Positions 1 through 36,306 of a stretch of DNA of 36,306 nucleotides are shown one piece after another. A program made the position numbers and the translations under genes. Positions within the stretch are counted from its first letter, which is position 1, and each line of letters opens with the position of its first letter. Source of the stretch: a virus; the IMG/VR virus record IMGVR_UViG_3300046777_002578, positions 1 through 36,306 of that record. The stretch is one strand, 5' to 3'. The notes beneath the pieces are model-generated. The model was not told where the DNA came from. It saw nothing but the letters and a program-made list of their open reading frames with translations, and did no database searches.

Positions 1-357
1 CGCTTCGGCCACGATGCGCTCTGCCTCGGCCGTCGCGTCGGCAAGGTCTTGCTTGGCCTTGTCGGCCGCGGCCTTGGCGAGTTTGCGGTTGTCGGCTTTG
101 GTGCGGTTGGAGTCGGCCTTGGCGTCGGCGAGCTCCTGCTTGGCCGCGGCGCGGTCTTCCGCTGCCTCCTCGCGCAGCTTGAGCACCTGGTCCGCGGGTC
201 CCACCAACGCGACGAACTTCTTGTGCTCCTCGGTGGCCTCGACCAACACCTTGAGCTTGGCGCCGTAGGCCTCGGGGTTGGCCACCACCGCGAGCAGGTT
301 GAACACCTGCGCCGCGTCGCCGTTGCCCGAGCCGCCGGTGATGTCGGTGGAGATCAT
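1..357 (-). CDS. Coiled-coil structural-module protein, 3' end cut by the window edge
   Basis: Minus-strand reading frame with ATG at 357; 119 codons are present and no stop is reached before base 1, so the C-terminus lies outside the window. The start overlaps the stop of the upstream gene by four bases (ATGA), the coupling used throughout this operon. The N-terminus (MISTDITGGSGNGDAAQ) is followed by a region rich in Ala, Lys, Glu and Asp with heptad-like spacing from about residue 45 onward, predicting a long alpha-helical coiled coil. No enzymatic motif is seen. Its place downstream of capsid genes suggests a virion or assembly protein, but the family is not recognised. This frame is missing from a simple ATG-to-stop listing because it has no stop in the window. 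Confidence 0.75.
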   Translation of the reverse strand, partial: MISTDITGGSGNGDAAQVFNLLAVVANPEAYGAKLKVLVEATEEHKKFVALVGPADQVLKLREEAAEDRAAAKQELADAKADSNRTKADNRKLAKAAADKAKQDLADATAEAERIVAEA

Positions 358-677
358 ACGATGCCCCCGGCCTGGATCGCGGTCAGCGTGGCGGTGCCCG
401 CCCCCGAGTTGCCCACAATGCGCACCCCGGTGACGGGGTAGGCGATGTTGGAGTCCTTGGTGGCGGTTTGCGCGGTGAGCGACGGGTGGTCGACCCAGTT
501 GCCGCTGGCGGGGGTGTAGCTGGCAGCGAACACGTCGTCGAACGTGTACTGCACGGTGTAGTTCACCGTGCCGTTGACCCGCACCCCCAACGCGACGTTG
601 AACGGGCTGATGTAGTGATCAGGCGGGTAGACAGCCGACGACTGTCCCCCGGTGACCGTGAGCGTGACTGGCCTCAT
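354..677 (-). CDS. Small structural-module protein, function unknown (107 aa)
   Basis: 107 codons, ATG at 677 with a purine-rich GGAGGACC ribosome-binding site just upstream. The protein is rich in Val, Thr, Gly and Ala with alternating hydrophobic residues, consistent with an all-beta fold, and has no transmembrane segment. It follows the 154-aa protein and precedes the coiled-coil protein, with a four-base overlap at its stop. In tailed phages, small beta-rich proteins just downstream of the capsid gene are often head-completion, decoration or head-tail joining proteins; nothing in the sequence decides among these. That it is a gene is well supported by the coupled overlap and the coherent composition; the function is not. 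Confidence 0.7.
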   Translation of the reverse strand: MRPVTLTVTGGQSSAVYPPDHYISPFNVALGVRVNGTVNYTVQYTFDDVFAASYTPASGNWVDHPSLTAQTATKDSNIAYPVTGVRIVGNSGAGTATLTAIQAGGIV

Positions 678-707
678 GGGCGGTCCTCCGGCGAGTGGTT
701 ACGCGCC

Positions 708-1172
708 TCAGGGATTCTGAGCACCGTCGTCGTTGCGCTGCACGTACAACACAGTGGCGATGAACTGGCCGGCCGTCAGCGTGGCCGAAGCCACTGCGAC
801 CCGCACCCACACCTCGGTGTCCGCGCTGGTCGACGTCTGCCAAGCCGCCTGCGTCGTCGCGGTCGCGGTGCCCCGGAAGCGCCCGCCCGCCGTGGTCGCC
901 ACGCCGGCCATCAGCTGTGCGCCGCCGCTGGCCGTGCCCACCGAAACAGTGGTCGTGCCGCCCGTGGCCGCCACCACTTGGTCGATCACGATGTCGACGA
1001 TCTGCGCGCCCTTGGGCAGCGCGCCGAGCTGGAAGTCGTAGTTGCCGATCGCGTCGCCAGTCAGGTCGCCCGAGTTGAACGACTGAGCCAGGACCGCGAG
1101 GCCCGTGTTGCGGCCGGCGCCGCTCTTCACTGTGCCCGAGCGCAGCGGCCCGGTGAAAGTGGTGAATGCCAT
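708..1172 (-). CDS. Putative capsid-associated beta-rich protein (154 aa)
   Basis: 154 codons, ATG at 1172, preceded by AGAGGAAAC as ribosome-binding site. The sequence is rich in Thr, Ala, Gly and Val (segments such as VSVGTASGGAQLMAG and TLTAGQFIATVLYVQRN), typical of a phage beta-structured surface protein. It lies directly downstream of the major capsid gene, separated by a 106-base gap that holds strong hairpins. Position and composition suggest a capsid decoration or cement protein, but no diagnostic motif is visible and a head-completion role is equally possible. Confidence 0.65.
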   Translation of the reverse strand: MAFTTFTGPLRSGTVKSGAGRNTGLAVLAQSFNSGDLTGDAIGNYDFQLGALPKGAQIVDIVIDQVVAATGGTTTVSVGTASGGAQLMAGVATTAGGRFRGTATATTQAAWQTSTSADTEVWVRVAVASATLTAGQFIATVLYVQRNDDGAQNP

Positions 1173-1203
1173 TTCAGTTTCCTCTCATGCGAGTGGGTTG
1201 AGC

Positions 1204-1273
1204 GGCGCAGCAGTCTGCATGACGTCGGCCGGGGCGCGCGGCCGTCTGCTGCGCCGGGGTGAAACGCCCCGGC
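1204..1273 (-). other. Two adjacent inverted repeats between the capsid gene and the next gene
   Basis: The 1173-1278 gap contains a perfect 10-base inverted repeat (GGCGCAGCAG at 1204-1213 with CTGCTGCGCC at 1246-1255) enclosing a smaller CGGCC/GGCCG stem. A second perfect 7-base hairpin (GCCGGGG at 1253-1259, loop of 7, CCCCGGC at 1267-1273) lies immediately beside it on the capsid side. On the minus strand they would form in the transcript right after the capsid stop. There is no U-run, so this is not a classical intrinsic terminator; it could stabilise the capsid mRNA 3' end or attenuate downstream genes. Confidence 0.5.
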
Positions 1274-1278
1274 TTGCG

Positions 1279-2193
1279 TCAGACGCCCGGCGTACCGTAC
1301 ACGGCGCGCGGATCGGTCCATCCGAGCACGTAACGCTCGGTGGCCTTGTACCGCATGCTGTCGGTTTCGAAGTCGCCTTCCATGGACTTCTCCAGCGCGC
1401 GGCGCATCAGCAGCTTCAGACCTTCCGGAGCGTCCGTCTGCACCCACCAGGCGGTGGTCGACGTGATACGGCTCAGGTTGGCTTGGCCTTCGGACAGCAG
1501 CCCCATCGACTTGACGGGGTTGATGTCGTTGTCGGCCGTGCCGGTGCGCAACGCCGACTTGAGCAGCACCTCGGCCTGGAAGACGTTGGACGGACCCGTC
1601 ACGATCTTCTTGGGCGTCAGGCGGATGCGCTTGCCGTTGTTGTCCACCGCGTTGCGGATCTGGATCAGGATCTGCTCCAGGGAGGTCTGGCTCAGCGCCG
1701 CGGCCGTGGTCAGCACGTTGCTGAAGGTGCCGTTCACAATCGGGTGATTGTTCACGTTCAGCGCCACGCCGTCGCCGCCCTTGTACGAGCCGTTGAAGGC
1801 CCGGTTCAGGATGTTGGCGGCCAGCGTTTCCTTCGTCTCGATGAGAGACTGGGCCAAGTGCTTGGCGTAGGTCTGACCGATGCGGATATGGTCGCCGTCC
1901 TCCACCAGCACCTTGGTCAGGGCGAAGGCCAAGCCATACACCTTGTACAGGTACCGCTGCAGGAACAACACCCCGCCCGACTGGTACGTCACCGCCATGC
2001 CGTCAGGCAGCTCCGGCGCCGCGCCGAACCCGTACAGCACGGGCTCCTCGTGGTAGTTGCGCGGAATGCCCTTCTGCTCGCGGAAGACCATCTTCCACTC
2101 GTCAGCGCGCTGCTCGTACACCCCATCGAACACTTCGTTCAGGATGGGCTCAACAACCGACCGAAAGTCGGTACTACGCATTGGGGCAGCCAT
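1279..2193 (-). CDS. Major capsid protein (gpT-like / HK97-fold type)
   Basis: 304 codons, ATG at 2193. An N-terminal helical segment (SVVEPILNEVFDGVYEQ) is followed by a strongly conserved-looking central part with GLAFALTKVLVEDGD, the long helix region LIETKETLAANILNRAFNG and a C-terminal region with KIVTGPSNVFQAEVLLKS and WWVQTDAPEGLKLLMRR. This pattern matches the Mu gpT-like major head subunits found in many environmental phages. The length (about 33 kDa) fits a capsid protein without a fused protease. It lies in the expected order after the scaffold and is flanked downstream by hairpins that may stabilise its message. No separate head maturation protease is visible. Assignment rests on motif recognition and synteny. 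Confidence 0.85.
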   Translation of the reverse strand: MAAPMRSTDFRSVVEPILNEVFDGVYEQRADEWKMVFREQKGIPRNYHEEPVLYGFGAAPELPDGMAVTYQSGGVLFLQRYLYKVYGLAFALTKVLVEDGDHIRIGQTYAKHLAQSLIETKETLAANILNRAFNGSYKGGDGVALNVNNHPIVNGTFSNVLTTAAALSQTSLEQILIQIRNAVDNNGKRIRLTPKKIVTGPSNVFQAEVLLKSALRTGTADNDINPVKSMGLLSEGQANLSRITSTTAWWVQTDAPEGLKLLMRRALEKSMEGDFETDSMRYKATERYVLGWTDPRAVYGTPGV

Positions 2194-2207
2194 GGTTCAG
2201 CTCCTCC

Positions 2208-2801
2208 TTAGATCGAGTTGACGGCGGCCTTGTAGTGGTGTTCGTTGATACGAACGGTCGCCACTACAAAAGCATCGGTCAGGGTGTCGTTGACGCCGTA
2301 CGCAAAGCCCGTGATCTGGAACTGGCCAGACGTGGCTTGGATCGCCGACAGCTTGGTGTTGCTCAGGCCGGTGGAGGTGCTGCCCCCGGGCGAAGCCACC
2401 ACCCAGTCGCACTCCTCGCCCACCGCGGTCTGCACCGTGGTGCCGGCGGAGGGGTTGTCGTACTGGACATCGAACAGCGTTTCCGGGTCGTCGTACACCC
2501 AGGCCACGATCTCGGTGCCGGTCGTGCCCGAGGGCCAGAACGGGGAGATGGTGGGCTTGCCCGTGGCGTCCAGGTACTGGCAGCCGGCAAAGATGCCGAG
2601 CAGCGCAATGCCGTCGGTGGTGCCCGAGCGGGTGCCATCGCTGGAGCCCAGCTGGATGACGCCGTTGTCGGTGAGTTTGACGGGGTCGCCACTGAAGATC
2701 GACGTGCCGTAGGTGGAGGCGATGGTGTAGGCCTTCGGTCGAATCTGACCACTGTTGTGGAACGACGGCCGGAGACCAAAAGGTGCGCTGACAGCGGACA
2801 T
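2208..2801 (-). CDS. Head-associated structural protein (197 aa)
   Basis: 197 codons, ATG at 2801, with a GGAACCGCC purine stretch upstream. The N-terminus (SAVSAPFGLRPSFHNSGQIRP) followed by KAYTIASTYGTSIFSGDPVKL is a pattern I recall from structural proteins of many uncultured aquatic phages. The protein is rich in Gly, Ser and Thr with predicted beta structure and has no transmembrane segment. It sits 14 bases upstream of the major capsid gene and in the same operon, consistent with a capsid cement or vertex protein, although this role is inferred only from location and composition. Confidence 0.7.
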   Translation of the reverse strand: MSAVSAPFGLRPSFHNSGQIRPKAYTIASTYGTSIFSGDPVKLTDNGVIQLGSSDGTRSGTTDGIALLGIFAGCQYLDATGKPTISPFWPSGTTGTEIVAWVYDDPETLFDVQYDNPSAGTTVQTAVGEECDWVVASPGGSTSTGLSNTKLSAIQATSGQFQITGFAYGVNDTLTDAFVVATVRINEHHYKAAVNSI

Positions 2802-2849
2802 TTGGCGGTTCCTTTGCGGATTGGAGAAAAAGACTTGGGCAGAGCCCGC

Positions 2850-3380
2850 TCAGTTGAGAGCAAACTCCGGTTCGCGGTTTTGTCCAATCTCCGCAGTGCC
2901 ATCGCCCAAAGTGAGGCGCGACTTGCTTGAACGGGCCTGCGCTTCCAGCATTTCCGTGACGTCGGTGAGCTTTTCCTCTTCGCGCAGCGGCGCGTTGTGG
3001 TGAGCTTCACGCATGTACTTCTCGTACAGCGACATCGGCAGCTTGAAGGCCAGCATCTCGTTCACTCCAATGAACCCCGCCCAGTCGCCGGTCTTGAGCG
3101 TGGCGTACTCCCAGCCGGGAACATCTTCCGGCTTCACAGGCTCGTAGCCGAGGCGAATGCGGGTTTGGATCGAGTCGCGCGGGTTCGTGGTCGTCAGCCA
3201 GCACATGTGCCAGCCGGCGATCTTGGGCAAGTCAGGTAGCGAAGATTGGAAGAACTGTTGACGGAACATTTCAACCCGCTCATCGTCAGAGATTTGGCGA
3301 TTTTCGGTGACAGCGCGATCTTGCATCGCGCGGTTGTCGCGCCCCTCGGCAGCGGATTTCTTCAGGCGTTCGTCGGACAT
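2850..3380 (-). CDS. Conserved-looking head-module protein, function unknown (176 aa)
   Basis: 176 codons, ATG at 3380, preceded by GAAGGAGCGACC, a good ribosome-binding site. The N-terminal 45 residues are charged and helical; the middle contains the distinctive GWHMCWLTTTNPRDSIQTR stretch followed by LGYEPVKPEDVPGW; the C-terminus is polar. It is the first gene downstream of a strong minus-strand promoter at 3409-3436. Proteins with a similar middle region occur beside capsid genes in aquatic phages, but no function is known to me. An assembly or minor capsid role is an inference from position. Confidence 0.7.
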   Translation of the reverse strand: MSDERLKKSAAEGRDNRAMQDRAVTENRQISDDERVEMFRQQFFQSSLPDLPKIAGWHMCWLTTTNPRDSIQTRIRLGYEPVKPEDVPGWEYATLKTGDWAGFIGVNEMLAFKLPMSLYEKYMREAHHNAPLREEEKLTDVTEMLEAQARSSKSRLTLGDGTAEIGQNREPEFALN

Positions 3381-3408
3381 TTGGGTCGCTCCTTCAGCGA
3401 TTGGGTGG

Positions 3409-3436
3409 ATTATAGACCACTTTGGTGGAAAGTAAA
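3409..3436 (-). promoter_or_regulatory. Sigma-70-like promoter inside the head module (minus strand)
   Basis: Read on the minus strand: TTTACT (3436-3431), 16-base spacer, perfect TATAAT (3414-3409), then about 28 bases to the ATG of the 176-aa gene. The spacer contains the palindrome CCAC-CAAA-GTGG, a possible operator. The site lies in the short gap after the scaffold gene and would give extra transcripts for the capsid-side genes. Confidence 0.65.
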
Positions 3437-3439
3437 CTG

Positions 3440-4369
3440 TCAGGCTTGGGACCGCTGGCTACGGTCGTACTCGGCATACCGCTTGACGTACTTTTGACGC
3501 AGCACGGGGTCATCCCACACGCCGGCCTCGATCAGCGCTTGCTTGCGCTCGGGGCTGATATAGACCTCGCGCCGAGTGGAATCTGGTGCATGCTCCCGGC
3601 CGGACCCTACGGCCGGGCCGCCGCGCGGGCGCCGGTCGGCGGCAAACCGCTCCGGCAGCCGTCGCGTTGCGCGACGCTTCAGCTCATCCCAGTAGTCGGC
3701 CGAGCGTGGATCGAACCCGTCCCGCACCAGCGCCGCGTCAATCGCCAACACCACAGCCGAGTCCTCGTCCCGGCCCTGCGGGTCGTACCACTTGTTGTCC
3801 TTGATGAACTGCTGCGCATGGTCCAACACTGCGGGGTCCACCGGCGGCGGGGCGGTGCGCGCGGCTTGGTGTTGCTGCTTGGTGGCGCTGAGCTGCTGGT
3901 AGCGGCCCATTGCCTCATCGCGGAAGCGCATGGCCCGGGTGACGTCCTCGCCGTTGCCCGCAGCCACCGCCTTGGCGATCACTTGCTCCGCCGTTTGCGC
4001 GTCGCGCAGCGCCGCTTGCAGCTGGGCGTCCACCGCGTGCAGGTCTTGCTGTTGGGCGCGGAGCTCCTGCGTGGTGAGCCGGCGCTCCAGCTCGTCGTTG
4101 CGCTTGCGCAGGAAGTCCATTTCCAGCTTGTCGCGCTTGATGGCCTCATCGCGGCGCTGCTTGCGCTCAACTTTTTCCAGCCGGCGGCGCTCGCGGATGG
4201 TGTCCCGCTCGGTGCCGTCCGGGTCCTCGGGGTCGTCGTGGTCGTCGTCCTCGTCGGCGGCGCGCAACTTGGGGTCGTCGGCAGGAGCCGCACGCTCCTC
4301 GTCCTCGACAATGACCAGCTCGTCGTCGGCGCGACCCTTGTCGTCGTCTTCTTTCAGTGTGTCAGCCAT
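3440..4369 (-). CDS. Scaffolding protein (putative)
   Basis: 309 codons, ATG at 4369. The first 55 residues are strongly acidic (runs such as EDDDK, DEDDDHDDPEDPD). Residues about 55-150 are a highly charged coiled coil rich in Arg, Glu, Gln and Lys. The C-terminal third is mixed, ends in a basic segment (KQKYVKRYAEYDRSQRSQA-like) and contains the sequence VYISPERKQALIEAGVWDDP. An acidic, helical, soluble protein between portal and capsid genes, with a basic C-terminus able to bind coat protein, is the classic scaffold profile. No protease motif is seen. The assignment is from composition and gene order rather than sequence identity. Confidence 0.75.
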   Translation of the reverse strand: MADTLKEDDDKGRADDELVIVEDEERAAPADDPKLRAADEDDDHDDPEDPDGTERDTIRERRRLEKVERKQRRDEAIKRDKLEMDFLRKRNDELERRLTTQELRAQQQDLHAVDAQLQAALRDAQTAEQVIAKAVAAGNGEDVTRAMRFRDEAMGRYQQLSATKQQHQAARTAPPPVDPAVLDHAQQFIKDNKWYDPQGRDEDSAVVLAIDAALVRDGFDPRSADYWDELKRRATRRLPERFAADRRPRGGPAVGSGREHAPDSTRREVYISPERKQALIEAGVWDDPVLRQKYVKRYAEYDRSQRSQA

Positions 4370-4384
4370 GATGTGTCATCTCCT

Positions 4385-4792
4385 TCAGATGAAAGCGCGA
4401 ATCGCCAGCGGGTCGCCAACCACGCGGCCAATGATGTCCAGGTCGTTGAAGATCACGAACAAGGCAGCCTCGCCGTTGGGCAACGGCACCTCCCAGCGGT
4501 CGCCGCCGTACTTGGGCACGCGCACGTACTCGCCGGGGCCGCACCAGCTGCCCTCCGGCCAGTCGGCCATGGTGTTGCGGTTCTTGAACGCCAAGGGGCC
4601 GGTCGACACGACCTTGGCCACCTGGGTGTTCCACTTCTCGGTGTCCCGGCTCCCGCTGTCGATGATGATGCCGGAAGCCGTTGTGGTCTTGGGCGTCCGA
4701 ATCTGCACCAGAACGCGGCTACCGAACGGCTGAATCCCGGCTTCTGCAGCCGGGAAAGCCTCCGCCATAGCGTTCTCAAAGGTCCTTGTCAC
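4385..4792 (-). CDS. GroES-like co-chaperonin (Cpn10 fold)
   Basis: 135 codons, ATG at 4792, which overlaps the end of the upstream 65-aa gene by 17 bases. Residues about 21-45 (PFGSRVLVQIRTPKTTTASGIII) match the start of the GroES family, where the PLxDRVLV strand is followed by a mobile loop ending in GGI(V/I)I(P). The rest contains the expected Gly-rich beta barrel (AKVVSTGP, GEYVRVPKYGG) and a C-terminal strand with the DIIGRV segment. Known phage co-chaperonins, such as T4 gp31, replace GroES on host GroEL so that the capsid protein can fold; location beside scaffold and capsid genes supports that job. The 15-residue N-terminal and about 10-residue C-terminal extensions beyond bacterial GroES are unusual. 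Confidence 0.8.
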   Translation of the reverse strand: MTRTFENAMAEAFPAAEAGIQPFGSRVLVQIRTPKTTTASGIIIDSGSRDTEKWNTQVAKVVSTGPLAFKNRNTMADWPEGSWCGPGEYVRVPKYGGDRWEVPLPNGEAALFVIFNDLDIIGRVVGDPLAIRAFI

Positions 4793-4973
4793 TGTTTTTC
4801 TCCTGTTCCAGAAGGTTCAACAACACCGTGATCGCGGCCTCATAACCCGCGACCACGCCTACACGATAGCCGTACTCGAAGCTGTCGCGCCCCACCGGCC
4901 GCCGCAAGGCGTCCAGTGCGAACTGCGCCTGCTCGGCCTTGAGCCGAGCAAGCATGGCGGACTCAAAGTTCAC
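4776..4973 (-). CDS. Small helical protein between portal and co-chaperonin genes (65 aa)
   Basis: 65 codons with a GTG start at 4973. The GTG overlaps the TGA (4972-4970) of the small upstream frame as GTGA, and its own stop lies inside the start of the GroES-like gene. The sequence is a mainly helical protein (MLARLKAEQAQFALDALRRP, then YGYRVGVVAGYEAAITVLLNLLEQEK); the second helix is hydrophobic but too interrupted for a clear membrane span. No family is recognised. Close coupling on both sides supports a real gene of the head module. Confidence 0.6.
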   Translation of the reverse strand: MNFESAMLARLKAEQAQFALDALRRPVGRDSFEYGYRVGVVAGYEAAITVLLNLLEQEKNSDKDL

Positions 4974-5100
4974 GCCGGAGTCTTCGGCGCGGTGGTGCCG
5001 GGCGAGCCGGGCAGCGTCTGCCCGTTCTCCTTGCTACCCGCGGCCAAGCGTAAGCGCCGCTCATCGGCACGGTGCCGCTGGGGGTGGGTTTGTCAGCCAT
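4970..5100 (-). CDS. Short ORF with an apparent one-base frameshift (about 42 aa)
   Basis: An ATG at 5100 follows AAGGA and reads MADKPTP, then in the sequence as given continues in a frame ending at 4963 with an Arg/Pro-rich tail of low plausibility. If one C is added to the CCCCC run near 5074-5078 the frame becomes MADKPTPQRHRADERRLRLA, then a tail ending GTTAPKTPA, with its stop at 4972-4970 overlapping the GTG of the next gene as GTGA. This coupled stop favours the shifted frame. Either a homopolymer error, a true frameshift mutation or programmed slippage could explain it. Function unknown. Confidence 0.4.
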
Positions 5101-5115
5101 GGTTCATGATTCCTT

Positions 5116-7695
5116 TCAACGTGTGCCGGGGTTGATGCCTGTGCCGGTGGAGACGGCAACCTTCTCCCCCGAGGCAATCTCCGCCGCGGCGAGCCGCAGC
5201 GCAGTGTTGTTGTCGTCGGTGTTCATTTGGTAGCGCGCCGCGTCGGACTGCTGCGCGCGCTGAGCCTCGGCCGCCTGACGCAGCTGCTCGCGCTGGAGCT
5301 CGGCGGCGCGGTCCTGCTGCCGGTCGGCCAGCTTCTGCTGCTCCAGCTGCGCTTGCTGCGCCAGGCGGGCTTGATCGGACTGGGCTTGCTGGGCAATGCG
5401 CGCTTGGTCGCTTTGGGCTTGTTGCTGCAGTCGGGCTTGGTCCAATTGTGCCCGCTGTTGTGCAATCTGCCCCTGCAGCTGCGCGTTGAGCTGCGCGACC
5501 TGCATGGAGTTGTCAGGCGGCATGGGCGGTTGCGGCTTGAACTGCTGGGCGGCTTGGTCAATTTGCGCCAGCTCCTGCGCGAACTGCCCCAGCTGCTGCT
5601 CGATCAGCTGCTGCACCCGGACAATGAGCTGCGCCTGCATGTCGGCTTCGTCGGGGATGACACCCTGCTTCTGCGCATCCTTGACTGCGGAGTGTGCCTC
5701 GGTGAGGTAGTAGTTGAGCAGGTGGTCGCGCAGGTGCAACGCCATCGGATACAGGTACGTCTTGACGATGGCCGGGTTGCCGCCGAAGAGCGGCGACTTG
5801 AGGAACGACAGGTGCGTGCGCAGGTGCGCCATGTGGTCCTGCCGAGGCAGCACGTACACGGGACGCCCCATCGCCGCGGCCACGTTCTCGCTCACCGGGT
5901 CCACGTCATCCTGCCCCGGGGCGGGTTGCAGCACGTCGTCGGGCAGGAGCTTCATGCCACGGAGGAACATCTCCTCCACCTTGCGCGCGTCGTACAGCTG
6001 CGGCAGCGCCGCCGAGCGTTGCAGCACGGCCTGCGTCTGCGCAAACCGCTGCACCTCGCTGAACACCGCGGGGTCGCTGACCGGCACCACATCCAGCGGG
6101 CCGTCGAAGTCCTCGGGCCGCACCTCCAGCCCGGCGTCGTGAGCCTCGATGTCTTCCTGCGTCAGGTAGGCGCTGTTCAGCCGGTGCAGGATCTTGAACA
6201 CCCGCGCCATCGCGGCGTGCAGCCGCGAGTGGATGCTGCTGAAGACCACCAACCCCTGCTCGATCAGCGCCATGGTGGTGCCGACGGGTTGGTTGGGGTT
6301 CTGGTCGCTGAGCTTCTCGAACGAGGTCTGCACCACGCCCTTGCCCGCGTCGACCAAGAAGCCCAGCAGCTGGAACAGCGTGGGCGACGGACCCCCGAAC
6401 GGCAGCGGCATGGCCAACTTGCGAATGTCGTCGATGAGGGCTCCGCCTTCTAACTCCACCACCTCAGTAGGCTGGATGCTGATGCTTTGGCCGTTGGGGC
6501 CACCCTTCAGCTTCAGCATGGTCGGGATGTTCTGGATGTGGGCCGAGTCAAGCAGCGCCCGCAGCGCCCCGGTAGCAGCCCCCGACAATCCGCCGATCAT
6601 GTGCGTCAGCCCGATGGGGTAAGCGCCCCGCCATGGCACAAACGGAAACTCCACCATCCAGTCAAGCGCCTGGCGCCGAGTGTCGTCGGGCTCCCAGTTG
6701 CGGTACAGCGCCAGCGCGGCGCGGCTGGTCTTGTCGATGCTGAGCAGGTAGGGTTCCGGCCCGTCGCCAAAGTCCAGCTCGGTTTGCACCTCGAACACCG
6801 TGCGCAACCCGTCCTCGTTGTAGGACGACGCTGAGCGGCCTTCAATCTTGTCGTTGGCCACCCCGGCCCGGCTGAGCTCGGGCTCTTGCCCAGGGGGCCC
6901 AAGGTCCACGTCGCGGTACATGCCCGACGTCACGCGCTGCTGGTACTTGGCAGACGTGACGTACTGCACGTGCGTCTTGCGCTCGGCGGAGTAGAAGTTG
7001 GTGGCCGCGAACGGGAGGTAAACGTCGTCCACCGCCACAAACTCGGCCACGGGGCGGCGCCGCGCTTGGTCCCAGGTGAGCTTGAGGTACTGCACCCCGC
7101 CCAGCGGCACCTGCGTGGTGAGCTGCTCCAGCTCGCCGCGGAACTCCGTCATCTGCTCGGTGGCCTGCCAGTTCATGAACTCGGCCTTGCGCTGGGCCTT
7201 GCGCAACTTTTCTGGCTCCTGCGCGCCGTGGATCTTGGTCTTGACGGGGCCTGCAGGCGGGAACACCTCCTTCATCACCCGGGCCGAGAAGTCCACGCAC
7301 GCCTCCACCAGCAGCGGATGCACCACGCGGGTGGCCCCCGTGAACTGCGCCCCGCCCGGCGCGTCGTCGCCCAGCCCCGTGCGGCGCAGGCCTTCCTCGT
7401 AGAGCTTGTCGCGCTTTTCGCGAGCCGTCTTGTCCCGCTCGATCTTGTCCAGCAGCTCGCTGACCACCCGACCCAGCTCCAGCTGGTCCACCTCGTCCGC
7501 GAGATTGGCAAAGTGCTCGAGCTGCTGGCGCTCGTCCTCCGCGTTGCGCAGCTTGATTACGGCGCCACCGTCCTCGGTGTCTTCCACCTCCAGAACGTCT
7601 TCCTCGTCGAGCTCGACGGTCATGCCTTCTTCAGCAGTGGCGCGCTCGTCTTCGTCGTCGCGCTCGGGCAGGTTGAACGGGGTTCGCGTGGCCAT
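5116..7695 (-). CDS. Portal protein (long podovirus type)
   Basis: 859 codons, ATG at 7695. An acidic N-terminal leader (about 60 residues) precedes the portal core, with recognisable segments such as ATRVVHPLLVEACVDFSARV, VKTKIHG, the wing/stem region around LTWDQARRRPVAEFVAVDD, VEFPFVPWRGAYPIGLTHM, and the leucine-rich GFLVDAGKGVVQTSFEKLSD part. From about residue 640 to 830 the protein is a Gln/Ala/Arg-rich helix with 11-residue repeats. In podoviruses the portal is a dodecamer at the unique vertex through which terminase packages DNA, and long C-terminal helices form a barrel inside the capsid. Length fits the long portals of N4-like or P22-like viruses. It ends 15 bases before the next small ORF and starts 4 bases after the stop of the PcfJ-like gene. 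Confidence 0.85.
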   Translation of the reverse strand: MATRTPFNLPERDDEDERATAEEGMTVELDEEDVLEVEDTEDGGAVIKLRNAEDERQQLEHFANLADEVDQLELGRVVSELLDKIERDKTAREKRDKLYEEGLRRTGLGDDAPGGAQFTGATRVVHPLLVEACVDFSARVMKEVFPPAGPVKTKIHGAQEPEKLRKAQRKAEFMNWQATEQMTEFRGELEQLTTQVPLGGVQYLKLTWDQARRRPVAEFVAVDDVYLPFAATNFYSAERKTHVQYVTSAKYQQRVTSGMYRDVDLGPPGQEPELSRAGVANDKIEGRSASSYNEDGLRTVFEVQTELDFGDGPEPYLLSIDKTSRAALALYRNWEPDDTRRQALDWMVEFPFVPWRGAYPIGLTHMIGGLSGAATGALRALLDSAHIQNIPTMLKLKGGPNGQSISIQPTEVVELEGGALIDDIRKLAMPLPFGGPSPTLFQLLGFLVDAGKGVVQTSFEKLSDQNPNQPVGTTMALIEQGLVVFSSIHSRLHAAMARVFKILHRLNSAYLTQEDIEAHDAGLEVRPEDFDGPLDVVPVSDPAVFSEVQRFAQTQAVLQRSAALPQLYDARKVEEMFLRGMKLLPDDVLQPAPGQDDVDPVSENVAAAMGRPVYVLPRQDHMAHLRTHLSFLKSPLFGGNPAIVKTYLYPMALHLRDHLLNYYLTEAHSAVKDAQKQGVIPDEADMQAQLIVRVQQLIEQQLGQFAQELAQIDQAAQQFKPQPPMPPDNSMQVAQLNAQLQGQIAQQRAQLDQARLQQQAQSDQARIAQQAQSDQARLAQQAQLEQQKLADRQQDRAAELQREQLRQAAEAQRAQQSDAARYQMNTDDNNTALRLAAAEIASGEKVAVSTGTGINPGTR
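5337..5440 (-). repeat. 33-base tandem repeat in the portal C-terminus
   Basis: Imperfect 33-base units encode successive 11-residue blocks on the minus strand: QAQSDQARIAQ, QAQSDQARLAQ, QAQLEQQKLAD, with a degenerate block upstream (LDQARLQQQ). The 11-residue period is that of a hendecad coiled coil. Confidence 0.6.
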
Positions 7696-7699
7696 GCGC

Positions 7700-9853
7700 T
7701 CAGGCCTCCATGGTCATGAGTTGGTCGGCCAGCGCCGCGATGCGGTCGGGGTCGTAAGTTGCGGGGCCAGCGCGCACGGCGCCGCCGCGGGCGAAGTTCT
7801 GTTGGCGCTCGTCGCCGACGACGTTGCCGCGCCAGTCGTACTTGAGCCGCTGCCCTTCCGGCACGACCATGTTGTGCAGCTGCTGAATCTGCTCTCCGGT
7901 CAGGTATCCGTGCTCCGGCAACTCTGCGCCGGCCTTCTTCAGCGTCTCGAGCTCAGCGTTGTTGAACACCTCGCGCATCGGGCGCATGCCGGTGTTCTGA
8001 ATGTCCCCCACTCGCCCCCACTGCCCGCTGCGCACAAAGTCCTGCACGTAGGGGAGGTATTCCTCCTTCGGGGCGCGGTTGGCCTTGCCCTTGATTTGGA
8101 CGATGTCGTCGAGTTCGCTGACCGGGAAACGCTCTTGCAGAAGTTCGTCGTAGATCTCTTCGTAAATGTCTTCGATCGCCCGCTCATCACCGTCGCCCTT
8201 GACGCTCCAAGCGACTTCTTCAGCCTCTCTGACCAGCGCGTCTTCGTCTCCCTCCGGGACCGTGCGCGTGCCTTTGGGATTGGTTTCTATGGTCACGTGC
8301 GGCTGACCTTTCGCGTCGCGCAGAGAGAAGATCCGCGACCGCCCCTCGACCACATCCGGGCAGTAGCCGCCGACGCAGTGGCCCATCACCTCGCCTTCGT
8401 ACTTGAGGGCGTCTTCGAGCGAGCGGCCATAGTGCGCGCGGCTGAACTTGTCCAGCGCGTCGGCTTCTGTGTACGCCAATCCGACGCCTTCCAACATGCG
8501 CCCTTGCGGGTCGACCACGGCGTAGCTGCGGGCGCCCATGTGCCCCTCGGGCAGGCGCTCGTTGCGGATGACGCTCAAGGAGTAGCCTTCGGGCAGCCCG
8601 GAGGTCTTCTCCGGCATCTTCAACTCCACCCACTTGTACCCCTGCTCCGGGTACTCCTTGAACACCTGCGTGGCCGGGTTCATGGCGCGGGCGGCGTCGG
8701 CTTCAGCCTTCTGCGCCGCGCGCCACTTGTTGATGTCCGCCACGCGCTGCACCGCCTGCGGCACGGTGACCTTGTCCAGGTCGGAGTACTTCCACAGCAG
8801 CTCGCGCGGCAAGCCCGACTCCGGGTTCACTGCGTTGCGGAGTTCGTCGATGAGATGGTTGAAGCCGAGGTTCTCGTTGCGCGCGGTGCTGCCGGGGTAC
8901 ATTGAGTACACAGTCGTCTCGGGCGGCACCTTGAGCAACCAGGGGTTTTCTTTGATCAGGTCCTCGTACTTTTTCTTCTGGAAAGAGGCTCCCTCGCTGA
9001 GATCGTGAAACCTTTGCGCGGGGCCGGCGTCTATCGGCGCGTCCGCCAGCACCTCCCAGTCCGTGGCGAGCTGGCTCTTGGCCACGCCGTGGCGCGGGTA
9101 GCCTGCTGATGTGCGGGCGAACGCCGTGTCCGACGGCAACACCGCCATCTGCGGCTCGAAGTGCAACACCCCGCGTTCAGCGAGCGCCCGGACAGGATCC
9201 TCCGGCGTGCCCATCTCGTTGCGGATGTAGCCTGCGAGCTTCTTGTCGATCCAGCGGTTGAGGGCAGACTCTTGCGGCGGCAACTGTTGCGCAGCGACGA
9301 ACTCACGAAGCTCTTCGTCGCTGCGGTTGACGCCTGCGCGGCGCAAGGCTTGCATCGCTTCAGCCTCTGGATCTCGCTTCAACGGCTTCACCGCGCCTTC
9401 CACGGTGCCCGCGAGCCAGTTGCCGCCCTTGGGCTTGATGACCGCCGCGCCCGGCATGCCCGACACACCCTGCGCCGAGCGCACGTAGTTGCGGATGGCG
9501 TTCACGTCCGTCGCGCGCTTCACGGCGCCCAACCCTGCGCGCGCCACGTTCGTGGCCCCGGCCCCGCCGGTGAGGGCGCCGAGCCCGGACATGGCGCGGG
9601 CCGCGGGCCGCTCGTCGTACCCGGGCAGGTACTCGCGGTAGAAGTCCGAGGTGGGCAACACCGGAGTCTCGTTCTGGATGCCGGGCAGCATGCGCACCAG
9701 ACCTTCAATGTCGCCGGGCAGGCCCAACAATCCTGCCGCCCAACCCCGGGCCAGCTGCAGCGGGGCGTTCACCCCGCGGCTCTGGTTCAGGCGCTCAGGT
9801 CGTCGGCCGGAGGACGGGTAGATGCCAAACGCGGCACCAGTTGGTTCAGCCAT
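7700..9853 (-). CDS. Large virion-module protein with a PcfJ-like motif
   Basis: 717 codons from the ATG at 9853, which I prefer to an upstream frame start at 9907 because AAAGGAG lies 10 bases before it and because the upstream gene's stop overlaps it by 8 bases. The N-terminal third has Gly/Ala-rich stretches (AMSGLGALTGGAGATNVARAG), possibly membrane-active. Near residue 490 is GEVMGHCVGGYC, followed by SRIFSLRDAKGQPHVTIE, which matches the core of PcfJ-type proteins (xHCVGGYxxxxxxGxxxIxSLR, then xxxTIE). Two Cys and the His of the core are present. A motif NFARGG occurs 35 residues from the C-terminus. PcfJ-type proteins are known from conjugative plasmids and phages, function unclear. 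Its location between terminase and portal suggests an internal or ejected protein; this is inference. Confidence 0.65.
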   Translation of the reverse strand: MAEPTGAAFGIYPSSGRRPERLNQSRGVNAPLQLARGWAAGLLGLPGDIEGLVRMLPGIQNETPVLPTSDFYREYLPGYDERPAARAMSGLGALTGGAGATNVARAGLGAVKRATDVNAIRNYVRSAQGVSGMPGAAVIKPKGGNWLAGTVEGAVKPLKRDPEAEAMQALRRAGVNRSDEELREFVAAQQLPPQESALNRWIDKKLAGYIRNEMGTPEDPVRALAERGVLHFEPQMAVLPSDTAFARTSAGYPRHGVAKSQLATDWEVLADAPIDAGPAQRFHDLSEGASFQKKKYEDLIKENPWLLKVPPETTVYSMYPGSTARNENLGFNHLIDELRNAVNPESGLPRELLWKYSDLDKVTVPQAVQRVADINKWRAAQKAEADAARAMNPATQVFKEYPEQGYKWVELKMPEKTSGLPEGYSLSVIRNERLPEGHMGARSYAVVDPQGRMLEGVGLAYTEADALDKFSRAHYGRSLEDALKYEGEVMGHCVGGYCPDVVEGRSRIFSLRDAKGQPHVTIETNPKGTRTVPEGDEDALVREAEEVAWSVKGDGDERAIEDIYEEIYDELLQERFPVSELDDIVQIKGKANRAPKEEYLPYVQDFVRSGQWGRVGDIQNTGMRPMREVFNNAELETLKKAGAELPEHGYLTGEQIQQLHNMVVPEGQRLKYDWRGNVVGDERQQNFARGGAVRAGPATYDPDRIAALADQLMTMEA

Positions 9854-10637
9854 GGCAGCTGCACTCCTTTGCTTGGGCGAGGCCGCCGCGGGCAAACTTC
9901 TTTTCACGAAGGATGTCTAACATGGTGGGCTCGGCCCGGCGGTAAAACTCAGCCGGTGAAGACCTGGGGTCAAAGCCCATGGGCTGCCGCGGCAACATAA
10001 ACTCTTGGCGGCCGCGGCCCTGTTCAGCCCGGCGGCTTAGCAAGACCAACGGAGCAACGTCTTTCATTAGATCGCCGGCGCCGTTGTACTCAAAATAATC
10101 CCTGAACAAGGGATCATCCATCACCGAACGCAAACGACCGCGACTAGCTGCGTACTGCAACTCTTTGGTCGCGTCGTCAAAGGTCTGGGTGTTAAAAATA
10201 CGCGACGGCTGATCAGTGGCAAAGAAGTGGTAGGAAGTGCTGTCAGGTCGACTGGGCGGCGCCGCAATCAACGACCGCAGTTCTCCCACTGACGGGTACA
10301 AATCACGATCGGGATAGTACCAACCATAGTAGCTCGCGTCTGTTTCGCTGGGCGCCACGCCAATAATTGAGGCCCGACGAGGAGCGGCTGGGTGGGTGTG
10401 AAAGTCAAGCACCGGCTGGCCAGAACGCAATGATCTTTCGCGATCGGCCTTGCTAGGCCGAACCTCATCTTCAGTGCCCCGCACAATACGCGACCGCACA
10501 TCCGCCTGCTTGGCAGGACCCACAACAGCGTGCTCTAAGCCTGACTCAGACGAGCGGCGCAACGCCTCACGGGCGACATCAGCTTGCGCTGGCGCCTCGC
10601 GGCGCAGCAACAGCATGAGCTTGGCAAGCGGACCCAT
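9846..10637 (-). CDS. JAB/MPN-like putative metalloprotease-fold protein
   Basis: 263 codons, ATG at 10637, two bases after the large terminase stop. Residues 78-84 read DFHTHPA and residues 115-120 PSVGEL. The JAMM motif of JAB1/MPN peptidases is HxHP, a gap, then SxxD with an upstream Glu; here His80, His82 and Ser116 fit, Glu119 replaces Asp, and Glu35 is a candidate upstream acid. The gap between HTHP and PS is long (about 32 residues) with Tyr/Asp-rich sequence, as in JAB-like domains of phage and toxin proteins. The C-terminus has KKFARGGLAQ, a motif shared with the downstream PcfJ-like protein. It could process virion proteins or act on a host isopeptide-like bond; the Asp-to-Glu change leaves activity uncertain. 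The final residues (AKECSCHG) overlap the next gene. Confidence 0.5.
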   Translation of the reverse strand: MGPLAKLMLLLRREAPAQADVAREALRRSSESGLEHAVVGPAKQADVRSRIVRGTEDEVRPSKADRERSLRSGQPVLDFHTHPAAPRRASIIGVAPSETDASYYGWYYPDRDLYPSVGELRSLIAAPPSRPDSTSYHFFATDQPSRIFNTQTFDDATKELQYAASRGRLRSVMDDPLFRDYFEYNGAGDLMKDVAPLVLLSRRAEQGRGRQEFMLPRQPMGFDPRSSPAEFYRRAEPTMLDILREKKFARGGLAQAKECSCHG

Positions 10638-10639
10638 GA

Positions 10640-12220
10640 TCAGGCGGCGTACGGGTTGCCCTGATTGCGTTGTGGAGCCCGTTGCAACGGCTCGTCCACA
10701 TCCTTGGCCTGTGGCAGCTCGAACCAGCCGTCGTTCTTCAGATAGATGACCATTTGGGTGAAGCAGTCCACATATTCGTCGTGCTCAGCCATCGGGAACT
10801 TCTCCAACTGGCGCATGAACGGAACGGCCCAACTGATGGGCTGACCGGGATTCTTGGACGACTCCGGTATCCACAAAATACCTAGCTCCAGGGTCGGAGC
10901 AGCTTGGTGCGCGCGGCTAACCTTGTCGGCGTTGCCAGGATTGTAGCCCACAGCAGGCACTTTGGCTAAACGCAAGTCCTGCAGCAGCGACTGGCCCGAG
11001 GCTTTAGCTTCCACCAGAATGCGAGAAGGCCTCACCGGCTTAGTGGCCGGTCCTTTTTGTGGCCCCACCGTGCCGCCATACTCCACCCGCCAGTCGCGAA
11101 TGACCTTGGTGCGCAGTTCAGGGTAGCTCAGCCGTTCGTCCCAAGCGTCCAGCAGCATGCCTTGGTGCCGGCCTTCGTACGTAAACACGCCCCACACTTC
11201 GCAGCCGGTAGGGTCATTGCTGTCTTTTTCGCCAAAGGCCGTGTCGTAGCTCTGCAGCACAAACTCAAACTGCGGCAGCGGTCGGTTGCTAGGCCAAAGT
11301 TGGAAGTGCTTGGTCTTCAGGATACCGCCTTCAGCTGGTGTCGGATCTTGCTGCAGCTGACCCGCCGTGCCGTAAGACCCGAGGATCTGCTTCAGTTCAG
11401 TAATTTCCCTGGGCCCAAATCGTTCAGGGCAAATGAGCTCGCCCTTGGTCCTGCGCGGGTCATAGTACCCCAGCACTGTGCGGCGGCTCACTCCATCCCA
11501 CTCAGCCGGAATCCGAATGTGCTCCCAACCGCCAAGATCCTCCAAGATGTGGCCTGAAATGTCCTTCTCATGCAGCCTCTGCATGATGGTGACCATGGCG
11601 TCCCGCTTCGGGTCGTTTAAGCGGGTGGACCACACCACATCAAACCACTCCAAAGCCGTTTGGCGCACCACGTCAGACTGGGCATCTTGCGCCGAATGTG
11701 GATCGTCCAGCAGCAGGCGCGAACCACCTTCACCCGTTGCCGTGCCGCCTACCGACGTGGCCAAGCGATAACCAGTTTTGTCGTTCTCAAACCGCTGCTT
11801 GGCGTTCTGGTCCCCAGCCAGCGCAAACTGGCCGCCCCAACGCTTCTGGTACCACGGTGACTGCGCAAGCCTGCGGGCTTTGAGGTTATCGCGGATTGAG
11901 AGTGTACCGCTGTAAGACGCGCACAGGTACTTGTGGGCTGGGTTGTGCAGCCATTCCCACATGGGCCACATGACGCTGACGATTGTGGACTTGCTATGCC
12001 TGGGCGGAATGTTAATCAGCAGCTTGCGGATTTCCCCCGTGGTCACAGCCTCCAGGTGGTAGCAAATCTCCTCAATGTGCCAGCTGGGCACAAAGGGCGA
12101 CGACGGTTCCACCACGTGCCATGACTGTTTCACAAACGAGTACAAGTGCTTGGTGGCCAAGCGCCTGGACTTTTCGTCCAGCAGCGACAGCAACTCAACC
12201 TTGATGTCCTTGACGGTCAT
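10640..12220 (-). CDS. terL: Terminase large subunit
   Basis: 526 codons, ATG at 12220 overlapping the small-subunit stop as ATGA. The ATPase domain shows the terminase Walker A-like IPPRHSKST (residues 71-79), and LLLDDPHS (Asp172, Asp173) as Walker B; the C-terminal nuclease domain has the RNase H-fold acids in VLQSYDTAFGEKDSND, ILVEAKASG and EYVDCFTQM. This is the DNA-packaging motor that docks on the portal, pumps DNA with ATP and cuts it. Length (about 60 kDa) is normal. The classical GxGKS is replaced by RHSKS, as is usual for the Terminase_6-type large subunits of many environmental phages. Confidence 0.93.
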   Translation of the reverse strand: MTVKDIKVELLSLLDEKSRRLATKHLYSFVKQSWHVVEPSSPFVPSWHIEEICYHLEAVTTGEIRKLLINIPPRHSKSTIVSVMWPMWEWLHNPAHKYLCASYSGTLSIRDNLKARRLAQSPWYQKRWGGQFALAGDQNAKQRFENDKTGYRLATSVGGTATGEGGSRLLLDDPHSAQDAQSDVVRQTALEWFDVVWSTRLNDPKRDAMVTIMQRLHEKDISGHILEDLGGWEHIRIPAEWDGVSRRTVLGYYDPRRTKGELICPERFGPREITELKQILGSYGTAGQLQQDPTPAEGGILKTKHFQLWPSNRPLPQFEFVLQSYDTAFGEKDSNDPTGCEVWGVFTYEGRHQGMLLDAWDERLSYPELRTKVIRDWRVEYGGTVGPQKGPATKPVRPSRILVEAKASGQSLLQDLRLAKVPAVGYNPGNADKVSRAHQAAPTLELGILWIPESSKNPGQPISWAVPFMRQLEKFPMAEHDEYVDCFTQMVIYLKNDGWFELPQAKDVDEPLQRAPQRNQGNPYAA

Positions 12221-12633
12221 GAACTCTTCTTAGGAGCCGAGGACGCAGCCACTTCGTCCATCAACAAGGACAACTTGCTGTTGAGCTCGTCATCGCTGAG
12301 GTTGTGAACACCAAGAGTAACCGGCGCCATGGTAACCGTTTGAGCCGCCAGCTTCGGGGCATAAAACGGCGCCGCCGCTTTGGCCGCATCAACCCGAGTG
12401 CAAAAGTCTGCGTAGTACTCCTCAGTGACCAAGATCCGGGACTTCTCGTTGCCCAGCTTGTCGTACGTCACTTTCCAACGCTTTTGCTCAATGGGCTCGC
12501 CCCGACTGACTTTGAGCAACCACTCGTGTGGCAGCAAGCCAGTCTCAGCTGCAGCTTCACGGGCCCTGGTCGTAATTTTCTGGACTGCACCTTTCGGCCG
12601 TCCGCCACCAGGCCGTGCTCCACCCTGCGCCAT
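12217..12633 (-). CDS. terS: Terminase small subunit (putative)
   Basis: 138 codons, ATG at 12633 preceded by CGGAG. The N-terminus (GGARPGGGRPKGA) is the basic, Gly-rich DNA-binding style start common in phage small terminase subunits, followed by a helical region (TTRAREAAAETGLLPHEWLLKV) and a segment with EYYADFCTRVDAAKAAAPFYAPKLA, seen in the same family. It is the first gene of the minus-strand operon and overlaps terL by four bases. The small subunit recognises the packaging site and regulates the motor; the specific site is not visible here. Assignment relies on synteny and N-terminal motif. Confidence 0.8.
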   Translation of the reverse strand: MAQGGARPGGGRPKGAVQKITTRAREAAAETGLLPHEWLLKVSRGEPIEQKRWKVTYDKLGNEKSRILVTEEYYADFCTRVDAAKAAAPFYAPKLAAQTVTMAPVTLGVHNLSDDELNSKLSLLMDEVAASSAPKKSS

Positions 12634-12708
12634 ACATCACTCCGTAACTGTTAGTCTGCTTGAGTTCCAGGGTGGATCATACCACCGCGCCACTTTATGG
12701 GAGGCCTA

Positions 12709-12737
12709 CATATATCACGCAGGTGGCCAAGTGTAAA
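12709..12737 (-). promoter_or_regulatory. Minus-strand promoter for the packaging/head operon
   Basis: On the minus strand: TTTACA (12737-12732), 17-base spacer, TATATG (12714-12709), about 75 bases before the small terminase ATG. The -35 hexamer is identical to that of the four plus-strand promoters in this window, so the same host sigma-70 holoenzyme probably serves both directions. Confidence 0.55.
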
Positions 12738-12813
12738 CATGTGGGGGCCCGCAAATAGTCATTTCCACATGCTACTACAGATTCTACGTTTGTACAGTTC
12801 CTCTCTCTCCTTG

Positions 12814-12855
12814 TCCTTCTAAAGAAGGAAGATTAATTATAAATAAGAATAATTA
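12814..12855. repeat. Two perfect inverted repeats in the AT-rich divergent control region
   Basis: TCCTTCT-AA-AGAAGGA (12814-12829) is followed four bases later by TAATTAT (12834-12840), an 8-base loop and ATAATTA (12849-12855). They sit in the only strongly AT-rich stretch of the window (about 12,780-12,950), between divergent operons. Such an arrangement fits an operator pair or a replication origin; no DnaA-type boxes or iterated repeats were recognised. The rest of the 12,634-12,960 gap holds the minus-strand promoter and a weak plus-strand promoter. Confidence 0.6.
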
Positions 12856-12902
12856 TCCTAGGAGAGGATATAAAGGAGTCGGCGGCCGTGTATCGTGCAA
12901 CT

Positions 12903-12932
12903 TTGTAGCAAAGCGCCAAGTTCTCGATATAA
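12903..12932 (+). promoter_or_regulatory. Possible plus-strand promoter before the first rightward gene
   Basis: TTGTAG (12903-12908), 18-base spacer and ATATAA (12927-12932), 28 bases before the ATG at 12961. CTTTG-TAG-CAAAG forms a small palindrome over the -35. Match is weak and differs from the TTTACA family. Confidence 0.3.
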
Positions 12933-12960
12933 GATAAACGCATCTTTAGTGGGGGCAACT

Positions 12961-13296
12961 ATGATTAAACATCAGCAAGCTTTCTATGCTATTGTTTTAG
13001 AACTACCTTTGGCCACACGGCGGCGGTACGAAACGCAAATCAAAATGCTCCAAGATCTTCTGGGCGATGACACCGACGTTTTTGTGGACCGCCGTGGCAA
13101 GCACTGGGCTGAGCGCCGGGTGGCGCCGATGCTTCGCGTCGATGTGCGTGGAAAGGGTACCAATGACATGACGTACGAGGAGGCCAGCCAATTTGTGTGC
13201 CGCACCACTAAGCAAATTCAAACGGCTTTGTCCATTGGGCGAGGTGCTGCGTATTTCCGCGTCGGCGACGACATCATTACCGTTCAGAAGCTTTAA
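12961..13296 (+). CDS. First rightward gene, unknown 111-aa protein
   Basis: 111 codons from ATG 12961; an in-frame upstream start at 12895 is less likely because GGGGGC lies just before 12961 and the intervening sequence has intergenic composition. The product starts MIKHQQAFYAIVLELPLATRR and continues with a basic, mixed alpha/beta sequence. The C-terminal half (YEEASQFVCRTTKQIQTALS, then GRGAAYFRVGDDIITVQKL) could hold a helix-turn-helix followed by strands, which would suit an early regulator, but I do not recognise a family. Being the first gene on the plus strand next to the divergent control region makes a regulatory or takeover function plausible only by position. Confidence 0.6.
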   Translation: MIKHQQAFYAIVLELPLATRRRYETQIKMLQDLLGDDTDVFVDRRGKHWAERRVAPMLRVDVRGKGTNDMTYEEASQFVCRTTKQIQTALSIGRGAAYFRVGDDIITVQKL

Positions 13297-13303
13297 CACG
13301 CGC

Positions 13304-13473
13304 TATAGTCGACGCCGCCGGCACGCAACTCATCCTCCTCCGCAAGAGGGCTCCGGGTGGTCTCTTCCTCAGCAAAAGGGTTTGCGTGCCGGCACCTTAT
13401 TGGTCGGGGGCTGGGGCTCCGTCAGTAGACGCCGGCCAACTGCTGAGGAACGGCGCACCACTAACGGAGTCCC
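13304..13473 (+). promoter_or_regulatory. Structured leader of the primase-helicase gene, hiding its ribosome-binding site
   Basis: A -10-like TATAGT (13304-13309) with no clear -35 would place transcription start near 13316. Exactly there begins a perfect 12-base inverted repeat: GCCGGCACGCAA (13317-13328) with TTGCGTGCCGGC (13382-13393), enclosing a smaller AAGAG/CTCTT stem. A second element pairs GGGCTCCGT (13414-13422) with ACGGAGTCCC (13464-13473, one bulged T), which covers the GGAG Shine-Dalgarno at 13466-13469 of the GTG start at 13475. An inner CAGT/ACTG pair extends it. This fits a translational control leader; no known riboswitch class is recognised. Confidence 0.5.
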
Positions 13474-13474
13474 T

Positions 13475-15541
13475 GTGGCCAAAACCGCCCATGAAAAAGC
13501 CGTCTCCCTAGGAGACGCCAAATTACAAAGTTCTGGCCTCACGTTGGCCGACGCCAAGCTGCTTGGCATGCATTGCTTAGGTCCTCAGCAAACGGCCCGG
13601 TTGCATCCCGCCTTCAAACCCTTGTGCAGCCTACAGCTGGACTACCTGGGGCCTGACGGGCAGCCGCTGCCCGATTGGCCTGGGGCCCAGCCGTTTTACC
13701 GCTTGCGGTACCTGGAAACGCCAACGGACTTTGCTTCTTTGGCCGACAAGAAGCCGCTGCGCTACGTACAGGCACCCAACACGGCCCCGGTCGCCTACTA
13801 CCCGTCCAATTGCCAGTGGGCCGGGCTGTTGTCCGATCCAGACCGGCCACTAGTGCTGACCGAGGGCGAGCTCAAAGCGGCCAAGGCCTGCAAGGAAGGT
13901 TTTCCCACCATTGGGCTGGGCGGTGTCTACAACTGGCGCAGCTACAAGCTGGGTTTGACCTGGTTGCCTAGCTTGGACCACGTAGTTTGGCTCAAGCGGA
14001 ACGTTTACATCTGTTTTGACAGCGACTACCAAACCAACCCCATGGTGTGCAACGCGCTGCGGGAACTGGCCGACGAGTTGCATCGGCGCGGCGCCTTTGT
14101 GCACCTAGTCAGCTTGCCACAGCTGCCGGGGTTGGACAAAGTAGGTCTAGACGACTTCCTTGTGCATGCGGGCCCATCGGCGGTTGAGATGTTCCGTGGC
14201 TTGTTGACTGAGGCCGAGCCGCTGGGGTTGACAGCGCCTCTCTGGACCCTCAACGACAAGTACGTCTACGTCCAGGACCCAGGCCTCATTGTCAACCAGT
14301 CAACCCGGTTCAAAGCCAGCCCGTCCGCCTTCAAAGAGCATTTGGAGGCCCCGCTGAACTACCACGAGCGGGGGCTCAAAGCCGACGGCAGCGTGAGCTT
14401 TAAGGCCGTGTCAGCCGCCGTAGCTTGGTTGCGCTGGCCCTTGCGAACAGAAGTGACCAGGCTGACATACCGGCCAGGTGCTGAGCAGTTTCTGGACCGG
14501 CAGTTCAATATCTGGCCTGGTTGGGGTGTGGCGCCAGCTTCAGGCGACGTGGATTTGTTCCTGCAGTTGGTAGAGCACATCTTTACCGGGGCCGAGATTG
14601 AAGCGCAGCTTTGGTTCCTGCGTTGGTGCGCCTATCCGCTGCAGTATCCAGGGGTCAAGCTGTTTAGCTCGGCCGTCATCCATGGCATCAAGCATGGTAC
14701 CGGCAAGTCGCTGCTGGGCTACACTTTGGGCCGCATCTACGGCAAGAACTTCACTGAGATCAGCCAGATGGACCTGCACAACAGCTTCAATGAGTGGGCC
14801 GAAGGCAAGCAGTTTGTCATGGGCGACGACGTGACCGGGTCAAATAAGCGGCAAGATGCCGACTTTTTGAAGAAACTCATCACTCAGCGGGAGCTGCGGG
14901 TCAATGGCAAGTACGTGCCTACCTACACGGTGCCCGATTGCATCAACTACTACTTCACAGCTAATCACCCTGACAGCTTCTTTTTGGAAGACGACGACCG
15001 GCGGTTCTTTGTGCACGAGGTGCAGGTAGGAGCCTTGCCAGAAGAGTTCTATGCTGAGTATGACCTTTGGCTAGACACTGGCGGCTCAGGTGCTGTGTTT
15101 CAGTATCTGTTGAATTTAGACCTTGGCGATTTCAACCCGGCGGCCCCAGCCTTCAAGACAGCCGCCAAAGAGCGGATGATTGCCAACGTGCAAAGTGACT
15201 TGGCCGGCTGGGTGCGGGGCCTTATGGCCACACCGGACCAGGTGCTGCGGGTTGGGGAGTTGGTCATTGACAAGGACTTGTTCACTAGCAAGGAGCTGCT
15301 GCAGTTCTATGACCCTGCCGGCAAGACAGGCACGACCGCCAACGGGCTGGGCCGCGAGCTGGCACGGGCCGGGGTCAGACAGGTGTGCAATGGACGACCG
15401 GTTCGCTTGACCGACGGCAGTCAGGCTCGGTACTACGCGGTGCGGCGTCCTGACACGTGGTTGACAGCCACTGCCACAGTTGTCGTCACCCATTTGGATG
15501 CTTGGTTGCGACGTCAAACAAACAAAGTCGCGAAATACTAA
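13475..15541 (+). CDS. Primase-helicase (TOPRIM DUF3854-like plus SF3-type helicase)
   Basis: 688 codons from GTG 13475, chosen because GGAG lies five bases upstream; the open frame extends back into the previous gene but with non-coding composition. Residues about 125-235 carry a TOPRIM-like primase region (LVLTEGELKAAKACKEG, IGLGGVYNWR, VYICFDSDY, KVGLDDFL). The C-terminal part has a Walker A (GIKHGTGKS, about residues 405-412), the Walker B-like FVMGDDV, and the SF3/D5-type sensor segment INYYFTANHPDSFFLEDDDRRFF. It should unwind DNA and synthesise RNA primers at the phage fork, working with the PolA further downstream. The D5-like helicase order and DUF5906-type domain are common in temperate-like and environmental phages. 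Confidence 0.85.
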   Translation: MAKTAHEKAVSLGDAKLQSSGLTLADAKLLGMHCLGPQQTARLHPAFKPLCSLQLDYLGPDGQPLPDWPGAQPFYRLRYLETPTDFASLADKKPLRYVQAPNTAPVAYYPSNCQWAGLLSDPDRPLVLTEGELKAAKACKEGFPTIGLGGVYNWRSYKLGLTWLPSLDHVVWLKRNVYICFDSDYQTNPMVCNALRELADELHRRGAFVHLVSLPQLPGLDKVGLDDFLVHAGPSAVEMFRGLLTEAEPLGLTAPLWTLNDKYVYVQDPGLIVNQSTRFKASPSAFKEHLEAPLNYHERGLKADGSVSFKAVSAAVAWLRWPLRTEVTRLTYRPGAEQFLDRQFNIWPGWGVAPASGDVDLFLQLVEHIFTGAEIEAQLWFLRWCAYPLQYPGVKLFSSAVIHGIKHGTGKSLLGYTLGRIYGKNFTEISQMDLHNSFNEWAEGKQFVMGDDVTGSNKRQDADFLKKLITQRELRVNGKYVPTYTVPDCINYYFTANHPDSFFLEDDDRRFFVHEVQVGALPEEFYAEYDLWLDTGGSGAVFQYLLNLDLGDFNPAAPAFKTAAKERMIANVQSDLAGWVRGLMATPDQVLRVGELVIDKDLFTSKELLQFYDPAGKTGTTANGLGRELARAGVRQVCNGRPVRLTDGSQARYYAVRRPDTWLTATATVVVTHLDAWLRRQTNKVAKY

Positions 15542-15608
15542 ACAAAATCGCCTTAAAATCGCGTTGCGGGCTGTATTGAGTCCGTTCATCAACCAACTGG
15601 AGTTTACT

Positions 15609-15800
15609 GTGAGCAAGTTGCTGCAAGACGAAAAGGTGGCCGCGCTGGTCGACAAGCAAGTGACCAGGGCGGTCAAGGCCGAGACCAAGCGGGTGCTGTG
15701 GCTGATCAAGGAGCTGGCCATGCCGGAAGACAAGGCCGCCGCCAAGGCCACCAAGGAGGTGCTGAAGAACCTCATGGCTGGCGTCAAGGAAGCGGCGTAA
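15609..15800 (+). CDS. Small charged helical protein (63 aa)
   Basis: 63 codons from GTG 15609, with GGAG six bases upstream. The product is a Lys/Ala/Val-rich amphipathic helix (SKLLQDEKVAALVDKQVTRA, then a second helix KDKAAAKATKEVLKNLMAG-like) without membrane segment. The frame is open farther upstream to 15480 but that part overlaps the primase end and lacks coding character. It is the last gene before a strong intrinsic terminator, so it ends the first rightward transcription unit. No family recognised. Confidence 0.6.
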   Translation: MSKLLQDEKVAALVDKQVTRAVKAETKRVLWLIKELAMPEDKAAAKATKEVLKNLMAGVKEAA

Positions 15801-15818
15801 GCCGGACTAACCTGGTGA

Positions 15819-15850
15819 GGCGCTTTTCAAAAAGCGCCTTTCTTTTTCTC
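15819..15850 (+). terminator. Intrinsic terminator after the primase unit
   Basis: Perfect 9-base stem GGCGCTTTT (15819-15827), loop CA, AAAAGCGCC (15830-15838), followed directly by TTTCTTTTTCTC. This is a textbook rho-independent terminator 18 bases after the stop of the 63-aa gene. Confidence 0.9.
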
Positions 15851-15872
15851 ACCAATGTAAGTGGAGAGTTAC

Positions 15873-16241
15873 ATGAGCACCGAAATTGAGCAAAAGATCC
15901 AGGCCAAGGGCCTGACGGCGCCGCGCGTCACGCCGGCCGACATCGAGGCAAACATCGACAGCGAGCACTGCTTCACCGCAGCCCAAGGGGTGGCCGGCCG
16001 CAACCTGTGCGCCGAGGATCCAGACGGCGTGACCGGGCTGACGACCAACAGCCCGCTGCACCTTCTGACCTTCTGCGTCCTCGTGCTGAAGAACGGCTTC
16101 ACCGTCACGGGTGAGTCGGCCTGCGCGTCGCCCGAGAACTTCGACGCCGAGATCGGCCGCAAGATCGCCAGGGCCAACGCCGTCAACAAGGTGTGGCCCC
16201 TCATGGGTTACGCGCTGCGCAACAAGCTGGCGGGGGTCTGA
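15873..16241 (+). CDS. Phage gp49-like protein (Phage_gp49_66 family)
   Basis: 122 codons from ATG 15873, preceded by GTGGAGAG. The pattern TPADIEANIDSEHCFTA, then LTFCVLVLKNGFTVTGESAC, then ENFDAEIGRKIARANAVNKV and WPLMGYALRNKL matches the Phage_gp49_66 family, common in phages and prophages of Proteobacteria. Members are about 100-120 residues, and no biochemical function is established. It opens the second rightward block immediately after the terminator, although no strong promoter is obvious in the 30-base gap, so some read-through may be needed. Identification is by the characteristic central LKNGFxVxGES segment. Confidence 0.8.
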   Translation: MSTEIEQKIQAKGLTAPRVTPADIEANIDSEHCFTAAQGVAGRNLCAEDPDGVTGLTTNSPLHLLTFCVLVLKNGFTVTGESACASPENFDAEIGRKIARANAVNKVWPLMGYALRNKLAGV

Positions 16242-16243
16242 CC

Positions 16244-16441
16244 ATGCGTTGTTATCTGGTAACCGGCCCAGGCGCCAAGCGCTACGCGGCCACAAGTGCG
16301 TTGGCTCGGGCCGCGCGTGACGAGTTGGTGGATCTGCTTGGCTGCAAAAAGAAGGACATCGAGATCGAGCAGGCCGAGGTCCCGACCGCCAAGGCGGACC
16401 TGCTGGAGTTCATCAACGGTCTGTGCGCCAATGAAAGTTGA
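16244..16441 (+). CDS. Small unknown protein (65 aa)
   Basis: 65 codons from ATG 16244, two bases after the previous stop. Product MRCYLVTGPGAKRYAATSAL, then RDELVDLLGCKKKDIEIEQA and a helical C-terminus. A strand-helix-strand-helix layout is suggested, as in small regulators or inhibitors that bind proteins, but no family is recognised. Its stop overlaps the next gene's start region by 11 bases. Confidence 0.6.
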   Translation: MRCYLVTGPGAKRYAATSALARAARDELVDLLGCKKKDIEIEQAEVPTAKADLLEFINGLCANES

Positions 16442-16577
16442 GCGGCTAAGTGAGCTGGCGCTGCAAGCGGCTCTTTGGCTAGGAACCCTGGCGGCGTCAA
16501 TGCTAGCTTTGATAGCGCTGGGGTTCACCTTGAAAGTGCTGTGGCGGTCGTTCCAGTTTGGATGGGGGTTGTTGTGA
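16431..16577 (+). CDS. Small single-span membrane protein (48 aa)
   Basis: 48 codons from ATG 16431 inside the end of the previous gene. After a short N-terminal region (MKVERLSELALQAAL) the segment WLGTLAASMLALIALGFTL forms one clear transmembrane helix, followed by a short basic tail (KVLWRSFQF). The stop overlaps the GTG of the DnaJ-like gene as GTGA. Small one-span phage proteins can be holin-like, spanin partners or superinfection-exclusion factors; the early-gene location argues mildly against a holin. Too short for other listings but well supported by coupling and hydrophobicity. Confidence 0.55.
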   Translation: MKVERLSELALQAALWLGTLAASMLALIALGFTLKVLWRSFQFGWGLL

Positions 16578-16855
16578 AAGATCCGTTTGCCCAGCTGGAG
16601 CTGCTAGCTACTGCCGGCCCTGCCGAAGTCAAGACCCGTTGGCGAGAACTTTGCCGCATACATCACCCAGACCGCGGCGGCAACGCCGTGACGTTCCACG
16701 AGTTGCGGCAAGCTTACCAGCAAGCAATGGCCTTGGCCCAAGCACCAAAGCCTTGCCAGCCGTGCAATGGTACCGGCAAGCAGGCCGTGGCCCGGGGGTT
16801 CGCGTCCTTGCAACTTAGCTGCCCAGCCTGCGGTGGCACTGGAGTGTTGTCATGA
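16574..16855 (+). CDS. Stand-alone mini DnaJ-like protein (J domain plus zinc motifs)
   Basis: 93 codons from GTG 16574, overlapping the previous stop as GTGA; an ATG at 16562 in frame is a possible alternative. Residues 3-50 form a compact J domain with the HPD motif at 31-33 (RIHHPDRGGN) and the helix ELRQAYQQAMAL. Two CxxCxGxG zinc motifs follow (CQPCNGTG from Cys61, CPACGGTG from Cys83), as in the Cys-rich domain of DnaJ, but only two of the four repeats are present and the substrate-binding C-terminal domain is missing. J proteins recruit and stimulate Hsp70 (DnaK). In HMO-2011-like phages a DnaJ-type zinc domain is known inside the DNA polymerase; here it is a separate gene just before ligase. 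A role in recruiting host DnaK to replication complexes is an inference. Confidence 0.8.
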   Translation: MKDPFAQLELLATAGPAEVKTRWRELCRIHHPDRGGNAVTFHELRQAYQQAMALAQAPKPCQPCNGTGKQAVARGFASLQLSCPACGGTGVLS

Positions 16856-17715
16856 AACCAATGTTGGCGGCCCCGGCCGGGGCAGAGCTGCCGTTCCCTT
16901 TGTTGCTGAGCCCGAAGCTGGACGGTATCCGTTGCCTGATTGTGGATGGGGTGGCCGTGGGCCGCAGTTTGAAGCCGCTGCCCAACCGGCATGTGCAGCA
17001 GCTGTTTGGCAGGCCTGAGCTCAACGGCTTGGACGGCGAGCTGCTGGTCGGTGCCCCTACCGCCAGGGACGTGTTTCAGGTCACGACATCCGGCGTCATG
17101 AGCGTCGAGGGCCAGCCGGCCGTGACGTTCTGGGTGTTTGATGACTACTCGGCCCATGGCGGCTTTGAGGCTCGGTACCAGCGGGCCCAGCGCCGCGCGG
17201 TCCGGCAACGCGGGTGCCAACTGGTGGGCCACATGCTGGTAGAAAATCTGGAGGGTCTGTTGCGCTGGGAGCAGTACTACTTGGCCGCAGGCTTTGAAGG
17301 GGTCATGCTGAGGCACCCGTCGGGTCCCTACAAGCATGGCAGGTCTACGGCTAAGGAAGCTTGGTTGCTGAAGGTCAAGCGGTTTGAGGACAGCGAAGCT
17401 GTGGTGCTGGGGGTTACTGAGCTCATGCACAACGCCAACGAGGCCAAGCGGAATGCCCTGGGCCACTTGGAGCGCAGCAGCCACCAAGCAGGCAAGGTGG
17501 GTCGCCAGCGGCTAGGTGCCTTGGTGGTGCGGGACTTGGCCACTAAGGTGGAGTTTGAAATTGGTACCGGGTTCACTGACCAGCAGCGGCAGGACTTTTG
17601 GGGCCGGGACTTGGCGGGTGCTGTGGTGAAGTACAAGTTCCAACCGACCGGCGTCAAAGAGAAGCCACGCTTCCCCGTGTTCTTGGGGTTTCGGAGTGAG
17701 GTGGATCAGGGCTAA
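16852..17715 (+). CDS. ATP-dependent DNA ligase
   Basis: 287 codons, ATG overlapping the DnaJ-like stop as ATGA. Nucleotidyltransferase motif I is SPKLDGIR (catalytic Lys22), motif III region LDGELLVG, motif IV EGVMLR, and motif V LLKVKRF; a C-terminal OB-fold part follows (ALVVRDLATKVEFEIGTGFT). The enzyme seals nicks by forming Lys-AMP from ATP. At about 32 kDa it is a minimal phage/bacterial type ligase with adenylation and OB domains only, of the T7-like size class. It probably joins Okazaki fragments with PolA and the primase-helicase. It ends the block before a promoter. Confidence 0.92.
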   Translation: MKPMLAAPAGAELPFPLLLSPKLDGIRCLIVDGVAVGRSLKPLPNRHVQQLFGRPELNGLDGELLVGAPTARDVFQVTTSGVMSVEGQPAVTFWVFDDYSAHGGFEARYQRAQRRAVRQRGCQLVGHMLVENLEGLLRWEQYYLAAGFEGVMLRHPSGPYKHGRSTAKEAWLLKVKRFEDSEAVVLGVTELMHNANEAKRNALGHLERSSHQAGKVGRQRLGALVVRDLATKVEFEIGTGFTDQQRQDFWGRDLAGAVVKYKFQPTGVKEKPRFPVFLGFRSEVDQG

Positions 17716-17743
17716 AAAATTTGTAAAAAGTTGAAACTAGCTA

Positions 17744-17772
17744 TTTACAAGTGCTTTGCAGTGTTGCATAAT
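17744..17772 (+). promoter_or_regulatory. Promoter P1 of the shared plus-strand family
   Basis: TTTACA (17744-17749), 17-base spacer, CATAAT (17767-17772), then six bases and ATTGACAACG. Upstream lies CTAAAAAATTTG and TTGAAA, which recur before P4. The site lies in the 93-base gap after ligase and before the small-gene cluster. Confidence 0.7.
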
Positions 17773-17808
17773 CATTCCATTGACAACGCAACTGGAGCAA
17801 GCAACATC

Positions 17809-18163
17809 ATGCAACACACCCCTGGACCCATGATCGCCAAGCACACACCGGCCATGAACATTCGCCAAGCTGCCCGCTGGGCAGAACGCAAGGAAGCGCT
17901 CTACCGGGTCAACCACTACACCGGGCAACCCGAGTACCTATACGCCGTATATGACACCCACAACATGTTGGTTGAGTGCATCGGCAGCTACGACAAGTGC
18001 AACAACTACCGGAAGTCGCTCGGGTCGAAGTACGACTCAATGCCGACGCAAGACGGCCGGTGGCTGCGCATGGAGGCCCTGGATACCGTATGCCAGGAAT
18101 TGGACGAAGCCGAAGGCGAAGCTCGCTGCATCCCAAGCGCGCGTGAACTTGCGTGGGGGCCGC
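17809..18163 (+). CDS. Unknown protein of the accessory cluster, reading frame appears broken near 18,115
   Basis: Frame from ATG 17809, preceded by GGAG/AAGCAAC and the promoter P1. The product is polar (MQHTPGPMIAKHTPAMNIRQ; later YAVYDTHNMLVECIGSYDKC, resembling small phage proteins with a TPGPW-like start). Coding character in this frame fades after LDTVCQELDEAEGE (about 18,123). Removing one G from the GAAGGCGAAG stretch gives DEAEAKLAASQARVNLRGGR, continuing directly into MIVTQYVAPP of the next feature. Without that change the frame runs on openly to 18,576 through implausible sequence. Either the two parts are one gene with an indel or the first ends abnormally. Function unknown. Confidence 0.45.
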
Positions 18164-18328
18164 ATGATCGTCACGCAATACGTTGCCCCGCCCGTGCCCA
18201 CGCGGCAATTCGACTGGGTGGCCTTCGTCCAGGGCGACGAAGAGCACGGCCCCACTGGGCGTGGCCCGACCGAGGCCGAGGCGCTGCGCGACTTGTGCAA
18301 GCAGCTCACCCAACTCGTAGGAGCCTGA
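18164..18328 (+). CDS. Small unknown protein (54 aa) or 3' part of the preceding gene
   Basis: 54 codons from ATG 18164, preceded by GTGGGGGCCGC, which could be its ribosome-binding site. Product MIVTQYVAPPVPTRQFDWVA, then EEHGPTGRGPTEAEALRDLC and a short helix. The GPTEAEALRDL part looks like the small glycine-hinge plus helix proteins (DUF-type, GxGxTxxEAxxDL) frequent in phages. It may be an independent gene or, after a one-base correction upstream, the C-terminal domain of the preceding frame. Confidence 0.55.
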   Translation: MIVTQYVAPPVPTRQFDWVAFVQGDEEHGPTGRGPTEAEALRDLCKQLTQLVGA

Positions 18329-18333
18329 CCGCC

Positions 18334-18576
18334 ATGGACACCACGATCACCACACAAATTGCTGGCATCCCTTGCCAGCTGCGGGTCACGTACTGGGAGG
18401 CTGTCACCACAGCTACTTGGTACGCCCCGGCTGAAGGCGGGGACATGGAGTTTGAAGTGCTGGACCGTCGTGGCTATCCGGCCCCGTGGCTGGAGCGCAA
18501 ACTGGACGCGGCCGACCGCCAGCGCTTGGAGCTTGAGGTCAACCGGTTTTTTGGAGCAAGGCATGAAGATTACTGA
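18334..18576 (+). CDS. Small unknown protein (80 aa)
   Basis: 80 codons from ATG 18334, five bases after the previous stop. The product (MDTTITTQIAGIPCQLRVTY, YAPAEGGDMEFEVLDRRGYP, APWLERKLDAADRQRLELEV) resembles a small beta-sheet protein with a C-terminal helix, as in many phage hypothetical proteins that begin with a strand-rich half. The start is in frame with the long open frame from 17809, but its composition change and its own position mark an independent gene. No function assigned. It overlaps the next gene by 14 bases. Confidence 0.65.
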   Translation: MDTTITTQIAGIPCQLRVTYWEAVTTATWYAPAEGGDMEFEVLDRRGYPAPWLERKLDAADRQRLELEVNRFFGARHEDY

Positions 18577-18790
18577 ACTGTTCCGCAAGTCCTCGCCCGA
18601 GGAGTTGATGGCGCGGGAAATTGACGAAGCGCGGCGCATGTTGCTGGAGGCGCTTAGCGCCCGGGACTACGCTGCGAGCATGGTCTCGTATCACGAAACG
18701 CGCATCGACCGGCTGCGCTCGATGTTGGAGCTGGCGCAGCGCGAATCCACCGCAATCACGCTCCCGAGCGTCGGCACCCATGGCTGCTGA
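18563..18790 (+). CDS. Small coiled-coil protein (75 aa)
   Basis: 75 codons from ATG 18563, with GGAGCAAGGC upstream. The sequence (MKITELFRKSSPEELMAREI, then ARRMLLEALSARDYAASMVS and YHETRIDRLRSMLELAQRES) is almost entirely helical and charged, predicting an antiparallel coiled coil. Similar short coils of the form LxxAxxxxExAxxxxxYxxxRIxRL are frequent in phage early regions, where no function is established. Its end overlaps the next start by 11 bases. Confidence 0.65.
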   Translation: MKITELFRKSSPEELMAREIDEARRMLLEALSARDYAASMVSYHETRIDRLRSMLELAQRESTAITLPSVGTHGC

Positions 18791-18983
18791 CAACACCGCC
18801 GAGGGGCGGCTGGTGCCCCGCGTGGCGCAGACGCTCCTGCTCATACGCGAGATGCGCAACCCCAACCGCGCCGAGCTCGCCTCAAAGCTGGGCTGCTCGG
18901 CGCAGACCGTCGGCGTGTACACCGCCGAGCTGCGCGCCGCGGGGCTCATCGCGCCGAGCAGCGCGGGGCGGTTTGCGCGCTAG
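18780..18983 (+). CDS. Small winged helix-turn-helix DNA-binding protein (67 aa)
   Basis: 67 codons from ATG 18780 within the end of the previous gene. The middle reads RNPNRAELASKLGCSAQTVG, then VYTAELRAAGLI, a clear helix-turn-helix with a recognition helix around CSAQTVGVYTAEL followed by a hydrophobic wing. Nearly the whole protein is this domain. It is a candidate transcription regulator of phage genes, perhaps acting on the promoters in this cluster, but targets cannot be deduced. The gene is followed by a 158-base gap containing hairpins and an attC-like element. Confidence 0.7.
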   Translation: MAADNTAEGRLVPRVAQTLLLIREMRNPNRAELASKLGCSAQTVGVYTAELRAAGLIAPSSAGRFAR

Positions 18984-19087
18984 ACGTCGAAAAGGCAAGC
19001 AAGCCCCGCGGCGCCCCGCGCTTGCTGGAGCAAGCGTCCAGCGTTTGGCATTACGCACAGCGTTGCTTGGCGCACAACAACCGAAAG

Positions 19088-19190
19088 GGCTAACGTTCGA
19101 GCTAAGCGGGGCCAAACGGCCGCGCACAACCTAGGAGAAACATGATGAACTTTCCCGCCGTTTGGACTCCGCTTGAGCGAGGGGTTAGGC
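19088..19190 (+). other. Integron attC-like imperfect hairpin overlapping a lipoprotein gene start
   Basis: The 18,984-19,141 gap holds a perfect hairpin CGCTTGCT-GG-AGCAAGCG (19019-19036) and then an attC-like structure. The left arm has GGCTAAC (19088-19094), unpaired GTT, CGAGCTAAGCGG and CCAAACGGC; the right arm (from 19157) has GCCGTTTGG, CCGCTTGAGCG and the core GTTAGGC (19184-19190), which fits GTTRRRY. CTAAC/GTTAG pair as R boxes, AAGCGG/CCGCTT as L boxes with an extra base on one side, and the 9-base CCAAACGGC/GCCGTTTGG stem continues inward. The loop carries the ribosome-binding site and start of the next gene. Left core RYYYAAC is matched at six of seven positions. Confidence 0.5.
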
Positions 19191-19444
19191 CCCTTGCGCT
19201 GCTGGTGGCGTGCGTGCTGGCAGGCTGTGGCGCTGACGCGGTTAGCACTGCGCCCACCGACAACGCACAGATCAAGGTGGAGCGGCTGTTTGATCACGAC
19301 GGCTGCACTGTGTACCGCTTTCAAGACGGCGGGACGCGCTACTTTGTGAAGTGCCGCGACGGCAGCACGCGCACAGAGTGGAGCGAAAGCTACCCGTGTG
19401 GCAAAAGCCTGTGCCGCCGTGAGGTGGCGGTGCCTGGGGCCTAA
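19142..19444 (+). CDS. Putative lipoprotein (accessory gene)
   Basis: 100 codons from ATG 19142, with AGGAG four bases upstream. A basic N-region is followed by a hydrophobic stretch PLALLVACVLAGC that ends in a lipobox (LAGC), predicting lipidation at the Cys and export by signal peptidase II. The mature part has four further Cys and the segments HDGCTVYRFQDGG and YFVKCRDGSTRTEW, a small disulphide-stabilised beta domain seen in short phage lipoproteins. The first 20 residues are encoded within an attC-like hairpin, so the N-terminus (TPLERGVRP) may derive from that element. Expression during lysogeny or early infection, for example as an exclusion factor, is only a guess. Confidence 0.65.
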   Translation: MMNFPAVWTPLERGVRPLALLVACVLAGCGADAVSTAPTDNAQIKVERLFDHDGCTVYRFQDGGTRYFVKCRDGSTRTEWSESYPCGKSLCRREVAVPGA

Positions 19445-19446
19445 CC

Positions 19447-19650
19447 ATGAAAGACACAGGAGGACCGGCGTTTCCGTCCACGCACCCGCACGGGCGCAAA
19501 GACTGTGTGTCCCTGCGTGATTGGTTTGCCGGGATGGCGATGCAGGGACTGCTGGCATGCCCTGTGCAGCCGCAATCGGGGCCAGATATGTACGTCCGCG
19601 ATGCCTACACACTGGCAGACGCCATGCTCAAGGAAAGGAGCAAGGAATGA
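19447..19650 (+). CDS. Small phage protein of the GGPAFP type (67 aa)
   Basis: 67 codons from ATG 19447, two bases after the lipoprotein stop. The pattern MKDTGGPAFPSTHP, then VSLRDWFAGMAMQGLLA and AYTLADAMLKER is the one I recognise from a widespread family of short phage proteins (GGPAFPxx, LRDxFAxxAMQGL, AYxxADAML). No function is established for them. It overlaps the next gene as ATGA. The conserved amphipathic middle helix could mediate protein contacts. Confidence 0.75.
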   Translation: MKDTGGPAFPSTHPHGRKDCVSLRDWFAGMAMQGLLACPVQPQSGPDMYVRDAYTLADAMLKERSKE

Positions 19651-20036
19651 AAGACGAAACCTACCTTTTCGACGACGGCACCGAGCCGACCGTCCGTCGC
19701 CTGCCCAAGGGCTGTGACCAGCAAGGCCGCTACCCCGAAGCAGCGCACAGCGCCACCGAAGTGGGCGCAGATGATGAGGAGCAAGCCGATCTGGTCTTCT
19801 TGTGGGCCGTGGTCGTGATCCTCACGGTCACGATCATCGCCGTTGGTGTGGCGATTTGGGGGGGCGAAATGACACAACAGAACGAAGCCCTGCGGCTGGC
19901 TGATGCACAACGCAGTAACACCAACGTTCTGCTAAGTTACCCAACGCAATCTTCCGCAGCCTACAACATCGGCATCGCCATCCGCGCAAGGGGCATGAAC
20001 GTCAAGCTAACCGAGCAAAGTCCACAAAATAGGTAG
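19647..20036 (+). CDS. Single-span membrane protein (129 aa)
   Basis: 129 codons from ATG 19647, overlapping the previous stop by four bases and with AAGGAGCAAGG upstream. The N-terminal 50 residues are polar and acidic; LVFLWAVVVILTVTIIAVGV is one strong transmembrane helix; the C-terminal part is polar and periplasmic or cytoplasmic depending on orientation. No family recognised. It ends just before promoter P2. Confidence 0.65.
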   Translation: MKDETYLFDDGTEPTVRRLPKGCDQQGRYPEAAHSATEVGADDEEQADLVFLWAVVVILTVTIIAVGVAIWGGEMTQQNEALRLADAQRSNTNVLLSYPTQSSAAYNIGIAIRARGMNVKLTEQSPQNR

Positions 20037-20052
20037 ACATTGAAATTACCTA

Positions 20053-20097
20053 TTTACAGTCGTTCTACAGCGCCCTACAATCTATCTACGGTCAACG
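20053..20097 (+). promoter_or_regulatory. Promoter P2 of the shared plus-strand family
   Basis: TTTACA (20053-20058), 17-base spacer, TACAAT (20076-20081), six bases, then ACGGTCAACG (20088-20097). ATTGAAATTACC lies just upstream. The ribosome-binding site TGCTGAGGAG (20109-20118) precedes the DUF932 gene. Confidence 0.75.
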
Positions 20098-20124
20098 TTC
20101 GACCGGATTGCTGAGGAGCTTGAA

Positions 20125-21096
20125 ATGACTGCTGCTGTTACTGTACGTAAAAACGGATTTGCTGAAATGGCCTACGTGGGCCGTAAGCCTTGGCACGGCT
20201 TGGGCCAAGAACTGACGGCTGGAGCCGACCTTGACACCTGGAAGCAGGCGGCCGGGATGGACTGGAACATCAACCGCAGCCGCGTGCGCTACGGTGACGA
20301 AACCAACTTCCGGGTTATTGAAGACCAGCATGTGCTGTTCCGTTCGGACAGCAAGGCCCCGCTGGGCATTGTCAGCAAGGGCTATCAGATTGTTCAGCCA
20401 GGCGAAATGCTGGAGTTTTTCCGGGACCTGACTGACGCCAATGGCTACACGTTAGACACGGCCGGCACCTTGTTTGATGGCAAGCGTTTCTGGGCCTTGG
20501 CTGCTGTGGGCGAAGAAGCTACTGTGGTTGGCGACGATCGCATTGGCGGTTACTTGCTGCTTAGTTCCAGCTGTGACGGCACCCTGGCTACAACTGCCCG
20601 GTTCACAACCATCCGAGTGGTTTGCAACAACACTTTGGGCATGGCGCTGCGCGGTAACGCCAGGCGTGAAGTCACTGTGCGCCATACCAGCAAGTTTGAC
20701 GCCGAGTCCGTCAAGCAAAAGTTGGGACTGGCCCGCAACTACTTTGGCGAGTTCTTGAAGGCCAGTCGCCAACTGGCCCAAGTGCGCATGACCAATGACC
20801 GGGCGGCTGAATTTGTGGGTACTTTGCTCACTGAAAGCCGGACGGTACTGGGCGAAGACGCGCGCAAGTCCAAGCAGTTCCAAAAGATCATGGATCTGTT
20901 CAAGACGTCGGCCATGGGCGGCACGCTGGCTGGCGTGGAAGGTTCTGCTTGGGGCATGGTCAACGCGGTAACTGAGTTTGTTGACCATCACGCCCGGGCC
21001 AAGACTGACAGCCACCGCTTGGCCAATGCTTGGTTTGGTCGCGGCGACGGCCTCAAGACTGAAGCTTTTGAGCGCGCTTTGGCTCTGACCGCATAA
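20125..21096 (+). CDS. DUF932 / phage-plasmid-like protein
   Basis: 323 codons from ATG 20125. The pattern YVGRKPWHGLGQELTAG, RSDSKAPLGIVSKGYQIVQP, then ALAAVGEEATVVGDDRIGGY, SCDGTLATTARFTTIRVVCN and NTLGMAL is characteristic of the DUF932 family (TIGR03299-like phage/plasmid proteins). Members are about 300 residues and often sit in early or replication regions of phages and plasmids; their biochemical function is not established to my knowledge. The gene has its own strong promoter (P2) and an intercistronic promoter (P3) follows, so it may be expressed at high level by itself. Confidence 0.88.
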   Translation: MTAAVTVRKNGFAEMAYVGRKPWHGLGQELTAGADLDTWKQAAGMDWNINRSRVRYGDETNFRVIEDQHVLFRSDSKAPLGIVSKGYQIVQPGEMLEFFRDLTDANGYTLDTAGTLFDGKRFWALAAVGEEATVVGDDRIGGYLLLSSSCDGTLATTARFTTIRVVCNNTLGMALRGNARREVTVRHTSKFDAESVKQKLGLARNYFGEFLKASRQLAQVRMTNDRAAEFVGTLLTESRTVLGEDARKSKQFQKIMDLFKTSAMGGTLAGVEGSAWGMVNAVTEFVDHHARAKTDSHRLANAWFGRGDGLKTEAFERALALTA

Positions 21097-21103
21097 TTAG
21101 TTA

Positions 21104-21138
21104 TTTACAGCTGGGCCGGTCTGAGGTAAGATCGGCCC
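21104..21138 (+). promoter_or_regulatory. Promoter P3 of the shared family, with a palindrome around the -10
   Basis: TTTACA (21104-21109), 17-base spacer, TAAGAT (21127-21132). GGGCCG (21113-21118) and CGGCCC (21133-21138) form a perfect inverted repeat flanking the -10, a candidate operator. It lacks the ACGGTCAACG element of P2 and P4. TGCTGAGGAG (21149-21158) precedes the ATG at 21165. Confidence 0.65.
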
Positions 21139-21164
21139 TTACGTTATCTGCTGAGGAGTTTATC

Positions 21165-21557
21165 ATGGCTGAGACCACGTTCAAACCACCCAAAAGCCTG
21201 GGCGCTTGCGCCGACCGCTTGTACGAGCTGCGTCAGCAACGATTGGCCGTCCAAAAGGAAGTCGACAAGCTAGCGGCTGAAGAAACCTTTTTGCGCGAGC
21301 ACATCATCAACACGCTTCCTAAGTCCGAAGCATCTGGCATTGCTGGTAAACTGGCCCGGGTCACTGTGGTCACCAAGCAGGTGCCGCAGGTCAAGGACTG
21401 GGACGCTTTCTACAAGTTCGTCAAGAAAACCGGCAGCTTTGACCTGCTGCAGCGGCGGCTCACTGACCAAGCCATCAAGGAGCGCTGGGAGGCGGGCAAG
21501 GAGGTGCCTGGGGTTGAGCACTTCAACGCCGTGTCTATCAGCCTCAACAAGGTATGA
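21165..21557 (+). CDS. Early-region protein with N-terminal coiled coil (130 aa)
   Basis: 130 codons from ATG 21165 after promoter P3. Residues about 15-50 form a coiled coil (RLYELRQQRLAVQKEVDKLA, then EETFLREHIINTLPKSEASG), followed by a compact domain with GKLARVTVVTKQVPQVKDWD, FYKFVKKTGSFDLLQRRL and a C-terminal strand HFNAVSISLNKV. This layout is familiar from small proteins next to DNA polymerase in environmental phages, and from Gam-like coiled-coil DNA-end proteins in a very general sense, but I cannot assign it. Its stop overlaps the start of the endonuclease V-like gene as ATGA. Confidence 0.7.
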   Translation: MAETTFKPPKSLGACADRLYELRQQRLAVQKEVDKLAAEETFLREHIINTLPKSEASGIAGKLARVTVVTKQVPQVKDWDAFYKFVKKTGSFDLLQRRLTDQAIKERWEAGKEVPGVEHFNAVSISLNKV

Positions 21558-21964
21558 CCCGCATCAATTGCGTGCCGGCGGCCGAGCTGTGCCGCCAACA
21601 CCTGGTGGCTGAGTACCGCGAGCTGCCCCGTGTATTCAAGCTAGCTGAGGCTGCAGCGCACCGAGGGCAGGTGCAGGCACCCGACGACTACACCTTGGGC
21701 CCTGGGCATGTGAAGTTTTTCTACACTCGCCTGGGCTACTGCCGGCGCCGTTTCCAAGAGCTGGTGGCCGAGCTGCTTCGCCGCGGCTACCACCCGCAGT
21801 ATACTAGCTGTCCGGCCGTCGAGGTGCCGGCCGGCTGGCACCAAGATTGGCAACCGACTGCCGCCAACCTACAGCTGAACCGACAACGTTTGGCCGACCG
21901 TCAACCCAAGCCCGTTGCGTTTAGGCGCGCGCAACTGGTTTCCACTCAGCGTCTGTACCAGTAA
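21554..21964 (+). CDS. denV: Pyrimidine-dimer DNA glycosylase/AP lyase, T4 endonuclease V-like
   Basis: 136 codons from ATG 21554. The N-terminus MTRIN, then ELCRQHLVAEYRELPRVFKL is nearly that of T4 endonuclease V (MTRIN, ELADQHLMAEYRELPRVFG). The catalytic Thr2 (N-terminal amine after Met removal) and Glu23 are both kept, as are Arg3, His16, Arg22 and Arg26. LGPGHVKFFYTRLGYCRRRF, QELVAELLRRGYHP and the C-terminal segment with LQLNRQRLADRQ also follow the family. The enzyme removes UV-induced cyclobutane dimers by glycosylase and AP lyase steps. Length (136) equals the T4 enzyme (138). It lies in the replication block between a coiled-coil protein and the zinc-motif protein, implying early expression to repair incoming sunlight-damaged DNA. 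Confidence 0.92.
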   Translation: MTRINCVPAAELCRQHLVAEYRELPRVFKLAEAAAHRGQVQAPDDYTLGPGHVKFFYTRLGYCRRRFQELVAELLRRGYHPQYTSCPAVEVPAGWHQDWQPTAANLQLNRQRLADRQPKPVAFRRAQLVSTQRLYQ

Positions 21965-21983
21965 CGAGTTAGGAGCTCACAAC

Positions 21984-22817
21984 ATGGCAACCAAGAAACC
22001 CACCCCTCCGGCTAAGTCTACCGCTTTGGTGCGGTGGGACGAAGAGCTGGCCAAGCAGGCGGAAGTTGCGGCCGGCATGGAGGCAAACGCCGGCGGCGGC
22101 CAGTTCTTCAGCACTAAGGGCGGTCAGCTCAGCTGGCAAGATGCACCGCTGCCGGGCAACCAGATGGCCGTTGTCATTCTGGACAGCATTCTCGAGAATG
22201 TATACTACGAGGGTCGCTATGACCCTGAGGTACCGCAGGGGCCTACCTGCTTTGCTTTTGGCCGGGAAGAAAAGGCCATGGCACCGCACCAGCTGGTCAT
22301 TGACGCCGGCAAGCAAATGTGCGGGGCCAGCGGGCTTTGCAATGGCTGCGACATGAACGAGTGGGGCAGTTCAGACGTGGGACGTGGCAAGGCTTGCCGC
22401 AACACGCGGCGTCTGGCTATGATTCCAGCCGGCACCTTCAACCCAGCCGGCAAGTTTGAACTGTTTGAGGACGAGGAGCACTTTGCTTCCGCCGCTATGG
22501 GCTTTATGAAGCTGCCGGTCACGTCGGTTAAGGGTTACGCCAGCTTTGTCAAGCAGGTGGCCGGGGCCCTGCGGCGGCCGCCATTTGGCATTGTGACTAA
22601 GGTGGCAGTGCGACCGGACCCCAGCACGCAATTCAAGGTCACTTTTGAGCCCTTGATGAGCCTGCCTGACGAGCTGATGTCAGTCATTGTGCAGCGCCAC
22701 GAAGAAGCCAAGTCAACTATTGACTTCCCTTACCAGCCGAGCGACGAGGAAGCCGCGCCGCCCAAGCGTGGCAGCCGGGCCGCACAGAAGCCCGCCGCCC
22801 GCGGCCGCAAGTACTGA
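21984..22817 (+). CDS. Zinc-motif protein next to DNA polymerase, possibly ssDNA-binding
   Basis: 277 codons from ATG 21984; this start follows TTAGGAGCTC and is preferred over an in-frame start at 21915 inside the previous gene. The central part contains a Cys cluster (CGASGLCNGCDMNEWGS, then GKACRNTRRLAMI) that could bind one zinc ion, flanked by beta-rich sequence (AVVILDSILENVYYEGRY, KFELFEDEEHF). The C-terminus is flexible and basic, ending RGSRAAQKPAARGRKY. Proteins of this look lie directly upstream of PolA in many environmental podoviruses and are sometimes labelled ssDNA-binding. Unlike typical SSBs it lacks an acidic C-terminal tail. A replication-accessory role is likely from position; the biochemical function is unproven. 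Confidence 0.6.
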   Translation: MATKKPTPPAKSTALVRWDEELAKQAEVAAGMEANAGGGQFFSTKGGQLSWQDAPLPGNQMAVVILDSILENVYYEGRYDPEVPQGPTCFAFGREEKAMAPHQLVIDAGKQMCGASGLCNGCDMNEWGSSDVGRGKACRNTRRLAMIPAGTFNPAGKFELFEDEEHFASAAMGFMKLPVTSVKGYASFVKQVAGALRRPPFGIVTKVAVRPDPSTQFKVTFEPLMSLPDELMSVIVQRHEEAKSTIDFPYQPSDEEAAPPKRGSRAAQKPAARGRKY

Positions 22818-22825
22818 GCCAGTTT

Positions 22826-22903
22826 GCCCGGCGGCGTTGACTAGGGCGGGCACCGCAGTTGCCTCTCCCTCCCCTGAGCCTGCCCTTGCCGCCGGGCCTT
22901 TTT
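22826..22903 (+). terminator. Terminator-like long hairpin before the polymerase genes
   Basis: GCCCGGCGGC (22826-22835) pairs perfectly with GCCGCCGGGC (22888-22897), followed by C and TTTTT (22899-22903). The 52-base interior can form an additional GGGCA/TGCCC stem. The next gene's GGAG begins directly after the U-run. It could partially terminate or attenuate transcription before PolA. Confidence 0.55.
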
Positions 22904-22914
22904 GGAGTTGTTCC

Positions 22915-23124
22915 GTGTTGAAAAAACTTGTCACCAACCCAGTGCTGCGCACTTGGCCGGCGCTCAACGAGGCGCTACGACTGGCGGACGAGCAGCTGTG
23001 CCAGCGGCTCCTTAAAGAGGAGTTGCAGGGTCGCAAGCGCAAGATGTTTGTCAAGCGTATTCACAGCCGCTTGAACAAGGTGCGGGCCGACCGCGAGCGG
23101 GCCGAGCTGGAGGCAAAAGTGTGA
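22915..23124 (+). CDS. Small basic helical protein upstream of PolA (69 aa)
   Basis: 69 codons from GTG 22915, with GGAG seven bases upstream (a TTG at 22918 is an alternative). Product (LKKLVTNPVLRTWPALNEAL, then RLADEQLCQRLLKEELQGRK, KRIHSRLNKVRADRERAELE) is two or three amphipathic helices with a very basic C-terminus. Small proteins of the type LxxADExxCxxLLxxExxGxxRxxFxxRIHxRxNxxR, found before phage polymerases, match this in outline; function is unknown. The stop overlaps the PolA GTG as GTGA, so the two are translationally coupled. Confidence 0.65.
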   Translation: MLKKLVTNPVLRTWPALNEALRLADEQLCQRLLKEELQGRKRKMFVKRIHSRLNKVRADRERAELEAKV

Positions 23125-25037
23125 AGCAACCCAAGCCAGTCACAATTGACTTTGAGACCTTCGGCATCGAGGGCCGGCCCAAATATCCGCCGGTTCCTGT
23201 TGGCGTAGCCATCAAGTACCCGGGCAAGGCGGCCAAGTATTACGCGTGGGGTCATCCCACCGGCAACAATTGCTGCTGGTCGGACGCGGCAGCAGCCTTG
23301 GCCAAGGCCTACACCCATAAGGACGGCGTGCTGTTCCAGAACGGCAAATTTGACGTGGACGTGGTCAACGTTCATTTTGATTTGCCCATCCCCAGCTGGG
23401 ACCGCATTCATGACACGTTGTTCCTGCTGTTTTTGGATGACCCGCACCAGCTGGAGTTAGGGCTCAAGCCGGCGGCGGCCCGTTTGTTGGACTGGCCGGC
23501 CGAGGAGCAGGACGCCGTGTGCGACTGGCTGCTGACCAACCAGCCGGTACCCGGGGTCCGCATCAGCAAGGCCAGGTCCAGTGAGCACTACTTTGGCCGC
23601 TACTTGGCCTACGCCCCAGGCGACTTGGTGGGCAAGTACGCCAATGGCGACGTAGACCGCACTGAGGCCATCTTCAACCTGCTCTGGCCTAAGACTGCCA
23701 CCAGAGAAATGCTGCCGGCTTACGACCGTGAGCGACGGCTCATGCCCATTTTGCTGGAGATGGAGCGTCAGGGTTTGGCCATCGACCTGCCGCGCTTGCG
23801 CCAGGACGTGACCTCCTACAACCAATGGCGCGACGCAATCAACAGCTGGCTGCTCAAAACACTGAAGGCCCCTCCCGACCTAAACCTAGACTCTGGCGAG
23901 CAGCTGGTACAGGCCATGATCAAGGTGGGCAAGGTAGATCCGGATCTGTTGCCTAGGACACCAACCGGCAAGTTCCAGACAAACAAAGAGGCCCTGCTGC
24001 AAGGGGTAACAGACAAAGTGTTGTTGGCCGTGCTCAAGTACCGCACCCAGCTGAACACCTGTCTGAACACCTTCATGCAGCCTTGGCTGTCCACGGCCGA
24101 AGCGTCAAACGGCCTGATCTTCACCACCTGGAACCAAACCAAGACGCCATCCGGTGACTCTAACGTTGGTACCAGAACCGGGCGATTGTCTTCAACGCCA
24201 AACTTCCAGAACATCCCTAAGGAGTTCAAGGCCATCTTCCTTCACGAGGATCCCAAGGACAAGAAACTGCCCAAGTGCCCGTTCAAAGATCTGCCGCCCC
24301 TGCCTCGGGTGCGCAGCTACATCACGCCCTTTCCAGGCCATGTGATGATTGACCGAGACTATTCGCAGCAGGAACCTCGCATCTTGGCCCATTTTGACGG
24401 TGGTGACTTGATGTCCAAGTACGTAGAAAACCCTTGGATTGACTTCCACGATTACGCCAAAGCCGAACTTGAACTGGCGGGCAAGTTCTACGACCGCAAG
24501 CCGGTCAAGAACACCAACCTAGGTCTGATTTACGGCATGGGCGTAGGCAAGCTGGCTGAGCGCAACAACATGACGGTGGAAGAGTCGGCTGAGCTCAAAA
24601 AGGCTATTTTGAAGTTGTACCCGGGGCTAGCTGAAATGTACAAGGACATGAAGGTCCGGGCTAAGGCTGGGCAGCCCATTCGAACCTGGGGCGGCCGCGA
24701 GTACTACTGCGAACAGCCCAGGTTGGTCAACAACCGCATCATGGAGTTTGATTACAAGCTGGTCAACGTGCTCATTCAAGGGTCAGCGGCTGACTGCACC
24801 AAAGAGGCTATTATCCGCTATCACGCAGCCAAGCATCCGGAAGCCAAGATCATCCTCAACGTGCACGATCAGGTCACAGCCAGCGTGCCAAAGAAGATCT
24901 TCAAAGCCGAGATGGAGGTGCTTCGCAAGTGCATGGAGTCCGTCGAGTTTGACGTACCCATTTTGAGCGAAGGCTCAATTTCCTCAACCAACTGGGATGA
25001 ACTCCAGGATTACGACAAGAAAGGCAAGGTGCTGTAA
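23121..25037 (+). CDS. polA: Family A DNA polymerase with 3'-5' exonuclease domain (Leu762 type)
   Basis: 638 codons from GTG 23121. The N-terminal exonuclease domain has TIDFET (Asp10, Glu12), FQNGKFDVD (Asn74, Asp78) and YANGDVDRTE (about 173-182). The polymerase domain carries TRTGRLSSTPNFQNIP (351-366), motif A DRDYSQQEPRILA (411-423), motif B RKPVKNTNLGLIYG (459-472) and motif C NVHDQV (580-585). The position equal to E. coli Phe762 is Leu467. Studies of aquatic phages link Leu at this site to slower, more accurate replication and often to temperate or less virulent lifestyles, versus Phe or Tyr. No 5'-3' exonuclease domain is present. It is the phage replicative polymerase working with the primase-helicase and ligase. 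Confidence 0.93.
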   Translation: MKQPKPVTIDFETFGIEGRPKYPPVPVGVAIKYPGKAAKYYAWGHPTGNNCCWSDAAAALAKAYTHKDGVLFQNGKFDVDVVNVHFDLPIPSWDRIHDTLFLLFLDDPHQLELGLKPAAARLLDWPAEEQDAVCDWLLTNQPVPGVRISKARSSEHYFGRYLAYAPGDLVGKYANGDVDRTEAIFNLLWPKTATREMLPAYDRERRLMPILLEMERQGLAIDLPRLRQDVTSYNQWRDAINSWLLKTLKAPPDLNLDSGEQLVQAMIKVGKVDPDLLPRTPTGKFQTNKEALLQGVTDKVLLAVLKYRTQLNTCLNTFMQPWLSTAEASNGLIFTTWNQTKTPSGDSNVGTRTGRLSSTPNFQNIPKEFKAIFLHEDPKDKKLPKCPFKDLPPLPRVRSYITPFPGHVMIDRDYSQQEPRILAHFDGGDLMSKYVENPWIDFHDYAKAELELAGKFYDRKPVKNTNLGLIYGMGVGKLAERNNMTVEESAELKKAILKLYPGLAEMYKDMKVRAKAGQPIRTWGGREYYCEQPRLVNNRIMEFDYKLVNVLIQGSAADCTKEAIIRYHAAKHPEAKIILNVHDQVTASVPKKIFKAEMEVLRKCMESVEFDVPILSEGSISSTNWDELQDYDKKGKVL

Positions 25038-25756
25038 TGGCCACCAAACAAATCACCAGCTGGTCCTTCAGCCGCTACAGCACCTACAAGCAGTGCCCGC
25101 TAAAGCTGAAGCTGAGTGCCATCGATCGGATCCGCGACCCCGGCAACGAGGCCATGGCCCGCGGCGACGCCATTCACAAGTTGGCCGAAGCCTACATCAA
25201 GGGCGAAGGTCGCGCGCTGCCGCCAGAACTCAAACTGTTTGGCGACGAAATCAAGAAGCTGCGCACCCAGTACAAGAAGAAGATCAATGGCATGGTGGTG
25301 GAAGACAACTGGTCCTTCACCAAGGATTGGGGCGAAACGCAGTGGGATGACTGGATTCACTGCTGGCTCCGCATCAAGCTGGACTGCGCCCACCACGAGG
25401 ACGACAAAACCCTTGTCATCACGGACTGGAAGACTGGCAAGTTCCGCGCTGAGATGAACGAGGACTATGTCGAGCAGCTGGAGCTCTACGCCTTGGCTGC
25501 ACTGTTGTTGCACGAGCACATCCAACAGGTCAAACCGCGGTTGGCCTACCTGGATCTTGGTGTCACGTACCCGGAGGCTGACAAGCCGCTGGTCTTCACG
25601 CGGGCTGACATTCCCAAACTCAAGAAGCTGTGGGAGAAGCGGACCAAGGCAATGCTCAGTGACAAGCAGTTCGCGCCGCGCCCCAACGACAAGTGCCGGT
25701 GGTGTTTCTACCGGGCCAGCAACAAGGCTGCCGGCGGCGGCCAGTGCAAGTACTGA
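25037..25756 (+). CDS. PD-(D/E)XK nuclease with a probable Fe-S cluster (Cas4/RecB-like)
   Basis: 239 codons, start ATG 25037 overlapping the PolA stop by one base. Catalytic motifs of the superfamily are His47 (ARGDAIHKLAEA), Asp116 (LRIKLDCA), Asp130-Trp-Lys132 (VITDWKTGK) and the QLELYA segment near 147. Cys20 (YKQCPLKLKL) plus Cys220, Cys223 and Cys237 at the C-terminus form the four-Cys arrangement that binds a 4Fe-4S cluster in Cas4 and AddB proteins. Such phage enzymes act as exonucleases in recombination or DNA processing. It belongs to the polymerase operon. Whether it also interacts with host CRISPR is unknown. Confidence 0.85.
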   Translation: MATKQITSWSFSRYSTYKQCPLKLKLSAIDRIRDPGNEAMARGDAIHKLAEAYIKGEGRALPPELKLFGDEIKKLRTQYKKKINGMVVEDNWSFTKDWGETQWDDWIHCWLRIKLDCAHHEDDKTLVITDWKTGKFRAEMNEDYVEQLELYALAALLLHEHIQQVKPRLAYLDLGVTYPEADKPLVFTRADIPKLKKLWEKRTKAMLSDKQFAPRPNDKCRWCFYRASNKAAGGGQCKY

Positions 25757-25763
25757 GGAAAAC

Positions 25764-26268
25764 ATGGAACACGTAATGATTGACCTTGAGACCTTGGGCC
25801 GTCGGGCCGGGTGCTCAATTCTTTCTATTGGGGCCGTGGCGTTTGACACAACAGGCTTAGGGCCTGAGTTCTACACGGTGGTGGACCGGGCCAGTTGCCA
25901 AGCGCATGGCCTGCACGAAGATGAAAATACTGTGGCGTGGTGGAACAAGCAATCGGTGCAAGCCCAAACTGTGCTGGAACAAGCGGCCACCAATGGCCAA
26001 CCCTTGGCAGACGCTTTGACCGAACTGACTACTTTTTTGGGCGGATTGGGCAGCCTCAAAAAACTTAAGGTCTGGGGCAACGGTGCTGATTTTGACAACG
26101 CCATCTTGACGGCCTGCTACGCCGCCGTGGGCCGTGAGCTGCCATGGGATCAAGAGCTTGCGACCTCAGGTCAAGCTGGCTCGCCAAGGTACCTACCACA
26201 ATGCGCTGGACGACGCCAAGTCGCAGGCCACACATGCCGTTCAACTGCTGGAGTTGCTACGTGGCTGA
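25764..26268 (+). CDS. DEDDh 3'-5' exonuclease, apparent frameshift near 26,157
   Basis: ATG 25764 follows GAGGAAAAC. The N-terminal part MIDLETLG (Asp7, Glu9), then ILSIGAVAFDTT and KVWGNGADFDNAIL, is the exonuclease/Rv2179c- or DexA-like fold. In the given sequence the frame runs on after ELPWDQEL into a tail without family features, ending at 26,321. One base (the C of GAGCTTG at about 26,157) removed gives LRPQVKLARQGTYHNALDDA, then KSQATHAVQLLELLRG and a stop at 26266-26268. That frame holds the missing HNALDD motif (His and last catalytic Asp), so the intact gene must be read across the two frames. The enzyme degrades DNA or RNA 3' ends. Confidence 0.7.
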
Positions 26269-26452
26269 TGAAGTGGACCACCAATTGGAACGGGCCGAGC
26301 CGTTGGAAGCGGCCAATCTAGCTCAGGTTCGTCGCCGTGCGGACCAGATTCCTCCGGGCAAACCAGGGGACTGCGATTTTTGCGGTGAGTGGTCGGCCCG
26401 GTTGGTGGGCGGCGTCTGTGCCCCTTGCCGTGATCGCTATCGCTTGCCGTGA
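26261..26452 (+). CDS. DksA/TraR-type zinc-finger protein (63 aa)
   Basis: 63 codons from GTG 26261, with GGAG seven bases upstream and an eight-base overlap with the exonuclease stop in its shifted frame. MADEVDHQLERAEPLEAANL, then PPGKPGDCDFCGEW and GGVCAPCRDRY give two CxxC pairs (Cys38, Cys41, Cys53, Cys56), the layout of small phage TraR/DksA-family proteins. In other phages and plasmids TraR binds RNA polymerase in the secondary channel and changes promoter choice. If active here it would alter host transcription in the early phase. Its start supports the exonuclease frame ending at 26268. Confidence 0.75.
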   Translation: MADEVDHQLERAEPLEAANLAQVRRRADQIPPGKPGDCDFCGEWSARLVGGVCAPCRDRYRLP

Positions 26453-26823
26453 GGGAGCTAGAAAGTAAGATTGAGCAGCGGGCCGTTGGCCTAGTGTGGC
26501 AACACTTAGGAATCATCGGCGCCAAGCTAGTAACACCGGGCAACACAGGGTACCCAGACAGAATTTTCTGGCTGCCCGGTGGCCGCCCGCTGTTGATTGA
26601 GTTCAAGCGGCCTGGGGAAAAGCCTAGCCCTAAGCAGCTTTACGTCCATGCCCAGCTCCAAGCCTTGGGCTACCAAGTAGAGGTACATGACGATGCAATC
26701 GCAGCTTTTCAAGCCGTTATCAACGCCGTGGCAGCCGCACGCCTACCAAAAGAAAGCCGTCAGGTTCTTGCTCGAGCACGCCGCCGCTGCGCTCTTCTTA
26801 GATCCGGGGCTGGGCAAGACTAG
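26449..26823 (+). CDS. VRR-NUC domain nuclease
   Basis: 124 codons from GTG 26449, overlapping the previous stop as GTGA. The whole VRR-NUC fold is visible: EQRAVGLVWQHLGIIGAKLV, GYPDRIFWLPGGRPLLIEFK (Asp and Glu-x-Lys of the PD-(D/E)XK core) and SPKQLYVHAQLQALGYQVEV. The family cleaves branched or bubble DNA, including Holliday-junction-like structures, and phage forms are always near helicases. The C-terminal 43 residues lie inside the start of the next gene, so this tail may not be under selection for the nuclease. Confidence 0.9.
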   Translation: MRELESKIEQRAVGLVWQHLGIIGAKLVTPGNTGYPDRIFWLPGGRPLLIEFKRPGEKPSPKQLYVHAQLQALGYQVEVHDDAIAAFQAVINAVAAARLPKESRQVLARARRRCALLRSGAGQD

Positions 26824-28162
26824 TATCACACTGGCCGCCGTCAAGCTGCTCAAGCAAAAGAAGGTGCTTGACAAAGTCTTGCTGATTGCGCCGTTGCGTG
26901 TGTGCTACAGTGTGTGGCCTAAAGAGGCTGATAAGTGGCTGGACTTTAACGGGCTCAGGATAGTGGTGTTGCACGGGGCCGACAAGGACCGGTTGCTGCA
27001 GGAGCCGGCTGACATCTACGTCATCAATCCAGAAGGTTTAGAGTGGTTGCTACAGGTGGTCAAAAGCAAGACTGCCAACGGCAAGACCAAGGTGACAGTT
27101 GACCTGCGCCGTTGGAAGAGCCTGGGCTTTGACACGCTGGTCGTGGACGAGCTGTCCAAGTTTAAGTACACGTCAACAAACCGATTCAAGGCCCTCAAGG
27201 CGGTGCTGGGCACGTTCAGCCGCCGCTGGGGCCTGACTGGATCCCCGGCCGCCAACGGGCTGATGGACCTGTTTGGCCAGTGCTTTGTGCTGGACCAAGG
27301 CCGTACGCTGGGCCAGTACTTGACGCACTACCGCATGAAGTACTTCTTGCCAGGGCACGACGGCTTCAGCTGGGTCATTCGTAAAGGCGCCGAGGAGGAA
27401 ATCTACGAGCGGCTCCGCCCGCTGGCGCTCCGCATGGCGGCCGACGATTACCTGGATATGCCGGCGCTGATTGAGAACAACATCAGAGTGGATTTGCCGG
27501 AGCAAGTGCGCATCATCTACGATCAGTTGGAACAAGATCTCATCGCCAAACTTGATGAAAAAGTGGTGGTAGCCAGCACAGCAGCGGCGGCCAGCATCAA
27601 GTGCCGCCAGGTGGCCAATGGCGGGCTGTACGTAGACCCTGAGGTGCAAGCGTTGGTCAAGCTGCCTAAGTCTAGGCGTGAATGGGTCAACTTGCACCAA
27701 GAAAAAGTGGACGCTTTGGTGGAGCTGATTGAGGAGTTGCAAGGCAGTCCGCTGCTTGTGGCCTATGACTTTGAGCATGACCTGGACAGGCTTCGCGAGC
27801 GGCTGGGGCAAGATGTGCCGTACATTGGTGGAGGTGTGTCGGCCAAGCGTTCGGCTGAGCTGGAGCACGCGTGGAACCAAGGTCGGTTGCCAGTGCTGCT
27901 GGGGCACCCGCAGGCTATGGCCCATGGTCTGAACCTGCAAGAAGTAGGCCACCACGTTTGCTGGTACTCGCTAACCTGGGACTTTGAGCTGTATGATCAA
28001 TTCATTCGTCGGGTGTTGCGCCAAGGCAACAAGAGCAAAAAGGTCTTTGTCCACCACATCATCGCCCGGGGCACAATCGACGAAGTGGTGTTTGCCGCGT
28101 TGAAGTCCAAGCGCAAAGGGCAGAACGCTTTGTTTGAAGCCCTAAAAAATTTGCGCAAATAA
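26693..28162 (+). CDS. SNF2-type superfamily 2 helicase
   Basis: 489 codons from ATG 26693, since GAGG at 26679-26682 is nine bases upstream; an ATG at 26687 is also in frame. Motif I is FLDPGLGKTS, motif Ia VLLIAPLRVCYSVWPKE, motif II VVDELSKFK (DEL in place of DEAH), motif III LTGSPAANGLMDLFGQ, and motif VI YDQFIRRVLRQGNKSKKVFV. This matches the compact phage SNF2-like helicases that translocate on duplex DNA and may reset replication forks or branched intermediates. It pairs naturally with the VRR-NUC gene that overlaps its start by 131 bases. The final part runs to the promoter P4 region. Confidence 0.9.
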   Translation: MQSQLFKPLSTPWQPHAYQKKAVRFLLEHAAAALFLDPGLGKTSITLAAVKLLKQKKVLDKVLLIAPLRVCYSVWPKEADKWLDFNGLRIVVLHGADKDRLLQEPADIYVINPEGLEWLLQVVKSKTANGKTKVTVDLRRWKSLGFDTLVVDELSKFKYTSTNRFKALKAVLGTFSRRWGLTGSPAANGLMDLFGQCFVLDQGRTLGQYLTHYRMKYFLPGHDGFSWVIRKGAEEEIYERLRPLALRMAADDYLDMPALIENNIRVDLPEQVRIIYDQLEQDLIAKLDEKVVVASTAAAASIKCRQVANGGLYVDPEVQALVKLPKSRREWVNLHQEKVDALVELIEELQGSPLLVAYDFEHDLDRLRERLGQDVPYIGGGVSAKRSAELEHAWNQGRLPVLLGHPQAMAHGLNLQEVGHHVCWYSLTWDFELYDQFIRRVLRQGNKSKKVFVHHIIARGTIDEVVFAALKSKRKGQNALFEALKNLRK

Positions 28163-28175
28163 TTGAAATTGGGTG

Positions 28176-28220
28176 TTTACAAGCCCACTGGACCGCACTA
28201 CAATCTCCTCACGGTCAACG
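28176..28220 (+). promoter_or_regulatory. Promoter P4 of the shared plus-strand family
   Basis: TTTACA (28176-28181), 17-base spacer, TACAAT (28199-28204), six bases, then ACGGTCAACG (28211-28220), identical to P2 at both the -10 and the start element. Upstream are CTAAAAAATTTG (as in P1) and ATTGAAATTGGG (as in P2). TGCTGAGGAA (28241-28250) is the ribosome-binding site of the next gene. Confidence 0.75.
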
Positions 28221-28256
28221 CAATGGTGCTTGGCCGAACCTGCTGAGGAAAACATC

Positions 28257-28619
28257 ATGACCACCAAGCTGTATAACACCCGCGACTCCGCCACTTCTGT
28301 CCTGCGCAAGCTTGGCATCAAGCCCCGCGACTACAATCTGTTCATTCGCAAGATGGACGGCAAGTTTGAGTGCAGTGTTGAAGCGGCTGCTGCCCATCTG
28401 GCGTCTCTGCTGCTGCCCTCGACACAAGCGCCAGCCGCTAAGAAAGCCGCTAAGCGCGTTGGCATCAGCCAAACGGCCCGTGACCTGATTCTGGCTGGCA
28501 AAACCAACGCCGAAGTTTGGGCCGTTTTGCAAGCCCAGTTCAAGCTGGACGACAGCAAAAAGCACTACCCCACGTGGTACCGCAGCGAACTGAAGCGCAA
28601 GGGCCTGTTGGCGGCGTGA
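28257..28619 (+). CDS. Unknown protein with a C-terminal WYR-motif domain (120 aa)
   Basis: 120 codons from ATG 28257; the open frame back to 28173 lies within promoter P4 and is not coding. An N-terminal domain (MTTKLYNTRDSATSVLRKLG, then IKPRDYNLFIRKMDGKFECS) is joined by an AKKAAKR linker to a C-terminal region ARDLILAGKTNAEVWAVLQA, FKLDDSKKHYPTWYRSELKR, KGLL. That final region is clearly related to the C-terminus of the 203-aa protein two genes downstream. It resembles small helical DNA-binding modules found in phages with names such as zinc-free HTH, but the family is not known to me. It is the first gene of the unit driven by P4. Confidence 0.7.
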   Translation: MTTKLYNTRDSATSVLRKLGIKPRDYNLFIRKMDGKFECSVEAAAAHLASLLLPSTQAPAAKKAAKRVGISQTARDLILAGKTNAEVWAVLQAQFKLDDSKKHYPTWYRSELKRKGLLAA

Positions 28620-28828
28620 TGGATAGCATTGAAATTCAGGACGAGGGCAATCAACGCTGGCAGCTGTACGTCAACGGCAGCCCTCGGATCCTACTCACCA
28701 AAAAGCACGGCAGCTTGCAGTTGCATTGGCAAGTCTACGGGCCTCAGCATTGGGCTGAAGCCAAAGTCATTATCCAAGGACTGCTGGAGTTGTCCGTGCT
28801 GGCCGATCAACTAGCCGGAGAAAAATGA
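28619..28828 (+). CDS. Small unknown protein (69 aa)
   Basis: 69 codons, ATG overlapping the previous stop by one base (TGATG). The product MDSIEIQDEGNQRWQLYVNG, RILLTKKHGSLQLHWQVYGP, then AKVIIQGLLELSVLADQL is a strand-rich N-terminal half with one C-terminal helix. No transmembrane segment or catalytic motif is visible. Its stop overlaps the next start as ATGA, so it sits between two proteins that share the WYR domain and may work with them. Confidence 0.65.
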   Translation: MDSIEIQDEGNQRWQLYVNGSPRILLTKKHGSLQLHWQVYGPQHWAEAKVIIQGLLELSVLADQLAGEK

Positions 28829-29436
28829 TGGTGCCTTGCTACGACAGACAGCGACGGACCTGCATCGAGGTGGCTCGGGTCGCGGGCCAGGTCAAGTTTA
28901 TCCCGCTCGACATTACGGAGGGGCTGCAAGTGCACCTCACGTCGGCGGAGTCGTTCGACCAGCGGTATCAACCGATGGTCAACTACCCCATTGAGAAGGC
29001 GGCCCAGCTCTATCTGGGTTACAGCCAAACCATTGGGGCAACCAAGGAGGCCCTGGATTACCTGGGCCAAGTTATCAACGTCAGTGACGAGGAAATGAAG
29101 ATGGCGACAACCAAAAAGACTGTGGCCGCGGCGGCCGCAGAAAAGACGACGGCCAAGCCGGTCCAGGCGGCCAAGCCGACTAAGGCCAAGCCGGTCCAGG
29201 CGGCCAAGCCGGTGGCGGCCAAGTCGACTAAGGCTAAGCCGGTGGCAACCGAAAAGAAACCCTCTGCCGCCCAGCTGTTCAAGGACCTGATCATGGCCGG
29301 CAAATTGACCGACGACCAAATTTTTGAGCGCGTCAAGAACGAGTTCGGACTGGAGTCAAACAAGCGCGCTTACGTCAACTGGTACCGCAACAACCTGAAA
29401 AAGCAGGGTTTGAACCCGCCCGAGCCCAAGGCTTAA
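28825..29436 (+). CDS. WYR-domain protein with a histone H1-like AKP linker (203 aa)
   Basis: 203 codons from ATG 28825. The N-terminal 90 residues are a mixed alpha/beta domain (LDITEGLQVHLTSAESFDQR, NYPIEKAAQLYLGYSQTIGA). Residues about 98-148 are an Ala/Lys/Pro-rich linker with 11-residue repeats (AKPVQAAKPTK), like histone H1 tails or bacterial HctB-type DNA binders. The C-terminal 50 residues (LFKDLIMAGKLTDDQIFERV, FGLESNKRAYVNWYRNNLKK, QGL) match the C-terminus of the 120-aa protein upstream. A basic linker plus conserved C-terminal module suggests DNA binding, perhaps of phage or host chromosome; this is inference. Confidence 0.7.
   Translation: MMVPCYDRQRRTCIEVARVAGQVKFIPLDITEGLQVHLTSAESFDQRYQPMVNYPIEKAAQLYLGYSQTIGATKEALDYLGQVINVSDEEMKMATTKKTVAAAAAEKTTAKPVQAAKPTKAKPVQAAKPVAAKSTKAKPVATEKKPSAAQLFKDLIMAGKLTDDQIFERVKNEFGLESNKRAYVNWYRNNLKKQGLNPPEPKA
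29152..29250 (+). repeat. 33-base tandem repeat coding for the AKP linker
   Basis: Units start at 29152 and 29185, each beginning GCCAAGCCGGTCCAGGCG, followed by a third degenerate unit to about 29250. Each encodes 11 residues of the AKPVQAAKP type. In-frame, so copy number can change without breaking the gene. Confidence 0.75.
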
Positions 29437-29467
29437 TTCACCACCACCACCACCCGGAGCCCTTAAC

Positions 29468-30274
29468 ATGCCCAAGACCAAGGAAATTGCACGCGACACG
29501 CGTGATTACGACACCACGCAGCTGCACGAAGCTGGCCATGGCCGCACTCTGCACCGTGACTACTCAGCCCATTTTTTCCGCTGGAGCTTTGCCCGCCGAT
29601 TTGTTTCGGCCAAAGACAACGTGCTGGAGGTTGGCTGCGGTGAGGACAAGCCGCTGAGCAAGATCCTGACCGGCGTCGCCGCCGCCCACGTAGGTCACTA
29701 CACCGGCGTGGACCTCAACAAGCTGAAGCCGTCCAACAGCCAGCGGCTGGAGTTCCACGGTGACTTCAACTTTGTTGAGCGCTACAAGGAACTGCTCAAG
29801 AAGCGGCCCGAAGGCTGGGACGTGCTGGTGAACTACGAGGTCATCGAGCACATGAAGATCGAGCATGGCGCCAACCTGCTCAAGGCCATGTTTGCCTGCA
29901 CTAAGCCAGGTGGTGTGCTGCTTTTGTCTACGCCTGTTTATGACGGCAAGCGCCACGCGGCCAATCACATCCATGAGTACACCGTGACTGAGTTGCAGGG
30001 CTACATTGAGCGGGCTGGCTATTCCGTTGAACGGCGCTTTGGCACCTTCATGGACATCAAGCACATCGGCAAGGTGGAACCTACTGGTGCCAGCAAGGCG
30101 GCTGTGCTTGAAGTGCGGAAGGCGTTGGAGCAGTACTTTGACAACGACGCCATCAGCAACATCTTTGGCCCATTGCATCAAGACCATGCCCGCAACAACT
30201 TGTGGGTTTGCCGCAAAGCAATTGACGGAAAACCCTTCAAGCCGGCCTCCCGTAAAACTGGAGCGCCATTCTGA
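29468..30274 (+). CDS. Class I SAM-dependent methyltransferase
   Basis: 268 codons from ATG 29468, with CGGAG upstream after a short CAC-repeat gap. The Rossmann motif NVLEVGCGED (from about residue 51), the acidic strand end VGHYTGVDLNKL, the DVLVNYEVIEHM segment (motif IV-like) and LLLSTPVYDGKRHAANHIHE, with the strand after the catalytic region, mark a class I methyltransferase similar to the UbiE/SAM type. The VIEHM and HEY(T/S) patterns are those of small-molecule or sugar-lipid methyltransferases rather than the DPPY/ NPPF DNA-amine enzymes. It is the first gene of a cluster with nucleotide-metabolism enzymes, so a modified-nucleotide substrate is possible but unproven. Confidence 0.8.
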   Translation: MPKTKEIARDTRDYDTTQLHEAGHGRTLHRDYSAHFFRWSFARRFVSAKDNVLEVGCGEDKPLSKILTGVAAAHVGHYTGVDLNKLKPSNSQRLEFHGDFNFVERYKELLKKRPEGWDVLVNYEVIEHMKIEHGANLLKAMFACTKPGGVLLLSTPVYDGKRHAANHIHEYTVTELQGYIERAGYSVERRFGTFMDIKHIGKVEPTGASKAAVLEVRKALEQYFDNDAISNIFGPLHQDHARNNLWVCRKAIDGKPFKPASRKTGAPF

Positions 30275-30666
30275 TGATCGGAAATGTTGCTGAATTCCAT
30301 GAGAAGTTTGGTCTTCCCAATGGGGCAACCGATCAACTCATGCAAGACCCTGCTGCGCAGGAATTTCGCGTTAAGTTCCTTCAAGAAGAACTGGACGAGC
30401 TCAAGGAGGCTTTGGCTACTGGTGACAAGGTTGGGGCCTTTGATGCTCTGCTCGATCTGGCTTACGTGGCCTACGGCACAGCACTCTTTGCCGGAATTGA
30501 TCCTGCTCAGTGGCACGCCGGCATGCACGCAGTTCATTCTGCTAACATGGCCAAGATCCGCGTAGCCAAGGCTGAAGACTCGAAACGCGGCAGCGCGTTC
30601 GACGTCAAGAAGCCGGCAGGTTGGGTAGGTCCTGAATCTCGCTTGAAGGAAATTTTGTCGTGGTGA
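30274..30666 (+). CDS. MazG/PRA-PH-like nucleotide pyrophosphohydrolase
   Basis: 130 codons, ATG overlapping the methyltransferase stop by one base. The all-alpha NTP pyrophosphohydrolase pattern is visible: FLQEELDELKEALATGD (EExxE metal-binding), then FDALLDLAYVAYGTALFAGI (Asp of the D-x3-D motif) and HSANMAKIR. This family removes pyrophosphate from (d)NTPs. Next to the thymidylate synthase-like and dCMP deaminase genes it would supply dNMP, for instance dCMP from dCTP, or remove unwanted nucleotides. Substrate is not determined by the sequence. Length is typical of phage versions. Confidence 0.85.
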   Translation: MIGNVAEFHEKFGLPNGATDQLMQDPAAQEFRVKFLQEELDELKEALATGDKVGAFDALLDLAYVAYGTALFAGIDPAQWHAGMHAVHSANMAKIRVAKAEDSKRGSAFDVKKPAGWVGPESRLKEILSW

Positions 30667-31043
30667 CCACAATGAAAACCAAATCACTGCTGCCTGCCAC
30701 TCAATTGGCTGAATGCTCGACTGTCGAACTGCTGGAAGAGCTCCAGTCTCGTGGTGGTCATCCCGGCGCTTTGGCCGAAGCCGCTTTGCTTTGCATCCGC
30801 AAAAGCCAAGACTACAATCAAAATGCTGCGGATATGGATCCGCACAAGATTGATCGGTCGTCGTATTTCCCATTTGGCACCGTGAGCTACGCCCAAATGC
30901 TCCATACCAAGTCTCAGCGCTTCAACTCGTTGGTCCTCAAAGAGATGCGTGGCCAAGATGCGAATTTTGAAGGCCTGCGTGACACGGCGCTGGACATCAT
31001 CAACTATGCTGGCTTCTTTGCTGGCGCCTACACGAAGGACTAG
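30660..31043 (+). CDS. DUF1599-like nucleotide-modification-associated protein (127 aa)
   Basis: 127 codons from GTG 30660 (a second GTG at 30663 overlaps the previous stop as GTGA; AAGGA lies upstream). The pattern IRKSQDYNQ, then YAQMLHTKSQRFNSLV and LRDTALDIINYAGFFAGAY resembles the DUF1599/Nmad-type small helical proteins, where KxxDYN, K-x2-R and DxxNYA are conserved. Such proteins occur in phages beside nucleotide and base modification enzymes; catalytic role is unproven. Its location between the pyrophosphohydrolase and the thymidylate synthase homologue strengthens that reading. Confidence 0.65.
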   Translation: MVTTMKTKSLLPATQLAECSTVELLEELQSRGGHPGALAEAALLCIRKSQDYNQNAADMDPHKIDRSSYFPFGTVSYAQMLHTKSQRFNSLVLKEMRGQDANFEGLRDTALDIINYAGFFAGAYTKD

Positions 31044-31045
31044 CC

Positions 31046-31834
31046 ATGGATTTTTCCCAGACGTGGTTGGAAGCCATCAATGACGTGCTTGCCAACGGTG
31101 AACTGGTAGCACCCAGGGGCAAGGTTACCAAGGAGCTGCCCCAGCGCACCATGGTAGTTGACATGCGGCGCCCGGTGCTGTTAGTACCGGAACGCCGTTT
31201 GAGCTACCGGTTCATGGTGGCTGAGGCCTACTGGATTTTGTCAGGCGACGACACGGTGGCTGGGATTGCGCCCTACAACAGCCGAATTGCCGAGTTCAGT
31301 GACGACGGCCAGCGGTTTTTCGGCGCCTACGGGCCTAAGATCTTGGGGCAGCTGGACTACGTGGTGGCCAAGCTTAAGGCGGATCACGATACCCGCCAGG
31401 CCGGCCTGACCATTTGGCGCGAAAATCCACCGGCTACTAAAGATGTGCCTTGCACCGTGGCCATCTTCTTTAGCTTGAGGGGCATGGCGCTTAACGCCCA
31501 CGTGTTTATGCGGTCTAGTGACATTTGGCTGGGGGTACCATACGATGTTTTCAACTTTAGTATGCTCAGCCATTTGGTTTGCGGGCTGCTCAATGACCAG
31601 CGGGCCAGTGATGACGTCTATGCACCTGGTAAGTTGTACTTGACGGCTGCTAGCAGCCACTTGTACGAGCCCAACTGGGCCGATGCTAGATTGTGCCTTC
31701 ACAGCTCAGTAGGCAAGCAGGTACCAACACCAAAGCTGTTGTGGAACGATCACCGAGCTCTAATGGACCAGCTAAAAAAGCTGCGGGACACCCTGTCAGG
31801 CCATGAATCGCGGTGGTGGGAGTGGCCAGTATGA
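31046..31834 (+). CDS. Thymidylate synthase-family protein with dCMP-type active site (putative dCMP hydroxymethylase or methylase)
   Basis: 262 codons from ATG 31046, two bases after the previous stop. The family core is complete: FGAYGPKI, DTRQAGLTIW, catalytic Cys136 in VPCTVAIFF, FMRSSDIWLGVPYDVFNFSM and the C-terminal SSHLYEPN (His205, Tyr207). In thymidylate synthases the residue after GLPF is Asn (E. coli Asn177), which selects dUMP. Here it is Asp167, the change found in T4 dCMP hydroxymethylase, and Cys is followed by Thr as in that enzyme, instead of His. The enzyme therefore likely acts on dCMP to make 5-hydroxymethyl- or 5-methyl-dCMP. Sequence alone does not separate hydroxymethylation from methylation. 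Confidence 0.75.
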   Translation: MDFSQTWLEAINDVLANGELVAPRGKVTKELPQRTMVVDMRRPVLLVPERRLSYRFMVAEAYWILSGDDTVAGIAPYNSRIAEFSDDGQRFFGAYGPKILGQLDYVVAKLKADHDTRQAGLTIWRENPPATKDVPCTVAIFFSLRGMALNAHVFMRSSDIWLGVPYDVFNFSMLSHLVCGLLNDQRASDDVYAPGKLYLTAASSHLYEPNWADARLCLHSSVGKQVPTPKLLWNDHRALMDQLKKLRDTLSGHESRWWEWPV

Positions 31835-32298
31835 GGCCCAGCCGCGATGAATGGGCTATGCAGCTGGCCTTGCTGACTGCCAAGCGGGCCACGTGTCTGC
31901 GCCGCCAAGTGGGGTGCGTGTTATTGAACGCTCGGGGCCACGTGCTGGCCACTGGCTACAACGGGGTGGCTGCCGGCCAGCCGCACTGCAATCAATACGA
32001 CCACTTCCATCCGATTGGTTTCCCTGACGCGTGCGCCGGGGCCCATGCTGCCAGCGGCACCAATTTGGATGGTTGCCAAGCCATTCACGCTGAGCAGAAT
32101 GCCCTGTTGCAGTGCCGAGACGTCTATGCCATTGACACAGTTTACGTGACGGCTAGTCCGTGCGTGACTTGCACTAAGCTGCTGCTCAACACCAGTTGTG
32201 AGCGGATAGTTTATGCGGAGACTTACCCGCATTCGGCTGCACAAGAGCTTTGGCTGGGTGCCGGGCGGAGATGGCAGCATTACCAGGAAGCTGCATGA
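31831..32298 (+). CDS. dCMP deaminase-type zinc enzyme
   Basis: 155 codons from ATG 31831, which overlaps the previous stop as ATGA; an upstream in-frame GTG at 31813 is less likely. The zinc site is complete: HAEQNALLQC (His86, Glu88) and SPCVTC (Cys111, Cys114). The N-terminal AKRATCLRRQVGCVLLNARG and the insertion with HCNQYDHFHPIGFPDACAG are as in phage dCMP deaminases, which need an additional zinc-binding His/Cys set. It converts dCMP to dUMP, the substrate for dTMP synthesis. Placed beside a dCMP-specific synthase it could compete for, or balance, the dCMP pool. Confidence 0.9.
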   Translation: MRPSRDEWAMQLALLTAKRATCLRRQVGCVLLNARGHVLATGYNGVAAGQPHCNQYDHFHPIGFPDACAGAHAASGTNLDGCQAIHAEQNALLQCRDVYAIDTVYVTASPCVTCTKLLLNTSCERIVYAETYPHSAAQELWLGAGRRWQHYQEAA

Positions 32299-32501
32299 GC
32301 TGGGAGCTTATACGGCAGCTGCTCGGCCCAGGGCTGCACTGGGGCCGGTCGCAGTCCGAGCTCCGCGAGGCGATCGCCTCCGCGGAGCGGCTGGGCCGGG
32401 CGGACGCGGCGGAGCACCTGCGGATGATTCTGCAACTGCGCAACGCGGTGCGCTTTGAGCGCGAAGAAAAATGCCCTCACGACGCAGGAGAAACGCCGTG
32501 A
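32295..32501 (+). CDS. Small helical protein at the end of the plus-strand unit (68 aa)
   Basis: 68 codons from ATG 32295, overlapping the deaminase stop as ATGA. The product MSWELIRQLLGPGLHWGRSQ, then REAIASAERLGRADAAEHLR and MILQLRNAVRFEREEKCPHD is helical and charged with no membrane segment. Codon use is more GC-rich than in the preceding genes and closer to the minus-strand modules. Function unknown. It is the last rightward gene, ending before the convergent terminator. Confidence 0.6.
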   Translation: MSWELIRQLLGPGLHWGRSQSELREAIASAERLGRADAAEHLRMILQLRNAVRFEREEKCPHDAGETP

Positions 32502-32504
32502 GGG

Positions 32505-32545
32505 TTAAAACCCCGAGCGCTCAGGAAGACAAACTTCACTCGGGG
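32505..32545 (-). terminator. Intrinsic terminator for the minus-strand operon at 32.5 kb
   Basis: Read on the minus strand: CCCCGAG (32545-32539), 21-base loop, CTCGGGG (32517-32511), then TTTTAACCC. It directly follows the stop of the 667-aa gene (32549-32547). On the plus side, CCCTCACG (32474-32481) with CGTGAGGG (32497-32504) is a second hairpin, without a U-run. Confidence 0.7.
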
Positions 32546-32546
32546 C

Positions 32547-34550
32547 TCACTGCTTTCCGGAGCGCTTGGCATCTTCGGCCTCAACCTCCTCGGCCAAGCT
32601 GCGGCTGAGGGGGACATTTTCCTCACTGCCGACGTCGCGGGTGAGACTCTGCTCAGGGGCCTCCGGCAGCGGAGCAGGCGGGAATGCCGCCGTGGTGCCA
32701 GTGACCAGCCCAGCCTCAGCGGCCGAAGCGCGCACCGCCCGCGGCGCGGCTGCGGCGTTGTAGTTCTCAAGCGCGCGCACCACCGCGGCCACCTCGGCGG
32801 GGTCCTTGGCGGTCAGCATCTCGGCCAACCGCTCGGCCGTCTTCTCGGTCATGCGAGCCTTGCTCAGCGCGCCGAGCACCAGTGCCGACAGACCGCCGCT
32901 GGTGCCGCCTGTGATGGTGCGCTCGATGGCTTCGCCCACGGTGGAGCCGCTGCCCTCGATGGCGGCAATGAGTTGCTGGTTCTCGGCGGTGTCCGAACCG
33001 CCGAGAATGCGATTGGCCTGCGCAAACAGCTGCGCCTCGCGCTCCATCGCTGTCTTGAACAACTTGAACTCGGCAGGGTTGTCAAACAGCGGTTGCAGCT
33101 TGGCTTGCATCTCGGGCGAGCCGATGATGCGCTGCGCTGCGTTCATGTTGCCTGACGGGGTCATCACCTGCGAGTAGATGTTCCGTGCCACCCCGGTGCG
33201 GAAGGCTTCCTTCTCGCTCGGGGTCATGCCCGCCACCATCTTGATCACCTGCTCGTGGTCCAGGCGGTTGAACTCGTTGAAGCCGCGGCGCAGCGAGTCG
33301 ATCACCTCGATGTCACCGGCGTAGCTCTTCAGCGCGGTGCCGTACTCCGGCACGGTCGACTTCAACGTGTCGCGCAGTTCGTTGCGGATGTCCTTGAGCA
33401 CGCTGACGTTGGCGCGGGTGGCGGCATTTTCCGAAGCGTAGCCGGTCTTGATCTGCGCGTCCAGTGCGCGCTTCATGTAGTCCAGCGTGCGCACGTCGGG
33501 CACTTCCTTGGTGCGCAAGCCCACCACTCTGCCGTCCGGTGCGGTGACGAATTCGTACACCTCGCGCAGCTTGAACTGGGCGGGGTCTTCGCCGCGGATC
33601 TTGGCCAGCGAGGCTTCAGCGTCAGCAATCTTGCGGGCCGTTTCCCAGGCGCTCTTCAGCTCCGGGGTGTCCACAATGCGCATGATCTTCGGGTCTGGCA
33701 CCTCGCCCACCGCGTAGGCCGCGTCGTACAACCCGCGCGCTTTGCTGCGCAGGTCGCTGACAAGCTGCTCTTCTTGGTCGTAGAAGTCCTTGGGCTTGAG
33801 CCCCTGGACCGTCTGCTGGTAGGCGCGCTCGCGGGCGCCCAGTTTCTGGCGGCCGAGTTGTTGCTCCAACTGCTCAGCCCCGGCGCCGCCGACCTTGGCC
33901 GCGCCGCGTGCTAATCGGGCCGTTGCTGGGCTGACGTTGGCCACCATAGAGGGTACCCCCATCGCGCGGTCGGCGGCCATTGCGGCCTCCATTTGCTGCG
34001 GGGTCATGCCGCTGCGCTGCTGCACCGCCTCGTTGAGCATCCGGGCGGCGCGCTCGTTGGCCTGCGACTGGCTGGGGAACAACCGTTCCCGCGTCCAGTT
34101 CAGCCCGCCGCGCACACCGCGCAGCAATGTCGGGGCCGCGACGCCCGTGGCCCCGCCAATGACCGCGCCCGCGCCCGCACCGCTGAGCCGGTCGCCTTCC
34201 TCAGCAGAGCCGGCGCCGGAAACCGCCCCGGCCGCGGTGCCCATGGCGGCGAGTCGCGCCAGTGCGCCGGCCGTGCTGCGCTGCAGCTGGGCGGCGCCGG
34301 CCGCCTGCCCGCCGGGCACAAACATGGCCGCCACCCCGGGCAGCGCCCCGCCCGCAAACTCCAACGCGCCGGAGGTGAACGGGCTCTGCGCGGCGTACTG
34401 AGCGTACTCGTTGCGGACACGCTTGAGTTGGTCTTCGTAGCTGCCCTGGCCCATGCGCGAGCGCAACCACGCCTCGGCCTCGTCGCCCCAGCCCATGCCA
34501 AGGCCTTGGCCCAATGCGGCGCGGGCCGCTCCGGTGAGGTTGTCTGCCAT
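32547..34550 (-). CDS. Large virion-module protein, internal/ejection type (667 aa)
   Basis: 667 codons, ATG at 34550. The start MADNLTGAARAALGQGLGMG WGDEAEAWL is common to internal virion proteins of environmental podoviruses. Residues about 60-150 are Gly/Ala-rich with several weak hydrophobic stretches (FAGGALPGVAAMFVPGGQAA, GTAAGAVSGAGSAEEGDRLS, AVIGGATGVAAPTLLRG), as seen in proteins that enter the envelope during DNA injection. The centre (about 180-560) is helical and charged, and the C-terminus is acidic. It is the last gene of the minus-strand unit before a terminator. The ejection-protein role is an inference from composition and position. Confidence 0.7.
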   Translation of the reverse strand: MADNLTGAARAALGQGLGMGWGDEAEAWLRSRMGQGSYEDQLKRVRNEYAQYAAQSPFTSGALEFAGGALPGVAAMFVPGGQAAGAAQLQRSTAGALARLAAMGTAAGAVSGAGSAEEGDRLSGAGAGAVIGGATGVAAPTLLRGVRGGLNWTRERLFPSQSQANERAARMLNEAVQQRSGMTPQQMEAAMAADRAMGVPSMVANVSPATARLARGAAKVGGAGAEQLEQQLGRQKLGARERAYQQTVQGLKPKDFYDQEEQLVSDLRSKARGLYDAAYAVGEVPDPKIMRIVDTPELKSAWETARKIADAEASLAKIRGEDPAQFKLREVYEFVTAPDGRVVGLRTKEVPDVRTLDYMKRALDAQIKTGYASENAATRANVSVLKDIRNELRDTLKSTVPEYGTALKSYAGDIEVIDSLRRGFNEFNRLDHEQVIKMVAGMTPSEKEAFRTGVARNIYSQVMTPSGNMNAAQRIIGSPEMQAKLQPLFDNPAEFKLFKTAMEREAQLFAQANRILGGSDTAENQQLIAAIEGSGSTVGEAIERTITGGTSGGLSALVLGALSKARMTEKTAERLAEMLTAKDPAEVAAVVRALENYNAAAAPRAVRASAAEAGLVTGTTAAFPPAPLPEAPEQSLTRDVGSEENVPLSRSLAEEVEAEDAKRSGKQ

Positions 34551-34557
34551 GTTGGCG

Positions 34558-36306
34558 TTACTCCAAGGGGCTGGGTTGTTGGCCGGAAACTTCGCGGTAC
34601 AGCCCTGCGTTGATGTCGTTGAGCCGCTTGCGCTGCCGAGCGCGATTGTCGCGCAACACGCGGAAGATGTTCTTCATCACCTGCCCGCGCTCCTGAATGC
34701 TCTTGGCGCCCAGGCCCTGCAAGTCGAGCAGCGCTTGGCGCTCGCCTTCGGTCGGGGCGCCGCCGAAGGTGGCCTTGAGCTTGGCCAAAGCCTGCTCGCC
34801 CAGCAAGTTTTCCAGCTCCCGGGTGTTGAGCAGCTTTTTGTCCTTGCTACCCGCAGCCTCCAACACCTTGCGCTGCGCCACGTCGGGCAGCGAAGCGTCG
34901 AAGGTGTTGGGGTTGAGCGCGTAGGCCCGCTCCAGCATGCCGATCGCGCTGTCGGCCGCGGCAAGCACATCCTCGGTCTCGGTCTTGAGCTTGACCTCGG
35001 CGGGGGTGAGCTTCTTGCTTGCCTCCTCAGCGCGGACGTCTTTCTTTTGGGCCAGGGCGAGCTGCGCGGCCGTCACTCCCATCTGAGCCACGGTGGCGTT
35101 GATGGCGGCCATCTGCCTTTCGATGTTGAGCTCGCTGATCTCTTTGACGCGAGCTTGGAACGCGGGCGTGCCCGGCTGCAACCCCTCGTCCTGCGCTTGC
35201 TTGCCCGCGGTGCTGACGGGGTCGTTCTTCTTGACCCACTCTTTCAGCAACTCAGAGGTGACGGCGCGACGCGACTTCTCGTCCTCAGCGGCCAGCGTGC
35301 GGAGTGTGCCCACGTCGTCCTTTGCGGCTTGCATCTTTGCTTGCTGCGCGGTGAGCCCGAGCTGCAGCTTTTGAGCAGCGGAGGTCCTACCGGCTTCGCG
35401 CTCGGCTTTTTTCTGCTCAGCCATGGCGCCCGCGGCCTTGCCCAGCCCCTCGCCGAAGCTGCCGGTCTTGCCTGGGTCGGCAAAAGCCGCAGCAAGCCGG
35501 AAATACAACTCCGACTTCGACGGCGGTTGTTCGGGCTGCGCGATCGCTTGTTGCAGCAAGCGCTGGAACGCCTCGGTTTCGGCCTGCGCCGTCTTGCGCG
35601 CCGCCGCCAGCTCTTGCCCGTAATTCATGCTTCCTGCCGCGGGTTGAGTGTACTTGGCAAGCATGGCCTCCAGGCTGATTGGTTGCGCGGCGGGCGCGGC
35701 CGATGCGGCAGAAGCAGGCTCCTGCGGAAGTTGCGCGCCATACCTTTCAGCCAATCCCGCAAAGTCCTCGCGCTGATCAGCTTCGTTCAGACCCCCAGAG
35801 AAAAAGCCTCTGCCGCGGGGTTGGTTGACGACGCCGCCCTGGGCATAGCCGCGAACACCGTAGCGCGGCGTGAGCTCGTCTTTTTCAATGCCCGAGGCTT
35901 TCTTGGCGAAGTCAACACCGCCCTTGTAAATTCTGTAGGCAGACTCCAAGTCCCCGTCTTTTATGGCCTCGTACGCGGGGTGAATGTAGTCGTCGTACAT
36001 CTTCTTGTAAAGCTTGTCGGCATTTGGCGCGCGGTCTAGCGCCGCCACTATGCGAGGCGCGTTGTCGTAATACCACTCAACGTCCTTGGACTTCTCTTTG
36101 TTGCTGCGCATGTACGAGTCGCGGAAAACTCGCAACGCAGAAAGCACCTCCCCGTTGTCTTTCTGCCCCATGTGTTCGACCGCGGCTGTGGTGAGGAAAC
36201 ACGCTCCGCCGCCCCCGCCGCCTGCGCCGTCGCCAGTACCGTCGCCTGCGCTGGTGCCTGCCGCGGCCCCCGCCGTGCCGCCGCCGACGCCAGAACCGCC
36301 AGCGCC
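34558..36306 (-). CDS. Large helical virion-module protein with a CFI-box-like motif, 5' end cut by the window edge
   Basis: Open in frame from base 36306 to the stop at 34558: 582 codons in view. A start at 36171 would give 537 residues, but the frame upstream is open and contains a Gly-rich linker and then ACFLTTAAVEHMG, followed by LSALRVFRDSYM. This matches the CFI-box-type motif (CF(I/L)TTA, G, LxxLRxFRDxY(M/L)) found in phage proteins, so the true start lies outside the window. About 60 residues further on are YAQGGVV and FFSGGL; the remaining 400 residues are an Ala/Glu/Lys/Gln-rich coiled-coil. The stop precedes the next gene by seven bases. Probably an internal or tail-associated virion protein. 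Confidence 0.7.
   Translation of the reverse strand, partial: GAGGSGVGGGTAGAAAGTSAGDGTGDGAGGGGGGACFLTTAAVEHMGQKDNGEVLSALRVFRDSYMRSNKEKSKDVEWYYDNAPRIVAALDRAPNADKLYKKMYDDYIHPAYEAIKDGDLESAYRIYKGGVDFAKKASGIEKDELTPRYGVRGYAQGGVVNQPRGRGFFSGGLNEADQREDFAGLAERYGAQLPQEPASAASAAPAAQPISLEAMLAKYTQPAAGSMNYGQELAAARKTAQAETEAFQRLLQQAIAQPEQPPSKSELYFRLAAAFADPGKTGSFGEGLGKAAGAMAEQKKAEREAGRTSAAQKLQLGLTAQQAKMQAAKDDVGTLRTLAAEDEKSRRAVTSELLKEWVKKNDPVSTAGKQAQDEGLQPGTPAFQARVKEISELNIERQMAAINATVAQMGVTAAQLALAQKKDVRAEEASKKLTPAEVKLKTETEDVLAAADSAIGMLERAYALNPNTFDASLPDVAQRKVLEAAGSKDKKLLNTRELENLLGEQALAKLKATFGGAPTEGERQALLDLQGLGAKSIQERGQVMKNIFRVLRDNRARQRKRLNDINAGLYREVSGQQPSPLE

Follow-up and report, generated by a model that had tools for sequence, protein, structure and literature searches.

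Does the untranslated region ahead of a phage primase-helicase gene act as an RNA switch on the synthesis of the primase? The question was raised by a stretch of phage DNA, an entire IMG/VR virus record of 36,306 bases that is referred to here as the window, in which an inverted repeat and other potential stems lie between a TATAGT hexamer and the start codon of that gene. The primase-helicase gene (13475–15541, + strand) has a GTG start and encodes 688 aa, with DUF3854 and DUF5906 assigned by Pfam and a PHROG DNA primase match (5.7e-30). Using Pfam and PHROG, the genes to the left of the leader (terminase, portal and head) were found to run leftward and those to its right (ligase, DNA polymerase, helicase, exonuclease and thymidylate synthase) to run rightward. 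Hence, the leader stands at the head of the replication genes. The primase reading frame is open upstream to 13193, but in this phage only, and an extended N-terminus was ruled out because the relatives have stops there.

Further features of the window were noted. A small gene (12961–13296, +; ending ...DDIITVQKL) lies directly before the leader and is similar in a subset of the relatives; it is a candidate regulator, and in phages without the RNA genes of similar appearance seem to be placed immediately ahead of the primase gene. A gene for a PcfJ-like protein (PF14284), usually associated with conjugative plasmids, is located between the terminase and portal genes (7700–9907, −), and a pyrimidine dimer DNA glycosylase-like gene (PF03013) is at 21554–21964 (+). 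No integrase was found in the part of the window's ORFs that was scanned.

Promoter and probable transcript start

The leader is preceded by a sigma-70-like promoter (13283–13309, +; TTCAGA, 15 nt, TATAGT), and its TATAGT hexamer, at 13304–13309, is 7 bases ahead of the inverted repeat, which forms the helix designated P1 here. The −35 element in the window is weak (TTCAGA, with a 15 nt spacer) and shares bases with the end of the preceding gene, and a strict consensus scan of the window did not report a promoter at this location. In the set of 51 leaders, the promoter of the relatives has the form TTTACA/G, 17–18 nt, TAnAAT, the spacer being 17–18 nt in 45/51, and the −10 hexamer is separated from the first base of P1 by 5–7 nt in 43/51. 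As this gap is fixed, the transcript probably starts at P1, and the earlier claim of a start at the inverted repeat gains support from the conserved promoter at a fixed distance in relatives. The element occupies the 5′ UTR, from the promoter to the start codon, as is found in translational leaders.

Structure of the leader

The inverted repeat is real, with GCCGGCACGCAA (13317–13328) perfectly complementary to TTGCGTGCCGGC (13382–13393), and these 12 bp form the conserved helix P1 that closes a domain (13317–13393, +) in the relatives as well as in the window. This P1 domain includes two hairpins. P2 (13337–13349, +; 13337–13340/13346–13349), which appears in the minimum free energy fold, is variable and its 3′ arm overlaps a strand complementary to the Shine–Dalgarno (SD) sequence that is described below. 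P3 (13362–13380, +; 13362–13366/13376–13380) carries the loop CCUCAGCAA (13367–13375), which is invariant in alignment A2. A conserved ACC(U) (13394–13397, +) directly after P1 belongs to a family motif, GNCACCU, with invariant or near-invariant columns in A2, and is followed by two further hairpins. P4 (13406–13420, +; 13406–13409/13417–13420) is weak in the window and has a GCUGGGG loop, the family P4 loop containing GCUGAG, and P5 (13430–13455, +; 13430–13434/13451–13455) has the loop GCUGAGG at 13442–13448. The order in the family is the P1 domain with P2 and P3, GNCACCU, P4, P5, the SD and the start codon.

Folding of the 189 nt leader gave −81.2 kcal/mol compared to −71.5 kcal/mol for shuffled sequences (z −2.4, with 2/200 shuffles as good), and the leader thus folds moderately better than shuffles. 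In a 22-sequence alignment, 18/19 pairs of P1, P3 and P4 include changes on both sides, and the covariation score for these helices was 0.715, compared to 0.04–0.11 in slid controls. Double compensatory changes were seen in 10/11 pairs tested in P1, in all three pairs of P3 and in five pairs of P4, and 96.8 % of cells were paired in P1 and also in P3. However, MAFFT did not align the 5′ arm reliably (in A3 and in three rows of A2) and, since alignment of the variable part was unsafe, the helices were also tested sequence by sequence. In this self-versus-cross test, the two strands of one leader were compared to strands drawn from different leaders, using 28 cluster representatives and 20,000 permutations. 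The z values were 16.8 for P1, 6.8 for P3, 11.3 for P4 and 6.9 for P5 (each 0/20,000), and −0.1 and −0.2 for two control pairings. As kinship between the leaders raises the cross values, the test should be conservative. The structure of the leader is therefore well supported by covariation in all main helices. Among the paired positions, 32 cells were G-U and 3 were A-C, indicating that the molecule under selection is RNA of this strand. A covariance model built from 22 seed sequences, one of which is the window, gives the window a score of 70.2 bits (E 7.5e-21).

Complementary loops

The P3 loop is complementary to the loops of both P4 and P5; in the window, CCUCAGC (13367–13373) in the P3 loop matches the GCUGAGG loop of P5, and the P4 loop is likewise complementary to that of P3. 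In two divergent phages the loops of P3, P4 and P5 all change together: the altered P3 loop CUCUCGGC of L069 is still matched by GCCGAG and GCCGAGAG, and CCUCGGCAG of L082 by CUGCCGA and CUGCCGAGG. In L053, the core is changed and its single downstream loop has changed alongside, and L093 retains one full and one partial downstream loop match. Retention of the pairing in L053, L069 and L082, where the core is altered, indicates that the pairing, not the sequence, is selected. From their shared complementarity to the P3 loop, P4 would appear to compete with P5 for it. When the two halves of the leader were folded in isolation, the P3 and P5 loops were mostly open (unpaired probabilities of 0.72 and 0.63), which fits with pairing that starts loop to loop.

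Pairing with the ribosome-binding site

The original prediction had a second stem covering the ribosome-binding site and a third GCCGGC that would permit alternative pairings. In the window, GGGGCUCCG (13413–13421) does pair with CGGAGUCCC (13465–13473) over the SD of the GTG at 13475, and this stem is strong, but it is not conserved (z 1.0, 3146/20,000). Hence, the search for compensatory changes in relatives bore out the first stem only. The third GCCGGC is present at 13431–13436 but is not conserved in the relatives (z 0.9), and the alternative GCCGGC pairings are lost as a switch for the same reason. Both the first-proposed pairing of the second stem and the third GCCGGC were ruled out as conserved switches.

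The conserved partner of the SD is found inside the P1 domain. The strand GGGCUCCG (13348–13355, +), which is the 5′ side of a pairing designated H-C, pairs with CGGAGUCC (13465–13472, +) in the SD region of the primase gene. In the self-versus-cross test the match of this anti-SD strand with the SD of its own gene gave z 8.7 (0/20,000), and the match survives sequence change. Thus, the proposal that the leader is able to hide the primase ribosome-binding site is upheld by covariation, though with 13348–13355 as the conserved partner and not 13413–13421. Pairing of the SD with a strand in this position would make a pseudoknot with P1, and is accompanied by the CCUCAGC/GCUGAGG loop pairing. Close by, GUGGU (13357–13361, +), the 5′ strand of H-B, pairs with ACCAC (13457–13461); the pair was read by eye in the window and H-B as a class gave z 3.2 (33/20,000). 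Pairing over the start codon (H-D) is weak and, with z only 2.0, was set aside as a conserved part.

With P1 kept intact, the long-range helix H has a mean energy of −5.2 kcal/mol for the true pairs compared to +1.2 kcal/mol for permuted pairs (0/20,000), before any pseudoknot penalty. This modelled mean, again prior to the penalty, would place H and the alternative state near balance. The net energy of H is >0 in 5/26 members with the topological cost of the pseudoknot left out, and H may be unstable in several members once that cost is counted. The window also includes a second copy of GGGCUCCG (13414–13421, +), specific to the window, that can pair with the SD and is dominant when the downstream part is folded alone. 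Owing to this private anti-SD, the unpaired probability of the SD in the window is 0.00 and the SD is predicted to be hidden whatever H does, which counts against a switch based on H.

Distribution of the leader

A search with the primase recovered 17 IMG/VR loci directly and 80 loci using a profile (the sets overlap), and 59 of the 83 primase records fetched contain a match to the covariance model with E <1e-4. When 18 whole records were searched, there was one match per record in 16, and the two others each had one extra weak match. Dozens of other phage contigs have the leader ahead of the same DUF3854/DUF5906 primase, and the conservation of this intergenic block does not extend to its flanks. 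It is also present, unannotated, in the cultured phages PW916 and AXL3 and in a Manatee Spring contig, with primases sharing approximately 54–59 % protein identity. A pattern scan that was independent of the primase found, besides chance matches in coding regions, the same primase family, HNH-like insertions and L277. In L277 a weak copy (model match 1811–1989, −, E 2e-5) precedes an ORF that could not be recognised as this primase. A reduced version, in which the P3 core motif lies almost directly before the start codon, was seen in three further loci (L090:2399–2545, L092:2383–2530 and L097:2400–2530); these retain part of the domain, and P4 and P5 hairpins were not evident in them.

In several loci (L001/L018, L032, L034, L065 and L291) a small HNH-like gene lies between the leader and the primase gene, and that in L034 has a weak PF01844 match. 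The anti-SD strand matches the SD of the inserted gene in both of the cases tested (L001 and L034). In L001/L018/L032 the stop codon of the inserted gene is directly adjacent to the primase start (UAAAUG), and in L034/L065 the two are 4–5 nt apart. Through translational coupling, such an arrangement could bring the primase under the same control.

The pattern matches listed for bacterial genomes were judged by the model to be due to chance (best E 1e-3), and no copy of the element was found in 299 genomes of one bacterial order, a weak negative. No Rfam 15 family matched at the gathering threshold, and relaxing the cut-off to E 5 added nothing but a miRNA match that is due to chance. No description of the leader was found in the open-access literature searched. 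Judged on these comparisons of sequence, the leader is an RNA that is not in the Rfam library and appears not to belong to the described families tested here.

A proposed translational switch and its alternatives

The region is best read as the 5′ UTR of the primase message, and as a conserved cis-acting RNA element. We consider it likely that this element is a pseudoknot switch, nucleated by loop-loop pairing, that conceals the ribosome-binding site of whichever gene comes first downstream of the leader, usually the primase gene. Transcription would start at P1, as the promoter suggests, and the P1 domain would fold first, exposing the P3 loop CCUCAGCAA and, upstream of it, the strand complementary to the SD of the next gene. 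P4 and P5, made later, would each offer a loop complementary to the P3 loop. In the OFF state, pairing of the P3 and P5 loops would nucleate H, which would extend through H-B to the SD, crossing P1 as a pseudoknot, and ribosome binding would be blocked. In the ON state, pairing of the P3 and P4 loops, or persistence of the P2 and P3 stems, some of whose bases are also used by H, would leave the SD free. With the two states close to balance, the outcome could be decided by a factor, by the rate of transcription or by the ribosome. H is expected to repress translation and some signal presumably controls the switch.

An alternative, which we regard as unlikely, is that the P1 domain is processed or terminated early and acts in trans as an antisense RNA, pairing with the primase ribosome-binding site and limiting the dose of primase or excluding related phages. 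The tandem arrangement of an antisense domain and its target on one transcript would suit such a role, as would an antisense strand that is phage-specific and covaries with the target, and there is a precedent in the c4 RNA of phages P1 and P7, which targets the region of the ribosome-binding site in the ant mRNA and depends on its loops (PMC12197685). However, the interval from P1 to the gene has no terminator-like site on this strand, PW916, which carries the element, is reported to be lytic with no mention of an integrase, and the lack of a copy in the 299 bacterial genomes (again, a weak negative) and of an Rfam c4 match also argue against this role.

Somewhat less probable again is a protein-binding operator, in which the P1–P5 fold would be bound by the primase, or by some other protein of the phage or host, and translation regulated, with the conserved loops as recognition sites. 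The element is present as a single copy, nearly always beside the primase gene, and CCUCAGCAA and GNCACCU are invariant beyond the needs of pairing (AA after CUCAGC, and CACC). However, the core changes in L053, L069 and L082 with the pairing kept, and protein binding alone does not explain the covariation of the anti-SD strand, though a bound protein could be combined with the pseudoknot switch as its trigger. Strong hairpins adjoining a replication gene could also signify a DNA-level element (a replication origin or single-strand primase site), but this is very improbable and disfavoured by the frequency of G-U and near absence of A-C (32 vs 3), the fixed spacing to the promoter, and pairing that follows the SD of the next gene even when that gene is not the primase gene. 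That the leader is simply stable, with stems that arose by chance and do not regulate anything, is favoured by the high G+C content and the modest z-score of the single fold but has hardly any probability left, as all main helices covary and the structural part of this explanation is already excluded.

Relationship to known systems

The leader resembles the c4 RNA (RF01695) of phages P1 and P7 and c4-a1b1 in being a phage RNA with loops complementary to the region around a downstream gene's ribosome-binding site, and both the loop complementarity and the covariation of the anti-SD with the SD are consistent with complementarity to sequences flanking the downstream site. However, the leader does not match the c4 Rfam covariance model, it precedes a primase or HNH-like gene whereas c4 precedes ant, and at least one phage that carries it is lytic. 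In addition, c4 is a separate, processed, trans-acting RNA of approximately 77 nt; no terminator-like site was found on this strand of the leader.

The repZ pseudoknot of plasmid ColIb-P9 opens the initiation site, while the pseudoknot predicted for the phage leader contains the SD and should close it. No leader ORF or countertranscript came to light for the phage leader. In common with the phage leader as proposed here, the repZ leader of ColIb-P9 (IncIα), which has an Inc RNA, belongs to a replication gene and has a loop-based pseudoknot as a switch on translation (Asano and Mizobuchi 1998). The phage leader also shares with translational riboswitches that sequester the SD an anti-SD strand in an alternative pairing, and the pairing with its own SD is conserved (z 8.7, 0/20,000), as in SD-sequestering leaders generally. 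However, the OFF helix is compatible with P1 in a pseudoknot, the conserved parts are loops and not an aptamer core, and there was no Rfam riboswitch match that would indicate a ligand aptamer of a known class, though a ligand outside those classes is possible.

In the phage/satellite P4, control by the CI RNA involves premature termination and immunity. As in P4, one short sequence in the leader of a primase-helicase operon has two alternative complementary sites, but in the phage leader both sites are downstream and there is covariation with the SD. The lytic nature reported for PW916 speaks against a role in immunity. By analogy, the leader is best read as working like the known SD-sequestering leaders and plasmid pseudoknot leaders.

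Implications for phage replication

As the ribosome-binding site of the primase gene has a matching antisense counterpart in its own leader, the leader probably turns primase production on and off during infection. A broader proposal can be put forward only tentatively, namely that this is a new family of phage RNAs in which a message carries its own antisense domain, and the choice of the P3 loop between two competing downstream loops would open or seal the ribosome-binding site of the first gene of the replication operon. This would involve a pseudoknot formed over a long range and would set the time at which lytic phages make their primase, and release of the domain might allow it to act in trans as well. 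Where an HNH-like gene has been inserted after such a leader, it may come to be controlled by it. The leader is a defined sequence for which pair-for-pair mutations can be predicted. The timing of phage replication is usually explained by promoters and proteins, and the conservation of this leader in a wide range of environmental phages and in the cultured phages PW916 and AXL3 points to control of the primase at the level of RNA.

Follow-up and report, generated by a model that had tools for sequence, protein, structure and literature searches.

A predicted phage dCMP 5-hydroxymethylase linked to a candidate base-tailoring methyltransferase

The analysed DNA (hereafter the window) was a whole IMG/VR virus record, a linear and possibly incomplete contig of 36,306 bases. 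It encoded a cassette in the order SAM methyltransferase, MazG, DUF1599-like protein, hydroxymethylase and dCMP deaminase, with the following features:

28825..29436, + strand: conserved Lys/Ala-rich protein just upstream of the methyltransferase (phrog_17205; position kept in most close relatives)
29468..30274, + strand: class I SAM-dependent methyltransferase, candidate tailoring enzyme, 268 aa (PF13489, 1.7e-13)
30274..30666, + strand: MazG-like NTP pyrophosphohydrolase (PRA-PH), probable dCTP-removing step (PF01503, 1.7e-12)
30660..31043, + strand: DUF1599-like protein (nucleotide modification associated domain 1), 127 aa (phrog_18404, 7.7e-18; PF07659, E 0.037, below cut-off)
31046..31834, + strand: predicted dCMP 5-hydroxymethylase (thymidylate synthase homologue), 262 aa, ATG start
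31442..31456, + strand: D-V-P-C-T segment with Asp133 (T4 Asp145 position), catalytic Cys136 and Thr137, read directly
31544..31546, + strand: codon of Asp167 (E. coli Asn177, T4 Asp179), predicted cytosine-selecting residue, placed by alignment
31831..32298, + strand: dCMP deaminase, 155 aa, predicted to supply dUMP for thymidylate and to lower dCMP (PF00383, 5.9e-22; phrog_174, 2.7e-39)

The neighbouring products of 28257-28619 and 28825-29436 both matched phrog_17205 C-terminally, and most close relatives retained the two ahead of the methyltransferase. Elsewhere in the window, 21554-21964 matched the pyrimidine dimer DNA glycosylase family to which T4 endonuclease V belongs (PF03013, 6.6e-14), and PADLOC returned only generic helicase, Cas4-like and methyltransferase matches for the record. 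Thymidylate synthase (TS), PRA-PH and dCMP deaminase genes co-occur on modified-cytosine contigs in the MetaGPA study (PMC8670742).

In many sister phages, the slot of the DUF1599-like gene was occupied by a P-loop kinase. No P-loop kinase for hydroxymethyl-dCMP was found in the record, so its phosphorylation would fall to the host or to an unrecognised protein. The sister-phage kinases lying between MazG and the hydroxymethylase (L059:7172-8083; AXL3 gp29, L040:9013-9996; L036:4956-5950) carried a C-terminal domain that weakly resembled the uracil-DNA glycosylase superfamily (below cut-off, with an E-value of about 0.03 for PF03167).

The product of 31046..31834 matched PF00303 (Thymidylat_synt) with an E-value of 3.9e-21 and 75.8 bits (cut-off 24.3). 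No other product of the record matched this family, and neither a ThyX-type synthase nor a dihydrofolate reductase (DHFR) was found in it; the view of the earlier note that there is no second thymidylate synthase thus holds for this record, for ThyA and ThyX types alike. The nearest solved structure, ahead of every thymidylate synthase by both sequence and fold, was MilA, a CMP hydroxymethylase of mildiomycin biosynthesis (best PDB sequence match, 8.3e-17; top Foldseek match of the AF2 model, 1.3e-18, with a model pLDDT of 90.4). The model matched thymidylate synthase structures as well as MilA. At the C-terminus, E. coli residues 261-264 aligned opposite gaps, and the protein ended in WWEWPV with its last residues poorly modelled.

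Assignment within the fold relied on an alignment that took in E. coli ThyA, T4 gp42, SPO1 gp29 and other phage proteins. The Xp12 type was represented by its close relatives AXL1 and DLP4 and by the related Mallos enzyme, not by Xp12 itself (MT664984). At E. coli positions 143/147/177, the residues read L/H/N in ThyA, D/N/N in the SPO1 dUMP hydroxymethylase and Montesquieu, N/P/D in AXL1, DLP4 and Mallos, and D/T/D in T4 gp42, Xp15, AXL3, PW916 and the window. The Pfam match, the alignment and a position check bore out the proposal that a thymidylate synthase homologue here carries Asp167 at the place of E. coli Asn177, where T4 gp42 also has Asp. Likewise, Cys136 and Thr137 aligned with Cys146 and His147 of ThyA, in agreement with the earlier reading of a Cys followed by Thr, as in T4, and not by His. 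Asp133, Cys136, Thr137 and Asp167 were invariant across 17 aligned homologues (47-75% identity). Another 88 viral loci, overlapping partly with the contigs of the first set, had D/C/T/D in 87 cases and D/C/S/D in one. Because of this conservation, the residue set of the window is not due to chance. Positions 177 and 147 are also the two residues most strongly associated with modified-cytosine phage contigs in MetaGPA (PMC8670742).

The earlier note had left the product as either 5-hydroxymethyl- or 5-methyl-dCMP. Its dCMP part stood, as Asp at 177 and a non-His residue at 147 predict dCMP selectivity, and the choice between the two products narrowed to hydroxymethyl with Asp133. Asp177 by itself leaves the choice undecided, since the N229D variant of L. 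casei thymidylate synthase becomes a dCMP methylase (Liu and Santi 1992, as cited in PMC8670742). In the ternary structure of T4 gp42, Asp145, three residues before the catalytic Cys, activates the hydroxylating water, at a position where ThyA has Leu, and an acidic residue at this position was named a hydroxymethylase signature (PMC6400193). The window, T4 gp42, SPO1 gp29 and Xp15 all have such a residue. Asp133 therefore favours a hydroxymethyl over a methyl product. One element of the published signature, a Ser or Thr at the T4 Ser94 position two residues ahead of the catalytic Tyr, was missing, Gly93 standing there before Tyr95; this lowers confidence only slightly, as SPO1 gp29 has Ala at that position and T4 S94A retains about 25% of activity (PMC6400193). 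The window enzyme is thus not fully a member of the narrow T4 signature group, and the claim made here is that it probably works like T4 gp42.

The sugar pocket pointed to a deoxyribonucleotide substrate. MilA owes its ribose preference to an Ala and a Lys (PMC5175136), Ala176 and Lys133, which are replaced in the window by the deoxy-selective Ser157 and Arg117, so dCMP rather than CMP is the expected substrate. MilA otherwise resembled the window enzyme (D-V-A-C-T against D-V-P-C-T, and Asp at the base-selecting site), but a MilA-type CMP hydroxymethylase was rejected on this pair. A dUMP hydroxymethylase of the SPO1 gp29 kind was rejected as well, having Asn at both 177 and 147 where the window has Asp and Thr. 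With T4 gp42 the window enzyme shared the fold, the Cys-Thr pair, Asp at 177, Asp three residues before Cys and the deoxy-selective Arg and Ser, while sequence similarity was low and T4 Ser94 was replaced by Gly93.

Taken together, these features make a phage dCMP 5-hydroxymethylase, rather than a thymidylate synthase, the very probable product of the gene, adding a member to an enzyme kind already known; a dCMP methylase is improbable. An Xp12-type dCMP methylase, yielding 5-methyl-dCMP by hydride transfer, shares Asp177 and an adjoining dCMP deaminase with the window, and Xp12 DNA is 100% 5mC; the conversion of thymidylate synthase by Asp177 alone speaks for it too. It was nonetheless rejected, and we consider it very unlikely: AXL1, DLP4 and Mallos have Asn143 and Pro147 and an adjacent DHFR, all missing in the window, and AXL3 DNA (below) resists two enzymes able to cut Xp12 DNA. 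A dCMP methylase oxidises tetrahydrofolate to dihydrofolate, and a DHFR neighbour therefore fits a methylase. The combination of Asn143/Pro147/Asp177 and DHFR was seen in the Xp12 relatives and is not a published criterion. In a maximum-likelihood tree, the 5mC-type enzymes joined E. coli ThyA (98/98) while the window clade fell elsewhere; as several branches were long, the tree can be trusted only in coarse outline. An ordinary thymidylate synthase fed by the adjoining dCMP deaminase, as the AXL3 record assumes in annotating its enzyme 'thymidylate synthase', is still more improbable and was rejected, because Asn177, His147 and Leu143 of ThyA are replaced by Asp, Thr and Asp, fixed across the clade, and because AXL3 and PW916 both carry ThyX and need no such homologue for dTMP.

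The fold, the residues and the cassette, all read from the sequence, lead us to infer an activity, a removal of dCTP, an extent of cytosine replacement and a purpose as follows. The MazG-like pyrophosphohydrolase would convert dCTP to dCMP, the C6 of which would be attacked by Cys136, with Asp167 selecting cytosine. A one-carbon unit would be drawn from methylenetetrahydrofolate, and water, activated by Asp133, would be added in place of hydride to the exocyclic methylene, yielding 5-hydroxymethyl-dCMP and tetrahydrofolate. The product would be raised to the triphosphate by a host or unrecognised kinase and built into DNA instead of cytosine, while the adjacent deaminase would convert surplus dCMP to dUMP and so feed thymidylate synthesis. 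The modification probably serves to hide the genome from host restriction enzymes.

The earlier prediction of modified cytosine in the virions finds its support by analogy, in the restriction resistance of a phage with the same core cassette. Stenotrophomonas phage AXL3 and Pseudoxanthomonas phage PW916 share this core with the window (hydroxymethylase 57-59% and methyltransferase 70-71% identical; 57% and 71% for AXL3). They differ in being siphoviruses with ThyX, and in them a kinase-like gene fills the slot of the DUF1599-like gene, so that the AXL3 order runs methyltransferase, MazG, kinase, hydroxymethylase, deaminase; their enzymes are annotated as thymidylate synthase or dUMP hydroxymethylase. 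AXL3 DNA withstood all but 2 of the 37 enzymes applied, the exceptions being TasI (AATT) and Tru1I (TTAA), whose sites contain A and T only, and the authors suspected that its G/C bases are altered (PMC7504290). KpnI and Eam1105I were among the enzymes used (PMC7504290), and 9 and 4 sites for them, respectively, were present in the 20.8 kb of AXL3 examined. KpnI and AhdI, an isoschizomer of Eam1105I, cut the 5mC DNA of Xp12 completely (PMC7653180), and partial cutting by KpnI and AhdI was reported for AXL1 DNA, from a close relative of Xp12. Since KpnI and Eam1105I fail on AXL3 DNA while KpnI and AhdI cut that of Xp12, AXL3 DNA is unlikely to be simply 5mC. Counts of restriction-motif sites in the window itself were uninformative.

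The methyltransferase at the head of the cassette (METHYLTRANSFERASE) was closely tied to the hydroxymethylase. A homologue was present in only 5 of 50,697 phage records, and all five carried the hydroxymethylase. In IMG/VR, 45 loci had the methyltransferase, and the hydroxymethylase was found in all but three of them, which end before its place. Among 90 loci (distinct hydroxymethylase sequences with enough flank, fetched by either query), the methyltransferase lay within the fetched flanks in 70, a PLP-dependent enzyme with phrog_13881 in 3, a carbamoyltransferase in 2, an AGT-like glucosyltransferase in 2 and a DHFR in 1 (the Mallos methylase), while 12 had no recognised tailoring gene; two tailoring classes occurred together in none of the 90. 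Because the 45 loci came from the methyltransferase query, the count was repeated on the loci from hydroxymethylase queries alone. Leaving out 27 truncated loci, the methyltransferase was present in 53 of 68, the PLP set in 3, the glucosyltransferase in 2, the carbamoyltransferase in 1 and none in 9.

The linkage was kept across two methyltransferase subfamilies about 30% identical and with different replication genes around. The methyltransferase lay downstream of the hydroxymethylase in L108-L116, and in L094 the order was reshuffled, with the two genes overlapping. A pattern scan with the divergent ct3Et533 methyltransferase found nothing; divergent members were recovered via the hydroxymethylase queries. 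In Xp15 and L034, a carbamoyltransferase stood upstream of MazG, at the position of the window's methyltransferase. The Xp15 cassette and MetaGPA contigs otherwise resembled the window in combining MazG, a D/T/D hydroxymethylase and dCMP deaminase within a single operon, and T4 partners gp42 with glucosyltransferases where the window cassette has a methyltransferase.

One hydroxymethylase locus (L131:7963-10238) held a DNA alpha-glucosyltransferase-like gene (PF11440, 1e-4, below cut-off) beside a C5 cytosine methylase (PF00145, 3e-26). Two others (L132:6184-7906 and L161:754-3814) encoded the PLP-dependent enzyme (phrog_7093) with phrog_13881, possibly an amino-acid-type hypermodification set for 5hmC. 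At L035:7098-8869, an N-terminally extended dCMP deaminase (275 aa) lay beside a ThyX gene and next to a D/T/D hydroxymethylase. The full cassette was also found on L099 (DYMC01000001.1, Lentisphaera MAG) and L100 (JALTPW010000176.1, Chromatiales MAG); as the gene order is that of the phages, these are probably phage contigs binned with bacteria.

The nearest PDB sequences of the methyltransferase were the O-methyltransferases UbiG, JHAMT and bacterial Hen1, the last as the Hen1 domain entries 3jwg and 3jwi. A fold search gave generic class I matches only. The protein displayed an E124xxE127H128 ... H167 set, with ExxEH after beta-4 and the His after beta-5, about 98% conserved in 87 homologues. 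Human HEN1 has its metal ligands in the same order and at corresponding spacing (E132, E135, H136 and H181; PMC10781085). Linkage, mutual exclusion with other tailoring genes and the Hen1-like set together make the methyltransferase a candidate tailoring enzyme.

Extending the predicted hydroxymethylase reaction, the linked methyltransferase could O-methylate the 5-hydroxymethyl group, at the nucleotide or the DNA level, to give 5-methoxymethyl-dC; this is the simplest reading, which we put forward tentatively from sequence comparison. It is consistent with the frequency of the association (70 of 90 loci), which holds whichever side of the hydroxymethylase the methyltransferase lies on and also where the gene order is reshuffled, with the truncation of the only three loci lacking the hydroxymethylase, and with the absence of the methyltransferase beside any carbamoyltransferase (2), AGT-like glucosyltransferase (2) or PLP set (3). 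The conserved Hen1-like set, the O-methyltransferases among the best PDB matches and the failure of KpnI and Eam1105I on AXL3 DNA point the same way. However, ExxEH is widespread in UbiG-type enzymes, the fold matches are non-specific, plain 5hmC may block KpnI and Eam1105I too, 12 hydroxymethylase loci have no recognised tailoring gene, and the class counts rest on few (7) non-methyltransferase loci.

It is equally possible that the methyltransferase has no part in base modification and serves RNA protection, as a Hen1-like 2'-O-methyltransferase, or acts on another small-molecule substrate. Of the enzymes described, Hen1 and UbiG are closest to it, and only the class I fold is recognised; the E-x-x-E-H motif and later His at similar spacing are shared with Hen1, as is the O-methyltransferase group. 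It differs from Hen1 in that no RNA-repair partner was seen and that the family occurs almost only in hydroxymethylase phages. Against this reading, the close linkage holds in divergent phages, and the other tailoring genes are mutually exclusive with it.

If O-methylation of 5hmC is the role of the linked enzyme, the window could represent a system widely distributed among phages, in which the making of 5-hydroxymethyl-dCMP is coupled to a SAM-dependent, metal-using O-methyltransferase and 5-methoxymethylcytosine or another methylated 5hmC would take the place of genomic cytosine. In such a system, methyl, carbamoyl, glucosyl and PLP-dependent enzymes would be interchangeable tailoring modules on one hydroxymethylase cassette. 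The methyltransferase-linked hydroxymethylase cassette is new here, with an earlier notice in Iyer et al. 2013 possible. A literature search found no paper on methoxymethylcytosine in phages, and a 2025 account of 5-hydroxymethyl tailoring lists glycosylation, amination and carbamoylation, methylation not being mentioned there (PMC12783734).

The residue triad separates four enzymes that are all called thymidylate synthase in databases, and phages with modified cytosine can therefore be recognised. The annotations of AXL3 and PW916 are probably wrong and merit revisiting. If the methyltransferase caps 5hmC, methylation would join glycosylation, amination and carbamoylation as a form of tailoring of the 5-hydroxymethyl group, and the resulting base, a modified base for which no earlier description was found, would likely escape both ordinary and 5hmC-directed restriction. 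AXL3 is a cultured phage, which makes the capping reading testable.
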